The position numbers were made by a program, and so were the translations under genes. From contig NZ_JACICD010000007.1 of NCBI RefSeq assembly GCF_014195655.1, positions 1-64,000 on the forward strand: a DNA stretch of 64,000 nucleotides. Direction: 5' to 3'. This document shows positions 1 through 64,000 of the stretch, piece by piece. This DNA comes from Ancylobacter tetraedralis. GTDB taxonomy: Bacteria > Pseudomonadota > Alphaproteobacteria > Rhizobiales > Xanthobacteraceae. How positions within the stretch are numbered: position 1 is the first letter of the stretch; every line of letters starts with the position of its first letter. The notes below the pieces were generated by a model, which was given only the letters and a program-made list of their open reading frames with translations, ran no database searches and had not been told where the DNA came from.

Positions 1-7
1 CGGGCCA

Positions 8-39
8 CCCACCCGGCGACGCGCGCGTCGCCGGGTGGG
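8..39. repeat. Perfect 14-bp inverted repeat (hairpin) before tctB
   Basis: Two 14-base arms (8-21 and 26-39) are exact reverse complements around a CGCG loop. There is no T-run after the stem, so a classic rho-independent terminator is not supported. It lies just before the tctB start at 74. In tripartite tricarboxylate transporter operons the gene before tctB is usually tctC, so the hairpin may stabilise or attenuate the operon transcript after the binding-protein gene. That role is inference, because the upstream gene is outside the window. Confidence 0.6.
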
Positions 40-73
40 CTTCATTCGTGACGATCTCGGGGAAAGTCCGCGC

Positions 74-554
74 ATGACGCGTTTCGTGAAGAATCCGAAA
101 GGATGTCGCCAGCGGCCTCCTGCTGATCGGGCTGGCCGCATTCTTCGCCTGGCAGGCGATGGACCTGCCAATGGGCCGGGCGATCCGCATGGGGCCAGGC
201 TATTTTCCGATGATCCTGGCCGGCCTGCTGGCGCTGCTCGGCCTCATCGTGCTCATAAGCGGGCTGGCGGTGCCCGCCGGGGAAAGCCACGCGATCAATT
301 TTGCCGGCTGGCCGTGGCGCTCGCTGGCGCTCGTGACGCTGGCGGTGGTCATTTTCGGGCTCGGCATCCGCCCGCTGGGGCTCGGCCCGTCCATGGGGCT
401 GGCGGTTTTCCTCTCCGCGCTGGCGAGCCGCAAGTTCAACCTCCTCACCGGCCTCGCCTCGGCGCTGATCATGGTCGCGTTCTCGTGGGCGGTGTTCATC
501 AAGGGGCTCGGCCTGCCGCTGCCCCTGCTCGGGCCCTGGCTCGGCGGCTATTGA
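74..554 (+). pseudogene. tctB: TctB-family small membrane subunit, frameshifted
   Basis: TctB is the small four-helix membrane subunit of tripartite tricarboxylate transporters and partners TctA and the periplasmic TctC. A GGGGAAAG ribosome site precedes ATG 74, which encodes MTRFVKNPK. Reading then leaves frame: the family-like continuation (DVASGLLLIGLAAFFAWQA and on to the stop at 552-554) lies in the +1 frame. Removing one base from the AAAGG run at about 98-102 joins the halves into a 159-residue protein of normal TctB length, with the typical RMGPGYFP segment after the first helix. As written, translation from 74 is broken, and the internal ATG at 159 would drop the first helix. Either a real recent mutation or a sequencing indel explains this. 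The intact tctA downstream favours recency or error. Confidence 0.75.
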
Positions 555-570
555 ATCGGGAGCGGGTATC

Positions 571-2070
571 TTGGAAATCTTCGATAATCTCGCCCTTGGC
601 TTCTCCGTCGCCTTCACCTTCCAGAACATTTTCTACTGCTTCCTCGGCGTGCTGCTGGGCACGCTGATCGGCGTGCTGCCCGGCCTCGGGCCGGTGCCGA
701 CCATCGCCATGCTGCTGCCGATCACCTTCGGCCTGCCGCCGGTGGCGGCGCTCATCATGCTGGCGGGCATCTATTACGGCGCGCAGTATGGCGGCTCGAC
801 CACGGCGATCCTCATCAACCTGCCGGGCGAGAGTTCCTCGGTCGTCACCGCCATCGACGGCTACCAGATGGCGCGTCAGGGCCGCGCGGGCGCGGCGCTG
901 GCCACGGCGGCGATCGGCTCGTTCGTCGCCGGCTCGGTGGCGACATTCCTGCTGGCGGTGTTCGTGCCGCCGCTGGCCGACCTCGCCTTGAAATTCGGTC
1001 CGCCGGAATATTTCGCGCTGATGGTGCTCGGCCTCGTCGCCTCGGTCGCGCTGGCTTCCGGCTCGGTGGTCAAGGCGCTGGCGATGGTGGTGCTCGGCAT
1101 CCTGCTCGGCCTCTCCGGCCAGGATGTCTATACCGGAGCGCCGCGTTTTACCTTCGACATGCTCGAACTGGCCGACGGCATCGAGTTCGTGGCGCTCGCC
1201 ATGGGCGTGTTCGGCATCGGCGAGATCGTGCGCAATCTGGAGGACGAGCATACCCGCACCGTGATGGTGCAGAAGGTGAAGGGCCTGCTGCTGTCGAAGG
1301 ACGATATCAAGCGAATCATCGGGCCGATCCTGCGCGGCACCTTCCTCGGCTCCTTCCTCGGCATCCTGCCCGGTGGCGGGGCGATTCTCTCCTCCTTCGC
1401 CGCCTATTCGATCGAGAAGAAGATCTCGCGCCATCCCGAGCAGTTCGGCCGGGGCGCCATCGAAGGCGTGGCGGCGCCGGAATCGGCCAACAATGCCGGC
1501 GCGCAGACCTCGTTCATCCCGATGCTGACGCTGGGCATCCCGTCCAACCCGGTCATGGCGCTGATGATCGGCGCGCTGATCATCCAGGGCATCGTGCCGG
1601 GCCCCAATGTGGTGAACGAGCAGCCGAGCCTGTTCTGGGGCATCGTCGTGTCGATGTGGCTGGGCAATCTGATGCTGGTGGTGCTCAACCTGCCGATGAT
1701 CGGCATATGGGTGCGCCTGCTCACCGTGCCCTACCACATCCTGTTTCCGCTGATCGTCGGCTTCTGCTGCATCGGCGTCTACAGCGTGAACAACAACTCG
1801 ATCGACGTGTTCACCATGGCCGTGTTCGGCCTCGTGGGCTACGTGCTGGTGAAGCTCGACTGCGAACCCGCGCCGCTGCTGCTCGGCTTCATCATCGGGC
1901 CGATGCTGGAGGAATATCTGCGCCGCGCCATGCTGATCTCCCGTGGCGACCCGACCGTGTTCTTCACCCGGCCGATCTCCGCCACCATGCTGGCCCTCGC
2001 CATTCTGGCTCTTGTCGTTGTGCTGTTGCCGTCGGTCCGCAAGAAGCGCGAGGAGGCCTTCAAGGAATAG
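571..2070 (+). CDS. tctA: Tripartite tricarboxylate transporter permease TctA
   Basis: This is the large membrane subunit (499 aa, normal family length) of a TTT uptake system for citrate-like or other carboxylates. It is rich in hydrophobic segments and contains the glycine/proline-rich GVLPGLGPVPTIAMLLP near residues 33-49 and its internal repeat GILPGGGAILSSFAAYSIEK near 265-284, both hallmarks of TctA. The start is TTG 571 with GGGAGCGGG upstream; no better in-frame ATG keeps the N-terminal helix. It lies 16 bases after the tctB stop, so the two are one transcription unit. The substrate cannot be read from the permease. Confidence is high for family, low for substrate. Confidence 0.93.
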   Translation: MEIFDNLALGFSVAFTFQNIFYCFLGVLLGTLIGVLPGLGPVPTIAMLLPITFGLPPVAALIMLAGIYYGAQYGGSTTAILINLPGESSSVVTAIDGYQMARQGRAGAALATAAIGSFVAGSVATFLLAVFVPPLADLALKFGPPEYFALMVLGLVASVALASGSVVKALAMVVLGILLGLSGQDVYTGAPRFTFDMLELADGIEFVALAMGVFGIGEIVRNLEDEHTRTVMVQKVKGLLLSKDDIKRIIGPILRGTFLGSFLGILPGGGAILSSFAAYSIEKKISRHPEQFGRGAIEGVAAPESANNAGAQTSFIPMLTLGIPSNPVMALMIGALIIQGIVPGPNVVNEQPSLFWGIVVSMWLGNLMLVVLNLPMIGIWVRLLTVPYHILFPLIVGFCCIGVYSVNNNSIDVFTMAVFGLVGYVLVKLDCEPAPLLLGFIIGPMLEEYLRRAMLISRGDPTVFFTRPISATMLALAILALVVVLLPSVRKKREEAFKE

Positions 2071-2177
2071 GTATCCACAGGCACGTTGGGGAAAGATGGA
2101 TCGCCTGGCCGGTCCCTATGGACAGGCCAGAATCCCTTTGCTACATGACCACTCGTTCGCGAGGCCACGGCCCGCGA

Positions 2178-2253
<76 letters not shown>

Positions 2254-2369
2254 TCATTCGGTTCTCCGGATCTGGTGGATTTTCGGTGGGATGGCATTGC
2301 GTCCCATAATTCACTCCCCGAACGAACGTGCTTGCGAATATACAAGCCTTGTCGCGCTGGTGCAGCGAA

Positions 2370-2403
2370 CGGGCCTTCCGTAGCGCCGGGCCTTCCATAG
2401 CGC
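2370..2403. repeat. 17-bp tandem direct repeat
   Basis: Two adjacent copies of CGGGCCTTCCGTAGCGC (2370-2386) and the same sequence with A for G at one position (2387-2403). They sit in the roughly 295-base stretch between the tRNA and the next small gene, where no convincing coding region is seen. Probably a local slippage duplication. Confidence 0.6.
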
Positions 2404-2548
2404 GAGGAAGGCGGGCGCGCCCGCATCGTGGCCGTCGGGACACGCGCACTGCCTTCACGTGCATCCGGGGACCATCGTTCCCATATAGGCAGACGGGCGG
2501 CGGCGGACGACGCTCCGGAAAACCCGCCCGCCCCAGGAGGATCGCACC

Positions 2549-2761
2549 ATCAACCATTCTCTTTCGCTGATCTGCGCCCATTGCCACCGCTGCGGCCGTC
2601 GCTCGGCATTAGGACAGGGCGACGCGAAGCTGTTGCCTGCCGCCGATACGGCCGAGCCGCCGCCGCGGCTGCGCTGCGACATGTGCGGGGGGCGGCGTGT
2701 GACGCTGTTCAACGCCAGCGGCCCGGTGGAGATGCTGGCCTTCCTTTCCGGCCGCATCTGA
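2549..2761 (+). CDS. Small cysteine-rich (putative zinc-binding) protein, possible ATC start
   Basis: An open frame of 70 codons with strong coding character. It holds an N-terminal CAHCHRCG cluster and a central CDMCGG knuckle, then a hydrophobic-polar tail ending LAFLSGRI. The paired CxxC motifs suggest a zinc ribbon-like fold; no family was recognised. The frame is open from 2489 but contains no ATG, GTG or TTG upstream of the first cysteine. A perfect AGGAGG at 2535-2540 sits 8 bases before ATC 2549, which makes ATC the best-placed initiation codon. A rare ATC start, a CTG start at 2567, or a sequence error are the alternatives. It lies 70 bases before the next small gene on the same strand. 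Confidence 0.5.
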   Translation: MNHSLSLICAHCHRCGRRSALGQGDAKLLPAADTAEPPPRLRCDMCGGRRVTLFNASGPVEMLAFLSGRI

Positions 2762-2831
2762 GCCCGCCGCCGCGAACCAATCCTGCACTGGTGCGTTTAA
2801 CACCGGATATCCGGGTTCATGGAGCGCGATC

Positions 2832-3116
2832 ATGGCAGACGAAGAAGGCATTCCCAACGGTCTGGGCACGGCATCGGGCGAGACGCCCGAACACCCCGCT
2901 CATGTCCCACATTCGGAGCCGGGGCCGGCGCAAGCGGCGAGCCAAGCGGCCAGCAAGGGGCGCGTGAACGCCGTCCGCAGTCTGATCCAGATGTCGCAGC
3001 GCTCGCATTCCGCCGCCGGTACGATGGCGGTGGGCACGCAGCGGCGCTATTCCTTCAAGATGATCCTTGCCGCCGCGCTGGCCGGCTATGCCGTCGGCCG
3101 CCTGATGACGCGCTGA
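2832..3116 (+). CDS. Small hypothetical protein with C-terminal membrane segment
   Basis: 94 residues. The first half is polar and rich in Pro, Ala, Gly and Glu, so it is probably disordered. It is followed by a basic stretch (residues 45-72) and a short C-terminal hydrophobic segment ILAAALAGYAVGRLMTR. The layout resembles small tail-anchored proteins of the ElaB/YqjD kind, but the similarity is in architecture only and no family is claimed. GGAG at 2821-2824 lies 7 bases before ATG 2832. A terminator follows at 3141, so the gene ends its transcription unit. Confidence 0.65.
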   Translation: MADEEGIPNGLGTASGETPEHPAHVPHSEPGPAQAASQAASKGRVNAVRSLIQMSQRSHSAAGTMAVGTQRRYSFKMILAAALAGYAVGRLMTR

Positions 3117-3140
3117 TCGACTCAACCATCCACGACGTCA

Positions 3141-3162
3141 GCCCGCCCCGATGGCGGGCTTT
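3141..3162 (+). terminator. Rho-independent terminator
   Basis: GCCCGCC (3141-3147) pairs with GGCGGGC (3153-3159) around a 5-base loop, followed by TTT. It sits 25 bases after the stop of the small membrane protein and just before the transglutaminase gene. Confidence 0.7.
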
Positions 3163-3189
3163 CGCCTGACTAGACCTAGGAAAACGCGC

Positions 3190-4080
3190 ATGCAGACCCT
3201 CGTGGTGCGTCACGTCACGCAGTATAATTACGCCAACCCAGTCGATTTCCAGCGCCATCGCCTGATGCTGCGCCCGCGTGACAGCCATGACCTGCGCCTT
3301 GTCGGCGCGGAACTGTCATTGTGGCCGCATGGCAATGTGCACTGGTTGCACGATGTGTTCGGCAATTCCGTCGCCGTGGTCGATTTTCTTGAGCCGTCGA
3401 ACCAGCTGAAAGTGGAAAGCGTGCTGACGCTGGAGCGCTTCGGGCTCGGCGGGCTTGCCTTCGAAATCGAGCAAAACGCGAAGGAATATCCCTTCGTCTA
3501 TTCGCCCGATGATCGCATCGATCTCGGCCGCATGCTCGATTGCCACTATCCCGACCCCGGCAACGACCTTGCCGAGTGGGCGAACAGCTTCGTCGCCGCA
3601 CGCCCGACCGATACGATGGCGCTGCTGAGCGACATGAACACCGGGATCTTCAAGGGGTTCGCCTATCAGCTGCGCCACGAGCAGGGCACCCAGACCCCGC
3701 TGGAGACCCTGCGGCTGGGCAGCGGCTCCTGCCGCGATTTCGCGCTGCTGCTGATCGAGGCGGCGCGCGCGCTCGGCTTCGGCGCGCGCTTCGTCACCGG
3801 CTATCTCTACGATCCGGCGCTCGACAGCGATGCGCCCTCGGTCGTCGGCGCGGGGGCCACCCATGCCTGGGCCGACATCTACCTGCCGGGCGCGGGCTGG
3901 ATCGAGTTCGATCCCACCAATGGCACCATCGCGGCCGATAATCTGATCCGCGTCGCGGTGACGCGCGATCCCAGCCAGGCTGTGCCGGTGGCCGGCGGCT
4001 TCACCGGCCTGGTCGGCGATTATCTCGGGATGACGGTCGACGTCTCGGTGCGCGCGCATCACGAACCGCTGGCGGCGTGA
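3190..4080 (+). CDS. Transglutaminase-like cysteine protease family protein
   Basis: 296 residues. The N-terminal region is the beta-strand bacterial transglutaminase N domain (roughly 1-85); the C-terminal region is the transglutaminase core. The catalytic triad is visible: Cys181 in GSGSCRDFALLL, His225 in GATHAWADIYL and Asp241 in WIEFDPTNG. Family members act as peptidases or amidases rather than proven cross-linkers, and no substrate can be read. No signal peptide is seen, so it is probably cytoplasmic. ATG 3190 follows AGGAAAACGCGC; the frame is open further upstream, but those codons overlap the preceding terminator. It is followed by a bidirectional terminator. Confidence 0.85.
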   Translation: MQTLVVRHVTQYNYANPVDFQRHRLMLRPRDSHDLRLVGAELSLWPHGNVHWLHDVFGNSVAVVDFLEPSNQLKVESVLTLERFGLGGLAFEIEQNAKEYPFVYSPDDRIDLGRMLDCHYPDPGNDLAEWANSFVAARPTDTMALLSDMNTGIFKGFAYQLRHEQGTQTPLETLRLGSGSCRDFALLLIEAARALGFGARFVTGYLYDPALDSDAPSVVGAGATHAWADIYLPGAGWIEFDPTNGTIAADNLIRVAVTRDPSQAVPVAGGFTGLVGDYLGMTVDVSVRAHHEPLAA

Positions 4081-4103
4081 TCCGTCGTCAAGAGCTGCGT
4101 TAA

Positions 4104-4132
4104 AAAGGGCCGCCTCTAAAGGGCGGCCCTTT
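4104..4132. terminator. Bidirectional terminator between convergent genes
   Basis: GGGCCGCC (4107-4114) pairs with GGCGGCCC (4122-4129). The stem is flanked by an A-run on the left and TTT on the right, so it can act on both strands. It separates the plus-strand transglutaminase from the minus-strand ene-reductase. Confidence 0.85.
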
Positions 4133-4149
4133 CCATGTCGGGGCGTGCG

Positions 4150-5271
4150 TCAGGCGTCGGTCGTCTCAAGGGTGGGGTAATCGACATAGCCCTTGGCGCC
4201 GCCGCCATAGAGGTGGTCGCGGTCCAGTTCGTTGAAGGCGACGCCACGGCGCAGGCGCTCCACCGCATCCGGCGAGGAGATGAAGGGCTTGCCGAAGGCC
4301 ACGAGGTCGGCCTTGCCGGCGGCGATCACTTCCTCCGCGAGCGCCTTGTCGTAGCCGTTATTCACCATCCAGGTTCCGCTGAAGCGTTTGCGCAGAGCCT
4401 CGAAGTCGAAGTCCGGCGCAATGTCGCGCGGGCCGCCGGTGGCGCCCTCGATCATGTGCACATAGACCGGGTGGAGGCTCTCCACCACATCCAGCACGTG
4501 GTTGAACAGCGGCTGCGGGTCGCTGTCCGACAGGCCGTTCGCCGGGGCGACCGGCGACAGCCGGATACCGGTGCGGGCCGCGCCGATTTCGCCGACCACG
4601 GCGGTCAGCACTTCTTTCAGGAAGCGCGTGCGGTTCTCGATCGAGCCGCCATAGGCATCGGTGCGCTTGTTGGCGCCATCGCGCAGGAACTGGTCGATGA
4701 GGTAGCCATTCGCGCCGTGGATCTCGACGCCGTCGAAACCGGCGCGGATGGCGTTGGCAGAGGCCGTGCGGAAGTCGTCGACGATGCCGGGAATCTCTTC
4801 CAGCGTCAGGGCGCGGGGTTCGTCGACCTCGGCGAAGCCATTATTCACATAGGTCTTCGTCGCGGCGCGGATCGCGGACGGGGCGAGCGGGGCGGCCCCG
4901 CCGGGCTGCAGCGAGCTGTGCGACACGCGGCCGACATGCCAGAGCTGCACGAAGATGCGCCCGCCCTTGGCATGGACCGTGTCGGTGATGCGCTTCCAGC
5001 CCTCGACCTGAGCTTCGGTGAAAACGCCGGGCGTGTCCTGATAGCCCTGGGCGGTAGCGGAGATCTGCGTCGCCTCGGTGATGATGAGGCCGGCGCTGGC
5101 GCGCTGGCCGTAATATTCGACGGCGAGCGAGGAGGGGACGAGCCCGGCTGCCGCGCGGTTGCGGGTGAGCGGGGCCATGACGATGCGGCTCGACAGCGTG
5201 ATGTCGCCGAGGCGATACGTGTCGAAGAGGGAGGGGGTGGCAACCAAGATCGGCTCCTGTCCGTTGTGCAT
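4150..5271 (-). CDS. nemA: Old Yellow Enzyme family alkene (N-ethylmaleimide-type) reductase
   Basis: FMN-dependent, NAD(P)H-using ene-reductase of about 373 residues, close to the 365 of NemA. Visible motifs are SLFDTYRLGDITLSSRIVMA at the N-terminus, the substrate-binding His/Asn pair in EIHGANGYLIDQFLRD, the RTDAYGGSIENR signature, and the phosphate-binding end LVAFGKPFISSP. These enzymes reduce activated C=C bonds in quinones, maleimides and nitro compounds in the cytoplasm. The frame extends to 5520, but ATG 5271 best matches the family N-terminus. It is divergent from pncB across about 290 bases. The family call is firm; NemA as the exact ortholog is likely but not proven. Confidence 0.88.
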   Translation of the reverse strand: MHNGQEPILVATPSLFDTYRLGDITLSSRIVMAPLTRNRAAAGLVPSSLAVEYYGQRASAGLIITEATQISATAQGYQDTPGVFTEAQVEGWKRITDTVHAKGGRIFVQLWHVGRVSHSSLQPGGAAPLAPSAIRAATKTYVNNGFAEVDEPRALTLEEIPGIVDDFRTASANAIRAGFDGVEIHGANGYLIDQFLRDGANKRTDAYGGSIENRTRFLKEVLTAVVGEIGAARTGIRLSPVAPANGLSDSDPQPLFNHVLDVVESLHPVYVHMIEGATGGPRDIAPDFDFEALRKRFSGTWMVNNGYDKALAEEVIAAGKADLVAFGKPFISSPDAVERLRRGVAFNELDRDHLYGGGAKGYVDYPTLETTDA

Positions 5272-5562
5272 CTGTTCCGTAGCCCGATACGGGCTTTCCC
5301 CCTGCCACTTAAGCACTGACGCCGAGGTTCCAAGGGGCAAACGCACGCTGTCGTGGTGCCGACATGAATGGCGGGTGGCCTGCCCCAGCGGAAGATCGGG
5401 TGCGCCGGGCTCCTGTGTGCCGTGGCGGCCGCCCCGCGCCGGAGCGTCGTTTGGAATTATGCTCAATCCATTGAAACGAGAGCATTTTCCTGTCGTCCGG
5501 GTGATTTCGCCCGCGCGCAAAAGGTTCTAGAAGGAGTTCTCGGGCAACGGGGCCTTCTGTGC

Positions 5563-6855
5563 ATGATCGACATCGCGACGCGCGTCTATAATCACACGTG
5601 GAAGATCGACCCGATCGTGCGTTCGGTGCTCGATACGGATTTCTACAAGCTGCTGATGGCGCAGACCATTTACCGGCGCCACTTCAATACCCGCGTCACA
5701 TTCGGCATCATCAACCGCACGCAGACCGTGCGCATCGCCGATTTCGTCGACGAGGGCGAGTTGCGCGAGCAGCTCGACCATGTGCGCTCGCTGACGCTGA
5801 CGCGCGGGGAATCCACCTGGCTGCGCGGCAACATGTTCTACGGCAAGCGGCAGATGTTCTCGCCGGACTTCATCGCCTGGTTCGAGCGCTTCCGCTTTCC
5901 CGCCTATCATCTGGAACGGCGTGAGGGGCAGTACGAGCTCACCTTCGAGGGGCCGTGGATCGAGACCACGCTGTGGGAAATCCCGGCGCTCGCCATCATC
6001 AACGAGCTGCGCTCGCGTGCCGTGCTGCGCAGCATGGGCCGGTTCGAACTGCAGGTGCTCTATGCCCGGGCGATGACGCGGGTGTGGGAGAAGGTCGAGC
6101 GGCTGAAAAGGCTCGGCGAGGTGAATGTCGCCGATTTCGGCACCCGCCGCCGCCACGGCTTCCTGTGGCAGGACTGGTGCGTGCAGGCGATGATGGAGGG
6201 ATTGGGCGAGCGCTTCATGGGCACGTCCAACTGCCTCATCGCGCTGCGCCGCGAGGTGGAGGCGACCGGCACCAATGCCCATGAGCTGCCGATGGTCTAT
6301 GGCGCGCTGGCCGATTCGGACGCCGATCTGGCCGAATCACCCTACAAGGTGCTGTCCGACTGGCAGAAGGACTATGAGGGCAATCTGCGCGTCATCCTGC
6401 CCGACACATTCGGCACCTCGCATTTTCTCGCCCACGCGCCCGACTGGGTCGCCGGATGGACCGGAATCCGCATCGACAGCAAGGAACCGATCGAGGGTGG
6501 CGAGGAGGCGATCGCCTGGTGGCGGGCCCGCGGGCAGGACCCGACGCGCAAGCTGGCGATCTTTTCCGATGCACTCGACATTGGCGACATCGAGCGAATC
6601 TATCGCCATTTCGACGGCCGCATGCGCATGGGATTCGGCTGGGGAACGCTGCTGACCAATGATTTCCGCGGCTTCGCGCCGGAAGGCCGGCTCGATCCCA
6701 TCTCCATCGTCTGCAAGGTGATTTCCGCCGACGGACGCCCGACGGTGAAACTTTCTGACAATCCGACCAAGGCCATGGGACCGGCCGACGAAATCGCCCG
6801 CTATCAACGGGTTTTCGAGGCGTCGCCGCAGAACGCCCGCGCCCAGACGGTGTGA
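5563..6855 (+). CDS. pncB: Nicotinate phosphoribosyltransferase
   Basis: Catalyses nicotinate + PRPP (+ ATP) to nicotinate mononucleotide, the entry step of the Preiss-Handler NAD salvage pathway. The protein is 430 residues, normal for PncB. Typical stretches are [18 protein letters not shown] near the N-terminus, [17 protein letters not shown] and [14 protein letters not shown]. The last carries the His expected to be phosphorylated, and [10 protein letters not shown] is the phosphoribosyl-binding end. The open frame begins at 5368, but the residues before ATG 5563 are unlike the family, so 5563 is taken. No other NAD gene is adjacent. Confidence 0.93.
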
Positions 6856-7236
6856 ATAACACCTTAAACGGGAGGTAACCCGATAAATACCAGGCGGAGG
6901 TTGTGCAATCGGGCCCATAGTTGCCGCAATCGGTGGCCAATTTGAAAAATCAGTGTTGTGGCTTTCTTGCATCAAGCCCGGATCTGCCGTTAGTGTGGTG
7001 TTCGGAGCGTGCGAGTCAGCAAGGTGAGTATTGGTGAGGGGTTCCGATGCGGCCCGTCCCAGAACCGGAAAGTAACGCATGCGAAGTGTTGATCCGCGCG
7101 TGACCGAGAGGGCGATCTTCGGCGCAGCGATGCGTCAGCGGTCGGCAGCCCGATCCGAGGCCGAGACCTTCCAGGCGAAGCGTATGCGTTTCTGCCCAAT
7201 CGTTTTTTCCGAAACGCCGGTAGAGTGATCAGCGCC
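6856..7236 (+). other. Intergenic region, 381 bases, no gene seen
   Basis: No frame shows family-like protein or a well-placed ribosome site. Its first part (6856-6990) is less GC-rich than its surroundings and is the likely promoter zone of the SH3-domain protein downstream. No terminator with a T-run is evident after pncB. Confidence 0.5.
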
Positions 7237-8721
7237 ATGTCGATGTCGTCGCAGGAGCCGCGCGGTCAGGGTCTTTCGTCATCGCTTGTCAGCGATTTCC
7301 GGGCCATTTTGAACTCTCTCGAGCAGGAGAAGGTTTCCCGCTCCACCGAGCCCGCCGCAGAGCCGCCCGCGCCGGAGAGCGGCGAACCGCAAGCCCTCTC
7401 CGCACATTCTGCTCCGGCAGAGCCCGCGCCCGCGCTGGCCGCTGAACCCGTTCCGGCCCGGCCGGCTGCCCAGCCGCCGCGTCGTTACGCACCGAGCGAG
7501 CGCCCCGCACCGATGGCCTATTCGGAGTTGCGCAGCCGGATTGCCGCGCTGGGCGACGTGAAAGACATGTTCCCGGCCCGCCCCGCCGCCGAGGCCGCGC
7601 CCGTCGTGGCGCCCGCCGCGCGAATCACCGAGCCGGCCCCGCGCGTCGTCGAGGAATTGCGCGCGCCCGAGCCGCGGCCGGCGGAAGCCCATCCGCCGGT
7701 AGCGCCGGCCCCCCGTGCCGCCCCGTCGGCCCCGCGTGCCGCCCCCGCCGCTGCCCTGTCCGAAGCGTTGGAGCCGCGTCGGCGCGGCTTCGGCGCCGCC
7801 CGCCGGAGCGATTGCGACGTACCGGCCCGTCGGCGTCGCAGCGCCAATTCGAGCGAGGCTATCACCTGGCAGCGCGTGGGTGTGCTGGTGGCATGCATGG
7901 TGGTCGTCGGCGGCGGTGCCGTCGCGCTTCAATCGGTGGTTGGGCGAGACGAGACGAAAGTCGCCGCCGACGCGATCGGCAATGCCGCCATCGCCAGCGT
8001 CGCCCCTTCCAGCGGGGCCAGCCTGATCAGCCCGGCGGTCGCCGCTTTCGATCCGGTGTCGCCGCCGGCCGAGCCGAAACCCGAGCCCGCTATGACGGCG
8101 GTGGCTGCCGCACCGGATGTCGAGCCGGAATATGAGCCCGAGACCGATGCGGAGAGCGCCGCCGATGCTCTTGCCTCCGTGCAGAAACCGATGCTGCGCA
8201 ATGCCCGGCCGGTGTTCAATTCCTCGGATCTTCCCGAATTACCGGCCAGCGTGACCGCCTTCGCCCCCGGCGGGGCCAACATTGCCGGCGCGGCGAGCGA
8301 GCCAGCGGACGCCGCCACGATCGCCGCGCCGCCCAAGCGCGCGCCCGTTCCCCCTCCCGCCCCGGTCAAGCACGCCGCTGCCAAGCCTGCCGCGAAGCCG
8401 GCCGAGACGGTCGCGGCGGCGGCTGGCGCGCCGGCGGATGCCGCGGGCGAAGAGCCGGATGTATCCGGCGACGCGGCCGACTCTCAATCCGCTTTTGGCG
8501 GCGATCCGGTTGGCGTGGTGGCACTGCGCTCGTCCGTCTCCATGCGTACCGCGCCGAAGCGAAACGCTTCGGTGATCTCGAACCTGCCGGCGGGCCAGAA
8601 GGTGGAACTGGTGGGCTGCACCAGCTGGTGCGAAGTGATCGTCGAGGGCAAGCGCGGCTACGTCTACAGGAGTTACGTCGACCAGAAGTCACTCCAGCAG
8701 GCCGACGCCGCGCCGGAATGA
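7237..8721 (+). CDS. Single-pass membrane protein with long disordered regions and C-terminal bacterial SH3 domain
   Basis: About 494 residues in three parts. Residues 1-205 are Ala/Pro/Glu-rich and probably disordered and cytoplasmic. One transmembrane helix lies at about 213-232 (VLVACMVVVGGGAVALQ). A second Ala/Pro-rich linker follows, ending in an SH3b domain from about 425 that contains VALRSSVSMRTAP, the paired Cys of VGCTSWCEV, and GYVYRSYVD. SH3b domains often bind peptidoglycan, so the C-terminus is probably periplasmic; this is inference. GTG 7225, ATG 7237 and ATG 7243 are possible starts and none has a strong ribosome site. The specific function is unknown. Confidence 0.75.
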   Translation: MSMSSQEPRGQGLSSSLVSDFRAILNSLEQEKVSRSTEPAAEPPAPESGEPQALSAHSAPAEPAPALAAEPVPARPAAQPPRRYAPSERPAPMAYSELRSRIAALGDVKDMFPARPAAEAAPVVAPAARITEPAPRVVEELRAPEPRPAEAHPPVAPAPRAAPSAPRAAPAAALSEALEPRRRGFGAARRSDCDVPARRRRSANSSEAITWQRVGVLVACMVVVGGGAVALQSVVGRDETKVAADAIGNAAIASVAPSSGASLISPAVAAFDPVSPPAEPKPEPAMTAVAAAPDVEPEYEPETDAESAADALASVQKPMLRNARPVFNSSDLPELPASVTAFAPGGANIAGAASEPADAATIAAPPKRAPVPPPAPVKHAAAKPAAKPAETVAAAAGAPADAAGEEPDVSGDAADSQSAFGGDPVGVVALRSSVSMRTAPKRNASVISNLPAGQKVELVGCTSWCEVIVEGKRGYVYRSYVDQKSLQQADAAPE

Positions 8722-8854
8722 GCGGTTTCGCCGTAACATCTTGAATCATTTATTGAAGCGACGTCGGCGGTGAATGCGCCGCCCGCGCTCGCCTCCCTCC
8801 GGACCGCGTGTTAGACCCCGGTCACGGTAAATTACCCACTCAAGGAAACGATTC

Positions 8855-9856
8855 ATGGCTCAAGGCGAGGCTGCGACGAGCGCTCCCATTCGCATCGGCG
8901 TCGTCGGTGTCGGCGTCATGGGTTACAACCATGCGCGTGTGCTGAACGACCTTCCCGGCGCGCAGCTCGCCGGCATCGCCGACCCCGATGTGGTCCAGCG
9001 CGGCAAGGTCGCGGCGATGCTGGGCTGCCCGGCTGTGGCGGATGTGGACGAGCTGTTCGCCCTCGGCGTGGATGCTCTGGTCGTGGCGGCGCCCACCCAT
9101 CTGCACCACGATGTCGCGATTGCCGCCATCGCCGCGGGCAAGCATGTGCTGGTGGAAAAGCCGATCGCGCCAACCGTGGCGGAGGCGCGGGCCATTGTCG
9201 ACGCCGCCGAGCGGCAGGGCGTCGCCCTGATGGTCGGCCATGTGGAGCGCTTCAACCCGGCGGTCGAGGCGATCAAGAACGCCATTCGTGGCGAGGAAAT
9301 CCTCTCCATCGGCATTACCCGCGTCGGGCCGTTTCCCCCGCGCATGTCGAATGTCGGCGTGGTGATCGACCTCGCCGTGCACGACATCGACCTGATCTGC
9401 CATTTCACGGGATCGCAGATCGCCGAGATCCAGCCGCAGGTGAAGGCGGCGGTGGCGGACCGCGAGGATATCGCGCTGCTGCAGTTCCGCACCGCCAACG
9501 GTGTGCTGGCGCATATCAACACCAACTGGCTGACGCCGTTCAAGGCGCGCACCGTGCATGTGGCCACGCGCAACAAGTATGTCATCGGCGACCTCTTGAC
9601 CCGGCAGGTCACGGAGTGCTTCGACTACAAGCCCGATGGCAGCTATTCGATGCGCCATCTTCCCGTCGCCTATGCCGAGCCACTGCGCGTGGAACTGACC
9701 CGCTTCCTGGAAGCGGTGCGTGGCGAGCGCGGGCCGGCGGTGTCCGGCGAGGATGGCGTCGCCGCCATCGCCACCGCCATTCGATGCCTGGAAAACTTCC
9801 CGACTGCGAAATCGGTCGCCGACCCCACGCCGCTGCGCGTGGTCGCTGCCGGCTGA
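8855..9856 (+). CDS. gnnA: Gfo/Idh/MocA oxidoreductase, probable UDP-GlcNAc 3-oxidase GnnA
   Basis: 333 residues. An N-terminal Rossmann fold (GVVGVGVMGYNHARVL, residues 16-31) is followed by the EKPIAPTVAEA motif that carries the family lysine, then the C-terminal alpha/beta domain with GGVVIDLAVHDIDL-like metal/substrate motifs. It ends 13 bases before a DegT aminotransferase. In 2,3-diamino lipid A producers, GnnA oxidises the C3 hydroxyl of UDP-GlcNAc and GnnB aminates it, giving UDP-GlcNAc3N for LpxA. The pair, their order and lengths fit that role. WbpB-like O-antigen or another sugar pathway is the alternative, but no polysaccharide cluster surrounds it. The family is certain; the GnnA role is inferred. 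Confidence 0.7.
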   Translation: MAQGEAATSAPIRIGVVGVGVMGYNHARVLNDLPGAQLAGIADPDVVQRGKVAAMLGCPAVADVDELFALGVDALVVAAPTHLHHDVAIAAIAAGKHVLVEKPIAPTVAEARAIVDAAERQGVALMVGHVERFNPAVEAIKNAIRGEEILSIGITRVGPFPPRMSNVGVVIDLAVHDIDLICHFTGSQIAEIQPQVKAAVADREDIALLQFRTANGVLAHINTNWLTPFKARTVHVATRNKYVIGDLLTRQVTECFDYKPDGSYSMRHLPVAYAEPLRVELTRFLEAVRGERGPAVSGEDGVAAIATAIRCLENFPTAKSVADPTPLRVVAAG

Positions 9857-9869
9857 GCGAGGAACCGAC

Positions 9870-11039
9870 ATGAACACGCATGTGAAGACCGAGAGCGCCC
9901 CCGTGTCCCTCGCGCCGATTCCCTTCATCGATGTCGCCTCTCAGCGCGCCCGGCTCGGCTCGCGCATCGACGAGGCGGTGACGCGGGTGCTGAACCATTG
10001 CCGCTTCGTGAACGGCCCGGAAGTGACCGAGCTGGAGACCAAGCTCGCCGCCTTCGCTGGCGCCAAGCATGCCATTTCCTGCTCCAGCGGCACGGATGCG
10101 CTGGCCATGCTGCTCATGGCCTGGGGCGTGAAGGCCGGGGATGCGGTGTTCTGCCCCTCCTTCACCTTCTGCGCCACCGCCGAGGTGGTGCCCTGGGTCG
10201 GTGCCACGCCGGTCTTCGTCGACGTGCTTGAAGATACCTTCAACATGGACCCGCGCAGCCTCGAGGCGGCGATCACGGTGGCGAAGGAAAAGGGCCTGAC
10301 CCCGAAAGTGGTGATCCCGGTCGACCTGTTCGGCCAGCCGGCCGATCTCGACGCCATCGAGGCGATCGCGCGGGAACACGGGCTGAAAATCCTGTGCGAC
10401 ACCGCACAGGGATTCGGCGCCACCTGGAACGGCAAGCGCACCGGATCCTTCGGCGATGCGACGGCCACCAGCTTCTTCCCGGCCAAGCCGCTTGGCTGCT
10501 TCGGCGATGGCGGCGCGGTTTTCACCGAGGACGACGACCTCGTGCCGGTGCTCAAGAGTGTGCGCGAGCATGGCCAGGGCGTCGACAAATACGAGAACGT
10601 GCGCATCGGCATGACCGGCCGACTGGATACGATCCAGGCCGCTATCCTGCTGGAGAAGCTCAGCATTTTCGAGGACGAGATCATCGCTCGCCAGCGCGTG
10701 GCCGCGCGCTACAACGAGGCGCTGGCCGATGTTGCCATCGTCCCGTCGGTGGATCCGCGCGCGACCTCGATCTGGGCGCAGTACACGATCCGCCTGCCGG
10801 AAGGTGTGCGCGACGCTCTCGGTGCGGCGCTGCAGAAGGAAGGCGTGCCGACGGCGGTCTATTACCGCATCCCGATGCACCGCCAGCCGGCCTATGCGCA
10901 CTATCCCTCCGCCGGCAACGGTCTGCCGGTTTCCGAACGCCTGTCGGGCGAGGTGATCAGCCTGCCCATGCACGCCTATCTCGACGAGGCGAGCCAGGAC
11001 CGGGTGATCGCGGCGGTGCGGCGCGCGCTGGGGAAATAG
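9870..11039 (+). CDS. gnnB: DegT/DnrJ/EryC1 PLP aminotransferase, probable GnnB
   Basis: 389-residue fold-type I sugar aminotransferase. Motifs are SCSSGTDALAMLLMA (PLP phosphate site), PVDLFGQPADLD, CDTAQGFGA (the Asp contacting PLP) and FFPAKPLGCFGDGGA, in which Lys206 is the internal aldimine lysine. It would transfer an amino group to a 3-keto nucleotide sugar made by the oxidoreductase 13 bases upstream. A GAGGAA site precedes ATG 9870. It is close to WbpE/GnnB-type enzymes in motif pattern. The lipid A role is inferred from pairing and from the taxonomic group, where 2,3-diaminoglucose lipid A is known. Confidence 0.7.
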   Translation: MNTHVKTESAPVSLAPIPFIDVASQRARLGSRIDEAVTRVLNHCRFVNGPEVTELETKLAAFAGAKHAISCSSGTDALAMLLMAWGVKAGDAVFCPSFTFCATAEVVPWVGATPVFVDVLEDTFNMDPRSLEAAITVAKEKGLTPKVVIPVDLFGQPADLDAIEAIAREHGLKILCDTAQGFGATWNGKRTGSFGDATATSFFPAKPLGCFGDGGAVFTEDDDLVPVLKSVREHGQGVDKYENVRIGMTGRLDTIQAAILLEKLSIFEDEIIARQRVAARYNEALADVAIVPSVDPRATSIWAQYTIRLPEGVRDALGAALQKEGVPTAVYYRIPMHRQPAYAHYPSAGNGLPVSERLSGEVISLPMHAYLDEASQDRVIAAVRRALGK

Positions 11040-11094
11040 CTCTTCCCCCCTGCATTTTTGGTACGATGAACCGGAACCCTCCAGGAGCCGGTCG

Positions 11095-11688
11095 ATGGCC
11101 CCGCCCGTACTGAAGCGCATGACGCCGGAAGAGTTCTATCGCTGGCCGGGAGAGGAAGGCGTCCGCTATGAATTGGTGGACGGTTTCCCGCTCAAGGTGA
11201 TGAAGGGCGCCAGTCAGCGCCATGACGCAATCACGCTGAACGTGTTGGCCGCCCTACGTCAAAAACTGCGCGGGTCGCCCTGTCGCGCGAATACGGCCGA
11301 TATCGCTGTCGTCACTCTGTCGGGCAATATTCGGTGACCCGATGCTCTGGTCGATTGCGGCGTCCGGCTGGACACCGCCTATGAGGCGAGTTCGCCGCGT
11401 CTTGTCGTCGAGGTGCTCTCGCCCTCGACGCGGCAGACCGACCTTGGTCGCAAGCTCGAAGAATACAAGGCACTGCCCGCGCTCGCCTATATCCTGCTGG
11501 TCGAGCCGGATGTGCCGAGCGTGCTGCTGTGCTGGCGGGCACCCGGCGATGGGTGGGAGCTGGCGGCGGTGGAGGGGCTGGCGGGCGTCGTCGGTCTTCC
11601 CGGCATCCGCGCCGAACTGGCCATGGGCGAGATTTACGAGGATGTGAGCTTTCCAGACCCGCTGGCGGGCGAGGGTGGGCTCCGTTAG
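11095..11688 (+). pseudogene. Uma2-family (DUF820) PD-(D/E)xK nuclease-like gene with in-frame stop
   Basis: AGGAG precedes ATG 11095, which starts a typical Uma2 protein (MTPEEFYRWP, RYELVDGFPLKVMKGAS). At 11335-11337 codon 81 is TGA, where family members have Arg before the catalytic Pro-Asp. Reading continues in the same frame with PDALVDCGVRLDT, VVEVLSPSTRQTDLGRKLEEY and a normal C-terminus to 11688, for 197 codons in all. A single CGA to TGA transition would explain the break; no frameshift is needed. The truncated product would lose Asp83 and the Glu and Lys of the PD-(D/E)xK core. Readthrough or sequencing error are alternatives. The function of Uma2 proteins is poorly known. Confidence 0.85.
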
Positions 11689-11721
11689 GTTCCGCCACCT
11701 CACAGCGTGGCCGGGCCTTTC

Positions 11722-13266
11722 ATGATTCGCAGCATCTTCTCCGTCGGTGGCTGGACGCTGCTCTCGCGGCTGACCGGCTTCGTGCGCGACATCGTCATGG
11801 CGGCCATCCTCGGCGCCGGGCCGGTGGCGGATGCGTTCTACATCGCGTTCCGCCTGCCGAACCATTTTCGCTCGATCTTCGCCGAGGGGGCGTTCAATAC
11901 CGCCTTCGTGCCCGCCTATGCGCGAGTGAAGACCGTCGAGGGCGAGGCGAATGCGCGGCGCTTCGCCGATGGCATCCTCACCGCCGTCGTCCTCGTGCAA
12001 CTGGCGATCCTCGCTTTGGCGCTGGTGGCGACCGACTGGGTGGTGCGCATCCTCGCGCCCGGATTGGTGGACGATCCCGAACGTTTCGCGCTCACGGTCG
12101 ATTTCACCCGCATCACCTTCCCTTATCTCGGGCTGATCGCGGTGGTGACGCTGGTCGGCGGGGTGCTCAATGCCAATGACCGCTTCTGGGCGGCGGCGGC
12201 CGCGTCCATTCTGCTGAATGTCGCCATGGTCGGGACGCTGAGCGCGGTCGGCCTGTTTCCCAGCGCCGGGGATGCGGCGGCATGGGGCGTGCTGATCTCG
12301 GGATTTCTCCAGCTCGGCCTGCTGGTGTGGGATGCGCAGACGCACGGGCTCGGCCTGCGCTTCGGCCGGCCGCGGCTCGATCCGGAAATGCGCCGTTTCC
12401 TCCTTGCGCTGGGGCCGGCGATCATCGGTTCGGCGGGCACGCAGCTGGCCATCTTCGCCGATACCATTATCGCCTCCTATCTGCCGCAGGGGGCGATCGC
12501 GGCGCTGTTCTATGCCGACCGGATCAACCAGCTGCCGATCGGCGTGGTGGGCATCGCGGCGGGCATCGTGCTGCTGCCGGAAATGTCCAAGCGCATCGCC
12601 GCCGGCGATGTCGATGGCGCCCGCCATGCGCAGGCCCGCGCCATCGAACTGACCATTCTGCTGGTTCTGCCCTTCCTCGCCGCCGCACTGGTCATCCCCG
12701 AGATCATCATGCGCGGCCTGTTCCTGCGCGGCGCGTTCACGGACGAGGCGGCGACCGCGGCCGGGGCGACGCTGGCCGCCTATGGTATCGGGCTGTTGCC
12801 CTTCGTCGTGATGCGCGCCTTCATGTCGCCCTTCTATGCACGGGGCGACACGCGCACCCCGGTCATGGCGACGCTTGGCGCGGCGGCGGTCAATATCGCG
12901 CTCAAGATCTGGCTGATGCACGATCTGCAACAGGTCGGGCTGGCGCTGGCGACCTCGGCCGGCGGCTGGATCACGGTGCTCGTGCTGGCATTCCTGGCGC
13001 ACCGGCGGGGCTATGAATGCGGCGATGCCGCGCTGGCGCGTGTGCTGCCGCGCCTCGCGATGATCGCGCTGGCCATTGCCGTCACGCTGTATGTAACCGG
13101 CATTTACGGGCCGATACTGACTTACCGTCTGACGCGAGGACAGGATATCGCCCTGCTGGCCTTGTGCATTGCAGCGGGCGGGGCCGTCTATGTGGGGCTT
13201 ACCGGTGTGCTGATCGGGCCTGGCTACCTCAAAGGCTTGTTGCGAGCCCGCCCGACGCGCCCGTAA
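11722..13266 (+). CDS. murJ: Lipid II flippase MurJ
   Basis: Polytopic MVF/MATE-like inner-membrane protein (514 aa) that flips undecaprenyl-linked peptidoglycan precursor to the periplasm. The N-terminus IRSIFSVGGWTLLSRLTGFV, the motif FRLPNHFRSIFAEGAFNTAF and the conserved loop ADRINQLPIGVVGIAAGIVL are diagnostic. Fourteen hydrophobic segments are expected and the hydrophobic pattern fits. GTG 11707 is upstream in frame, but ATG 11722 gives the family N-terminus. It follows the broken Uma2 gene by 33 bases and has its own stop before a 139-base gap. Confidence 0.94.
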   Translation: MIRSIFSVGGWTLLSRLTGFVRDIVMAAILGAGPVADAFYIAFRLPNHFRSIFAEGAFNTAFVPAYARVKTVEGEANARRFADGILTAVVLVQLAILALALVATDWVVRILAPGLVDDPERFALTVDFTRITFPYLGLIAVVTLVGGVLNANDRFWAAAAASILLNVAMVGTLSAVGLFPSAGDAAAWGVLISGFLQLGLLVWDAQTHGLGLRFGRPRLDPEMRRFLLALGPAIIGSAGTQLAIFADTIIASYLPQGAIAALFYADRINQLPIGVVGIAAGIVLLPEMSKRIAAGDVDGARHAQARAIELTILLVLPFLAAALVIPEIIMRGLFLRGAFTDEAATAAGATLAAYGIGLLPFVVMRAFMSPFYARGDTRTPVMATLGAAAVNIALKIWLMHDLQQVGLALATSAGGWITVLVLAFLAHRRGYECGDAALARVLPRLAMIALAIAVTLYVTGIYGPILTYRLTRGQDIALLALCIAAGGAVYVGLTGVLIGPGYLKGLLRARPTRP

Positions 13267-13405
13267 GGTCTCTGTTTTATTGCTTACGCGTTGCAGCAAA
13301 ATTTGCTAATCGGTCATCGCCAGTCGTTTCCGTGGCGGATCGGGACGCGGCGCACGACTTCGGAGCGGGACCGGAGTTTTACCTCGCTGTCTCGGAGATG
13401 GTCGC

Positions 13406-14611
13406 ATGTCAGGCGCGTTGCCGCGTTTTTCCTTCGTTGCTTTCGCGCTTGGTGCCCTGGCGCTGGCGGGGTGTTCCGAACAGAAGGCGGCGCAGCCGGC
13501 GCCGCAGGCTGTGCCGGTCACCGTGGCCAAGCCCTCTACCCGCGAGATCACCGACTATGACGAGTATGTCGGCCGCTTCGCGGCCATCGACTTCGTCCAG
13601 GTCTATGCGCGCGTTTCGGGCTATCTTCAGAGCATCAATTTCACGGACGGCCAGCTGGTGAAGCAGGGCGACCTGCTGTTCACCATCGACAAGCGGCCCT
13701 TCCAGGTGGCGCTCGACCAGGCGCAGGCCAATCTGCAGAAGGCGCAGGCCGATCTCGACTTCGCCCAGTCCGACCTGCAGCGCGCCCAGACGCTGATCGA
13801 CGACAAGACCTCCAACGCCATCTCCAAGCAGGCCTACGACCAGCGGCTGCAGACCGAGCGCACCGCCCGCGCCAGCGTGACGGCCGCGGAGGCGGCGGTG
13901 CACGCCGCCCAGCTCGATGTCGAGTTCACCGACCTGCGCTCGCCCGTGACCGGGCGCATCGGTGATCGCAAGGTCTCCGTCGGCAATCTCGTCACCGGTG
14001 GTGCCGGCGGCGCCAACACCAACACGCTGCTCGCCACCATCGCCTCGCTGGATCCGATCTATTTCGAGTTCACCTATGACGAGGCGTCCTACCTGCGCTA
14101 CCAGCGCATGGCGAAGGCCATGGGCGATGCCAGCAAGGCGATCCCGGTGCGGCTCGGACTGATCGACGAGAAGGGCTTCCCGCATGAGGGCGCGCTGAAC
14201 TTCGTCGACAACCAGATCAGCGAGACCACCGGCACGATCCGCGGCCGCGCGCAGTTCGCCAACCCGGACGGCGTGTTCACGCCGGGCATGTTCGGCCGCA
14301 TCCAGGTGCCGTCCTCGGCGCCGCATGAGGCGGTGCTGGTGCCGGATGTCGCCATCGGCACCGAGCAGACGCGCAAATTCGTCTACGTGATGCAGCCCGG
14401 CGACGAGCCGCAGGTGCCGCAGATGAAATACGTCACCCTCGGCCGCGTCTATGACGGCCAGCGGGTCATCGTGAGTGGCATCAGCAAGGATGATCTCATC
14501 GTGGTCAACGGCCTGATGCGCATCCGCCCGGGCGCCAAGGTGATCGGCAAGCCCGATCAGCCGGCAGCGGCCGCTGCGGCTGCCCCCGCCGCCGCCAAGC
14601 CCGCCAACTGA
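13406..14611 (+). CDS. RND efflux periplasmic adaptor (membrane fusion lipoprotein)
   Basis: 401 residues. The lipoprotein signal peptide ends in LALAGC with Cys23 as lipidation site. It is followed by barrel-sandwich and coiled-coil hairpin regions (about 60-180), including VQVYARVSGYLQSI and the LRSPVTGRIGDRKVSVGNLV lipoyl half. The Ala/Pro-rich tail is low complexity. It links the inner-membrane RND pump to an outer-membrane channel. It is 17 bases upstream of the pump gene, so it is co-transcribed. No TolC-type gene and no TetR/LysR regulator lies next to the pair. Confidence 0.92.
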   Translation: MSGALPRFSFVAFALGALALAGCSEQKAAQPAPQAVPVTVAKPSTREITDYDEYVGRFAAIDFVQVYARVSGYLQSINFTDGQLVKQGDLLFTIDKRPFQVALDQAQANLQKAQADLDFAQSDLQRAQTLIDDKTSNAISKQAYDQRLQTERTARASVTAAEAAVHAAQLDVEFTDLRSPVTGRIGDRKVSVGNLVTGGAGGANTNTLLATIASLDPIYFEFTYDEASYLRYQRMAKAMGDASKAIPVRLGLIDEKGFPHEGALNFVDNQISETTGTIRGRAQFANPDGVFTPGMFGRIQVPSSAPHEAVLVPDVAIGTEQTRKFVYVMQPGDEPQVPQMKYVTLGRVYDGQRVIVSGISKDDLIVVNGLMRIRPGAKVIGKPDQPAAAAAAAPAAAKPAN

Positions 14612-14628
14612 ACGCGGGAGCTTCGGCC

Positions 14629-17600
14629 ATGAAATTCTCGCACTTCTTCATCGACCGACCGATCTTCGCCTCGGTCGTGTCCATCGTGGTGATGATCCTG
14701 GGCGGCGTCGCGTTCTTCGCGCTGCCCGTCGCGCAATATCCCGACATCGCCCCGCCGGTGGTCAATGTCAGCGGCCAGTATCCCGGCGCCAGCGCCGAGA
14801 CGGTGGCCGACACGGTCGTCTCGCCCATCGAGCAGCAGATCAACGGCGTGGAAGGGATGCTCTACATCTCCTCCAACTCCACGGCCGACGGGCGCTTCTC
14901 CATCGCCGTGACCTTCGACATCGGCACCGACCTCGATATCGCGCAGGTTCAGGTGCAGAACCGCGTCGCCACCGCCACGCCGCGCCTGCCGCAGGAAGTG
15001 CAGCAGATCGGCGTCACGGTGACGAAGTCGTCGCCCGACATCCTGATGGTCGTCAGCCTGTTCTCGCCCGACGATTCGCGCGACTCGCTGTTCATTTCCA
15101 ACTACGCCAACCTGCAGATCAAGGATCAGCTCCAGCGCGTTCCCGGCGTCGGCTCGATCACCGTGTTCGGCTCGCGCGACTACGCCATGCAGGTGTGGCT
15201 CGATCCGCTGAAGCTGCAGGCGCTGAACCTCACCGCCACCGACGTCACCGCCGCGCTGCAGGCGCAGAACCTGCAGGTCGCCTCCGGCGTGCTGAACGCG
15301 CCACCCGTGGAAAAGCAGCTCGCCTTCCAGGTCGCGGTGCGCACGCTCGGACGCCTGTCCACGCCCGAGGAGTTCGGCAATGTCGTCGTGCGCCAGGACA
15401 GCAACGCCGTGGTGCGGCTGCGCGACGTGGCGCGCATCGACATCGAGGCACAGGACAATTCCTCGATCTCCTATTTCGACTCCAAGCCCTCCGTAGCGCT
15501 GGGCATCTTCCAGCTGCCGGGCTCGAACGCGCTGGCCACGGGGCAGGCGATCGAGGCGGCGATACGGGACATCGCCAAGAGCTTCCCGGCGGGCGTCGCC
15601 TATTCCACCGCGTATAATCCCACGCAGTTCATCGCGGAATCGGTGCGCGCGGTGGAGCACACGATCCTCGAGGCGATCATTCTGGTCGTGATCGTGGTGA
15701 TCCTGTTCCTGCAGAGCTGGCGCGCGGCGATCATTCCCATCCTCGCGATCCCGGTCTCGCTGATCGGCACCTTCTTCATCATGAGCCTGTTCGGCTTCTC
15801 GCTGAACAACCTCTCGCTGTTCGGCCTCGTGCTGGCCATCGGCATCGTGGTGGACGACGCCATCGTGGTGGTGGAAAGCGTCGAGCACAATATCTCGACC
15901 GGTCTCTCGCCACGGGATGCCGCCTACAAGACGATGGACGAGGTGGGCGGCGCGCTGGTGGCGATTTCGCTGGTGCTCGCCTCGGTGTTCATCCCCTCGG
16001 CATTCATTACCGGCATATCCGGCCAGTTCTACCGCCAGTTCGCGCTGACCATCGCCGGTTCGACGCTGATCTCGCTGCTGGTCTCGCTCACCCTCTCGCC
16101 CGCGATGTGCGCGCTGCTGCTCAAGCCGCACAAGGGGCCGGAGCACAAGCCGGCCTGGTTCCTGCGGCCGATCACCGGCTTCTTCCACTATTTCAACAAG
16201 GGCTTCGACGCCGTCTCGCGCGGCTATGGCTGGCTCACCGGCAAGCTGGTGCGCTTTGCCGTCATCGTGCTGCTGGTTTATGCCGCCATCCTTGCCGGCG
16301 GCTTCAAGCTGTTCACCGAGACCCCGCAGGGCTTCATCCCGGCGCAGGATCGCGGCTACCTGATTGTCGCGGCGCAGTTGCCCGGCGGCGCGGCGCTGGC
16401 GCGCACCAACGAGGTGATGACGCGGGCGGCCAAGATCGCGCTCGCCCAGCCGGGCGTGGCGCATGTGGTGAACATTGTCGGCTTCTCCGGCGCCACCTTC
16501 ACCAACGCGCCCAATGCCGGCGCGATGTTCGTCATCCTCGGTCCGGCGGATGAACGGGCGCTGCATCCCGGTCAGTCGGCCCCGGCGATCCAGGGGGCGC
16601 TGTTCGGCAAGCTGGCCTCGATCGAGGAAGCCTTCATGATCGTCGTCATGCCGCCGCCGGTGAACGGCATCGGCAATGCCGGCGGCTACCGCATGATGAT
16701 CGAGGATCGCGGCGGGCGCGGCTATGAAGCGCTGCAGGGCGCGGTCTATGCCATGATGGGACGCGCCGCGCAGACGCCGGGGCTCAAACAGGTCTACTCG
16801 CTGTTCGAGACCTCGACGCCGCAGCTCTTCCTCGACATCGACCGCACCAAGGCGCAGCTGCTCGGCGTCAACATCGCCGACGTGTTCTCGACGCTTCAGA
16901 CCTATATCGGCTCGTCCTATGTCAACGACTTCAACCTGTTCGGCCGCACCTACCGCGTGCAGGCACAGGCCGACGCGCCCTATCGCCTGACCTCGGAGGA
17001 CCTGCTGCGGCTGCGGGTGAAGAACGACAAGGGCGAGACCGTGCCGCTCGGGTCCTTCACCAAGGTGAACGACATTTCCGGGCCCTACCGCGTGCCGCGC
17101 TACAATCTCTACCCGGCGGCGGAACTCGACGGCGACGTCAACGGCATCTCGCAGGGGCAGGCCATCCAGCTCATGCAGAACATCGCCGCCGAGACGCTGC
17201 CCGACGGCTTCTCCTTCGAGTGGACGACGCTGGCCTTCCAGCAGCAGCGCGCGGGCAACACGGCGATCTTCGCCTTCGCGCTCGGCGTGGTGTTCGTGTT
17301 CCTCGTGCTGGCGGCTCAATATGAGAGCCTGACCCTGCCGCTGGCGGTCATTCTCATCGTGCCGATGTGCCTGATCGCCGCCGTGGCCGGCATTCTGTTG
17401 CGAGGGCAGGACAACAACATCCTCAGTCAGGTCGGCTTCATCGTGCTGATCGGCCTGGCGGCGAAGAACGCGATCCTGATCGTGGAATTCGCCAAGCAGC
17501 TGGAGGATCGCGGCGAGAACCGCTTCATGGCGGCGACGCATGCCGCGCAGCTTCGCCTGCGGCCGATCATCATGACCTCGTTCGCCTTCATCCTCGGCGT

Positions 17601-17796
17601 GGTGCCGCTGGTGCGGGCGACGGGAGCGGGTTCGGAACTGCGCCAGGCGCTGGGCACGGCGGTGTTCTCCGGCATGATCGGCGTGACCATTTTCGGCCTG
17701 CTCTTCACGCCCACCTTCTACGTGGTGAGCCGCTGGATCGCCGGCTTCGGCGAACGCCGGCGGGAGCGGGCGCGCGTGGCCGGCTCTTCGCACTGA
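14629..17796 (+). CDS. RND efflux pump, HAE1 family inner-membrane transporter
   Basis: Proton-driven trimeric multidrug pump (1,055 aa). The N-terminus FFIDRPIFASVVSIVVMILG and two large periplasmic loops are typical. The proton-relay residues are present: Asp409/Asp410 in GIVVDDAIVVVE in TM4 and Lys946 in GLAAKNAILIVEFAKQLE in TM10. The sequence is closest in feel to MexF/BpeF-type pumps with a neighbouring lipoprotein adaptor. The drug spectrum cannot be read. A strong terminator at 17849 closes the operon. Confidence 0.94.
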   Translation: MKFSHFFIDRPIFASVVSIVVMILGGVAFFALPVAQYPDIAPPVVNVSGQYPGASAETVADTVVSPIEQQINGVEGMLYISSNSTADGRFSIAVTFDIGTDLDIAQVQVQNRVATATPRLPQEVQQIGVTVTKSSPDILMVVSLFSPDDSRDSLFISNYANLQIKDQLQRVPGVGSITVFGSRDYAMQVWLDPLKLQALNLTATDVTAALQAQNLQVASGVLNAPPVEKQLAFQVAVRTLGRLSTPEEFGNVVVRQDSNAVVRLRDVARIDIEAQDNSSISYFDSKPSVALGIFQLPGSNALATGQAIEAAIRDIAKSFPAGVAYSTAYNPTQFIAESVRAVEHTILEAIILVVIVVILFLQSWRAAIIPILAIPVSLIGTFFIMSLFGFSLNNLSLFGLVLAIGIVVDDAIVVVESVEHNISTGLSPRDAAYKTMDEVGGALVAISLVLASVFIPSAFITGISGQFYRQFALTIAGSTLISLLVSLTLSPAMCALLLKPHKGPEHKPAWFLRPITGFFHYFNKGFDAVSRGYGWLTGKLVRFAVIVLLVYAAILAGGFKLFTETPQGFIPAQDRGYLIVAAQLPGGAALARTNEVMTRAAKIALAQPGVAHVVNIVGFSGATFTNAPNAGAMFVILGPADERALHPGQSAPAIQGALFGKLASIEEAFMIVVMPPPVNGIGNAGGYRMMIEDRGGRGYEALQGAVYAMMGRAAQTPGLKQVYSLFETSTPQLFLDIDRTKAQLLGVNIADVFSTLQTYIGSSYVNDFNLFGRTYRVQAQADAPYRLTSEDLLRLRVKNDKGETVPLGSFTKVNDISGPYRVPRYNLYPAAELDGDVNGISQGQAIQLMQNIAAETLPDGFSFEWTTLAFQQQRAGNTAIFAFALGVVFVFLVLAAQYESLTLPLAVILIVPMCLIAAVAGILLRGQDNNILSQVGFIVLIGLAAKNAILIVEFAKQLEDRGENRFMAATHAAQLRLRPIIMTSFAFILGVVPLVRATGAGSELRQALGTAVFSGMIGVTIFGLLFTPTFYVVSRWIAGFGERRRERARVAGSSH

Positions 17797-17848
17797 GCGG
17801 ATGGCCGCCGGGCGCGGCCATCCCCCGACAAACCAAACGACCCCACCC

Positions 17849-17876
17849 AAGGCGCCCCTCGCGGGGCGCCTTCTTT
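17849..17876. terminator. Terminator after RND operon
   Basis: AAGGCGCCCC pairs with GGGGCGCCTT around a TCGC loop and is followed by CTTT. It lies between the RND pump and the convergent XRE-cupin regulator, and A/T tracts on both sides suggest it serves both. Confidence 0.85.
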
Positions 17877-17900
17877 ATGGGCGCGGGGAGGCGAGGGACC

Positions 17901-18521
17901 TCAGTCCAGCACGGCCGCCTTCAACAGGCACACCATGGTCGCGTGCGCCGGGGTACTGCCGAGATTGCGGATGACATGGCGCCGGTCGCAGCGGTAGCGC
18001 AGAGTTTCACCGGCGCGGGCGGTCTCGGTCACGTCGCCGCATTCCACCTGCAACTCGCCGGACAGCACGGACAGGCATTCCACCGAGCCGCGCTGATGGC
18101 CATCGGAAATCAGCTCGCCGCCGGGTTCGGCGAGGAAGTCGAACCATTGCAGCCATTCCACCGTCTTGATCCAGCCGGTAATGGTGAGGCGGCACTTGCC
18201 ATCCTCCGAGAGCAGGATCGGCGTGTCGGCGCGGGTGAGGTGCTCGACGAAGGGCTCGTCATCGGTCGCCGACATGAAGCGGTCGATCGACATGTCGAGC
18301 GCCTGCGACAGGCGCCAGACGGTGGCCAGCGTCGGATTGGTCTCGTTGCGCTCGATCTGGCTGATGATCGACTTCGCCACGCCCGACTGTTCGGAAAGCT
18401 CGGACAGCGAGAGATTATAGGCTTTGCGCAGCCGCTGGATGGTGCGGCCGAGCTGTCCGGTAATGGCCTGCGCTCCGGCTTCCATGCCGTTGCGATCCAG
18501 GCTGCGCGTGCGTCCCGACAT
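17901..18521 (-). CDS. XRE-family transcriptional regulator with C-terminal cupin domain
   Basis: 206 residues. The helix-turn-helix is at about 26-80 (IQRLRKAYNLSLSELSEQSG, then IISQIERNETNPTLATVWRL). A cupin sensor domain occupies the C-terminal half, with VECLSVLSGELQVECGDV and GETLRYRCDRRHVIRNL. Such regulators sense small molecules or oxidants and often control an adjacent metabolic gene. ATG 18521 has a GGAG site; the frame extends to 18581, but that extension is low quality. It is divergent from the threonine dehydratase across 151 bases, so it may control that gene and itself. Confidence 0.88.
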   Translation of the reverse strand: MSGRTRSLDRNGMEAGAQAITGQLGRTIQRLRKAYNLSLSELSEQSGVAKSIISQIERNETNPTLATVWRLSQALDMSIDRFMSATDDEPFVEHLTRADTPILLSEDGKCRLTITGWIKTVEWLQWFDFLAEPGGELISDGHQRGSVECLSVLSGELQVECGDVTETARAGETLRYRCDRRHVIRNLGSTPAHATMVCLLKAAVLD

Positions 18522-18672
18522 GGCGTCTCCAACCGAACCAAAGTCGGAATTTAGGTTGCCGGAAGGCGACGGCGCAAGCATGACAGGGGCGGCAGGCCTG
18601 CCGATTCACGGCTAAAGCCGCCCCCATCGGATAATGGATGCGCGCCGCGCGCGGCCGCACTAGAGTTTGCCA

Positions 18673-19662
18673 ATGATGCAGACCAACGCTCTCCCGACCA
18701 TCGACGACATCGCCTCCGCCGCCGAGCGGCTGGCCCCCGTGGCGGTACGCACGCCGCTGATCACCTCTGCCAAGCTCAACGAACTGACGGGCGGGCGGGT
18801 GTTCCTGAAGCCGGAGCCGCTGCAGCGCACAGGATCCTTCAAGTTTCGCGGCGCCTATAACCGCATCTCGCGCATTCCGCCGGACCAGCGCGCCGGGGGC
18901 GTGGTGGCCTGTTCCTCCGGCAATCACGCGCAGGGCGTCGCGGCGGCCGCGACGCTGATGGGCATGCGCTCGGTGATCGTGATGCCGAAGGACGCGCCGG
19001 CGGTGAAGCGCGCCCGCACCATCGCCTTTGGCGGTGAGGTGGTCGAGTATGACCGCGAGACGGATGACCGCGACGCCATTGCCGGCGCCATAGCGCGCGA
19101 GCGCGGCGCGGTGTTCGTGCCGCCCTATGACGATTTCTACATCATTGCCGGGCAGGGCACGGTCGGACTGGAAATCGCCCAGGACCTCGCCGCGCTTGGC
19201 CTCGCCCCCGATATCGTGGTTGCCAATGCCTCGGGTGGCGGGCTCGTTTCGGGCATCGCGCTGGCGGTGAAGGACCGCTTCCCGGAAGCGCGGGTGATGA
19301 CGGCGGAGCCGGCCGGCTTCGACGACCATGCCCGTTCGTTCCGCTCCGGCGGGCGCGAGCGCAACAACCAGGTGTCCGGCTCGATCTGCGATGCGCTGCT
19401 GGCGGCGACGCCGGGCAAGCTGACCTTCGAGATCACCTCGCGCATGGTGGGCGAGGGGGTCTCGGCCACCGATGAGGAAGTGGCGCGCGCGGTCGCCTTC
19501 GCGTTCGAGGAACTGAAGATCGTGGTGGAACCGGGCGGGGCGGTCGCGCTGGCCGCCGTGCTCGCGGGCAAGCTCGACCTCAAGGACAAGGTGGGCGCCA
19601 TCGTGCTGTCGGGCGGCAATGTCGACGCCCGTGTGTTCGCGCGCTGCCTCGGCATCGCCTGA
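18673..19662 (+). CDS. PLP-dependent threonine/serine dehydratase
   Basis: 329-residue fold-type II PLP enzyme that deaminates threonine to 2-oxobutyrate (or serine to pyruvate). The PLP lysine sits in TGSFKFRGAYNRI, the substrate loop is SSGNHAQGVAAAA, the phosphate-binding loop is ASGGGLVSG, and SGGNVD closes the site. There is no C-terminal ACT domain, so it is a short catabolic-type enzyme rather than the feedback-inhibited biosynthetic IlvA. The EutB enzyme of ectoine breakdown is a close relative, but no other ectoine genes are present. TTG 18667 and ATG 18673 and 18676 are possible starts. Confidence 0.88.
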   Translation: MMQTNALPTIDDIASAAERLAPVAVRTPLITSAKLNELTGGRVFLKPEPLQRTGSFKFRGAYNRISRIPPDQRAGGVVACSSGNHAQGVAAAATLMGMRSVIVMPKDAPAVKRARTIAFGGEVVEYDRETDDRDAIAGAIARERGAVFVPPYDDFYIIAGQGTVGLEIAQDLAALGLAPDIVVANASGGGLVSGIALAVKDRFPEARVMTAEPAGFDDHARSFRSGGRERNNQVSGSICDALLAATPGKLTFEITSRMVGEGVSATDEEVARAVAFAFEELKIVVEPGGAVALAAVLAGKLDLKDKVGAIVLSGGNVDARVFARCLGIA

Positions 19663-19689
19663 GACCGGCGCAGACGATGATCGCAGCCG

Positions 19690-20748
19690 TCAGCCGGCCG
19701 CTTGCCGGGGCGGCTGCGAGCGCGCCTGCGCGGTCTCGATATTGGTGAGGAACTGCTCCGTGCAGGCGCGCCAGCTATAGCGCTGGGCATAGGCGCGCGC
19801 GGTACCGCGATCGAGATCCACTGCGGCGAGCGCGGCACGTCGCAGGTCGTTGTCCAGCACACCGACCGGCGCGTCGGCCGGCGCGTCGCCGATCACATCC
19901 ATCGGCCCGGTCACCGGGAAGGCGGCGACCGGCAGGCCGCTCGCCAGCGCTTCCAGCAGCACGATGCCGAACGTGTCGGTAAGGCTGGGGAACACGAAGA
20001 CATCCGCGGCCGCATAGACCCGCGCCAGTTCCTCGCCCTGCTTCAGGCCGACGAAATGCACGGCCGGATACCGCGCTTCCAGCTCGGCGCGCGCGGGGCC
20101 TTCGCCGACCACGACCTTGGAGCCGGGCAGATCGAGCGCCAGGAAGGCGGCGATGTTCTTTTCCACCGCGACGCGCCCGACTGACAGGAAGATCGGGCGG
20201 GGCAGGTCGCGCACCAACGCATCCATGTCCGCGCGCTCTCGCGGGCGGAACAGCGTGGCATCCACCCCGCGCGACCAGCGCATGATGTTGTGGAAGCCGC
20301 GCCCGCGCAGTTCGGCATCCAGCGTCGGGGTGGAAATCATCACGCCCGCGCCGGCATTGTGAAAGCGGCGCAGCCACGCATAGGACAGCGCCTGCGGCAC
20401 GGGTGCGCGGGCGGCCAGATATTCCGGAAAGCGGGTGTGGTAGCTGGTGGTGAACACCCGCCCGCGCTTCAGGCAGATGCGCCGGGCCATGATGCCGAGC
20501 GGCCCCTCGGTGGCGATGTGCACGAAATCCGCGCCGATCTCGTCCATCCGGCGGCCCACCATGGAAGGCGTCGCGAGGGCGAGCCGGATCTCGGGATAGG
20601 TCGGCATCGGCACGGTGCGGAAATCCCCAGGGGTGAGGAAATCGATATGGGCGCCCAGCGTCCGCGCTTCCCGCGCCGTGTTCTGCAGCGAGCGCACGAC
20701 GCCGTTGACCTGCGGGGTCCAGGCGTCGGTGACGATCAGGATCCGCAT
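19690..20748 (-). CDS. GT4 family glycosyltransferase, Agt-like lipid glycosyltransferase candidate
   Basis: 352-residue GT-B retaining transferase. The N-terminal acceptor domain begins MRILIVTDAWTPQVNGVVRS. The C-terminal nucleotide-sugar domain has LSVGRVAVEKNIAAFL and the EX7E region FVFPSLTDTFGIVLLEALAS. The start overlaps the stop of the upstream metallophosphoesterase (TGATG), so the two are translationally coupled. In phosphate-starved alphaproteobacteria the plcP-agt pair degrades phospholipids to diacylglycerol and glycosylates it. This pair matches that arrangement. Another lipid or wall glycosyltransferase role is possible, and no PHO box was clearly seen. Confidence 0.72.
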   Translation of the reverse strand: MRILIVTDAWTPQVNGVVRSLQNTAREARTLGAHIDFLTPGDFRTVPMPTYPEIRLALATPSMVGRRMDEIGADFVHIATEGPLGIMARRICLKRGRVFTTSYHTRFPEYLAARAPVPQALSYAWLRRFHNAGAGVMISTPTLDAELRGRGFHNIMRWSRGVDATLFRPRERADMDALVRDLPRPIFLSVGRVAVEKNIAAFLALDLPGSKVVVGEGPARAELEARYPAVHFVGLKQGEELARVYAAADVFVFPSLTDTFGIVLLEALASGLPVAAFPVTGPMDVIGDAPADAPVGVLDNDLRRAALAAVDLDRGTARAYAQRYSWRACTEQFLTNIETAQARSQPPRQAAG

Positions 20749-21554
20749 CACGCGGCCACCTTGGGCCTTTCGAGGAGCAGCGGGGTCTTCAGCCGCTCAC
20801 GCGCCTGCCGCGCCCAGTCGATGAGTTCGAGGCGCCCGTCGGCATGCTCGACGATGGCCGTGCAGCTTTCGACCCAGTCGCCGCAATTGACGTAGTCCAC
20901 GCCGTAGCTCTTGTGCATCACCGCGTGGTGGATATGGCCGCAGATGACGCCATCGACCTTGTGGCGACGCGCCTCGGTCGCCACGGCTTCCTCGAAGCGG
21001 CCGATGAAGTTGACCGCGTTCTTCACCTTCATCTTCGCCCACTGGCTGAGCGACCAGTAGGGAAAGCCGAGTTTGCGGCGGATATAGTTGAGATAGGTGT
21101 TCACGCCCAGCGCGGCGGTGTAGGCGCCATCGCCCAGGAAGGCGAGCCATTTGGCGTGGCGCACCACCACGTCGAACACGTCGCCATGGATGACGAGATA
21201 ACGCCGCCCATCGGCGGCCTCGTGGATCGCGGTCTCGACCACCTCGATGCCACCGAAATGGGTGCCGTAATAGTCGCGCAGGAATTCGTCGTGATTGCCG
21301 GGGAGATAGACGATGCGCGCGCCCTTGCGGCCCTTGCGCAGCAGCTTCTGCACCACGTCATTATGCGATTGCGGCCAGTACCAGCCGGAGCGCATGCGCC
21401 AGCCATCCACGATGTCGCCGACCAGATAAATGGTCTCGGCGTCGTGGTAGCGCAGAAAATCGAGCAGCAGCTCGGCCTGGCAGCCCTTGGTTCCGAGATG
21501 GACATCGGAAAGAAAGAGGGAGCGATAGCGGCGCTCCTCAGTCGTGTCGTTCAC
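20748..21554 (-). CDS. Calcineurin-like metallophosphoesterase, PlcP/LpxH-like
   Basis: 268 residues with all dimetal motifs: SDVHLGTKG (Asp, His), GDIVDGW (Asp), LPGNHDEFLRD (Asn-His), VIHGDVFD (His) and CGHIHHAV (His-x-His). Annotation pipelines often name this group UDP-2,3-diacylglucosamine diphosphatase (LpxH). However, the IVDGW, GNHDEFLRD and long central helices, together with the coupled glycosyltransferase, fit PlcP, the phospholipase C of membrane lipid remodelling. Both assignments are family-level inference. Transcription would start in the 21.6 kb gap and continue into the glycosyltransferase. Confidence 0.75.
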   Translation of the reverse strand: MNDTTEERRYRSLFLSDVHLGTKGCQAELLLDFLRYHDAETIYLVGDIVDGWRMRSGWYWPQSHNDVVQKLLRKGRKGARIVYLPGNHDEFLRDYYGTHFGGIEVVETAIHEAADGRRYLVIHGDVFDVVVRHAKWLAFLGDGAYTAALGVNTYLNYIRRKLGFPYWSLSQWAKMKVKNAVNFIGRFEEAVATEARRHKVDGVICGHIHHAVMHKSYGVDYVNCGDWVESCTAIVEHADGRLELIDWARQARERLKTPLLLERPKVAA

Positions 21555-21877
21555 CGCGGAAGCCCTCCCCGTCAGACCGCAAAGGGTTCATCGATGGGTT
21601 TATAGGCGCGAGATAAGCCCGACTCGCATCACCGTTTTATGACGATGCTGCAGTGCAGCGTCACACGAATAGCATGTGAATACTAGCGCCGATGCCGCCG
21701 GCCCCGCCGAAATCGCGCGACAGCCGCCGAGGCGGCATCCAACGCTCCGGCAGGTTGTGCCAGATCTGCACGACACCGGGCCCCTGCCGGGCAGGCGCTG
21801 CGGACCGTCTCCCTCGCGGGCACCTATGACAAGGCCGGCCTCGGGGGAGGCCGGCCGGGCAGATCCAGGGGGATACG
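21555..21877 (-). other. Intergenic region, 323 bases, promoter zone of the phosphoesterase operon
   Basis: No convincing gene. The part near 21600-21690 is relatively AT-rich and should hold the minus-strand promoter for the phosphoesterase/glycosyltransferase pair. The right end carries the terminator of the universal stress protein gene (separate entry). A PHO box of two CTGTCAT-like halves was sought by eye and only partial resemblance was found. Confidence 0.45.
21831..21857 (-). terminator. Hairpin terminator of universal stress protein gene
   Basis: GGCCGGCCT (21833-21841) pairs exactly with AGGCCGGCC (21848-21856). On the minus strand it lies about 20 bases past the stop codon of the stress-protein gene. 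The downstream T-run is short (TTG), so termination may be partial. Confidence 0.6.
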
Positions 21878-22693
21878 TCAGTGCGCGATGAGGAGCGGCA
21901 CCGGCGGATTGTCCAGCAGCGAGGCGGTCACGCCACCCAGCACCAGTTCGGCAAGGCGCGAGCGACTATAGGCGCCGAGGACAAGGAGATTCGCACCGAA
22001 CGCGTCGACTTCCGCGACGATGCCGGCGGCTGCATTCACCTCGGACAGGTGTTTATGCGTGGCCTTGACCCCATGCGAGGCGAGGTACGCCGTCAGGCGC
22101 GCGCCCGAGGCGGCCGCCTTCTCCGAGCCCTCGGCGATGGTCAGCACTTCCACCGCGTCGGCACCGGCGAGCACCGGCAATGCGAAGCGCACCGCATGCC
22201 CGGCCTCACGGGAGGGCTTCCACGCCACCACGACCCTGCCGATGCGGGCGGGCACCGGCTTGCCGGTCGGCACCACGATCACCGGGCCGTTGGAGGCGAG
22301 GGCGAGATGCTCGGGCAGGGTGGCAGCCAGTTCGTCATCCACCGTGCCGTAGCGGGTTTCGCTCACCACGGTGACATCGGCGAAGGTCACGGCGTCGCGC
22401 AGCGCGCTCGCCACGTCGCCCTCGATCCTCTCCCAGGCGCCGGAAACGCCGGCGGCTGCGAGCGCCTCGTCGAACCGGGCCTTGAGCGGGGCCTCCTTCT
22501 CCTTCGCCTCGCGGACGAGTTCGTTGACATAGATCGAGAGGGCGCGCCCCACGCGCGGAACGCCGGTGGGATAAAGAGTGTAAAGCGCCGTGACGGAGGC
22601 CCCGAACTGGCGGGCGAAGGCGACCGCAAAGCTCAGCCGGTCGTTGAATCCGCTATCGGCGGAGGCGTGAAGGAGAACGGTTCGGATAGCCAT
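21878..22693 (-). CDS. Tandem-domain universal stress protein (UspA family)
   Basis: 271 residues made of two Usp domains. The first begins IRTVLLHASADSGFNDRL and ends in VPTGKPVP. The second runs from RIGRVVVAWKPSREAGHAVR to the C-terminus, where LLVLGAYSRSRLAELVLGGV resembles the ATP-binding G-x2-G-x9-G(S/T) region, although the second half is imperfect. Family members accumulate under starvation, oxidative or respiratory stress in the cytoplasm. It is transcribed away from the cytochrome c' gene across a 233-base gap that contains the palindrome CAAACGTTTG at 22828-22837. Confidence 0.85.
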   Translation of the reverse strand: MAIRTVLLHASADSGFNDRLSFAVAFARQFGASVTALYTLYPTGVPRVGRALSIYVNELVREAKEKEAPLKARFDEALAAAGVSGAWERIEGDVASALRDAVTFADVTVVSETRYGTVDDELAATLPEHLALASNGPVIVVPTGKPVPARIGRVVVAWKPSREAGHAVRFALPVLAGADAVEVLTIAEGSEKAAASGARLTAYLASHGVKATHKHLSEVNAAAGIVAEVDAFGANLLVLGAYSRSRLAELVLGGVTASLLDNPPVPLLIAH

Positions 22694-22926
22694 GGCGTGA
22701 CGTCTCTCCCCTTATGGGCGGTTTGGATTCGTGTGACCTTAAGTCATCCGGCGGTATCGCAAATCGGGGAAACCACCATGGGTACGCTACAGGGCAGCCG
22801 ATATTCCGTAAGGTAATATCCGCTTCACAAACGTTTGAGATCGCTGCATCGCCGATTGTACCGCCTCCAAGGTGCCAGCAAGGTGGCGCAGGGGCGGCCA
22901 TCGCCCCGATGCCGTGGGGAGTTTTG

Positions 22927-23364
22927 ATGCGCCTTCGCCTTGCCGTCTTTGCCGCCTTTGCTTCCGCCCTTGCCGCAACCGCCGTCATGGCCCAATCCGA
23001 CGTCATCGCCCAGCGCGAGGCGCTGATGAAGGAATTCGGCCGCGCCACCCGCCCCGTCGGCGGCATGCTGCGCGGCGGCACCCCTTTCGACCTGGCGGCC
23101 GTGCAATCCGCGCTCGACGTCTATGCCAGGAATGCCAAGGCGCTCGTGCCACTGTTCCCGGAAGGTTCGGGCGGGGGCGAGACCGAGGCCCTGCCGTCGA
23201 TCTGGCAGAAGAAGGCGGAGTTTGACGGCCTGTTCGACAAGTTCGCCGCCGATGCCACGGCCGCGCGGGCAGCCATTACCGACGAGGCCAGCTTCAAGGC
23301 GATCTTTCCGGGCGTGATCCGCACCTGCGGCACCTGCCACGACAGTTTCCGCAAGAAGAGCTGA
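22927..23364 (+). CDS. Cytochrome c' (class II cytochrome c), periplasmic
   Basis: 145 residues: a signal peptide (MRLRLAVFAAFASALAATAV, cleaved near MAQ), then a four-helix bundle with C-terminal haem site CGTCH (Cys134, Cys137, His138) followed by DSFRKKS. The C-terminal haem motif and length are typical of cytochrome c', which binds NO and gases or passes electrons in the periplasm. The GGGGAG ribosome site fixes ATG 22927; the open frame begins at 22714 without a signal peptide. The next gene, a b-type cytochrome, starts 5 bases later, so they form a c/b pair. Confidence 0.92.
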   Translation: MRLRLAVFAAFASALAATAVMAQSDVIAQREALMKEFGRATRPVGGMLRGGTPFDLAAVQSALDVYARNAKALVPLFPEGSGGGETEALPSIWQKKAEFDGLFDKFAADATAARAAITDEASFKAIFPGVIRTCGTCHDSFRKKS

Positions 23365-23369
23365 GTCTC

Positions 23370-24089
23370 GTGGACGCACCGCTCTCCCGCAGCGCGGCCA
23401 CGACGCCGCCCGCCACCGTGCTGGCCTGGGATCTGCCGACCCGCATCGCCAAATGGCTGCTCGCGGTTCTGGTGGGGCTGGCCTTTGCCAGCCGCTACTG
23501 CGGCGATGGCGCTCTGGTCTGGCACCAGTGGAACGGCCTCGCCATTCTCGTCGTGCTGGTCTTCCGCGTGCTGTGGGGACTCGTCGGCGGCAGTACGGCG
23601 CGGTTCTCCCGCTTCCTGCGCGGGCCGGGGGCGGTGCTGTCCTATGGGGTGGCGATGCTGCGGGGCCGGCCGCCGCATTTCCTCGGCCACAATCCCGCCG
23701 GCGGGTGGATGGTGATCGCCCTGCTCGGGGTGGTCGGCGCGCAGGCGCTGACGGGGCTGTTCACCACCGATGACATCGCAGTCTACGCGCCGCTGACCAA
23801 TGTCGTCAGCGACGAGACCATGGCGCGCGCCTCCGCCTGGCACCAGCAGATCTATCCGATCCTGCTGCTACTGCTCGGGCTGCATGTCGCCGCCAACCTG
23901 GCGCACTCGTTTCTGGGCAGCGACAACCTCATCGCCGCGATGATCACCGGACGCAAGCCGCGCGGCACCTTCGCCGACCGCGACCCAGCCACGCCGGGGT
24001 CGGTGGCGCGGGCGGTGGGGTGCCTTGTCGTCGCGATCGCCACCGTGTTCGGCGGCATAGCGCTGGCGGGGGGCAACCCCTTCCCCTGA
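23370..24089 (+). CDS. Membrane cytochrome b (b561 / Ni-Fe hydrogenase b-type family)
   Basis: 239 residues with four main hydrophobic helices. Histidines suited for haem ligation lie in the first helix pair (ALVWHQWNGLAILV) and the last (LLGLHVAANLAHSFL), plus RASAWHQQIYPILL. It probably takes electrons from the quinone pool and passes them to the cytochrome c' encoded 5 bases upstream. The start is GTG 23370, close after the previous stop. It ends 84 bases before an unrelated exporter gene. Confidence 0.85.
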   Translation: MDAPLSRSAATTPPATVLAWDLPTRIAKWLLAVLVGLAFASRYCGDGALVWHQWNGLAILVVLVFRVLWGLVGGSTARFSRFLRGPGAVLSYGVAMLRGRPPHFLGHNPAGGWMVIALLGVVGAQALTGLFTTDDIAVYAPLTNVVSDETMARASAWHQQIYPILLLLLGLHVAANLAHSFLGSDNLIAAMITGRKPRGTFADRDPATPGSVARAVGCLVVAIATVFGGIALAGGNPFP

Positions 24090-24173
24090 GGCGGCGGCGC
24101 GGGGCGATCCCTGCCGTGCAATTGAGCACCCGGCCGGCTTGCGGGCGGGCCAGACTCATGATCCAAGGCGCGC

Positions 24174-25097
24174 ATGAACGCGCTCAAGGGCATCGCGCTG
24201 CAGATCGGCGCGACGTTCCTCTTCACCATCATGTCCGCCATGGTGCGCATGGTCTCGGAACATGTTCCGACCGGCGAGGTGGTCTTCGCGCGCTCGTTTT
24301 TCGCGCTGTTTCCGCTGCTGGCCATGCTGACATGGCGCGGAGAGATCAGCGCGGCGGTGCGCACGGCCCATCCGGTGGGGCATATCGTGCGCGGCACCAT
24401 CGGGGTGGTGTCGATGATCCTCAGCTTCTCGGCGCTCGCCCGCATCCCGCTGGCGGACGCCACGGCGATCGGCTTCACCGCGCCGCTGCTCACCGTGGTG
24501 CTCGCGGCGCTGGTGCTGGGCGAGCGGGTGCAGATCTATCGCTGGATCGCGGTGCTGATCGGCCTGTGCGGCGTGGTGGTGATGCTCTGGCCGCACCTCA
24601 CCGGCAATTTCGACACGGTCGAGCACAAGCTGGGGGCCATCATGGCGCTGGCGGCGGCCGGCTTCACCGCCGGGGCGATGATCCAGGTGCGCCGCCTCAC
24701 CGGCACGGAGACCACGGCCGCGATCGTGTTCTATTTCCAGGCGCTGGCGGCGGTCGCGGGCCTTGCCACGGCGGCGTGGGGCTGGGTGGTGCCGAGCCCG
24801 CGCGAGGCGATCATGCTGCTGGCCATCGGCATCCTGGGCGGCATCGCGCAGATCCTGCTGACCGAGAGCTATCGCTGGGCGCCGGCTTCCGTTGTCGCGC
24901 CCTTCACCTATTCGGCGATGCTGTGGTCGCTTCTGCTCGGCTTCGCGCTGTTTTCCGAGGTGCCGCCGCTGCTGGTGCTGCTCGGCGCCGCCATCGTCAT
25001 CGGCGCCGGCCTGTTCGTCATCTGGCGCGAGCGCCGTTCAGGCATCGAGCGGCGGCTGGAGGAGGCCGCCATCACGCCGCCGGGGCCTTCCGCCTGA
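24174..25097 (+). CDS. EamA/DMT family transporter
   Basis: 307 residues with ten hydrophobic helices arranged as two EamA repeats. The repeat signatures are visible: ALARIPLADATAIGFTAPLL in the first half and ESYRWAPASVVAPFTYSAML in the second. DMT proteins export amino acids, nucleobases or other metabolites across the inner membrane; the substrate cannot be inferred. ATG 24174 follows CAAGGCGCGC with a weak ribosome site. It converges with the Lrp-domain gene. Confidence 0.87.
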   Translation: MNALKGIALQIGATFLFTIMSAMVRMVSEHVPTGEVVFARSFFALFPLLAMLTWRGEISAAVRTAHPVGHIVRGTIGVVSMILSFSALARIPLADATAIGFTAPLLTVVLAALVLGERVQIYRWIAVLIGLCGVVVMLWPHLTGNFDTVEHKLGAIMALAAAGFTAGAMIQVRRLTGTETTAAIVFYFQALAAVAGLATAAWGWVVPSPREAIMLLAIGILGGIAQILLTESYRWAPASVVAPFTYSAMLWSLLLGFALFSEVPPLLVLLGAAIVIGAGLFVIWRERRSGIERRLEEAAITPPGPSA

Positions 25098-25116
25098 GCG
25101 CGGAACGGGCGCGCGG

Positions 25117-25353
25117 TCAGAATGCCTTGAAGGTGATGATGGTGCGGGTGTCCTGGATGCCGGCGATCTGCTGCACCTTCTCGTTCACGAAATGGCCGAT
25201 ATCGGTGCTCTCGGGCACGTAGAACTTGACCAGAAGGTCGAACTCGCCGGCGGTCGAGTAGATTTCCGAGGCGATCTCGGCATCGGCGAGGGCGTTGGCC
25301 ACCTCATACGAGCGGCCGAGCTGGCATTTGATCTGGACGAAGAAGGGGACCAT
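25117..25353 (-). CDS. Stand-alone Lrp/AsnC effector-binding domain protein
   Basis: 78 residues that form only the C-terminal RAM (ligand-binding, dimerising) domain of Lrp regulators: VPFFVQIKCQLGRSYEVA, then YSTAGEFDLLVKFYV and the end IQDTRTIITFKAF. No helix-turn-helix is encoded, so it cannot bind DNA by itself. It may sense an amino acid or regulate a partner by mixed oligomers. The frame runs open far upstream, but ATG 25353 gives the family N-terminus. It is divergent from the TPP riboswitch/thiD unit. Confidence 0.88.
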   Translation of the reverse strand: MVPFFVQIKCQLGRSYEVANALADAEIASEIYSTAGEFDLLVKFYVPESTDIGHFVNEKVQQIAGIQDTRTIITFKAF

Positions 25354-25489
25354 GTCTGGCCTTCCGGGCACGGGACGGGAGCGCCAAAGGACCAGAACCG
25401 GCGCACGCGCGCAACCCCCGCTTCGGGTGTGGCGGCACGCGCTGCCTTGAAAGCGCGTCGCGCATCGCCTATTCCCCATGCTGTCGATC

Positions 25490-25570
25490 ACGTTGGGGTG
25501 CCGCAAGGCTGAGAGGCGACGAGCCAACCCACGAACCTGATCCGGGTCATGCCGGCGGAGGAAACGGGTC
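25490..25570 (+). promoter_or_regulatory. TPP riboswitch (THI element)
   Basis: The conserved core is clear: GGGGTGC at 25495-25501, GGCTGAGA at 25507-25514, and the second half ACGAACCTGATCCGGGTCAT (25531-25550) followed by GCCGGCGGAGGAAAC (25551-25565). These match the pyrimidine-binding (CTGAGA) and pyrophosphate-binding (CCTGAT, ATGCC-GCG-GGAAA) arms of thiamine pyrophosphate riboswitches. It sits 69 bases before thiD ATG 25639 and should shut off thiD when TPP is plentiful. An internal ATG at 25549 lies within the aptamer and is not a start. Confidence 0.95.
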
Positions 25571-25638
25571 GCGCGCGCCGGGCCAGCCACGTCCGGCGGA
25601 GAACGCGCCCGCTCTCGCCGGCCAGGGAGGCGAAGAGA

Positions 25639-26445
25639 ATGGCGGCATCCACGGCGATTGCGGTGACCATTGCGGGCTCGGATTCCGGCGGCGGCGCCGG
25701 TATCCAGGCGGATCTCAAGACCTTTTCCGCCCTCGGCGTCTATGGCGCCTCGGTGATCACCGCCCTGACCGCGCAAAATACACGCGGCGTCAGCGGCATC
25801 CAGGACGTGCCGCCCGCCTTCATCGCCGCGCAGATGGACGCGGTGTTCGCCGATCTCGCGGTGAACGCCGTGAAGATCGGCATGCTGTCCCGCCCCGAGG
25901 TCATCGAGGTGGTGGCGGAGGGGCTCGACCGGCACGGGCTGTCCACCGTGGTGCTCGATCCCGTGATGGTGGCGGCCTCCGGCGATCGGCTGCTCGTGCC
26001 GGAGGCGATCGAGCAGCTGCGCGCGCGCCTGCTGCGACGGGCCCTGCTGATCACCCCGAACCTGCCGGAGGCGGCCGCGCTGCTGGACGAGGCGCCGGCG
26101 ACCAGCCTTGAGGCGATGCGCCGGCAGGCGAGCGCGCTGCGCGCCTTCGGGCCGCGCGCGGTGCTTATCAAGGGCGGGCATGGGGAGGGGCCTTCGAGCA
26201 TCGACGTGCTGCTCGACGATGAGGGCTTCCTTGAACTCTCGGCGCCGCGTGTGGCCACGCAGAACACCCATGGCACCGGCTGCACGCTCTCCTCCGCCAT
26301 CGCCGCCGGCCTCGCGCGGGGGCAGAGCCTGCGGGCGGCGGTGAGCGGCGCCAAGGCCTATCTCACGCTGGCGATCGAGGCGGCGGACGGGCTCACCATC
26401 GGCCATGGCCACGGGCCGGTGCATCATTTCCACGCCTGGTGGTGA
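25639..26445 (+). CDS. thiD: Hydroxymethylpyrimidine/phosphomethylpyrimidine kinase
   Basis: Phosphorylates HMP and HMP-P to HMP-PP for thiamine synthesis (268 aa). Motifs are [20 protein letters not shown] at the N-terminus, [49 protein letters not shown] and [15 protein letters not shown], which is the ribokinase-type catalytic anion hole and Asp region. ATG 25639 is chosen because the earlier in-frame ATG lies inside the riboswitch. No other thi gene follows; the next gene is a transporter after a 190-base gap. Confidence 0.95.
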
Positions 26446-26448
26446 GCC

Positions 26449-26498
26449 GGAGCGTTTTGCGCGAAAGGTGATCCACTTTCGCGGTTCGAAAACGCTCC
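26449..26498. repeat. Nested palindromic intergenic element
   Basis: Outer arms GGAGCGTTTT (26449-26458) and AAAACGCTCC (26489-26498) enclose inner arms CGCGAAAG (26460-26467) and CTTTCGCG (26476-26483). It starts 3 bases after the thiD stop. The shape and the AGCGTTTT/AAAACGCT ends resemble dispersed palindromes common between genes in Rhizobiales. Copies elsewhere in the genome cannot be checked here. Confidence 0.8.
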
Positions 26499-26635
26499 AG
26501 CTTGTTGAATCGAGAGCCCTTTCTTTCCGATCGGGTTGTTCTGCCTGATGGATAGGGGCTCTGGCGGCTCGCCGTGGGCGAGCGGGGCTGCTATCGAAGC
26601 GGCGCACCGACCTCCAGCCCCGCAGCGTCGCCGCC

Positions 26636-27760
26636 GTGCCCGTCCTCGCCCCCCGCCATGCCATCTCGCTCGCCTATGCCGGGCTGTTCTTCGGCATCGG
26701 CATCTATCTGCCGTTCTTTCCGGTCTGGCTGGAGGGGCGCGGTTTCGACGCGGCGATGATCGCCTATGCGCTGGCGGTGCCGTTCGGCGTGCGGCTGTTC
26801 ACCATGCCGCTCGGCGGGCTGGCGGCCGATCGCAGCGGGCGGCCGCGGGCGACGCTCATCGTCTACGCGCTGATGACGGCTCTGGCCTTCTGCGCCGTCG
26901 CGCTGGCGCCGAGCGCCGCTCTCATGCTGGTGGCGCTCGCGGTGGCGGCGAGCTTCTGGCAACCCAGCCTGCCGGTGCTCGACGCCTATACGGTCGCGCG
27001 GCGCGCGGAGGGGCTAGTGGATTACGGCCGGGTTCGGGTGTGGGGATCGCTGTCCTTCATCGTCGGCAATTTTGCCGGCGGCTTCCTGCTCGGCGGCCTG
27101 CCCGGGGATGCCGTGGTGTGGTTCATCGTGGCGGGCAGCCTGATGGCGGCGCTGGCCGCGCTGGCGCTGGACGAGGTGGAGCCGGCGCCCCGCACGGCGG
27201 CGGCGCGCGGCTGGCCGAAGGTCTCCGCCGTGCTCGCGGTCGCCATCATCGCGGCGGCGCTGGTGCAATCCTCGCACGCGACGCTCTATGCCTTCGCCTC
27301 GCTCAGCTGGCGCGCGCAGGGCCTGTCGGATGCGATGATCGGCACGATGTGGGCGACCGGCGTGATCGCCGAGGTGGTGCTGTTTCGTTATGCCACCCGC
27401 GTGACACGCGCGTTCGGCCCGGCGCTGCTGCTCGCCATTGGCGGGCTTGGCGGGGTCATCCGCTTCGGCGCGATGAGCCTCGACGCGCCGCTCGTTCTGC
27501 TGCCGGTGCTGCAGGTGCTGCATGCCGCCACCTTCGGCTGCACCTATCTGGGCACGGTGGAAATGGTGGCGCGCCATGCGCCGGCCGGGCGCGGCACGGC
27601 GGTGCAGGCACTGGCGGCGTGGGCGACCACCATCGCCATGGCGCTGGCGACGCTGGCCTCGGGCCCGCTCTGGCAGGCCTATGGCGCGCACGCCTTCCTG
27701 TTTTCGGCCGCGCTTGCCGGTGCCGGCGGCATCATCGCGCTCCTCGCGGCGCGGCGCTGA
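26636..27760 (+). CDS. MFS transporter, HcaT/3-phenylpropionate-permease-like
   Basis: 374 residues and about twelve hydrophobic helices. FFGIGIYLPFFPVWLEGRG at the N-terminus and MPLGGLAADRSGRPRATLIV (the loop 2-3 MFS signature) match the nucleoside/HcaT-like MFS group. VRVWGSLSFIVGNFAGGFLL also fits. The substrate is unknown. The start is GTG 26636. Its TGA is immediately followed by the stop of the convergent dipeptide epimerase with no gap (TGATCA at the junction). This might place it in peptide or aromatic acid uptake, but that is weak context. Confidence 0.83.
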   Translation: MPVLAPRHAISLAYAGLFFGIGIYLPFFPVWLEGRGFDAAMIAYALAVPFGVRLFTMPLGGLAADRSGRPRATLIVYALMTALAFCAVALAPSAALMLVALAVAASFWQPSLPVLDAYTVARRAEGLVDYGRVRVWGSLSFIVGNFAGGFLLGGLPGDAVVWFIVAGSLMAALAALALDEVEPAPRTAAARGWPKVSAVLAVAIIAAALVQSSHATLYAFASLSWRAQGLSDAMIGTMWATGVIAEVVLFRYATRVTRAFGPALLLAIGGLGGVIRFGAMSLDAPLVLLPVLQVLHAATFGCTYLGTVEMVARHAPAGRGTAVQALAAWATTIAMALATLASGPLWQAYGAHAFLFSAALAGAGGIIALLAARR

Positions 27761-28768
27761 TCAGCCCCAGAGTTCCGGCCCGGCCGGATGGACGCGGCTG
27801 CCGGCATAGACCAGCCCCGGCTCGCGGTCGCGGGCCAGCAGCAGCGGCCCGTCGAGATCGACGAAACGTGCCTGTGCGGCCAGCAGCAGGGCGGGCGCCA
27901 TGGCGAGCGAGGTGCCGACCATGCAGCCGACCATGATGTCGAGCCCGGCGGCGCGCGCATCCGCGGCGAGCGCCAGCGCCTCGGTGAGCCCGCCGGTCTT
28001 GTCCAGCTTGATGTTGATGGCGTCGTAGCGCCCCACCAGCCGGTGCAGCGTGTCGCGCCCATGCGCGCTCTCGTCGGCGCAGACGGCAATCGGCCGCGTC
28101 ATGTCGCCCAGCAGCGCGTCCGCGCTGGCCGGCAGCGGCTGCTCGACGAGCTCGACGCCGGCCTTCGCGCAGGCATCGAGATGGGCGGCGAGGTTATCGG
28201 GCGTCCATCCTTCATTGGCGTCGACGATGAGGCGCACCTGCGGCGCGGCGGCGCGGATCGCCCGCAGCCGCTCCATGTCACCCTCCGCGCCGAGCTTGAG
28301 TTTGAGCAATTCGTGACCCGCTTGCCCGGTGGCCTCGGCCGCCGCCCGCGCCATCGCCTCGGGCGTGCCGAGGCTGAGCGTATAGGCGGTGACGACCGGC
28401 TCGGGCGCGGCCAGCCCGGCCAGCGCGAAGGCGCGCCGCCCGCTGCGCTTGGCCTCAAGGTCCCACAAGGCGCAGTCGAGCGCGTTGCGTGCCGCGCCGG
28501 CCGGCATCCGCGCCTGCAGCGCGGCGCGGTCGAGACCGTCCGCCACCGCATCCGCCTGCTGGGCGATCGCCGCGGCGACGCCATCCACGCTCTCGCCATA
28601 GCGGGCATAGGGCACGCATTCCCCGCGTCCGATCGCCGTTCCGTCGCGGATCGTGGCGGTCACCACCACCGCCTCGGTCTTGGAGCCGCGGGCGATGGTG
28701 AAGGCGCCACGGATGGGGAAGCGTTCGATGCTGGCGGTCAGCTGGGGCATACGGAAGAACGGGTCCAT
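27761..28768 (-). CDS. Enolase-superfamily dipeptide epimerase (L-Ala-D/L-Glu epimerase type)
   Basis: About 335 residues. The barrel catalytic set is visible: the Lys pair in ELLKLKLGAEGD, metal ligands in LIVDANEGWTPDNL (Asp), ELVEQPLPA (Glu) and AVCADESAH (Asp), and the second-face Lys in INIKLDKTGG. The ending VGCMVGTSLAMAPALL is typical of dipeptide epimerases. Such enzymes racemise L-Ala-D-Glu from murein peptides or other dipeptides. ATG 28768 and 28750 and GTG 28813 are candidate starts and none has a strong ribosome site. No murein peptidase is adjacent; exact specificity is open. Confidence 0.85.
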   Translation of the reverse strand: MDPFFRMPQLTASIERFPIRGAFTIARGSKTEAVVVTATIRDGTAIGRGECVPYARYGESVDGVAAAIAQQADAVADGLDRAALQARMPAGAARNALDCALWDLEAKRSGRRAFALAGLAAPEPVVTAYTLSLGTPEAMARAAAEATGQAGHELLKLKLGAEGDMERLRAIRAAAPQVRLIVDANEGWTPDNLAAHLDACAKAGVELVEQPLPASADALLGDMTRPIAVCADESAHGRDTLHRLVGRYDAINIKLDKTGGLTEALALAADARAAGLDIMVGCMVGTSLAMAPALLLAAQARFVDLDGPLLLARDREPGLVYAGSRVHPAGPELWG

Positions 28769-29024
28769 CCTGGTGGGCGGGTCGCGCGAATCGGTCGGTG
28801 AGTTTACGATCACCGGCGGGCGAGGGCGAGGCCGCCCGCGTCACAAGGAAAGCACAGTGCGCGACGGAGCATTGTATAAGTGTAACATGGTACCCCTATA
28901 GAGGGCTGCCCGCTCGACAGAGCTTGAGGCGTAGGGGTATGAAATAAAACGATGAAACGTTTCCGCCTGCCATAATCCATTGGGCCGGCGGGTCCGCACG
29001 CGGACGGGAGAGGGAGAGCCGGTC

Positions 29025-30173
29025 TTGGGAGTTGCTGAGGCGCCGCTTCTGGCGACGGCACGCAACGGGCGGGAACTGGTGTTTGTCGGCAATGGCCGGT
29101 GGGCGGCGGTGCAGGCCCGCGCGCTGGAAGGCGCCGTCGAAGCGGGCCTTGCCGAACTGGGCAACGGCCCCGTCGAGACCGCGCGGCTCGATTTTTCCGG
29201 TGTGCGCCGTATCGATACGGTCGGCGCCGTGATGGTCGACCGGCTGCAGCGCGGGCTGGAGGCGGCGGGCGTGCGCTACCAGATGGTCGGACTCGATCGC
29301 CGCTTCCAGCCTCTTCTGGACGAGGTGGCGCGCGGCTGCCATCAGGTGCCGCCGGTGCGGCGACATGACAACGCGTTGACGGGCGGGCTCATCGTGGTCG
29401 GCCGCACGGTGGCGGATACCGGCCAGGACGCGCTGTTCTTCCTCTCCTTCATCGGCGCGGTCGCGAGTTCGCTGGCGCGCGTGACCCTGCGCCCGCACAC
29501 GTTCCGGTGGACCTCCATGGTCTATCACCTGGAGCGCACCTGCCTGCGGGCCGTGCCGATCATCGCGCTGATCACCTTCCTCATCGGCTGCATCATCGCC
29601 CAGCAGGGCATTTTCCATTTCCGCAAGTTCGGCGCCACGACCTATGTGGTGGACATGGTCGGCATCCTCACGCTGCGCGAACTCGGCGTGCTGATCGTCT
29701 CGATCATGGTAGCCGGCCGCTCGGGCAGTGCCTTCACCGCCGAGCTCGGCTCCATGCGCATGCGCGAGGAAGTGGACGCGCTGCGCGTGATGGGGTTCGA
29801 TCCCAACGAGGTATTGGTGCTGCCGCGCCTCGTCGCGCTGGTCATCGCGGTGCCGCTGCTCACCTTCATCGGCAATATGTGCGCGCTGTTCGGCGGCGGA
29901 CTGGTGGCGTGGATCTATGGCAGCATTTCGCCGGAAATCTTCATCAGCCGGCTGCAGGAGGCGATTTCGCTGTCGACCTTCGAGGTCGGCATGATCAAGG
30001 CGCCGTTCATGGCGGCGATCATCGGCCTCATCGCCTGCATGGAGGGCATGCGGGTCGGCGGCAGCGCCGAATCGCTGGGTGCCCACACCACGGCGGCGGT
30101 GGTGAAGGCGATCTTCCTGGTCATCGTGGTGGACGGCCTGTTCGCCATGTTCTTCGCCGCGATCGACATGTGA
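29025..30173 (+). CDS. mlaE: Mla-type ABC transporter permease with N-terminal STAS domain
   Basis: 382 residues. Residues about 1-100 form a STAS domain (ARLDFSGVRRIDTVGAVMVD), equivalent to MlaB fused to the permease. The remainder is MlaE, with TFLIGCIIAQQGIFHFRKFG, LRELGVLIVSIMVAGRSGSA and ELGSMRMREEVDALRVMGFD (the ATPase-coupling helix). The complex moves phospholipids between inner and outer membranes. TTG 29025 has GGGAGAGGGAGAG upstream and is preferred to TTG 28980. It is followed by the ATPase 10 bases later. Confidence 0.9.
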   Translation: MGVAEAPLLATARNGRELVFVGNGRWAAVQARALEGAVEAGLAELGNGPVETARLDFSGVRRIDTVGAVMVDRLQRGLEAAGVRYQMVGLDRRFQPLLDEVARGCHQVPPVRRHDNALTGGLIVVGRTVADTGQDALFFLSFIGAVASSLARVTLRPHTFRWTSMVYHLERTCLRAVPIIALITFLIGCIIAQQGIFHFRKFGATTYVVDMVGILTLRELGVLIVSIMVAGRSGSAFTAELGSMRMREEVDALRVMGFDPNEVLVLPRLVALVIAVPLLTFIGNMCALFGGGLVAWIYGSISPEIFISRLQEAISLSTFEVGMIKAPFMAAIIGLIACMEGMRVGGSAESLGAHTTAAVVKAIFLVIVVDGLFAMFFAAIDM

Positions 30174-30183
30174 GGCGGCTCCG

Positions 30184-31053
30184 GTGACCCAACCCCAACC
30201 CGTTCAGAGCCCATCGCCGGGCCGCCCTCCGGTCGCCGCCGCGATTGAGCCGATCATTCGCGTGCGCGACATCGTCGTCGCGTTCGGCGAGCGCACCGTG
30301 CTGAAGGGCCTGTCGCTGGACGTGATGCCGGGCGAGATCATGGGTTTTGTCGGCGCCTCGGGCGGCGGCAAGTCGGTGCTCACCCGCACGATTCTCGGCC
30401 TGGTGCCCAAGCGCTCGGGCACGGTGGAGGTGTTCGGACAGAATCTCGACGGGCTGTCCTTCTCGCAGCGCCGGGAACTTGAGCAGCGTTGGGGCGTCTT
30501 GTTCCAGCAGGGCGCGCTGTTCTCCTCGCTCAGCGTCCGGCAGAACATCCAGTTCCCGATGCGGGAATATCTCGATATCTCGCAGGGGCTGATGGACGAA
30601 ATCACCGTCGCCAAGATCGAGATGGTCGGCCTGCAGCCGGACGTCATCGAGAAGATGCCCTCGGAGCTTTCCGGCGGCATGATCAAGCGCGTCGCGCTGG
30701 CGCGGGCTCTGGCGCTCGATCCGGAGATCCTGTTCCTCGACGAGCCGACCTCGGGTCTGGACCCGATCGGCGCGGGCGAGTTCGACGAGCTTATCGCCAC
30801 CCTTCAGCAGACTTTGGGCCTGACCGTATTCATGGTAACGCACGATCTCGACAGCCTTCACACGGTTTGCGACCGCATCGCCGCGCTCGCGGACGGGAAG
30901 GTCGTTGCCGTTGGGCCGATAGAAACCATGCTTGAATCGAAGCATGCCTGGGTTTCCGCCTATTTCCACGGAAAGCGGGCGCGGGCTGCGGGATTTGGAC
31001 CGGCCGCGGGTATTGGACCGGCGGGCGGGCACGGACGGGAAGGGGCGCGCTAA
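30184..31053 (+). CDS. mlaF: Mla-type ABC transporter ATP-binding protein
   Basis: 289 residues. Walker A is GASGGGKS (57-64), the Q-loop is LFQQGALFSSLSV, the signature is SELSGGMIKRVALARALA, Walker B is ILFLDEPTSGLDPIG and the switch His is in MVTHDLDSL. GALFSSLSV and DEPTSGLDPI are characteristic of MlaF. The first 22 residues are Pro/Gln-rich and the tail (after about 265) is Gly/Ala-rich; both look non-structural. The start is GTG 30184, and the gene is co-transcribed between the permease and MlaD. Confidence 0.93.
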   Translation: MTQPQPVQSPSPGRPPVAAAIEPIIRVRDIVVAFGERTVLKGLSLDVMPGEIMGFVGASGGGKSVLTRTILGLVPKRSGTVEVFGQNLDGLSFSQRRELEQRWGVLFQQGALFSSLSVRQNIQFPMREYLDISQGLMDEITVAKIEMVGLQPDVIEKMPSELSGGMIKRVALARALALDPEILFLDEPTSGLDPIGAGEFDELIATLQQTLGLTVFMVTHDLDSLHTVCDRIAALADGKVVAVGPIETMLESKHAWVSAYFHGKRARAAGFGPAAGIGPAGGHGREGAR

Positions 31054-31062
31054 GGCCGGATC

Positions 31063-32109
31063 ATGGAAACACGCGCCAATTACATCATTATCGGCCTTTT
31101 CACGCTCGCCGTCATCGCCGCGGGCTTCGGCTTCGTGTGGTGGTTCAACGGCTCGAACAGCCGTGGGCCGCGCGCCTCCTATGACGTGGTGTTCAGCGGC
31201 CCGGTAAGCGGGTTGCAGACCGGCTCCGCCGTCACGTTCAACGGCATTCCCGTGGGCGAAGTGACGCGGCTGCGGCTCGACAAGGAAGACCCGCGCAAGG
31301 TTGTCGCCACGGTGGCGGTGCAGCCGGATACGCCGGTCAAGTCCGACACCCGCGCCGAGCTTGACGCCCAGGTGCTGACCGGTCTCGCCTCGGTTGGGCT
31401 GATCGGCGGTTCCGCCACCGCCACACCGCTGCCGACGCCGACCGAGGGCCAGCTGCCGCGCATCGAGGCGGATGCCAGCGCGGTGCAGGACCTGATGCAG
31501 GGCGCCCGGCAGGTGATGGGGCGGGTGGACGACATTGCCCGCCGCGTCGACGATCTGTTGCGCGACAATGAGGGCAAGATTTCCTCGGTCATCGACAATG
31601 TCGACAAGTTCACCACCGTGCTCGGCAATAATGCCGATACGATCAACGGGCTGATCACCGATGTCGGCGCGGCGGCCCGGCGCATCGACCAGCTCGCCGG
31701 CAATCTCGACAAGACGGTCACGTCCGTCGAGCCGGACAAGGTGCGGGCCATTGTCGACAACGTCGCCCAGTTTTCCACGCAGCTGGAGGGCATGACCAGC
31801 AAGGTGAACGCCATTCTGGACAACGTGAACGGCCTGACCTCGGGCGAGGAGGGCAAGGGCATGTTCAACGAGATCGCCGCGGCGGCGGCCGAGGTGCGCA
31901 AGCTGGCGGCCAATCTCGACACGCGCACCGCCGAGCTGACCGCCAACCTGAACGAATTCACCGGGCCGGGGCTGCGCCAATACCAGGCGCTGGCCGTGGA
32001 CGGGCGGCGCACGCTCGCCGAAATCGAGCGCGTGTTCCGCAAGCTGGAGAGCAACCCGCGGCAGTTCCTCTTTGGGGGCTCTTCGGTTCCCGGCTACACT
32101 GGCCGGTAG
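31063..32109 (+). CDS. mlaD: MlaD-family MCE lipid-binding protein
   Basis: 348 residues. One N-terminal transmembrane anchor (YIIIGLFTLAVIAAGFGFVW, residues 7-26) is followed by the MCE domain (about 38-115: VVFSGPVSGLQTGSAVTFNG, GLASVGLIGG) and a long alpha-helical periplasmic tail rich in VDxIARRVDD-like heptads. MCE proteins form hexameric lipid tunnels under the MlaFE core. It is longer than E. coli MlaD (about 180 aa), like other alphaproteobacterial and chloroplast TGD2-like members with extended tails. ATG 31063 is 10 bases after mlaF. Confidence 0.92.
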   Translation: METRANYIIIGLFTLAVIAAGFGFVWWFNGSNSRGPRASYDVVFSGPVSGLQTGSAVTFNGIPVGEVTRLRLDKEDPRKVVATVAVQPDTPVKSDTRAELDAQVLTGLASVGLIGGSATATPLPTPTEGQLPRIEADASAVQDLMQGARQVMGRVDDIARRVDDLLRDNEGKISSVIDNVDKFTTVLGNNADTINGLITDVGAAARRIDQLAGNLDKTVTSVEPDKVRAIVDNVAQFSTQLEGMTSKVNAILDNVNGLTSGEEGKGMFNEIAAAAAEVRKLAANLDTRTAELTANLNEFTGPGLRQYQALAVDGRRTLAEIERVFRKLESNPRQFLFGGSSVPGYTGR

Positions 32110-32220
32110 GACCATGAAGGGCCGGTGAGAACATGCGCCGATAAGAAAATGGGCCGCTAAGAACAGGCGGGCGCGGGGGCATCGGGCGCCTGGGTTGATA
32201 TCGACGACGGGGGTGCGTGC

Positions 32221-32841
32221 GTGAAGGGCAAGCAAATGGGGTTCAGGCTCGTCGGCGTGGCGGCTGCCATGGCGATCGCCGTGGGGACGAGCGGCTGCGC
32301 GCAACTGCTCGGCGGCGGTGACAAGGCGGTTCCCACTTTCGACCTGACGGCGCCGTCCGATTTTAAGGCGCCGCGCTCCAGCACCGCGCAACTCGTGGTC
32401 GCCGCGCCGAGCGCGCTGCAGGTGCTCGACACCGAGCGTATCGTGGTCGAGCCGAAGCCGGGGCAGGTTGCCTATCTCGAAAAGGCGCAGTGGAGCGACC
32501 GGTTGCCGGCGCTGTTCCAGGCGCGGCTGATCCAGTCCTTCGAGAATGGCAGCCGCGGCCGTGCGGTGGGCCGTGCGGGCGATGCGATCACGCCCGACTA
32601 CACGCTGCTGACCGACATCCGCACCTTCGGCATCCAGGCCTTCGATGGCTCTCCCGAAGCGGTGGTCGAGGTCTATGCGCGCATTGTCGGAAGCGCGTCC
32701 GGCCGGATCGTCGCCGGTCGCCTGTTCACCGCCCGTGTCGCCGCCGCCGGCACGGCCGGCCCCGACGCCACACAAGCCCTCGACACGGCCTCCGACAAGA
32801 TCTTCGTCGAGATCGTCGACTGGGCTTCCGGCCGCTACTGA
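32221..32841 (+). CDS. ABC-type transport auxiliary lipoprotein (PqiC-like)
   Basis: 206 residues. The lipoprotein signal peptide ends at TSGC (Cys26 counting from GTG 32221). Then comes the ABC_trans_aux fold, with TFDLTAPSDFKAP, RIVVEPKPGQVAYLEKAQWS, LPALFQARLIQSFEN and DYTLLTDIRTFGIQA. Members accompany MCE transport systems and probably link them to the outer membrane. ATG 32236, with AAGGG upstream, is an equally good start. It follows mlaD by 111 bases and closes the operon; there is no mlaC and no mlaA here. Confidence 0.87.
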   Translation: MKGKQMGFRLVGVAAAMAIAVGTSGCAQLLGGGDKAVPTFDLTAPSDFKAPRSSTAQLVVAAPSALQVLDTERIVVEPKPGQVAYLEKAQWSDRLPALFQARLIQSFENGSRGRAVGRAGDAITPDYTLLTDIRTFGIQAFDGSPEAVVEVYARIVGSASGRIVAGRLFTARVAAAGTAGPDATQALDTASDKIFVEIVDWASGRY

Positions 32842-32887
32842 CCTGTTCGCGGAGCCGGCAGGCGCCCGCTTTGCCGACCCTTGACAT

Positions 32888-33067
32888 ATGGATCGGCAAG
32901 AGCAAATCGCGCTGGTGTCGACGACCGCACCGATGTTCCGGAGCGCGCGACACGCCATGAACTTGCCCGAGCCGGCGTGGGGAAGGCGCTTCCTCACGGC
33001 GGATCCGCGGATGGTCACGCTCCGTTCGCTGCTGGAGGAAGGTTACCCACCGGCGCACAGCCGGTAG
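32888..33067 (+). CDS. Possible small protein of 59 residues
   Basis: An ATG-started frame encoding a 59-residue basic protein beginning MDRQEQIALVSTTAPMFRS, containing NLPEPAWGRRFLTADPRMVT and ending PPAHSR. Codon third positions are GC-rich as in neighbouring genes, which supports coding. There is no clear ribosome site, no signal and no recognised family. It lies 46 bases after the auxiliary lipoprotein on the same strand, so it could be the last gene of the mla operon or chance. Confidence 0.35.
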   Translation: MDRQEQIALVSTTAPMFRSARHAMNLPEPAWGRRFLTADPRMVTLRSLLEEGYPPAHSR

Positions 33068-33579
33068 GATCCGGCTATACGGCCTGGCGGAGGTCAGCGG
33101 GGGCAACGCCCCGGACGATATTGGAATTTGCAGTGTCTTTCCGGCGGAAGATGGCCGCCAAAAGCCGGGGTCGGCCGGCGGGGTGAGGGATGGTCGTCGA
33201 TGGCGGCATCCCCCGCAGCCGCATCGTCCTCCGCCCGAGGTGCCGCCGCAGCGACAGGCCGATCTCCTTTGTGCGGCCGGAATGCAGGCTCTCTCGCTAC
33301 GGCGCGGTCGTGTCGCCTTGCGCTGTTGATCGGATCGTCCCCGCTACCGCGCCGGTTTGGAAACTGTCTCGCCCGCAGCATGGCGGACAGACCGAAGACC
33401 CTTTGCGAAGTGGTGACCCTACCATGGTGGACGATCCCAACTGGGCCCCCGCTTCGGCCGGGCTGACAGTCTTCCGAAGGATCATTCCAACAGACGGTTG
33501 GCGCGCAAAAGCAAACGGGCGCCACTGGGGCGCCCGATGCGAAACATTTCCGATGCCGCGTTGAGCGCAGCCCGGTCGG
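33068..33579. other. Intergenic region, 512 bases, no convincing gene
   Basis: Several short frames overlap here, but none has a good start, family motif or consistent coding bias. Around 33440-33480 the sequence reads as a GC-rich repeat-like segment (on the minus strand encoding a VSPAEAGAQLG-type string), which is often seen as junk translation of dispersed alphaproteobacterial intergenic repeats. The terminator of the GPR gene is at its right end. Confidence 0.5.
33505..33537 (-). terminator. Rho-independent terminator of the GPR-type gene
   Basis: CGGGCGCC (33516-33523) pairs with GGCGCCCG (33529-33536). On the minus strand the stem is followed by TTTGCTTTT. It lies about 43 bases past the stop codon of the large coiled-coil gene. 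Confidence 0.85.
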
Positions 33580-36500
33580 TCAGTCGAGGCGGCCGGCCGC
33601 GTGGGCGAGCAGCGTGTAGACCTTGCCGGTGTCCGATGTCAGGTAGGTGTTGGTCATGGCCTGGCCCCGCTCATCACGCCCGACCTGCTCCAGCAGCCGC
33701 TCGAATTCGGTGATGTAACGGTCCACCGTATCGCGGAATTCGAGATCGCGCCGGTACTTGCGGCGGATTTCCTCGAAGGTCTGCTGCCCCTGCATCGTGT
33801 AGAGGCGGCGCGTGAACACATTGCGCTCGCCGCGCTTGTAGCGATCCCACAGCTCCACCGCGGCTTCGTGGTCGATCATCCGGGCGATGTCCACCGAGAG
33901 CGAGTCGAGCGATTCGATCGCATGGTGAACCGGGCGCTCAGGCTGCGTCGGCCGGCTGGCAGCGTTGCGTGCCCGCGGTGTGCCGGGAGCGGGCGCCTCA
34001 CTGTCGGCGCGAGCCAGCAGGTCGGTAAGCCAGCCCCCCTGGCCTTCCTGCCCATTGCCATTGCGAGGGGCGGGCGGCGCCGTCTCGCGGCGGGCAGCCG
34101 AAGGCGAGGCGGAGGCTGAAGGCGGGGTGCCAGCGGCCGGACGGGTGGTGCCCGCCGCACGCGGCTCGTAGCGCGGCGTCTCCTGGCGAGGCGTCTCCTG
34201 GCGAGGCACCTCCTGACGCGGCGCATCCGGCCGGGCCACCGGGGCGCGGGGCAGCTCGGTGCGAACCGGCTCGCGGCGCGGCGTGAGGCCGGGACGCGCG
34301 AACTCGGTGCGCTGCGGCGTGGCACTTGCCGGCCGCGTGGTGCCGGCCTGAACCGGCGCGACCTCGTCGGAAGTCTCCGACTCCGGCGCGGGGAGGGCAT
34401 CGGGCGTCACGGCAGCGACCGGGGCGGGAGCCACCGGCGGGGCAACGGGAGCGGCGGCGCGGTTGCGGGTGCCGGCATCCACGTCCAGCGCGCGGCCATG
34501 GCGACCGACAATCTCGTTCAGCTCGGCCAGCGCCTTGATCTGGTCGGCGATGGTGCGGCGCATGACCGCGGCGTTCGCCTCGGCCTCCTCGGGCAGTTCC
34601 ATCACCCCGCGGCGCAGTTCCTCGCGGGTGGTATCGAGCATCGTCTTGATGTCGGCCACCGAGCTGCGCAGTTCCTGCGCGGTACCCACGAGGCCCTTGT
34701 TCGCCTCGCCCATGAGGGCGTTCACTTCGCGGACCGCCTGCTCATACGTGTCGCGCAGCATGGCCAGCGTCTGCTCGCGGCCTTCCTCGGTCGCGACGCG
34801 GATCTTTTCCTGCTGGGTGATGATCGTCTCGGCCGACTGGTTGGCCGTGTCGAGGATCGAACGCGACAGCTCGCTCGCGCGCTGTTCCGCCGTGTCGAGC
34901 GTCTGCTGCAGCGACTGGGTATACTGCGCCAGGCGCGTGTCCAGCTCGGTCGTGCGGCTGCCGATCTGCTCGGTGAGCGCGAGCAGTTCCTCGTGGCGAC
35001 CGCCGAGCGTCTCGTCGAGATTCTCGTGCGCCGCACCCAGTGCCGTGGCGACGCTGCTGATGATGCCAGCCTGCTCGCCGAAGCTCTGGCCGAGCGAGGT
35101 GACGTCCTGCAGCACGCTGGTCGAAACCGTGCGCAGTTCGCGGATCTGCTCGTCCATGTGGCTGGAGGCGAGGCGGCCGGCCTGCTCGACATTCTCGACC
35201 AGCCCGTCAAAGGCGGCGAGGCGATCGCTGATGGCCTGCTCGATCGCGCCGAGACTTGCGGAGGAGCCGGACAGCACGTCCTGCAGCTGGACGTTCATGT
35301 CGCCCAGGCGTTCCAGCAGGGTAGCGACGTCGCCTTGCAGGGCCTCGTTGGTGGCGGCGATTTCCGCCGCCGCGCCGCGCCCGCTCTCGGCGATCGAGTC
35401 GATGAGCCCGGCACCGCGTCCGTCCAGTGCCTGCACGAAATCCTCGGTGAGGCGGGACAGTTCCGTCGAGGCGAACTCGGTCGTCTGCCGCGCCGCATCG
35501 ACAATGTTACCGCTCCGTCCTTCGAGCGTGTCGACGAATTCCTGGGTGAGCCGGTTGAGTTCGCCCGCGGTAAGCTCGGCGGATTCACGGGCGGCGTCGA
35601 CGATGGTGCTGCCACGCCCTTCGAGCGCGCCGACGAATTCCTGCGCGAGCCGGGTAAGCTCGGCCGCGGTAAGTTCGGCGGATTCGCGGGCGGCATCGAC
35701 GATGCTGCCACCGCGTCCATCAAGCGCGCCGATGAATTCCTGCGTGAGGCGCGTCAGTTCGCTCGAGGTGAACTCGGCGGTCTGGCGGGCGGCGTCGACA
35801 ATATTGCCGCCGCGCCCTTCCAGCGTGCCGACGAATTCCTCGGTAAGCCGCGCGAGCTCGCTGGCGGTGATTTCGGCGGATTCGCGGGCGGCGTCGACAA
35901 TGCTGCTGCCGCGTCCGTCGAGCGCACCGATGAATTCCTGCGTGAGGCGGGAGAGCTCGGTGGAGGTGTAGTCGGCGGTCTGGCGGGCGGCGTCGATGAT
36001 GCTGCCGCCACGGCCTTCCAGCGTGCCGACGAACTCCTCGGTGAGCCGCGACAGCTCGCCCGAGGTAAGCTCGGCACTTTCGCGCGCCGCGTTGACGATG
36101 TCGCTGCCGCGACCTTCGATCGAACCGACGAATTCCTGCGTCAGGCGCGACAGTTCGGTCGAGGCGAATTCGGTCGTCTGGCGGGCGGCGTCGACAATGT
36201 TGCCGCCGCGGCCTTCCAGCGTGCCGATGAACTCCTCGCCGACGCGCGACAGTTCCGTCGAGGCATATTCGGCGGTCTGGCGGGCGGCGTCGATCAGCGT
36301 CGAGCCGCGCTCGTCGAGCGTGCGGACGAAGTCCTCGGTCAGGCGGGTGAATTCGGCGGACGTCACATCCCCGGTGTTCCGCACCGTATCGACGAGGCGC
36401 GAGCCACGGCCGTCGAACTCGGCGACCAGCGCGTCGCTGGCGCGGGAGATTTCCTCCACCACCTGCCCGCTAACATGGCGGACGGTCTCGACCAGGTTGG

Positions 36501-39500
36501 AACCGCGCCCGTCGAACTCGCCGAGCAGGGCATCACCGGCGCGGGCGATCTCCCCCGTCACCTGCGTGCTGAGCTGCTGCAGCGCGGTGACGACATCGCC
36601 ACTCTGGTTGTTGAGGTTGGCCAGAAGGTCGTCGCTGACGCGCGCCATCTCGCCGGCCGTGCTCTGGCTGGAGCGCTGGAAGGCTTCCAGCATGCCGCTT
36701 GTGCGCTGCTCGACGCCGTTCAGCACCTCGTCGCTGATCTGCATGATCTGCTCGGCGCGCCCGCTCGTCGACTGCTCGAAGGCGGAGACGATCGCATCCG
36801 TGCGCGAGGTCAGCGTATGGAGCAGGTCCTCGCTGGCACGCAGAACATCTTCCACCGCGCCGACCCGGGTATTGTCGATGGCGCGGACCAGGCTGTCGCG
36901 GTGATCGTCGATGGAGGCGAGCAGGCTGGCGCTGGTGCGCGACAGTTCCGTGGCGATGCCGACGCTGCGGTCTTCCAGGGCCGAAACCAGCCCGTTGCCG
37001 CGCTCGTCGAACATCCGCGCCAGTTCCTCGGTGCGGGCGTCGAACAGCACGGTGACTTCGTCCGCCCGGTCGGCCAGCGTGCGGCTGACATTGTCGGCCA
37101 GCGAGGTGAGCGAGTGCTCGATATCGCCGGCTTCGCTGCGCAGCTGGCCGGCGACGGCACCTATGCGCTCGCCGATGAGCTCGGCCAGCGCGGTGCCGCG
37201 AACCTCGACGGCCGCGGCGACATGGTCCATCCGCCCGACCACCGTCTCCTCGAAGCGGTTCACCCGCAGGTCGAGGATCTCGGCGATTTCCAGCGCGCGG
37301 GAGGCGAGGGCCCGGTCGGCCTGCTCCAGCCGCTCGGTGAGCTGCTCGGTCACGCCTGCCGCGCGGTCGTCGAAGAACTTGCCGAGAACGTCGACGGAGC
37401 GGCTCATCGAGTCGTTGGCCTTCTGCGCGCCGTCTGTCAGCGCGCGGGCGGCACGGTCGATATGGTCGCTCAGGTCGGCGGTAACGCTCTGCGCGTGCTG
37501 GGTGAAGAAGCCATCCAGCACGACCAGCGACTTGTCCATCGCCTCGGTGGCGAGGCGGGCGCCGTCGGTCATGGTGACGGCGAATTCCTGCGTGCGCCCG
37601 GCCAGCGTCTCGTTGAGGCCTTCGACGCCACGGTCGAGCACGCCCTCGATATTGGCGATGCGCAGGTCGAGCGAGGCGGCGATCTGCTCGGACTTGGCGG
37701 TCACCTGATCGTCGAAGCCGGACATGTTGTCGTGCATCGCGCGGGTAATGGCGTCGACGCGCTCGGTGATGCGCTGCACGATATCGCCGCCCTGCACCTG
37801 CAGAACGTTGTCGAAATCGTTCAGGCCGTCGCTGATCTGGCGGGCGAGAAGGTTGGAATCGGTCGAGATGCGGTTGGCCAGCTCGCCGCCATTGACCGAA
37901 ATGGTCTCGTCCAGCGCCTTCAGCCGGGAATTGAGCATCTCGCGCACGGATTCGGCGCGGGTGCCGAGGGTGGCGGTGAGTTGCTCGGCCGTCTCGCGGA
38001 ACTGGTCCGTGACCTTGACGCCACGGGCGGCGATCGATTGCGCGACCTCCGCGCCGACATGGGCGAACTGCTCGCTCAGCGCCGTGCTGCGATAGCCGAT
38101 ATCCTGCGACAGCCGCTCGGCGGCCTCGGCGAGCGTGTCGTGCACGCCGGCCCCGGCCTGCGACAATTCGTGGACAACGCGCTGGCCGGTCTCGCCCAGC
38201 AGACGCTCCAGCTCGCCGCCGCGCACCGCGATCGTGTCATAAATGCGGTTGCCGGTGTCGTCGATGCGGTAGGCGAGGTCATCGCCGCGCACGGTGATGG
38301 TCTCGGCGACGCGGTTGCCGGTTTCCTCGAGCTTACGCACCACTTCGCCGCCACGGGCGGAGAGGTCGAGCACCAGCGAATCGCCGGTGGACTTCAGCGT
38401 GCGATTGACCTCGTCGGCGCGGATGGCGATCTCGTCGGCCAGGCGCGTGCCGGTGCCGACCAGGGCATCGGTGATCTCGTTCGAGCGGGCCGAGAGCGTC
38501 TCGGTGAGGTTGAGCGTGGTCGCGGTCAGCCGCTCACCCATCTCCTGGGTGCGGGACGTCACGACATCCGACAGATCGGACGCGGTCTTGAGCAGCCGAT
38601 GGCCGATCTCGTCGGTGCGGCTCGCCAGCGTCTCCGTCAGCTCGGTGGTGACACCCGACAGGCGCTGGGTGATTTCCTCGGTCTGCGAGGTGAGGGTGGT
38701 GATGAGGTGGTTGCTGGCGTCCGACAGGTTGGTGTTGACGTCGGTGCCGGTGGCCTGCAGGCGGTCGATCAGGTCGCCGCCCTTCTCGGTCAGCGCGTCG
38801 ATGATGGTGTCGCCCACCCGGCCGAGCGCCAGGGTGATGTGCTCGCCCTTGTCGGACAGCGTGTTGGTAACGCGGTCGGCCGCCTCGGTGACGGTGTTGG
38901 CGATGCGATCGCTGACCCCGTCGACCTCGGAGGAGAAGGAGAATTGCGCGCCGGCGATTGCCTCGCGGATGTGCTCCGCGTGCGACATGATCACCTCACG
39001 CTCGGCCTGAAGCCGATCGATGAGATGGCGCATGCGCGTTTCGTTTTCCTCATAGGCACTTTCGAGCGAGGAAATCTCGGTGCGGACCATGGCTTCAAGC
39101 TCGCCGGCGCGGGCAATGGTGCGCTCCACGCCATCGCCCATCGCGGCGACCTCGCGGCGCACGACCTGCCCGACATTGCCCACGGCGTCGGTCGCGGAAT
39201 GATCCGGTTCTGCCAGACGGATGGCGACCTGTGCCATCGAATGGGCGACGATCCGCATCTCCTGCATGCGCGCGACCATGGCCGCCAGCACGCCGAACAG
39301 CATCGGCGGCAGGATAAGGCCGCCAGCCGCCGCCATCAGCGCGGAGGGCGATACGCTGCTGAGGCCGATCTGGCTGAAGTTGAAATAGGTGAGCATGCCG
39401 CCGAGGCCGAGCCAGGCGCCCGAGCCGATGGCCGCGAGGTAATAGGGCGTGGGCGAGGGCCGGCGCTGCAGAGCGCCGAGCAACTGCCCGATGGTCTGGC

Positions 39501-39984
39501 GGTCATCATTGGCGGCGCGGCGGTTCTGGGGCAGCGCGCCGGCCGGGGCCTTGGAGCGGCGCGGTTCGGCCGGAGCCGCGGAGGGGGCGGCCGACGCCGT
39601 GGCGACCACATCGGGGGCGGGGGCGCCCTTGGGATCCGCGTGGCCGGCGGACGAATGGGCCGGCGCGACGCTGGGCGGCGGGATGGCGGGCGGCAGGTCG
39701 AAGGCGGGCTCGTCGAAATGAAGCGCGGAATCCGCGTCGCGCGCTATCTGCTTGTCGCCGATGAAGGACGCGTCATCGTCCAGCGGCTCGTCAAAGCCGC
39801 CATGCGCCCGCTCCTCGATGCGCGGAGCCAGAGGCTCGCGCGGAGGCGGCAGGTCGAACGCGTCGGCCCCGGACGGGGCGGCGTTGCCGTCATCGTGCGT
39901 CAAGTCAAGGCTCAGAGCCTCCTCGATGGCCGACAGCGCGGCCTCGGTGGGATCCTCGTGAACCTTCTTCGTATTCGTCGACAT
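33580..39984 (-). CDS. rgsE: Giant polar-growth coiled-coil membrane protein (GPR/RgsE family)
   Basis: 2,134 residues. Residues 1-175 are acidic and Pro-rich; two transmembrane helices follow at about 181-200 and 215-237; then about 1,500 residues are almost entirely helical, built on 11/33-residue periodicity like apolipoproteins. A Pro/Arg/Thr-rich disordered segment follows, and the conserved C-terminus contains VDRYITEFERLLEQV and TYLTSDTGKVYTLLAHAAGR. Size, topology and apolipoprotein-like helices match GROWTH POLE RING protein of Agrobacterium and RgsE of Sinorhizobium, which form a ring at the growing pole and organise polar wall synthesis in Hyphomicrobiales. It is a single-gene unit with its own terminator. 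Ortholog assignment is from architecture, not alignment. Confidence 0.82.
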   Translation of the reverse strand: MSTNTKKVHEDPTEAALSAIEEALSLDLTHDDGNAAPSGADAFDLPPPREPLAPRIEERAHGGFDEPLDDDASFIGDKQIARDADSALHFDEPAFDLPPAIPPPSVAPAHSSAGHADPKGAPAPDVVATASAAPSAAPAEPRRSKAPAGALPQNRRAANDDRQTIGQLLGALQRRPSPTPYYLAAIGSGAWLGLGGMLTYFNFSQIGLSSVSPSALMAAAGGLILPPMLFGVLAAMVARMQEMRIVAHSMAQVAIRLAEPDHSATDAVGNVGQVVRREVAAMGDGVERTIARAGELEAMVRTEISSLESAYEENETRMRHLIDRLQAEREVIMSHAEHIREAIAGAQFSFSSEVDGVSDRIANTVTEAADRVTNTLSDKGEHITLALGRVGDTIIDALTEKGGDLIDRLQATGTDVNTNLSDASNHLITTLTSQTEEITQRLSGVTTELTETLASRTDEIGHRLLKTASDLSDVVTSRTQEMGERLTATTLNLTETLSARSNEITDALVGTGTRLADEIAIRADEVNRTLKSTGDSLVLDLSARGGEVVRKLEETGNRVAETITVRGDDLAYRIDDTGNRIYDTIAVRGGELERLLGETGQRVVHELSQAGAGVHDTLAEAAERLSQDIGYRSTALSEQFAHVGAEVAQSIAARGVKVTDQFRETAEQLTATLGTRAESVREMLNSRLKALDETISVNGGELANRISTDSNLLARQISDGLNDFDNVLQVQGGDIVQRITERVDAITRAMHDNMSGFDDQVTAKSEQIAASLDLRIANIEGVLDRGVEGLNETLAGRTQEFAVTMTDGARLATEAMDKSLVVLDGFFTQHAQSVTADLSDHIDRAARALTDGAQKANDSMSRSVDVLGKFFDDRAAGVTEQLTERLEQADRALASRALEIAEILDLRVNRFEETVVGRMDHVAAAVEVRGTALAELIGERIGAVAGQLRSEAGDIEHSLTSLADNVSRTLADRADEVTVLFDARTEELARMFDERGNGLVSALEDRSVGIATELSRTSASLLASIDDHRDSLVRAIDNTRVGAVEDVLRASEDLLHTLTSRTDAIVSAFEQSTSGRAEQIMQISDEVLNGVEQRTSGMLEAFQRSSQSTAGEMARVSDDLLANLNNQSGDVVTALQQLSTQVTGEIARAGDALLGEFDGRGSNLVETVRHVSGQVVEEISRASDALVAEFDGRGSRLVDTVRNTGDVTSAEFTRLTEDFVRTLDERGSTLIDAARQTAEYASTELSRVGEEFIGTLEGRGGNIVDAARQTTEFASTELSRLTQEFVGSIEGRGSDIVNAARESAELTSGELSRLTEEFVGTLEGRGGSIIDAARQTADYTSTELSRLTQEFIGALDGRGSSIVDAARESAEITASELARLTEEFVGTLEGRGGNIVDAARQTAEFTSSELTRLTQEFIGALDGRGGSIVDAARESAELTAAELTRLAQEFVGALEGRGSTIVDAARESAELTAGELNRLTQEFVDTLEGRSGNIVDAARQTTEFASTELSRLTEDFVQALDGRGAGLIDSIAESGRGAAAEIAATNEALQGDVATLLERLGDMNVQLQDVLSGSSASLGAIEQAISDRLAAFDGLVENVEQAGRLASSHMDEQIRELRTVSTSVLQDVTSLGQSFGEQAGIISSVATALGAAHENLDETLGGRHEELLALTEQIGSRTTELDTRLAQYTQSLQQTLDTAEQRASELSRSILDTANQSAETIITQQEKIRVATEEGREQTLAMLRDTYEQAVREVNALMGEANKGLVGTAQELRSSVADIKTMLDTTREELRRGVMELPEEAEANAAVMRRTIADQIKALAELNEIVGRHGRALDVDAGTRNRAAAPVAPPVAPAPVAAVTPDALPAPESETSDEVAPVQAGTTRPASATPQRTEFARPGLTPRREPVRTELPRAPVARPDAPRQEVPRQETPRQETPRYEPRAAGTTRPAAGTPPSASASPSAARRETAPPAPRNGNGQEGQGGWLTDLLARADSEAPAPGTPRARNAASRPTQPERPVHHAIESLDSLSVDIARMIDHEAAVELWDRYKRGERNVFTRRLYTMQGQQTFEEIRRKYRRDLEFRDTVDRYITEFERLLEQVGRDERGQAMTNTYLTSDTGKVYTLLAHAAGRLD
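35400..36295 (-). repeat. About nine tandem 99-bp repeats encoding 33-residue helical units
   Basis: Within the giant coiled-coil gene, residues about 1229-1529 consist of near-identical 33-residue units. Each has the pattern EL-x-RLT(Q/E)EF(V/I)G then (E/D)GRG, then I(V/I)DAAR(Q/E). Units ending AARQ followed by TA/TT alternate, over part of the block, with units ending AARE followed by SAE, giving a 66-residue (198-bp) higher-order period. More diverged copies with the same period (DGRGSRLVDTVRN and similar) extend towards the N-terminus. High DNA identity between units indicates recent duplication or conversion. Confidence 0.88.
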
Positions 39985-40374
39985 AGGCGCCTGCCTCCGG
40001 TCCGTACGCTACTCCGACCGGCTTGCGCCGTCGGGCCGGGGTTCCACGGGTGGCTGACGCATCCCGTGCCGGGGACACCAAAGGGATTAACCGCTCGAGG
40101 CGCCACCCCACCGCACTCTTATCCTACGCTCTTGGGGGCGAAAAATGGAACTGGGGTTAACGTATTGATTGAGGATATCGTTAACGACCTGTTCACCATG
40201 TCCGTTAGGTGACAGTTGACGCATGGTTCGGGCCGCCCCCGGCGGAGGCGAGGCTGCGCGGCCCGAGGCGGAATTCTCGTCGGCCGATGCTGCACCGCGC
40301 TGGCGTTCGCGGGCGGCCTTGTCTATCTAGTTCCCGCCTCCCTGTAATCCTTCCACATCATTGAAGCCGCCGCC
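39985..40374. other. Intergenic region, 390 bases, upstream of GPR-type gene and ferredoxin
   Basis: No gene is convincing; a very long antisense frame that ends here is a shadow of the coiled-coil gene. The part 40090-40215 is AT-richer and holds the likely divergent promoters, including the GTTAAC pair listed separately. The part 40216-40374 precedes the ferredoxin gene. Confidence 0.5.
40156..40185. promoter_or_regulatory. Paired GTTAAC palindromes, candidate operator
   Basis: GTTAACG (40156-40162) and CGTTAAC (40179-40185) form an inverted pair 16 bases apart in the AT-rich part of the GPR upstream region. TTAA-containing pairs resemble cell-cycle regulator CtrA half-sites (TTAA-N7-TTAA), but the spacing here does not match that consensus. 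The role is therefore unproven. Confidence 0.35.
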
Positions 40375-40695
40375 ATGCCCAGGATCACCTATATCGACGC
40401 CGCCGGAACCGAACGCACCGTGGAGGCCCAGGCCGGCGCCACCGTCATGGAAGCGGCGATCCGCAATGGCGTGCCGGGCATCGACGCGGAATGCGGCGGC
40501 GCCTGTGCCTGCGCGACCTGCCATGTCTATGTCGACGAGGCGTGGGTGGCGCGGGTCGGCGAGCCGGGGCCGATGGAGGAGGACATGCTGGATTTCGCTT
40601 CCGAGGTGAAGCCCAACTCGCGCCTGTCCTGCCAGATCAAGCTGAGCGACGCGCTGGACGGGTTGATCGTCCGCACGCCCGCGCATCAGGGCTGA
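40375..40695 (+). CDS. 2Fe-2S ferredoxin, adrenodoxin/ISC type
   Basis: 106 residues with cluster ligands Cys40, Cys46, Cys49 (C-x5-C-x2-C in [16 protein letters not shown]) and Cys86 (RLSCQIKL). Length and motif fit the vertebrate-type ferredoxins (FdxB/FdVI, Fdx of the ISC system) that feed electrons to cytochromes P450 or Fe-S assembly. It stands alone, with no isc/suf genes, reductase or P450 beside it. ATG 40375 is the only sensible start. Confidence 0.95.
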
Positions 40696-40852
40696 GGCGT
40701 CGCCGGATCCTCCGGCTGCCTGGAAGATTACCGAGTCCGCTCAGGTCGTTACCGGGATGAGCTGATAAGCTTGCTCATCTTCTCCGTCGGTGGGCCCGGC
40801 ATGTTCGGCGCAGGCCGGGCCATCCGGTCGCCGCGCCATTTCAGACGTCGAG

Positions 40853-41911
40853 TCACGTTCCCGGCATAGTCGGTTGTTTCAGCGGCGTTTTCGGCTCCTC
40901 TTCCTCGCCACGGCTGATGAGGCCCGAGGCGACATCCCTCAGCGCCGGGGCTGGCAGGGCGGCGAAGGGCAGCGGGCGCGTCACCTCGATGGCGGCGAGG
41001 CCGAGCCGGGCGGTGAGCAGGCCGTTCACCACGCCCTCGCCGAGCCGGGCGGAGAGCTTGGCGGCGAGGCCATGGCCGACCACCTGCTGGATCAGCGAAT
41101 CGCCCGCCGCCATGCCGCCGGTGACGGCGAGATGGGCCAGAACCTGCCGGAACAGCCGCAGCATTCCGAGCGCGCCGGGCCGCCCGCCATAAAGCTCGGC
41201 CAGCCGCCGCACCAGCCCGATGGCCGTAATCAGCACGAAGATGAGATCCACCGCCGCGCGTGGTGAGACGGCGGTGACGACCGAGACGCGCTTGGCCGCG
41301 CCGGACACCAGACGCGTCGCCTCCGCGTCGAGCGGCGCCATCAGCTGGCGCTCGGTCAGCCGCACGAGATCCGCTCCGTCGATGATGGCGTCGAGGTGGG
41401 CACCGAGCTCCGTGCGGGCGCGAAACAGCCGCGGCGAGGATTTGGTCAGCGCCAGCAGTTCCTGCGTCACCGCGGCGGCGAGGGCGCGATCGTCCTTGAG
41501 GATCGCCAGCGCCGCCTTCTCGCGCACGCGGTTCAGCGTGTTCAGCCGCAGCAGCCCGAACAATTCGCGGCCCAGTATGGCGAGCGTGGCAACCGCCAGC
41601 GCGGCGGCGAAGGCGAGGCCGGTATAGCCGAGCCAGTCGGCCCGGGTGAACAGGTCCTCGATCAGCTTCGACACGGCAAGGCCAAGCCCGAGGCTCACCA
41701 GCCCGCCGAGCCCGCCCCAGAACAGCTTGCCCCAGACGGAACTGCGCGGCGGCGGCGTGGGCAGCGGCACATCCTCCGCCGCCTCCGGTATCGCGGGCGC
41801 GGGGGTGACGACGATGGCCCCGCGCGGCGCGGCGCGGCCTTCTTCGGCCAGCACGACGCCGGGATCGTCGAGGCGGAAGGCCTGGGGGCGGCGAGAGGTG
41901 CGGTCGGTCAT
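40853..41911 (-). CDS. YcjF-family membrane protein (TIGR01620/DUF697)
   Basis: 352 residues. A Pro-rich N-terminus is followed by two transmembrane helices at about 62-82 (FWGGLGGLVSLGLGLAVSKL) and 92-112. The C-terminal DUF697 helical domain holds AVSPRAAVDLIFVLITAIGL and GDSLIQQVVGHGLAAKLSAR. It is always found with YcjX, as here, where it lies 55 bases downstream in the same operon. The function is unknown; the pair is phage-shock/stress-linked in enterobacteria. Confidence 0.85.
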   Translation of the reverse strand: MTDRTSRRPQAFRLDDPGVVLAEEGRAAPRGAIVVTPAPAIPEAAEDVPLPTPPPRSSVWGKLFWGGLGGLVSLGLGLAVSKLIEDLFTRADWLGYTGLAFAAALAVATLAILGRELFGLLRLNTLNRVREKAALAILKDDRALAAAVTQELLALTKSSPRLFRARTELGAHLDAIIDGADLVRLTERQLMAPLDAEATRLVSGAAKRVSVVTAVSPRAAVDLIFVLITAIGLVRRLAELYGGRPGALGMLRLFRQVLAHLAVTGGMAAGDSLIQQVVGHGLAAKLSARLGEGVVNGLLTARLGLAAIEVTRPLPFAALPAPALRDVASGLISRGEEEEPKTPLKQPTMPGT

Positions 41912-41966
41912 GGCATGTCCGGTGTGGGGGCGCGGCGCGGGGGTCGCGGCAAAGGGACAGGGTGGC

Positions 41967-43436
41967 TCATGTCAGCCGGTCGCCGAGAAGGAATTCCAAC
42001 GCGCGATCGAGACGAATGTGCGGCAGCGCCAGCGCCTCGCCCTCGCCATTGCGCAGGACCGGCGGCGGGCGGAAGCGCAGGAAGCGGAAATCGCCGCCCG
42101 CCGCATCCGACAGGCCCTTGAAGCCGAGCGCGGGGTCGAACAGCGCCGCCGGGTTTTCCGGCAGGTCGCCGGGGAAGACCGCGGCTTCCGCCAGCCCGTC
42201 AAATGCATCGGCGCCGTGCTGGCCAGCTTCCGGCACGCCGACAATGGCCGGCAGGTGGGCGCGGCCGCGCTTGACCATGGCCTCGCGCGTGGCGCGCACG
42301 GCGGCCAGCGCGACGACGTCGATCTCCGCGCCGGCGCCCTCGGCGCGGGACAATGCCCGCTCCACGAGGCGGCGCAGGATCGCTTCCAGCGGATCATGGC
42401 TCGTGTGGTGCAGGTGGTCCGCCTTGGTGGCGGCGAACAGCACCTTGCCGATGCGGTGGCGGAAGAGGGCGGACAGCCACGAATTTCGGCCGATGCGGAA
42501 GGCCCGCAGAATGCCGTCCAGCGCGGATTCCAGGTCGGCCAGCGCGGCCGGCCCGGCATTGAGCGCGGCCAGCACGTCGATCAGCACGATCTGCCGGTCG
42601 AGCCGGGCGAAATGATCGCGGAAGAAGGGCCGGACGATGGTGTCCTTGTAGGCCTCATAGCGGCGCTGCATCATCGCGTGCAGCGAGCCCGGCGCGGGTT
42701 CCCCGGCGCCGGCAATGTCGAGCGGGGCGAAGGTGAGGGCGGGCGAGCCCTCGAGATCGCCGGGCATCAGGAAGCGGCCGGGCGGCAGCAGGCTCATCGA
42801 CACCGCCTCGGCGCGGCAGGCGGCGAGATAATCGGTGAACAGGCCGGCGAGCTGGCGCGCCTTGGCCTCCTCGGCCGGCGCGCGCGGATCGGTGGCCGCC
42901 AGCGCCGCGAGGAAGGGAGCGGCCAGCGGCAGCCGTGCCGGCGCGCGGGCGAGCGCGAGGCTCGCGCTGGCAAACGCGGTGTAGTCCTGGTCGAGCAGCG
43001 GCAGGTCCAGCAGCCATTCGCCGGGATAGTCGACAATGTCGAGAATGAGCGTGCGCCGCCCGCCACGAGCCGGGGCATAGTCGATGGCCAGCCGCAATTC
43101 GCTGATGCGGCGCGTCGATTCCGGCCAGCGGCGATCATCGACCAGCGTCGCCAGATGGCCCTCATAGTCGAAGCGAGGCACGTCGTCATCGGGCTGCGGC
43201 TCCAGCCGCGCGCCGGCAATGCGCCCCTCATGCATGGCGCGGAAAACGGGCAGGCGCCCGCCGCGGATCAGCGCGTGCACGAGCGCGGTGGTGAACACCG
43301 TCTTGCCCGCGCGCGACAGGCCGGTGATGCCGAGGCGCAAGGTCGGGTTGGCGAGGTCCTCGGCCCGGTCGAGCAGCGTCTGCGCCGTCAGCCGGGCCTC
43401 GTCGATCAGGTCTGCGTACCAGGAGGGCAACGCCAA
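41967..43436 (-). CDS. ycjX: YcjX-family GTP-binding protein (DUF463)
   Basis: 489 residues. Walker A is GLSRAGKT (39-46), the Walker B/G3-like motif is LDIVDYPGEWLLDLP, and the base-recognition motif is ATKADHLHH (TKxD). These are the marks of the YcjX P-loop NTPase family. The start appears to be TTG 43436; no ATG fits the conserved N-terminus WYADLIDEARLTAQTLLDRA. The gene order is SixA, YcjX, YcjF, as in other alphaproteobacteria. Its cellular role is undefined. Confidence 0.88.
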   Translation of the reverse strand: MALPSWYADLIDEARLTAQTLLDRAEDLANPTLRLGITGLSRAGKTVFTTALVHALIRGGRLPVFRAMHEGRIAGARLEPQPDDDVPRFDYEGHLATLVDDRRWPESTRRISELRLAIDYAPARGGRRTLILDIVDYPGEWLLDLPLLDQDYTAFASASLALARAPARLPLAAPFLAALAATDPRAPAEEAKARQLAGLFTDYLAACRAEAVSMSLLPPGRFLMPGDLEGSPALTFAPLDIAGAGEPAPGSLHAMMQRRYEAYKDTIVRPFFRDHFARLDRQIVLIDVLAALNAGPAALADLESALDGILRAFRIGRNSWLSALFRHRIGKVLFAATKADHLHHTSHDPLEAILRRLVERALSRAEGAGAEIDVVALAAVRATREAMVKRGRAHLPAIVGVPEAGQHGADAFDGLAEAAVFPGDLPENPAALFDPALGFKGLSDAAGGDFRFLRFRPPPVLRNGEGEALALPHIRLDRALEFLLGDRLT

Positions 43437-43491
43437 ATCCTTCTATGATTTCAGCCCGCTACGATTTTCATCTCGTCTCGTGGGGCGGCCC

Positions 43492-44004
43492 TCAATCCTT
43501 GGCGACGCCGAGCGCGCGGGGCGTGACGAAGCGCTCCAGGTTGCCTTCGCCGGTCGCTACCTGGCTCCAGTCATCGACCGGCAGGTCGATCACGGCGAGG
43601 GCCCCGGTCGGGTATTTCGGCAGCACCTTGGCCCGGTGGGCGCGCTTCAGCAGCAGCGCGGCGAGGCCTTCCAGCCCGGGATTGTGGCCAAGCAGCAGCA
43701 GCGGCGAGCGGGCGCTCTGGCCACGGATGACACGGAGCAGGGCATCGGATGAGGCCTCATAGATGGCGTCCTCGAAGGCCGGCGGCTGGTGGACGGGCCA
43801 GTCCCGCGTCGCAATGTCCCAGGTCTCCAGGGTGCGCCGCGCCGGAGACACCAGCGCATGGGCGGGAATGAGGCCCTGCTCGGCCATGTAGGCACCCATC
43901 GCCGCAGCGCCGCGCTCGCCGCGCGGGGCCAGCGGGCGGTCACGATCGCGGACACCCTCGGGCCAGGCGGATTTGGCATGGCGGAGCAGCAGGAGGCGAA
44001 GCAT
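43492..44004 (-). CDS. sixA: SixA-type phosphohistidine phosphatase
   Basis: 170-residue histidine-phosphatase superfamily protein. The N-terminal RHG-like motif is LLLLRHAKSAW with catalytic His9, SPARRTLETW carries the second Arg, and the second His is in LLLLGHNPGLEGL. SixA removes phosphate from histidine phosphotransfer or NPr-type proteins. It lies 55 bases upstream of ycjX and is read with it. Histidine phosphotransfer targets such as CckA partners are possible but not shown. Confidence 0.87.
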   Translation of the reverse strand: MLRLLLLRHAKSAWPEGVRDRDRPLAPRGERGAAAMGAYMAEQGLIPAHALVSPARRTLETWDIATRDWPVHQPPAFEDAIYEASSDALLRVIRGQSARSPLLLLGHNPGLEGLAALLLKRAHRAKVLPKYPTGALAVIDLPVDDWSQVATGEGNLERFVTPRALGVAKD

Positions 44005-44206
44005 CGGTTACTCACGGTCGGCGAGAGGAGGGCGGATATCGTCCCCTATATGGTGAGTGGGACCTAGATCGGCGAGGTGGGATGATGAGGCGCACGCGAT
44101 TTGAACGCGGGGGATGCATGCACTGAACGAAAGTGACTTTTCGGCAACCAATGATGCGTCATCCTCATGTAAGAAATGGGCGATGGGAATTCACGGGGTC
44201 TGGACC

Positions 44207-45073
44207 ATGCGATCGCTGAATGTATCGAGTGTTGTGACGATCGCGGGCCTGATCGGTTTTTCGGTGGCGGCGCAGGCGGCCGACGTGGGCTCCGCGCCCA
44301 TGGTCACGAAGGCGCCGGTCGAAGCCTCGACCGACCAGGAATGGACCGTCACGGTCGGCGCGTACATGTTCGCCCAGCCCAATTATTACGGCTCCGACGA
44401 TTACGAGTTCGCGGCCCGGCCGCTGTTCAGCATCGCGCGCGCCAACAAGCTGAGCGAGTTCAACAGCTTCAAGGACAACCCCAGCATCGCGCTGTGGGAT
44501 ACCGGCCCGGTCGAGCTGGGTATTGTCGGCTCGATGAACTGGAAGCGCGACGCCTCCGATTCGGTGAACCTGCGCGGCCTCAAGGATATCGACTACGCCT
44601 ACCAGATCGGTGGCTACGGCCAGTGGTATCCGGTGGACTGGCTGCGCCTGCGCGGCGAGGTGCTGTACGGCTTCGGCGGGTTCGAGGGCGTGGTGGCGAA
44701 TCTGGCCGCTGACGGAATCTACTTCAGTGATTCGCTGGGCGGGGCCACCTTCTCGGCCGGCCCGCGCATGACGCTGGCGAGCTCCGGTTTCATCGACACC
44801 TATTACGGCGTCACCGCGGGCGAGGCCGCTATTGCCCAGCAACTCGGCAACAACCTCACGCCCTACAAGGCCGGCGGCGGCATCTATTCGGTCGGCTTCG
44901 GGGGGCAGATTTCCAAGCGCTTCACCCAGAACATCACCGGCTCGGTGTTCGGCGAGTACTCCTATCTCCTCGACGATGCCGGCAACAGCCCGATCGTCGC
45001 GGTGAACGGCGACCGCAACCAGTTCCAGGCCGGCGTGTCGCTCTCCTACACCTTCTTCCTCGGCTTCCAGTGA
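44207..45073 (+). CDS. MipA/OmpV family outer-membrane protein
   Basis: 288 residues. The signal peptide is SVVTIAGLIGFSVAAQAAD-like, with cleavage after AQA. The mature part is a beta-barrel with alternating aromatic strands: WTVTVGAYMFAQPNYYGSDD, FAARPLFSIARAN, GPRMTLASSGF, and a C-terminal aromatic end SLSYTFFLGFQ. MipA/OmpV proteins are outer-membrane scaffolds or porins. ATG 44207 (or 44183) begins the signal peptide; the frame is open to 44114. It is transcribed divergently from sixA. Confidence 0.88.
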   Translation: MRSLNVSSVVTIAGLIGFSVAAQAADVGSAPMVTKAPVEASTDQEWTVTVGAYMFAQPNYYGSDDYEFAARPLFSIARANKLSEFNSFKDNPSIALWDTGPVELGIVGSMNWKRDASDSVNLRGLKDIDYAYQIGGYGQWYPVDWLRLRGEVLYGFGGFEGVVANLAADGIYFSDSLGGATFSAGPRMTLASSGFIDTYYGVTAGEAAIAQQLGNNLTPYKAGGGIYSVGFGGQISKRFTQNITGSVFGEYSYLLDDAGNSPIVAVNGDRNQFQAGVSLSYTFFLGFQ

Positions 45074-45250
45074 GGCGCGGCGCGTTGCCGCGCCGTTGAG
45101 GCGCAAGGCAGCGCGCATCTGCGGTTGTGCGGCGCGGAGCCACGGACGGATCCGCGCTCGGGCACCGTCCCGCTCTCCTCTGCTCGTTTTCGGCGCGCAA
45201 GATGCTGAAAAATCCAGCATTTCATGTCGTGGTGATGACGAGGAGAAATG

Positions 45251-45279
45251 TTGTACGGGGGCTTGGGTGACGCTATAAG
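45251..45279 (+). promoter_or_regulatory. Sigma-70-type promoter of dksA
   Basis: TTGTAC (45251-45256) and TATAAG (45274-45279) are separated by exactly 17 bases, close to the housekeeping consensus. The predicted transcript would start near 45286, about 38 bases before dksA ATG 45324, and its leader contains a small GC-rich hairpin (CCGCCC/GGGCGG-like). Confidence 0.6.
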
Positions 45280-45323
45280 CACCGCCCAAGGCGGGTACCC
45301 CCCGAACACGAGGACGAGGGCCG

Positions 45324-45740
45324 ATGTCGGTAGAGATCGACCAGGAATATCGCCCCCGCGAGGACGAGCCTTTCATGAATGAGCGGCAGCGGGAATATTT
45401 CCGCCAGAAGCTGCTGCATTGGAAGGACGACATCCTGCGCGAGGCTCGCGAGACGCTTCAGCACCTGCAGGACGAAAACCAGAACCACCCGGATATCGCC
45501 GATCGCGCATCGTCTGAAACCGATCGCGCCATCGAATTGCGGGCCCGCGACCGGCAGCGCAAGCTGATCGCCAAGATCGATTCCGCGCTCGAGCGCATCG
45601 ACGATGGCAGCTACGGCTATTGCGAGGAGACGGGCGAGCCGATCACGCTCAAGCGGCTGGAAGCCCGCCCGATCGCCACGCTCTCGATCGAGGCGCAGGA
45701 GCGGCACGAGCGGCGCGAGCGGGTCTACCGCGACGATTGA
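45324..45740 (+). CDS. dksA: RNA polymerase-binding protein DksA (zinc-finger-less type)
   Basis: 138 residues. The coiled-coil (about 20-95) carries the tip sequence DRASSETDRAIELRARDRQR, which enters the RNA polymerase secondary channel and works with ppGpp. The C-terminal finger keeps one cysteine (Cys100 in GYCEETGEPI). The other three zinc positions are Thr103, Ser121 and Ala124, so it should not bind zinc, as reported for many alphaproteobacterial DksA proteins. The SIEAQERHERRERVYRD end is typical. It has its own promoter and terminator. Confidence 0.93.
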   Translation: MSVEIDQEYRPREDEPFMNERQREYFRQKLLHWKDDILREARETLQHLQDENQNHPDIADRASSETDRAIELRARDRQRKLIAKIDSALERIDDGSYGYCEETGEPITLKRLEARPIATLSIEAQERHERRERVYRDD

Positions 45741-46279
45741 TATCGTCCGGCCGGCACGCGTTCGCGGATGTATCGACGATGTATCGACATGGCGGCCCGC
45801 TCCAGCGGGTCGCCATTTTCTTTGCGCGACGCCGCAGGCGGGACGGGGGAGCCTTGGCGCGGAACGTCGGTCCGTGTGGCAGGCCCCATCTTTTCCAGGC
45901 CCTATCTTGGCCAGGCCCCATGCTGTGCAGAGTGCCGCCGGCCGGCCGGGCAGGTGTGACGGGCCCGCGCGGCCCCGCCATCGGGTGCGGTCGGTCGGCC
46001 GGCTAGTCACCGGGGCGCGTTGGCTTCATGGCGCGCGGGACGTGGCACAGCCGTGGCCGGGAAGCCCGATGGAAATCGTCAGGCGGGTGTGGCGGGCCGG
46101 TCGGGCCGGGATCTAGTCCCGCATCCCGGCGTAGCGACGCGACTCGCACGCGGGGCGGCTCGGGCCGAGTGGCCCGCGTCGAGTGGGCCGCCGTTGGCGC
46201 AAGCCAGCGTCGCGCGATAGAGCGCGGCCGGCGGGAGCGGCGGATCGCTCCGTCCCGAACAGTTGAGAGCGCCGAGGCC
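45741..46279. other. Intergenic region, 539 bases, no gene seen
   Basis: Very GC-rich sequence between dksA and the convergent FliO-like gene. Open frames on both strands are low complexity without motifs or starts. It holds an exact 11-bp tandem duplication (GATGTATCGAC at 45767-45777 and 45778-45788) and the dksA terminator. Confidence 0.5.
45789..45822 (+). terminator. Terminator of dksA
   Basis: ATGGCGGCCCGCT pairs with AGCGGGTCGCCAT (one G-T wobble) and is followed by TTTCTTT. It lies about 50 bases after the dksA stop. Confidence 0.8.
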
Positions 46280-47293
46280 TCAGGTGCCGCGACGGGCGCG
46301 GCCGAGGAGACTGGCCATCTCGGCTTCGAACGAATCGTCGATCGGGCCGGCCGGGCGGTCGATCGCCGAGGGGGACAGCACCTCGGGCGTGCGGCTTTCC
46401 GGCAGGCCGGCGGCCGCCGGCGGCAGCACTTCCGGGATCGGCGCGCCATCGCCCTCCGGCCCGGCCGTGATTGGCGGGATTTCCGGCGCGACCCGCGCCT
46501 GCGTCACGGGCGCGGCCGCGGCTCCGGCCGCGGCCAGTCCACGGAGCGGGTTGGGCAGGTTGGTCGGACGGCGCAGCGCCTCTTCCAGTTGCTCGGCCAT
46601 GCCGCCAGACTGGGGATCAACCTTGATGGCGACGCGCACCACCTGATCGGCTGGCGGGGGCGGAGGAGCCTCCAGGGCCGGTTCGCCACGCGTGGCCGGT
46701 TCCGGTCGCGCCTGAGGGGTCGCGCGCTGGCGCACGATATCCGGCCCCGAGGGGGCGCGCGGGGCGGCCGGTGTCGCCGAGGCGGGGACGAGCGGCATGG
46801 GCATCACGTCGAGCGGCCGGGCGGCTGGCTCGGCAGAGCCAGCCCGTGGCGGAGCGGGGCGGACGGGCGCGGGCCGCGCAAATTCGGGCGTAGGATCGAC
46901 AGGGGTGACCGCCGGGATCGGGGCAGGCGGCTGGGCAACCGGCTGGGCAGGCGGCTGGGCATGAGCCGGGGCGGCTGGATGGCCCGCATCATGGATCCGT
47001 GCCGCTGCATGGGTGCGGGCGGTGGGAATGCCGCTTTCCACCAGAAAATCGCTGCCGCCACCCAGAATGACGAGGTGCTGGATGTCGTCGCGCTGGATCA
47101 ACACCAGACGGCGGGTCTCATCGATGGGAACCTGGTCGACAATGGCCAGGCGATGACCCACCGCCAGCGTGTGGGCCTGCCGCCGCTTGCGCCGGCCGAG
47201 CAGCACCACGAGCAGGATCAGCAGCAGCACGCCGCCGGCCACCAGCAGCAGCCCGCTATTGCTGTTCGCCGTCATCAGGGAGTCCAACATCAA
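46280..47293 (-). CDS. FliO-like membrane protein with long Pro/Ala-rich tail
   Basis: 337 residues. Residues about 14-34 form one transmembrane helix (LLLVAGGVLLLILLVVLLG). A FliO-type cytoplasmic domain follows (HRLAIVDQVPIDETRRLVLI, then IQHLVILGGGSDFLVESGIP). From about residue 95 the chain is Pro/Ala-rich and disordered. FliO supports assembly of the FliPQR flagellar export gate. Here it is far from any flagellar gene and next to cckA and dksA, so a role outside flagella is possible. It is divergent from cckA. Confidence 0.75.
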   Translation of the reverse strand: MMLDSLMTANSNSGLLLVAGGVLLLILLVVLLGRRKRRQAHTLAVGHRLAIVDQVPIDETRRLVLIQRDDIQHLVILGGGSDFLVESGIPTARTHAAARIHDAGHPAAPAHAQPPAQPVAQPPAPIPAVTPVDPTPEFARPAPVRPAPPRAGSAEPAARPLDVMPMPLVPASATPAAPRAPSGPDIVRQRATPQARPEPATRGEPALEAPPPPPADQVVRVAIKVDPQSGGMAEQLEEALRRPTNLPNPLRGLAAAGAAAAPVTQARVAPEIPPITAGPEGDGAPIPEVLPPAAAGLPESRTPEVLSPSAIDRPAGPIDDSFEAEMASLLGRARRGT

Positions 47294-47754
47294 CGCGCTC
47301 TCCTGCCCGAGCCCTCTCCGTCCGGACAGATCCTGCCGAACGACGCAAAAGCGCTCTCAAACCCTACGCCCGACACATCTTCCTGGAACGCCATAGGCCT
47401 GCGGAGGACTTGCTTGCCCGATCCGCTGGCGCTCCACGCGGCGGAGGCGCCTGCGCGCATTCCCCACCAAACTCCTTTGTCTCCCGGATGGTCGCGCACG
47501 GCAAGTGCGCACGGCAATCGCGCCGGCGATGGGCATCGGGCTCGGGGCGTCCATGTTGAGGCGCGCGGGGTTCGGGCGCGCCGGGATTGCGTGGATGCAC
47601 GGGCGCGGCGGTCGGGTGCGCGATCCTTCCGCCGTTCCCGCATTTCCGGGCATGCCGGCCGAATCGCCCCTTGCCCCGCTGTTCCGCCTCGGGCACCAAG
47701 AAGGGTAGTTGAATCGTTCCGCGCAGGCGGCGTTGCCGGGCGAAGCCGGCCGGC
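47294..47754. other. Intergenic region, 461 bases, between divergent FliO-like gene and cckA
   Basis: Short frames on both strands are Arg/Pro/Gly-rich without motifs and look like shadows. The region should contain the promoters of both flanking genes. No clear CtrA pair (TTAA-N7-TTAA), sigma-70 match or terminator was recognised by eye. Confidence 0.45.
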
Positions 47755-50274
47755 ATGGATATGGCGCACAGCGGACCCGACGATCCCACGATCAACCGGC
47801 TGGAAATCGGCGGCAGCATAAGGCTGGTGCTGGTGGTCGCGCTGGCGCTGGTCGGGGCGGTCGCCTCGCTGCTGGTGCTCGGGCGCGGCAAGGCGGACCC
47901 CTGGATCATCGGCCTTCTCACCGGGTTCGCGGTGATCGGCGTGTTCGCGCTGTTCGCCTATGCCACCGGCCTGCTGCGCTTTGGCGCGCCGGATTCGCGG
48001 GACGAACTGGCCCGACGCATCGTCGACAGCGCCGGCGAGGGTATGAGCCTTGTCGACCCGCTGGGGCGCGTGCTCTATGCCAATCCGCGCTATTGCGAGA
48101 TCACCGGCGCCGCCGAGGCGCAGGAGGCGCGGCCGGTCGAGCGGCTGTTCACCAGCGATCCCGATGCCTCCGAGGCGGTCTATCGGCTGTCGCAGGGCAT
48201 TCGCGAGGGCAAGGCGCTCTCCGAGGAGGTGCGCATCGCCGTGCCCGGCCAGCCGGTGCGCTGGCTCCGGCTCTCCGCCCGCCCCGCCGTGGCGGACCCG
48301 CGCGGGGGCAAGGCCACGGTGTGGACGATGAGCGACCTGACGCGCGAGCGCGAGCGGCAGGAGACGGCCTTCCTGGAATTGCAGCACGCCATCGATTATC
48401 TCGATCATGCGCCGGCCGGCTTCTTCTCCGCCGCCGGCGGGGCGATCCACTATATCAACGCCACGCTGGTCGACTGGCTGGGCTACGATCTCGCCGAATT
48501 CGGTCCCGGCGGGCTCACCGTTGCCGATCTCGTACCGGGGCCGGCGGCCGCGCTCCTGACCAACATCGCGCCGGCGCCCGGCGGGGTGCGTACCGAGGTG
48601 CTCGATCTCGACCTCAAGCGCCGCAACGGCCAGACGCTGCCGGCGCGCATCTGGCACCGCGTCGCCTTCGCCTCCGACGGCACGCCGGGCGCGTCGCGCA
48701 CGCTGGTGGTGAGCCGCACCCGCGAGGACAATGCGGCCGACCCGGCGCGCGCCGCCGAGGTGCGCTTCGCGCGCTTCTTCCACAATTCGCCCATCGCCAT
48801 CGCCACGGTGGACGGCGAGGGGCGCATCGTGCGCGCCAATGCCGAATTCGCGCGCCATTTCGGCGGGCGCGAGGGCGAGCGGCGGCGCATTTCCGACGTG
48901 GTGACGGGCGCCTCGCGCGTCGCGCTGGAAGCGGCTGTCGCCAGCGCCGTCACCGGTCTTGCTCCGGAGGCGCCGGTGGACACGACGGACGGGCGCGAGG
49001 GCGGCCGTTCGGTGCGCTTCTATCTTTCGCCGGTGCAGGACGGCGAATCCGGCAGCGAGGCGGCGATCGTCTACGCCATCGACACGACCGAACAGCGGGC
49101 GCTGGAAGCGCAGTTCGCGCAGTCGCAGAAGATGCAGGCGGTCGGCCAGCTGGCGGGCGGCGTGGCGCATGACTTCAACAACGTGCTCACGGCCATTATC
49201 GGCTATTCCGACCTGCTGCTGGCCAATTCGCGACCCACCGATCCGTCCTTCCAGGACGTGATGCAGATCAAGCAGAACGCCAACCGCGCCGCAGGGCTGG
49301 TGCGCCAGCTGCTCGCCTTCTCGCGCCGGCAGACGCTGCGCCCGCAGGTGCTCAGCCTCGGCGAGGTGATGAGCGACCTCTCCATGCTGCTGCGCCGGCT
49401 GCTGGGCGAGACGATCAAGCTGGAGGTGAAGGAAGGGCGCGACCTCTGGCCGGTCAAGGCGGACCTCAACCAGTTCGAGCAGGTCATCATCAACCTCGCG
49501 GTCAATGCGCGCGACGCCATGCCGGAGGGCGGGGCGCTCACCATCCGCACTGCGAACGTGCCGGCCGTGGATGCCGCCCGCTACGCCGAGGCCGGGCTGC
49601 CGCCCGCCGACCATGTGCTGGTGGAAGTGGCCGATAACGGCACCGGCATTCCCCCCGCCATCATCGACAAGATCTTCGAGCCGTTCTTCTCGACCAAGGA
49701 AGTCGGCAAGGGCACCGGGCTCGGCCTCTCCACGGTCTATGGCATCGTCAAGCAGACCGGCGGCACGCTGCAGGTGGAGAGCGAGGTCGGCCGCGGCTCA
49801 GTGTTTCGCGTGTTCCTGCCGCGCCACGTGCCCGATATCCTCGAACTCGCGCCGAAAGTGGTCGAGCCGGAGCCGCAGCCCAAGACCGCGGACCTCACCG
49901 GGCGCGGCACGCTGCTGCTGGTGGAGGACGAGGATGCGGTGCGGGCCTTCGCGGCGCGCGCGCTCGCCTCGCGCGGCTATCAGGTGCTGGAGGCGGCCTC
50001 CGGCGTGGAGGCGCTGGAGGTTCTGGCCAAGCATGGCGGGGCGGTCGATCTCGTCCTGTCCGATGTGGTGATGCCGGAAATGGACGGGCCGACGCTGCTG
50101 CGGGAATTGAGCCGCACCCGACCCGACATCAAGGTGATATTCATGTCGGGCTATGCCGAGGAGGCCTTCGCGAAGAATCTGCCCGAGGGTGCCGATTTCG
50201 GCTTCCTGCCGAAGCCGTTCACGCTCAAGCAGCTGATCGAGGCCGTTAAGAAAAGCATGGGCCGGAGCGAGTAG
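47755..50274 (+). CDS. cckA: Cell-cycle hybrid histidine kinase CckA
   Basis: 839 residues. Two transmembrane helices (about 22-43 and 50-70) are followed by PAS domains (about 85-205, 210-320 and 335-455). The HisKA domain has phospho-accepting His472 in [20 protein letters not shown], and the HATPase has [19 protein letters not shown] and [13 protein letters not shown]. The receiver domain has phospho-acceptor Asp770 in [13 protein letters not shown]. Architecture and the HDFNN motif identify CckA, which through ChpT phosphorylates CtrA and CpdR to time division and polarity. ChpT and CtrA are not in the window. ATG 47755 or 47761 is the start. Confidence 0.93.
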
Positions 50275-50306
50275 GCTCGGGCCCTCATCGAGGTTTGGAG
50301 AGACTC

Positions 50307-51950
50307 ATGGGCGCAGCGATCGAGGACGTCTTCAAGGCTCTGGCCGACGACCGCGCGGCACGCGGCGGGCAAAAGGTGGCGGATCTGTTCGCCGCTGACC
50401 CGGGCCGTTTCGCGGCTTTTTCCGCCGCCTTCGAAGACATGCTGCTGGATTTCTCGAAGTGTTCGCTCGATGCCAGCACGCTCGGGCTGCTGCTGGACCT
50501 CGCCCGCACTGCCGGCGTCGAGGAAAAGCGCGCGGCGATGTTCGCGGGCGAGCATATCAACCTCACCGAGGACCGGGCGGTGCTGCACACGGCGCTGCGC
50601 GACCGTAGCGACACGCCCTTCACGATCGACGGGCAGGACGTGCGCGCCGACGTGAAGAAGGTTCTGGCCGACATGGCCGTGTTCACCGACGGCATCCGCT
50701 CGGGCGCGCTGAAGGGCTGGACCGGCAAGCCGATCACCGACGTGGTGAATATCGGCATTGGCGGCTCGGATCTCGGCCCCGTCATGGCCACGATCGCGCT
50801 CTCGCCCTATCATGACGGGCCGTGCGCGCATTATGTCTCCAATGTCGACGGCGCCCATCTGTTCGATACGGTGAAGCCGCTCGATCCGGCCTCGACGCTG
50901 TTCATCGTGGCGTCCAAGACCTTCACCACGCAGGAGACGATGGCCAATGCCGCCAGCGCCCGGCAGTGGATCGTCGAGGCGCTCGGTGAGGCGGCGGTGT
51001 CCAACCACTTCGCGGCGGTGTCGACCGCGCTCGACAAGGTGGCGGCCTTCGGCATCGCGCCGGACCGGGTGTTCGGCTTCTGGGACTGGGTCGGCGGGCG
51101 CTATTCGGTGTGGTCGGCCATCGGCCTGCCGGTCATGATCGCGGTGGGATCGGTGAATTTCGGCCGCTTCCTCGATGGCGGCCATGCGCTGGACGTGCAT
51201 TTCCGCACCGCGCCGCTGGAAACGAACCTCCCCGTCCTGCTGGCCCTTGTCGGCATCTGGCACCGCGACGTGTGCGGCTACGCCACGCGGGCGGTGATTC
51301 CCTACGACCAGCATCTCGCCCGCCTGCCGGCCTATCTCCAGCAGCTCGACATGGAGAGCAACGGCAAGCATGTGACACTGGACGGCGAGCGGGTGGCGCA
51401 CGATACCGGCCCGGTCGTGTGGGGCGAGCCGGGCACCAACGGCCAGCATGCCTTCTTCCAGCTGATCCATCAGGGCACCAGCCCGATCCCGGTGGAATTC
51501 CTCATCGCCGCGCGGGGCCATGGCGAGGATGAATGGCCAGGGCTGAAGCGCCAGCACGCGATGCTGATCGCCAACTGCCTCGCGCAGTCCGAGGCGCTGA
51601 TGCGCGGGCGCACGCTGGAGGAGGCGACGGCGCAGCTGCTAGCCTCCGGCCACAGCGAGGACGCGGCGGCAAAGATCGCGCCGCATCGCGTGTTCACCGG
51701 CAGCCGGCCCTCCGTCACCATCGCCTATGACAAGCTCGATCCCTACACGCTCGGCCGGCTGATTGCGCTCTATGAGCACCGCGTCTTCGTCGAAGGCGCG
51801 ATCTGGAACATCAACAGCTTCGACCAGTGGGGCGTCGAACTCGGCAAGGAGCTGGCCAATACGCTGCTGCCGGCGGTGGAGAGCGGGCAGGCGCCAGCCT
51901 CCCTCTCGGCCTCGGCCGCCGGGCTCCTGCATCATCTCGTCGGCCAATAG
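50307..51950 (+). CDS. pgi: Glucose-6-phosphate isomerase
   Basis: Interconverts glucose-6-phosphate and fructose-6-phosphate (547 aa, the long bacterial/eukaryotic form). The signatures are [35 protein letters not shown], the [20 protein letters not shown] active-site region, [11 protein letters not shown] (Glu) and [16 protein letters not shown] (catalytic Lys end). GGAGA at 50297 fixes ATG 50307. It is followed by pgm, so the two control glucose-phosphate entry to glycolysis and to polysaccharide or glycogen precursors. Confidence 0.96.
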
Positions 51951-53702
<1,752 letters not shown>

Positions 53703-53867
53703 TCGGCCGAATCGGGTGCTGGGAGTGCGGGTGTTGAAAAAGCGGGGCGGTGCTCCGCGCACCGGCAACGGGGGCGAGAGCTGCCCGCCTTCAGGCCGAG
53801 CCAAGAGGTCTTGCCGGCTGCGGTGGCGAGCATGAAGCCGAATACGGCCGAACGAACGCCTCGTAGG

Positions 53868-53932
53868 AAAAAAAGCGCCGCCTCCGGCCGGAGGTCGCGA
53901 TGCTATCGCTCGGCGGTCCGTGGAGGCGCTGA
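53868..53932 (-). terminator. Probable terminator of the MarR/LdtR gene
   Basis: On the minus strand the stem CCTCC-GGCC-GGAGG (53881-53894), extended by GCGCC pairing, is followed by TTTTTTT (53868-53874). It lies about 85 bases past the ldtR stop. The wider arms AGCGCC...GGCGCT also pair, giving a branched structure. Confidence 0.65.
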
Positions 53933-53976
53933 GCACCTTTCGTACCGCCCGGCACGCGGGCGGTACGTTCCGTCAA

Positions 53977-54534
53977 CTAGCCGTTTTCGCCGTAGCGCAG
54001 CATGCCGGTCCAGAGGATTTCGAGCCGGCGCAACACGCTATAGGTCACCGACATGTCCTGCGCGTCGGGTTCGTCACGCGAGCCGGTGCGCGTGCCCTGC
54101 TCATGCACCGAGCGGATGGCGTCGCACAGTTGCACGGCCTTGGGCGTCAACCGCAGGCGGGCGGAGCGCCGATCGCGCAGCGACGGCGAGCGGTGCACAT
54201 AGTCCGCCTCCACGAGCTGCTTGAGATTGTACGAGGCATTCGAGCCGAGATAGTGCCCGCGCTCCAGCAGGTCGCGCACGGAGAGTTCGTCGCTGCCGAT
54301 GGTGAACAGCAACATCACCTGCGACGGGCTGATGTCGTCGATTCCGAAACGAGCCAGGTCGATTCGCAGCAGATCGAGAAAGCGACGATGCGCACGCTCG
54401 ATCAGCCGGGCGATCTCCAGATGAGTAATGACCTGTTCAGCGTTAGCCTCGTTCGTTGATGGAGCGAGGGATGGTAACTGCAGTCCTTCGCCGTTTTCGG
54501 CGCCGTCAATTTCAGTCGCCGGCTTGCTTGCCAT
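53977..54534 (-). CDS. ldtR: MarR-family winged-helix regulator, LdtR type
   Basis: 185 residues. An N-terminal arm of about 38 is followed by a winged helix-turn-helix: LARFGIDDISPSQVMLLFTI, ELSVRDLLERGHYLGSNASY, and the wing VHRSPSLRDRRSARLRLT. The strongly conserved ERAHRRFLDLLRIDLARFG and GHYLGSNASYNLKQLVEADY are characteristic of LdtR from Liberibacter and its Rhizobiales homologues, which control an L,D-transpeptidase, osmotic tolerance and motility genes. The L,D-transpeptidase target is not in this window. The next gene upstream on the strand is 370 bases away. Confidence 0.8.
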   Translation of the reverse strand: MASKPATEIDGAENGEGLQLPSLAPSTNEANAEQVITHLEIARLIERAHRRFLDLLRIDLARFGIDDISPSQVMLLFTIGSDELSVRDLLERGHYLGSNASYNLKQLVEADYVHRSPSLRDRRSARLRLTPKAVQLCDAIRSVHEQGTRTGSRDEPDAQDMSVTYSVLRRLEILWTGMLRYGENG

Positions 54535-54903
54535 GCGCAGATGCCCCTAATCCCCAAACAAACGCGCGAGCCCGGCCGCGAACGTCCAGACTCGATTCAT
54601 AGTTTATTATGCTACACATGCCGCCAGAAGAAGGCGATTTTCGTTCAGCTCTAAAGTTTTGGCGAATAAAACGGAAATAGACCGTTTCCGGATACCTTTG
54701 CAATGCTGGTGCCCGGCGCGTGCGGCCTGGCCTTGACTTCGGCACCGATATCCTCCCGCAACTGGCAGGGTGACCCTCACACGGCAGCGTTGAGCCAGGC
54801 GAACGACGGGTTGTCGGCGATGCCTGCGATCTGTTGCAACAACCCTGTTTCACGCATCGCGATGGTCGGCGCCCCCTCTGTTCATGCGGGTTCGCTGCCG
54901 CCG
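54535..54903 (-). other. Intergenic region, 369 bases, ldtR promoter zone with one inverted repeat
   Basis: No gene is seen. The segment 54596-54700 is the most AT-rich in the area and should hold the ldtR promoter (minus strand, AATAAACTATGAAT-like). A clean inverted repeat CGGAAA-N7-TTTCCG lies at 54672-54690 and could be an operator, perhaps for LdtR itself. The right part (54700-54903) is GC-rich with short frames only. Confidence 0.5.
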
Positions 54904-55860
54904 TCACGGGTGCCGATGGTGCAGGATGCGACCGATGAAGTTGAGCAGAACCTGCGCGGCGAGGATCGCGGTGGTGCCGGCAGGGTCGTATTCGCGCGCC
55001 ACTTCTACCAGGTCGATGCCCGCCACGGTGCCGCGGCGGGCCAGCCCGTCGAGCAGTTCCAGCACCTCGTAATAGGTGAAGCCGCCATGGCTCGGCGTGC
55101 CGGTGCCGGGGGCGATGGAGGGATCGAAGCCGTCAATGTCGAGCGTCACGTAGTAACGCTTGCCCTCGGGGATGCGCGCCAGCACCGCCTCGGTGCCCAG
55201 CTTGCGGATCTGGCGCACGCTCAGAATGTCCGAGCCCATGGCGCGCGCCGCCTCATAGCCCTCCCGCGCGGTGGAGGAGACGTTGCGGATTCCCAGTTGC
55301 GTGAGGCCGGTGACATAGGGCTTCTCGGCGGCGCGGCGCAGCGGGTTGCCATGGCCGCGGGTGACGCCGTGCCGCTCGTCGACGAAGTCGAGATGCGCGT
55401 CGAACTGCACGATGTGGATCGGCTCCTGTTCCGAGAAAGCCTCGATGCAGGGGATGTTGATCGAATGATCGCCGCCCAGCACCACCGGGAGGGCGCCGGC
55501 CGCCAGGATCTTGCGCACGGCATATTCGATATTGGCGTGGCTGGTGAGCGTGTCCGTGTGGACCATGTCGGCATCGCCGATATCGACGATGCGCGTCGAT
55601 CCGGCGGGAAGGTACGTGATGTCGTCCTCATGGTCATAGGCGCCGGAATGGCCGAACGAAAACAGTGTCGAAGCCTCGCGAATGGCGCGCGGACCCGAGC
55701 GCGCGCCCGAGCGCCACTGCGTGCCGAGGTCGAACGGCGCGCCCAGCACCGCGACATCGGCATCGATGGCGTTCCAGTCGAGTTGCAGCGGGTATTTGCC
55801 GAAAGTGCAGATGCCGACGAAGGGCAGATCAAGCCGGCCCGCTTCATAACCGTGCGACAT
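54904..55860 (-). CDS. Arginase/agmatinase-family ureohydrolase B
   Basis: 318 residues with the complete binuclear metal set: VVLGGDHSINIP, VQFDAHLDF, and YVTLDIDGFDPSIAPGTGTP. The family hydrolyses guanidino groups to urea plus an amine. The specificity loop reads GHGNPLRRAAEK where agmatinases usually have a (S/T)HGTPFRR-type stretch, so the substrate may not be agmatine. Its ATG overlaps the stop of the paired ureohydrolase A (TGATG). It is the last gene of a five-gene operon with a creatininase homologue and two SDR oxidoreductases. Confidence 0.87.
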   Translation of the reverse strand: MSHGYEAGRLDLPFVGICTFGKYPLQLDWNAIDADVAVLGAPFDLGTQWRSGARSGPRAIREASTLFSFGHSGAYDHEDDITYLPAGSTRIVDIGDADMVHTDTLTSHANIEYAVRKILAAGALPVVLGGDHSINIPCIEAFSEQEPIHIVQFDAHLDFVDERHGVTRGHGNPLRRAAEKPYVTGLTQLGIRNVSSTAREGYEAARAMGSDILSVRQIRKLGTEAVLARIPEGKRYYVTLDIDGFDPSIAPGTGTPSHGGFTYYEVLELLDGLARRGTVAGIDLVEVAREYDPAGTTAILAAQVLLNFIGRILHHRHP

Positions 55861-56816
55861 CAGCGCGCTCCCTTCCGCTCGACGACGCCGGCGAGCACGC
55901 AGAGCAGTTCAAACAGGATGGTGGCGCCCGTCAGCGCGGTGAGGCCGGAGGGATCGAAGGGCGGAGCGACTTCGACAAGGTCGGCGCCGATGATGTCCAG
56001 CCCGTCGAGCAGGCGCACCATGGCCTGCGCCTCGCGCGTGGAGAAGCCGCCGATTTCCGGCGTGCCGGTGCCGGGCGCCTGCGAGGGGTCGATGCCGTCA
56101 ATGTCGAAGGTGACATAGGTGGGCGCGTCGCCGACGATGGCCCGTGCTTCCGCCATCACGTCCTCGACGCCGCGCGCGACCAGTTCCTCGATGAAGATGA
56201 TGCGCACCCCGACATCGCGGGCATAGTCGTAATTGCCGGCATCCGAGATCGCGCCGCGCAGGCCGATCTGCACGAAGCGCTTGGGGTCGACCAGCCCTTC
56301 CTCGATGGCGCGGCGGAACGGCGTGCCATGGGTGTAGCGACTTCCGTTGAAGAAACTATCGTAAGTGTCTGAATGCGCATCGAACTGGATGAGGCCGACG
56401 GGGCCGTCTTCCGCCAGCCCGCGCAGGATCGGCAGGCTGATGAGATGGTCGCCGCCCGCCGTCAGCGGCCGCGCCCCGGCCGCGCGCACGCTCGCATAAT
56501 GGGCGCTGATGAGGTCGAGCGAGCGCATCAGGTCGAACGGGTCGATGATGACATCGCCGCAATCGGCCACCCGCGCGCGGTCATAGGGCGACAGGCCGGT
56601 GACGTGATGCACGCGGCGCATCAGGCTCGACTGGTTGCGCAGCTCGCGCGGTCCGTGGCGGGTGCCGGCCCGGTTGGTGGTGCCGAGATCGAAGGGCACG
56701 CCGAGTATGGCGATGTCGACCTCCGATGGCTCGGCGACCGGCAGCCGCATGAAGGTCGGAAGGCCCGCAAAGCGCGGGACGGTGCCGGAATCGAGCGGCT
56801 CGAACTTGCCTGTCAT
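55860..56816 (-). CDS. Arginase/agmatinase-family ureohydrolase A
   Basis: 318 residues. The metal motifs are LTAGGDHLISLP, IQFDAHSDTYDSFF and YVTFDIDGIDPSQAPGTGTP, all intact. The loop THGTPFRRAIEEG matches ordinary agmatinase/guanidinobutyrase enzymes. It differs clearly from the coupled ureohydrolase B in sequence despite the same length. Two non-identical ureohydrolases in tandem suggest either a two-step use of different guanidino substrates or a hetero-oligomer. It follows the creatininase-family gene by 19 bases. Confidence 0.87.
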   Translation of the reverse strand: MTGKFEPLDSGTVPRFAGLPTFMRLPVAEPSEVDIAILGVPFDLGTTNRAGTRHGPRELRNQSSLMRRVHHVTGLSPYDRARVADCGDVIIDPFDLMRSLDLISAHYASVRAAGARPLTAGGDHLISLPILRGLAEDGPVGLIQFDAHSDTYDSFFNGSRYTHGTPFRRAIEEGLVDPKRFVQIGLRGAISDAGNYDYARDVGVRIIFIEELVARGVEDVMAEARAIVGDAPTYVTFDIDGIDPSQAPGTGTPEIGGFSTREAQAMVRLLDGLDIIGADLVEVAPPFDPSGLTALTGATILFELLCVLAGVVERKGAR

Positions 56817-56835
56817 GGGATACCTCGCGAGCCTC

Positions 56836-57612
56836 TCAGAGCCCGAATTCCTTGGTGATGGCGGCGGATATGCGGGTGATGTAGTCGCCCATCAGCAATT
56901 CGCCCTTCTGTGCCGTGGACCCGACAGCGACCGCCAGAACGCCGGAAGGCGGCAGGCCGAAATCGTCCGGCACGGGAAACTTGTCATAGGTCGGGAACGT
57001 GGCCGGCCCGTCGTTCGGCACCTTGTCCATCTCGACGAGGTCGGGCCGCAGCACCAGCATGAGCGAGGTCTCCAGGAGGCTCGCATGTTCAAGGTCGATG
57101 CCGGGGAAGCCGTCCGGGAACAGCTGGTCGAGCGTGGCGCGGGTGGCGAAGTCCCAGTATTCCAGCCGCATCACCTGCATGTCGGTAATGCCGTCGCGGC
57201 GCAGTTCGCGCAGGGCAAGGTCCAGCCCCTCCACCGAGGGCCAGCAATTCTCGTAGTGGCCGTTGACGATGACCAGCCGGCGCACACCCTGGCGGCCGAG
57301 ATTGCGGATCACGTCACGCAGCACCAGCGCGAACGTGTGGGCATCCAGGCTCAACGTGCCGGGAAACACCTCGCCGCCGCCCGAGCGCGGCATGGACTTG
57401 CAGCCGTAATTGAGCGTCGGCGCGACGATGCCGCCGATCTCGCGTGCGACGCGCTCGCACACGCCGGTCGGCAGCACGACGTCGACATTCAGCGGCAGGT
57501 GGGGGCCGTGCTGCTCGGTGGAGCCGAGCGGCAGCAGCACGGGCGCACCGGCCGCCACCTTCTGCGCGAATTCCGGCCAGCTCAGTTCGTCGAGCCGCAC
57601 GCTGTCGACCAT
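56836..57612 (-). CDS. Creatininase-family amidohydrolase
   Basis: 258 residues. The metal-binding segment LLPLGSTEQHGPHLPLNVDV holds Glu33, His35 and Asp44. VIVNGHYENCWP (the usual NGHGGN with Tyr-Glu) and LEHASLLETSLML (Glu) complete the site. Creatininase opens the creatinine ring; relatives act on other cyclic amides, formamides or peptides. AGGAAAAGACC precedes ATG 57612. Adjacent ureohydrolases would fit cleavage of a cyclic guanidino compound followed by removal of urea, which is inference. Confidence 0.87.
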   Translation of the reverse strand: MVDSVRLDELSWPEFAQKVAAGAPVLLPLGSTEQHGPHLPLNVDVVLPTGVCERVAREIGGIVAPTLNYGCKSMPRSGGGEVFPGTLSLDAHTFALVLRDVIRNLGRQGVRRLVIVNGHYENCWPSVEGLDLALRELRRDGITDMQVMRLEYWDFATRATLDQLFPDGFPGIDLEHASLLETSLMLVLRPDLVEMDKVPNDGPATFPTYDKFPVPDDFGLPPSGVLAVAVGSTAQKGELLMGDYITRISAAITKEFGL

Positions 57613-57638
57613 GGTCTTTTCCTCTGATGTCGTTGGAT

Positions 57639-58391
57639 TCAGTGCATTGCCGCGCCGCCGTCGACGCTGATGCATTGGCCGGTGATGAAGCCGGTGGCGC
57701 GGCTGAGCAGGAACAGCACGGCCTGCGCCACTTCCTCCGGCCGGCCGACGCGGCCGAGCGGGTTGGCGGTCTCCAGCTTCTGCGCCTCCGGGCTCATCGC
57801 GCCGAAGCCGAGCAGCGGCGTATCCACCGGGCCGGGGGCGATGGCGTTGACCAGAATGTGCGGGCCCAGCTCGCGCGCGAAGGCGCGGGTCAGCGAGACG
57901 ATCGCGCCCTTGGTCGCGCAATAGCCGGAGGCGCCGGCGCGGCCGAGATAGGCCAGCTCGGAGGCGATGTTGACGATGCGCCCGCGCGTCTCGCCGCGCC
58001 CGTTGAAATGGCGCAGGGCTTCGCGCGCCATCAGGATGGGGCCGCGCACATTCACCGCCGCCATGCGCTCATAGGCCTCGACATCGAATTGCGCGAGCGG
58101 CATCTCGATGAGCAGGCCGGCGCAGTTGACGATGGCGTCCAACCCGCCGAGCTCGGCCACGGCCGCCTCCATACCGGCGACGACGGAGGCCTCCTCCGCC
58201 ACATTGGTGATGATGGTTGCCCAGTTGGCGCGGTCCGGCGGGCGCAGGTCGAAGCCGATGACCTTGGCACCGGCCTCGAACAGCGCATCCGCCGTGGCGC
58301 GGCCAATACCGCTCGCGGCGCCGGTGACGACGACGCGAAGATCCTTGTGGGGGGCTTCCCTGTGGTGGGCTTCCTTGTGAGGCGTTACCAT
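57639..58391 (-). CDS. Short-chain dehydrogenase/reductase (SDR) 2
   Basis: 250 residues. The NAD(P)-binding motif is VVVTGAASGIGRATADALFE, NCAGL follows, and the catalytic Ser/Tyr/Lys lie in VNIASELAYLG and SGYCATKGAIV; VDGGAAMH ends the protein. The N-terminus has an unusual 16-residue His/Lys/Glu-rich extension made from a short DNA repeat (58335-58385). Its ATG overlaps the end of SDR 1 (ATGGTAA), so translation is coupled. The substrate is unknown. Confidence 0.87.
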   Translation of the reverse strand: MVTPHKEAHHREAPHKDLRVVVTGAASGIGRATADALFEAGAKVIGFDLRPPDRANWATIITNVAEEASVVAGMEAAVAELGGLDAIVNCAGLLIEMPLAQFDVEAYERMAAVNVRGPILMAREALRHFNGRGETRGRIVNIASELAYLGRAGASGYCATKGAIVSLTRAFARELGPHILVNAIAPGPVDTPLLGFGAMSPEAQKLETANPLGRVGRPEEVAQAVLFLLSRATGFITGQCISVDGGAAMH

Positions 58392-59143
58392 GTGAATTCT
58401 CCGCGATCGACACCGACGCTCTGGCCGGTGATGTTGGAGGCAAGGTCGGACGCCAGGAACAGATAGGTGCCGGCCACGTCGTCCGGCTCCATGAAGCCGG
58501 GCAGGATCTGCGCGGCGACGATCTCCTGCAGCAGCACGTCCGGCTCCAGGCCGGTGCGCGCCGCCATGGCATGGAGCGAGCGCAGCGAGGCTTCCGTGCG
58601 CACCCAGCCCGGGCATACCGCGTTCACGGTGATGCCGCGCGGGCCGAGCTCCTTCGCCCAGGTCTTGGTCAGGCCGATGGTTGCGTGCTTGGAGGCGACA
58701 TAGGCGCCGAACAACGCTTCCGCCCCGCGCGACCACACCGAGGCGGTGTTGATGATGCGCCCGCCATGGCCCATCCGAGGCAGCAGGGCGCGGGTGACGA
58801 GGAAGGTGCCGAGCACGTTGATCTCCAGCACGCGGCGGAACGTCGCCTCATTGGCTTCGCTCGCATCGTCCAGCGGGGTCACCCGTTCGAGCCCGGCATT
58901 GTTCACCAGCACGTGAAGATGGGGGATTGCGGCGGCGACCTTGCTGACGGCTTCGCTGGAGGTGATGTCGGCGCAGTGGCCGCGCGCGCCGAGCCGCCCG
59001 GCCACCTCGAAGATGGCGGCATCATCGGCCAGCATGTGCAGTTCCGCGCCGGCGGCGGCAAAGGCCCGGGCAATGCCGAGCCCTATACCCCGGCTCGACC
59101 CGGTAACGAGCACGGTGCGCCCGGAAAGCCCCTCAAGGCTCAT
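58385..59143 (-). CDS. Short-chain dehydrogenase/reductase (SDR) 1
   Basis: 252 residues. The cofactor motif is VLVTGSSRGIGLGIARAFAA, then VLVNNAGLERVTPL, and the catalytic Ser/Tyr/Lys are in NTASVWSRG and GAYVASKHATIGL; the protein ends SVGVDRGEFTW. It is the first gene of the five-gene operon, starting at ATG 59143 with GGGAG upstream, and is divergent from the LysR regulator. It is only distantly similar to SDR 2, so the two probably act on different intermediates. Confidence 0.87.
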   Translation of the reverse strand: MSLEGLSGRTVLVTGSSRGIGLGIARAFAAAGAELHMLADDAAIFEVAGRLGARGHCADITSSEAVSKVAAAIPHLHVLVNNAGLERVTPLDDASEANEATFRRVLEINVLGTFLVTRALLPRMGHGGRIINTASVWSRGAEALFGAYVASKHATIGLTKTWAKELGPRGITVNAVCPGWVRTEASLRSLHAMAARTGLEPDVLLQEIVAAQILPGFMEPDDVAGTYLFLASDLASNITGQSVGVDRGEFTW

Positions 59144-59233
59144 GCGGCGCTCCCGCGTCGGGTGCGGACAGGATGGATGAAAGGCACGCTGGCGCTCCTG
59201 TGCGAGAACGACGCCATGGTCTCGCAAATTCAC

Positions 59234-59250
59234 TTCCGAAAAAATCGGAA
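59234..59250. promoter_or_regulatory. Candidate LysR operator 1 (TTCCGA-N5-TCGGAA)
   Basis: A perfect 6-bp inverted repeat around AAAAA. It contains a T-N11-A pattern like LysR boxes and lies in the gap between the divergent SDR operon and the LysR gene. Confidence 0.6.
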
Positions 59251-59260
59251 TTAGTGGAAG

Positions 59261-59286
59261 CTTACATCGAGATAAATCGATGTGAG
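59261..59286. promoter_or_regulatory. Candidate LysR operator 2 (ACATCGA-N6-TCGATGT)
   Basis: A perfect 7-bp inverted repeat (59264-59270 and 59277-59283), extendable to 10 bp with one mismatch. It ends 20 bases before the LysR ATG at 59306, so binding would fit autorepression, with the first palindrome on the operon side. Confidence 0.65.
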
Positions 59287-59305
59287 CAGAAAGGAGCCGA
59301 ACCCC

Positions 59306-60244
59306 ATGCGGCGGCTCGACAATATCGACCTGCGCCTGCTGCGCGTCTTCGTCGTGCTGGCGCAGGAGGGCGGGTTCCAGGATGCGCAGATCGCGCTCAA
59401 TCTCTCCCAGTCCACCCTCTCCACGCATCTGGCGGCGCTGGAACGCAAGCTGGGCGGGCAATTATGTGAGCGGGGGCGGGCCGGCTTCCGCCTCACGCCG
59501 TTCGGCGAAGCGATTCTTGCCGCCGCGCTCCAACTCTTCGAGGATATCGATGCGTTCCACGGCCGCATCGGGCGCGACCAGCAGCGCCTCGTGGGACGGC
59601 TTCGGGTCGGTATTGTCGATGGCGTGGTGACGAACCCGCGGCTCGGCCTGCAGACCGCGCTGGCGCGCTACATGGCCTATGCCTCGGAAGTGTTCGTCGA
59701 CCTCGAACTCGGCACGCCGCTGGTGCTGGAGCGCGCGCTGATGGATGGCGTGCGGGACGTGGTGATCGGCCCGTTCTCGCAGAAGGTGCCCGGCATCACC
59801 TATGTGCCGCTGCACCGCGAGCCGCAGGCGCTCTATTGCGGGCGCGGCCATCCCCTGTTCGCGCTGCCGGCGGAGGAAATCAGCCATGCGCGAATCGAGG
59901 AAGCGCTGTTCTCGGTGCGGCGCTACCGCCACCTCGACGATCTCTACCGGGTGAACCACCCGCGCGCCAGCGCCGCCATCGTGCAGATGGAGGCGCAGGT
60001 GATGATGATCCTGTCCGGCCGCTTCATCGGCTACCTGCCGCGCCATATCGGCGAGGACTGGGCGGGTCGTGGGCAGATGCGCGTGCTGCGGCCGGAGAGC
60101 TACGGTTTCGCATCGCCGCATTTCGCCGCCACCCGCCGGCTCTCGGGCGAGCAGCCGCTGGTCGATGCCTTCCTGCGCGAACTGGTGGCGCAGGCGCGCA
60201 CCGGCGCGGGCGAGGCTGCGCCGCCGGAAGCGGGGGAGCCGTAG
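59306..60244 (+). CDS. LysR-family transcriptional regulator
   Basis: 312 residues. The N-terminal winged helix is at about 1-62 (LRLLRVFVVLAQEGGFQDAQ, then LSQSTLSTHLAALERKLGGQ), followed by a periplasmic-binding-protein-like effector domain. AAGGAG 9 bases before ATG 59306 fixes the start; GTG 59282 is upstream in frame. It is divergent from the SDR/creatininase/ureohydrolase operon and probably activates it in response to a pathway intermediate. It converges with the epimerase gene with only 3 bases between. Confidence 0.9.
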   Translation: MRRLDNIDLRLLRVFVVLAQEGGFQDAQIALNLSQSTLSTHLAALERKLGGQLCERGRAGFRLTPFGEAILAAALQLFEDIDAFHGRIGRDQQRLVGRLRVGIVDGVVTNPRLGLQTALARYMAYASEVFVDLELGTPLVLERALMDGVRDVVIGPFSQKVPGITYVPLHREPQALYCGRGHPLFALPAEEISHARIEEALFSVRRYRHLDDLYRVNHPRASAAIVQMEAQVMMILSGRFIGYLPRHIGEDWAGRGQMRVLRPESYGFASPHFAATRRLSGEQPLVDAFLRELVAQARTGAGEAAPPEAGEP

Positions 60245-60247
60245 CGC

Positions 60248-61258
60248 TCAGAGATAGGCGCGCGCGTCGAGATACCAGTCGACAAAGGCGCGCACGCCCT
60301 CCTGCAGCGGCGTCGCCGGCCGATAGCCGGTAAGCGCGACGAGTAGGTCCGGGCTGGCGAAGGTGCGCGGCACGTCACCCTTCTGCATGGGCAGCATGAG
60401 GCGCCGGGCCGGCCGGCCGAGCACGGTCTCGATCGTCTCGACGAAATCGATCAGCCCCACCGGCTGGCCGCCGCCGATGTTCACCACGCGGTAGGGCCCC
60501 TGGTGCGACAGGGTGTCGATGCCGGCGGGCGCTTCCACCCGGTTGGCCTCGTCCGGCGGCCGTGCGGCGAGGCGCAGGATGGCCTCGATCAGGTCGTCAA
60601 TATAGGTGAAGTCGCGGCTCATCCGCCCTTCGCCATAAATCTCGATCTCGCGGTCCTCGAGCATGGCGGCGACGAACTTGAACAGCGCCATGTCCGGCCG
60701 GCCCCAGGGGCCATACACGGTGAAGAAGCGGAAGGCGGTGGTCGGCAGCCGGTAGAGATGGGCATAGGAATGGCCCATCGCCTCCATCCCTTTCTTGCTG
60801 GCGGCATAGAAGGTCAGCGGCTCGTCGGCGCGGTCCGTCTCGTGGAAGGGGATGGTCGGGTTGGCGCCGTAGATCGAGGAGGTGGAGGCGAGCAACAGAT
60901 GCTGGACGCCCAGCTCGCGCGCCAGTTCCAGCACGTTCCACGAGCCGACAAGGTTGGAATCGAGATAGGCCTTGGGATTTTCCAGGCTGTAGCGCACCCC
61001 CGCCTGCGCGGCGAGGTGGACGATGACATCGGGCCGGGCCGTGGCGGCGCGGGCCAGCGCGGCGCGGTCCTCCAGCATGCCGATATGCGCCGTGAAGGCG
61101 GGAAACTGCGCCAGCGCGGCGTGCCGGGCCTCCTTGAGCTTGAGATTGTAATAGGCGGTCATGCCGTCGAAGCCGACCACCTCATGGCCTTCCTCGAGCA
61201 GGCGCCGGGCCAGATGGTAGCCGATGAAACCCGCCGTGCCGGTGATGAAGTAACGCAT
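60248..61258 (-). CDS. UDP-glucuronate 4-epimerase-like NAD-dependent epimerase
   Basis: 336-residue extended SDR. The Rossmann motif is [20 protein letters not shown], the family-typical [17 protein letters not shown] marks UDP-glucuronate 4-epimerases (LspL/Cap1J type), and the active site has STSSIYGAN and [10 protein letters not shown] (YxxxK). It would supply UDP-galacturonate for lipopolysaccharide core or capsule. ATG 61258 is taken; the frame continues to 61315 without quality. It lies alone among convergent and unrelated neighbours. Confidence 0.88.
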
Positions 61259-61354
61259 GTCTCTCCCAGGCACGCTTCGGCCGGATAATGCCCCGATTCC
61301 GTTCCCGCCGATCATTTCGGGCGGGTCGGGCGTGTCAAGGCGGCGCGGGATGCA

Positions 61355-62431
61355 TCAGATGCCGCGCCGCACCCGGTCGCTCAGGTTGCGGCGGTCGCGG
61401 ATGATGGCGTCGATCGCCGCCTGCTCGCTGGCGCTGCGGGGCAATTGCTCAAGCTGGTCGATCTGGTTCAGCGCGACGAGGCGCAGCAGGTCGTCACGCA
61501 CCTCGCCGGCCTCATCGCGGGGCAGAGCCGGCACGATCTGCAGGTGCTCGGGTGGCAGGATATCGGGCACGGTGGTGGCCAGATGCGCGCGCAGGGTTTC
61601 CTCGCTGGTGCCGGTCGCCTCGACGAAGGCGTAGAGGCCGAAGCTGTGGCCGGCGGTGGGGAAATCGGCGATATGCACGCCCCGCACCCCCGGCGCCGCG
61701 CCGAGCGCCTCGGCGATGCGCGGGCCCTGCTCCATGGCGCGCGGGCCTCGTCCTTCGGTGTCGTGGTAGTTGAGCAGGCGGCGGGTGACGAAATTGTACA
61801 CCTGCTTTCCGGTCGCCATCCAGACGCGGGTGAACAGGCTCTTGCGGGCGAGGATGCGCTTTTCGATCGGCGTCAGCGCTTCCGGGCAGAAGCTGCGCTT
61901 CTGCTTGAGGAAGTGACGGATGTCCTCATAGGCCGCGACGCGGAAGAACTTCGAGCGGCGCTCGAAGCAGAAGGCGAGCTGGAAATCCATCAGCACCGCC
62001 CGCCCATCGGCGGCATAGAGCCAGTTCTGCGGCTTGGCGAGGTCGTTATGGGCGATGCGCCGGCGATGCACTTCGCGCAGGCCCTCGCGCGCCGAGCGGA
62101 AAAACGCGGCGTCGCCATAGGGGCGGGCGATCTGCAGCGGAATGCCGTCGACGAAGCCCCGCACCAGCGCGCCTTCCTCCAGCGCATAGACCGGCACGGT
62201 GTGGCCGCTGCCCTCCGCCCGGCGCAGGGCGCGTGCTTCGCGGCGGGCAAAATGGCGCGCCAGTGGCTTTATCCACCATTTCACATCGCTGTAGCGCCGG
62301 CGGACGGCGGGAAAGGTGTTGCCGGCCTCATCGCGCCACAGGCCGCGCTCGATGGTCGAGAAAATGTCGCGCTTGAGCACGGTGTCGAGTTCGAACGTGC
62401 CGCGCGCGGCGTCGGGAAGCGCCTGGTTCAC
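61355..62431 (-). CDS. InaA/WaaP-like protein kinase-fold protein
   Basis: 358 residues with a minimal kinase fold. The catalytic loop is [15 protein letters not shown] (Asp and Asn), and [13 protein letters not shown] replaces the DFG metal-binding motif. Relatives phosphorylate LPS core heptose or Kdo, but a specific substrate is not evident. A Lys-rich N-terminal lobe with [20 protein letters not shown] precedes the loop. The GTG start at 62431 overlaps the trmFO stop (GTGA), so the gene is translationally coupled to trmFO, an odd pairing. The C-terminal part (from about 255) has no recognised domain. Confidence 0.8.
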
Positions 62432-63861
62432 GCGGCAGCCTCGCTCGAAGGATCGGCATGGAGGGTCGCCCACTGGTCGAGCTCGCGCAGCGCCCGCGCC
62501 GCCATGACCTGCTTCTTGGCCACGGTCTTCTGCGTGCCGCGCAGCCGGTTGCCCTCGCCATCGCGGGTGGGGTTGGCCTCCAACGGGGGGAACAGACCGA
62601 AATTGATGTTCATCGGCTGGAACGAGCGGGGGCCGGCCTCGACGGTCTCGATATGCCCGCCGGTGATGTGGTTGATCAGCGCGCCGAAGGCGGTGGTCGG
62701 CGGTGGCACGGAGGGCTCGTCTCCAAGGCGCTCGGCGCTGGCGAACAGGCCGGCCATGAGGCCCATTGCCGCGCTTTCCACATAGCCCTCGCAGCCGGTG
62801 ATCTGGCCGGCGAAGCGCAGCCGGGGCTCGACCTTGAGCCGCAGCGTGCCGTCCAGCAGCTTGGGCGAGTTGAGATAGGTGTTGCGGTGCAGGCCGCCGA
62901 GTCGGGCGAATTCGGCGTTTTCCAGTCCGGGGATCATGCGCAGGATGCGCACCTGCTCGGAATGGCGGGTCTTGGTCTGGAAGCCGACCATGTTGAACAG
63001 CGTGCCGAGCGCGTTGTCCTGCCGCAGCTGCACCACGGCATAAGGCTTCACCGTCGGGTTGTGCGCGTTGGTCAGGCCCATTGGCTTCATCGGGCCGTGG
63101 CGCAGCGTCTCCGGCCCGCGCGCGGCCATGACCTCGATGGGCAGGCAGCCGTCGAAATAGGGCGTCGCCGCTTCGAAATCGCGGAACGGCACGGTGTCGC
63201 TGGCGATGAGCGCGGCGACGAAGGCCTCGTACTGCGCCTTGTCCATCGGGCAGTTGATATAGTCCGCGCCGGTGCCGCCCGGGCCGGCCTTGTCGTAGCG
63301 CGACTGGAACCAGCACACGTCCATGTCGATCGAATCGAAATGGACGATGGGGGCGATGGCGTCGAAGAAGGCCAGCGCCGTCTCGTCCGTGCGGGCGCGG
63401 ATGGCCTCGGCGAGGGCCGGGGAGGTGAGCGGGCCGGTGGCGATGATGACCGAATCCCATGCGTCCGGCGGCAGCCCATCGATTTCGCCGCGCTCGACGG
63501 TGATCGCGGGATGGGATTCGATGGCTGCCGTGACGGCGGCGGCGAAAGCGTCGCGGTCCACCGCCAGCGCGCCGCCGGCCGGCAGCTGGTGGCGATCGGC
63601 GCAGGCCATGATGAGCGAGCCGAGCCGGCGCATCTCGGCATGCAGCACGCCGACCGCATTGGAGGTGGCGTCGTCCGAACGGAACGAATTGGAGCAGACC
63701 AGCTCGGCCAGTGCCTGCGTCCTGTGCGCGTCGGTGGCGCGGGTGGGCCGCATCTCGTGCAGGATGACGCGTATGCCCCGGCGGGCGAGCTGCCATGCCG
63801 CCTCGGAGCCGGCGAGGCCGCCGCCGATGACGTGAACGGGGGGCTTGTCCGTGATGCTCAT
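62428..63861 (-). CDS. trmFO: tRNA uridine-54 C5-methyltransferase (folate/FAD-dependent)
   Basis: 477 residues. The N-terminal FAD motif is [20 protein letters not shown]. The TrmFO stretches are [86 protein letters not shown] and [14 protein letters not shown]. It forms ribothymidine 54 in the T-loop of tRNAs using 5,10-methylene-THF. ATG 63861 matches the family start; upstream in-frame residues do not. Confidence 0.95.
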
Positions 63862-63932
63862 GACCAATCGATTACGCGCACGTGGCGCCTTCTTCTTGCC
63901 GTCGACGCGCGGCCTTAGCACGGAACGCGGGC

Positions 63933-63973
63933 AAAAAAGAACGGCCCCGGAAAATTCCGGGGCCGTTCTTGTA
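63933..63973 (-). terminator. Strong rho-independent terminator of a gene beyond the window
   Basis: A 16-bp perfect stem (63937-63952 with 63955-63970) with a 2-base loop is followed on the minus strand by TTTTTT. It lies about 70 bases upstream of trmFO, so it ends a minus-strand gene located past 64000. On the plus strand the stem is followed only by GTATAAG. Confidence 0.85.
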
Positions 63974-64000
63974 TAAGATCGGTCGGGCGCGAGGTCCGAA

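Follow-up and report, generated by a model that had tools for sequence, protein, structure and literature searches.

What compound would be broken down by an operon that joins two short-chain dehydrogenases (SDRs), a creatininase-family protein and two ureohydrolases? Such an operon lies on the minus strand of the window, as we call the analysed 64,000-nucleotide stretch of Ancylobacter tetraedralis DNA. Guanidine riboswitches have shown that guanidino compounds are important to bacteria, and to our knowledge few natural guanidino substrates and routes have been described there. Our preferred reading, to which we give a probability of about one half, is that the operon is controlled by LysR and catabolizes a small guanidino compound with a hydroxyl group; this compound would be degraded via a cyclic acylguanidine with subsequent release of urea.

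Operon organization

The genes, each assigned with Pfam and NCBIfam, and two inverted repeats are located as follows.

54904-55860, minus strand: UH2, the second ureohydrolase (318 aa; 37% identity with UH1)
55860-56816, minus strand: UH1, ureohydrolase, 318 aa, near 3nip
56836-57612, minus strand: CRN, creatininase-family amidohydrolase, 258 aa
57639-58391, minus strand: SDR2, short-chain dehydrogenase, 250 aa
58385-59143, minus strand: SDR1, short-chain dehydrogenase, 252 aa
59234-59250: second inverted repeat, TTCCGA-N5-TCGGAA
59264-59283: candidate operator for LysR, inverted repeat ACATCGA-N6-TCGATGT in the SDR1-LysR intergenic region
59306-60244, plus strand: divergent LysR-type regulator, 312 aa counted from ATG

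The layout described in the sequence-only reading, five minus-strand genes with overlaps or gaps below 30 nt and a divergent LysR gene, was borne out by the open reading frames and junctions: ATGGTAA forms the SDR1/SDR2 overlap, TGATG is common to UH1 and UH2, and the remaining gaps (SDR2/CRN and CRN/UH1) measure 26 and 19 nt. For LysR, the ATG at 59306 fits better as a start than the GTG at 59282, with the LysR of a relative beginning MRRLDNIDLR. Arms resembling those of the ACATCGA-N6-TCGATGT repeat are present in six relatives, and comparison with 19 other intergenic stretches gave no match to the TTCCGA-N5-TCGGAA pattern. SDR1 carries the motifs TGSSRGIG and YVASK, and SDR2 carries TGAASGIG and YCATK. 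An Asp after strand 2 of an SDR goes with a preference for NAD, and its presence in SDR1 suggests NAD as cofactor.

Conservation of the gene set

The sequence-only reading had proposed a search for conserved neighbourhoods, and this search found the set well outside the window strain: the five-gene cluster with its divergent LysR recurs in Hyphomicrobiales and Acetobacter, and variant clusters occur in Rhodospirillaceae, Pseudomonas and Burkholderiales. At a threshold of E up to 1e-60, SDR1 had matches in 34 of 397 genomes of the order. The same genes stay together in a sister genome (73-92% identity) and are clustered in other families of the order (about 45-89%), with a gene order common to several families; because of this adjacency, the clustering of the five genes is more than chance. 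SDR2 lies within 6 kb of SDR1 in 30/34 loci, and UH1, UH2, an ADI-fold protein or DUF1989 lies on the same strand within that distance in 31/34. No amidino hydrolase was found near SDR1 in G038, G114 and G297, where all three loci are near contig ends. Among the matches listed, no description of the operon gene set was found in the open-licence literature, and open-licence papers on single enzymes or compounds likewise left the set undescribed.

The absence of a dedicated transporter, also noted from the sequence, holds at the window operon but not as a general trait. Of the 22 loci having a LysR match, 18 have an NMT1-type ABC importer between LysR and SDR1, so its absence is specific to a few loci; the two genomes sampled from the genus of the window both lack it at this position. 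A transporter encoded elsewhere in the window genome was rejected as a candidate (best match 32%).

CRN and creatininase

CRN passed the NCBIfam creatininase model TIGR04448 (364.8 bits, cut-off 235), matched PF02633, and retains E34, H36, D45, H120 and E122, which we take to be the creatininase metal ligands. Its predicted structure (pLDDT 92.3) gave a TM-score of 0.95 to creatininase. Compared with the creatininase of P. putida (EC 3.5.2.10, 1j2t), CRN has the same family, fold and metal ligands at 52% identity, but it lacks Trp174, presumably a residue at the creatinine pocket, and its neighbours are an SDR pair and a ureohydrolase instead of creatinase. The window protein has Ile at this position. 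Trp174 was found in none of 43 SDR-linked creatininase-family proteins, whereas all 10 creatinase-linked ones carried it, and for this reason the operon probably does not serve creatinine breakdown.

If the operon served ordinary creatinine use, a ureohydrolase would take the place of creatinase, and creatinine would be converted via creatine to sarcosine and urea. This reading would agree with the TIGR04448 score, the resemblance to solved creatininases, and a Rhizobium sp. CIAT894 plasmid record that labels a CRN homologue creatininase. The Trp174 pattern makes it a very improbable explanation, as does the lack of a creatinase gene near any of the 43 SDR-linked CRNs, and it gives the two SDRs no role. 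An oxidative creatinine route, with hydroxylation to creatol, SDR oxidation to creatone, opening by CRN and ureohydrolase cleavage of methylguanidine to methylamine and urea, is unlikely, although a little less so. It draws on the creatininase-like character of CRN (TIGR04448 and fold), on a Rieske enzyme in some relatives, on a desaturase-type protein in L091, on glutamine-synthetase-type genes near L060 and L142, and on a passage of PMC3775425 in which creatinine gives creatol and methylguanidine abiotically. Against it, the window operon has no hydroxylase, Rieske enzymes occur in only 4/34 SDR1 loci, UH1 resembles a guanidino-acid enzyme, and the second SDR is left unexplained. A Rieske enzyme encoded elsewhere in the window genome was also rejected, the best homologue being 28% identical.

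Exchange of the putative ring-opening enzyme

Of the 34 SDR1 loci, 21 have CRN as the putative ring opener (in one case as a 29% match) and 8 have a PuuE-like protein; none has both, and 5 have neither. With six contig-end loci left out, the counts were 18, 8, 0 and 2 (n = 28), an exclusion with a Fisher p of 1.4e-5 across loci that are not independent of one another. Mapped on the SDR1 tree, the CRN/PuuE label required a minimum of 3 changes. From these sequence comparisons, the parts appear to be swapped for unrelated enzymes with predicted like chemistry; the PuuE-like proteins scored far under the PuuE cut-off. CRN and PuuE-like genes occur together outside these SDR1 loci in L058 and L146, and L124, judged by inspection of its sequence, has both together; CRN and PuuE as universal alternatives were thus rejected.

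Ureohydrolases

The nearest solved relative of UH1 is the 3-guanidinopropionase GpuA of P. aeruginosa (3nip), with 58% identity and a common YTHGTPFRRA loop. A passage of PMC10833137 names Tyr157 as the specificity residue of that enzyme. Window UH1 differs in having Phe at this position and in belonging to a five-enzyme operon; some operon relatives, e.g., L051, L052, L054 and L056, have Tyr. The metal motifs GGDH, DAHxD and DxD are intact in both UH1 and UH2, and a pairing of enzyme and pseudoenzyme was rejected on this ground. UH2 matches (E up to 1e-60) occurred in 65/397 genomes, five of them at only 51-56% identity. Although 24/34 SDR1 genomes have UH2, 41 of the 65 UH2 genomes lack SDR1, and a strict UH1-UH2 partnership was therefore rejected.

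That UH1 and UH2 form a single heteromeric hydrolase is improbable. They are adjacent paralogous genes, and PMC11271267 describes the metformin hydrolase MetCaCb as an adjacent ureohydrolase pair; in MetCaCb, however, one subunit lacks the metal cluster, whereas UH1 and UH2 both keep their motifs and UH2 is also found without the operon. Least probable of all the alternatives is a diguanidino cyclitol such as streptidine as substrate, with the SDRs yielding a diketone, CRN acting as an IolN-like carbon-carbon hydrolase and the ureohydrolases removing two guanidino groups. The pairs of SDRs and ureohydrolases and a weak match of CRN to the IolN diketo-inositol hydrolase model NF041098 (66.3 bits) would suit it, but the cut-off of this model is 245 bits, UH2 is near SDR1 in just 17/34 loci, and UH1 is nearest to a short-guanidino-acid enzyme.

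Variant operons carry, instead of the ureohydrolase or beside it, a deiminase-fold enzyme, DUF1989 or, in the case of Pseudomonas, a protein resembling biuret hydrolase. An ADI/DDAH-fold enzyme and DUF1989 stand in place of a ureohydrolase in L053. The Pseudomonas variant L091 has no ureohydrolase and encodes instead a biuret-hydrolase-like protein (262.5 bits, under the cut-off of 370), so the substrate class of this type may differ.

Guanidine riboswitches

A guanidine-I riboswitch precedes all 3 Pseudomonas-type operons with an SDR pair (L088, L090 and L091); none was found at Pseudomonas L085, L087 and L095, which have CRN and no SDR pair, or at L092. The window operon had no guanidine riboswitch at the gathering threshold, and the 3 matches obtained across 54500-60400 with E values up to 1 did not include one. 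Nor was any present at the operons of the 34 SDR1 genomes of the order, the nearest being about 6.6 kb beyond LysR in G010. Anywhere in the genome, a guanidine-I riboswitch was present in 21/34 SDR1 genomes versus 56/363 others.

The sequence-only reading had proposed oxidation, ring opening and guanidino cleavage, and these predicted steps are compatible with one another in a conserved module. The swapped parts and the guanidine-I riboswitch ahead of the Pseudomonas relatives point to guanidino chemistry. NMT1-type ABC genes, DUF1989, allophanate hydrolase and the guanidine-I riboswitch, known from the guanidine carboxylase pathway and GdmH regulons, also occur around operon variants. Unlike those systems, the route proposed here would begin with carbon oxidation and ring opening, and both the riboswitch and the carboxylase are missing from the window operon. 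A GdmH-like gene is present elsewhere in the window genome.

Proposed pathway

In the preferred reading, both SDRs would be of NAD type. An alcohol would first be oxidized by SDR1, and the resulting aldehyde or ketone would close onto its own guanidino nitrogen as a cyclic hemiaminal. Oxidation of this hemiaminal by SDR2 would give a cyclic acylguanidine, a lactam similar to creatinine. Opening of the lactam by the creatininase-type enzyme would leave a short guanidino acid, comparable in size to 3-guanidinopropionate or guanidinoacetate, which UH1, with or without UH2, would split into urea and an amino acid. In relatives, the compound would be imported by the NMT1-type ABC transporter, and some may hydroxylate a precursor beforehand by a Rieske or diiron enzyme.

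More tentatively, and at somewhat less than even odds, these loci may represent a widespread undescribed guanidino route in which two SDRs form the cyclic acylguanidine, a Trp174-less creatininase-type or PuuE-like lactamase opens it and ureohydrolases split the product. Many proteins now called creatininase would then belong to a hydroxyalkylguanidine route. The conserved module, its swappable parts and the Pseudomonas guanidine-I riboswitch offer direct test cases for guanidino routes, and they suggest that a different pathway lies behind proteins annotated automatically as creatininase or agmatinase.

Urease would convert the released urea to ammonia, and the pathway would supply a nitrogen source. 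The window genome has two urease matches, and an allophanate hydrolase adjoins the operon in L044, L045 and L056.

Gene content and conservation of the operon

The operon is conserved and uncharacterised, and its general function is likely that of a guanidino catabolic module. Re-examination reproduced the layout described by the sequence-only reading (five genes on the minus strand, overlapping or less than 30 nt apart, opposite a LysR gene), and Pfam and NCBIfam upheld its family assignments: two SDRs (SDR1 and SDR2), a creatininase-family protein (CRN), two arginase-family ureohydrolases (UH1 and UH2), and a LysR regulator. CRN scored 364.8 bits against TIGR04448 (NCBIfam cut-off 235), and its nearest relative in a search of solved structures was creatininase. 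The nearest solved relatives of UH1 and UH2 were 3-guanidinopropionase (407 bits) and D. radiodurans agmatinase (196 bits), respectively; the two proteins share 37% identity, with metal motifs intact in both. An Rfam scan detected a tRNA gene at window positions 2178-2250.

CRN matches (E up to 1e-40) occurred in 34 of 397 genomes of the order. In addition to the window's neighbourhood, those of 28 of these genomes were taken, as was a further location in genome G077; G087, G098, G144, G262, and G277 were omitted at this stage. The neighbourhood search called for earlier revealed that the order SDR1-SDR2-CRN-UH1, often with UH2, is kept beyond this strain, in the same genus and several other families. 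Among named genomes (best 80 of 591 relatives), the cluster also occurred in Methylopila, Hansschlegelia, Jiella, Mesorhizobium, and Acetobacter, with changed gene order in a Rhodospirillaceae bacterium and as variants in Pseudomonas, Stutzerimonas, and one Burkholderiales bacterium. On a Rhizobium sp. CIAT894 plasmid, SDR1 and SDR2 are divergent from CRN and UH1. None of the open-licence papers listed in literature searches gave an account of the operon; those consulted included PMC9772407, PMC10833137, PMC11271267, PMC12508155, PMC12186494, PMC7266159, and PMC3775425.

Exchangeable parts and proposed pathway

SDR1 likewise matched in 34 of the 397 genomes.

Genes near SDR1 (best match per genome, 6 kb around, same strand; n = 34, six loci near contig ends)
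SDR2: 30/34
CRN: 21/34 (one a 29% match)
PuuE-like hydrolase: 8/34
CRN and PuuE-like together: 0/34
Neither CRN nor PuuE-like: 5/34 (G038, G098, G114, G233, G297)
UH1: 22/34 (one at 32% only)
UH2: 17/34
ADI-fold enzyme: 3/34
DUF1989: 5/34
At least one of UH1, UH2, ADI-fold, and DUF1989: 31/34
Rieske: 4/34

G233 carries CRN with SDR2 and Rieske at a separate place (L050), where a Rieske gene and the ethanolamine ammonia-lyase genes for EutB and EutC come after the SDR2-like and CRN genes (5835-11866). An SDR1 tree, built by a quick method from the 34 matches and 18 named rows (52 in all, including at least two duplicates) and containing several long branches, requires at least three changes of the CRN/PuuE label among 46 labelled rows, with fewer changes forced by strongly supported branches alone. 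Three PuuE-like proteins tested scored 79-98 bits, far under the PuuE cut-off of 424.6, and their reaction is therefore one that we infer.

Because the SDR pair recurs while cyclic-amide hydrolase types and guanidino hydrolases are each swapped, these patterns suggest a route in which an alcohol would be converted via a cyclic hemiaminal to a lactam, opened to a guanidino acid, and cleaved to urea and an amino acid, each reaction being putative. Oxidation via the cyclic hemiaminal would explain why the five genes include no aldehyde dehydrogenase. The cofactor of the SDR pair is predicted from its motif by a general rule.

CRN residue 174

We aligned 112 creatininase-family sequences: 43 with the SDR1-SDR2 pair (SDR1 at least 42%, SDR2 at least 35%, 6.5 kb, same strand), 10 creatinase-linked, and 59 others. 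Trp174, which we take to be the residue over the creatinine pocket, was found in 0 of the 43 (T 17, I 16, F 4, M 2, V 1, Y 1, gap 2), the two gap rows being distant paralogues; no fewer than two locus pairs represent the same genomes. It was present in all 10 creatinase-linked sequences (from nine loci) and in 20 of the 59 others; additional plasmid examples, one SDR-linked and one creatinase-linked, both agreed with this pattern. According to PDB titles, W174F and W154 mutants have been made. The predicted CRN structure (pLDDT 92.3) showed a TM of 0.95 and 52% identity to solved creatininases, a likeness on which creatinine may still be a substrate.

Transporter and regulatory elements

The earlier statement that no dedicated transporter is present held for the window operon but not for most of its relatives. 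Of the 22 loci in which LysR was matched, 18 carry an NMT1-family binding protein, permease, and ATPase between LysR and SDR1 (types read in L043 and L053, the remainder assigned by similarity). In the window, as in its sister genome and L051, this interval is 138-140 nt and contains no transporter genes; L253 has an ATPase match only. Between LysR and SDR1, the window, L039, L040, L042, L044, and L045 share an inverted repeat whose arms resemble ACATCGA and TCGATGT, and L209 has a similar one; by this test, it was missing from 13 of 20 stretches compared.

All three Pseudomonas-type loci that carry the SDR pair (L088, L090, and L091) have a guanidine-I riboswitch upstream of the gene for the binding protein. 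None was detected in L085, L087, L095, L084, L076, or L092 of the same batch (L092 ends at most 180 nt from its first gene), nor for the operon in a scan of the window. In L132, one lies before DUF1989 genes, with CRN, ABC, and SDR genes nearby. The riboswitch was commoner in genomes with SDR1 (21/34 vs. 56/363 others; by hand-counted genus, 12/21 vs. 28/120), figures that relatedness inflates.

Other loci

Elsewhere in the window genome, a long ureohydrolase (G000:C1:82162-83573; L217 8163-9392 plus upstream) best matched 7esr (542 bits), presumably a Synechocystis guanidine hydrolase, and its called ORF is preceded at some 70 nt by a guanidine-I riboswitch; by sequence, it is a putative guanidine hydrolase separate from the operon. 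At G000:C7:255000-257100 (L214 9012-11103), a Rieske-type gene overlaps a ureohydrolase gene, in which GGDH reads GGDG, and the pair adjoins a cassette resembling the branched-chain ABC type. On G000:C12 (L216 8445-11557), a further ureohydrolase adjoins a DUF1989-like gene and a seeming polar-amino-acid-type ABC cassette, as named from sequence starts.

In L199 (8008-14509) and L208 (2447-8981), where the SDR pair is absent, UH2 occurs alongside a PuuE-like-cluster gene and a seeming BMP-type ABC transporter (named by cluster and inspection), an apparent second setting for UH2. L142, L146, L124, L127, L141, and L144 (Verrucomicrobia and others) combine NMT1-type ABC matches with a distant creatininase-family gene; L142 additionally carries a Rieske gene, a glutamine synthetase III gene, two DUF1989 genes, and one gene of urea-carboxylase type. 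An operon-side protein family (L091 11206-12006, L043 11425-12186, L132 16323-16964, and kin) gave no Pfam or NCBIfam match for two members tested; its predicted model (pLDDT 85.7) is beta-rich, with 3rby (yeast YLR301w) as the closest solved structure, followed by lipocalin-like entries.
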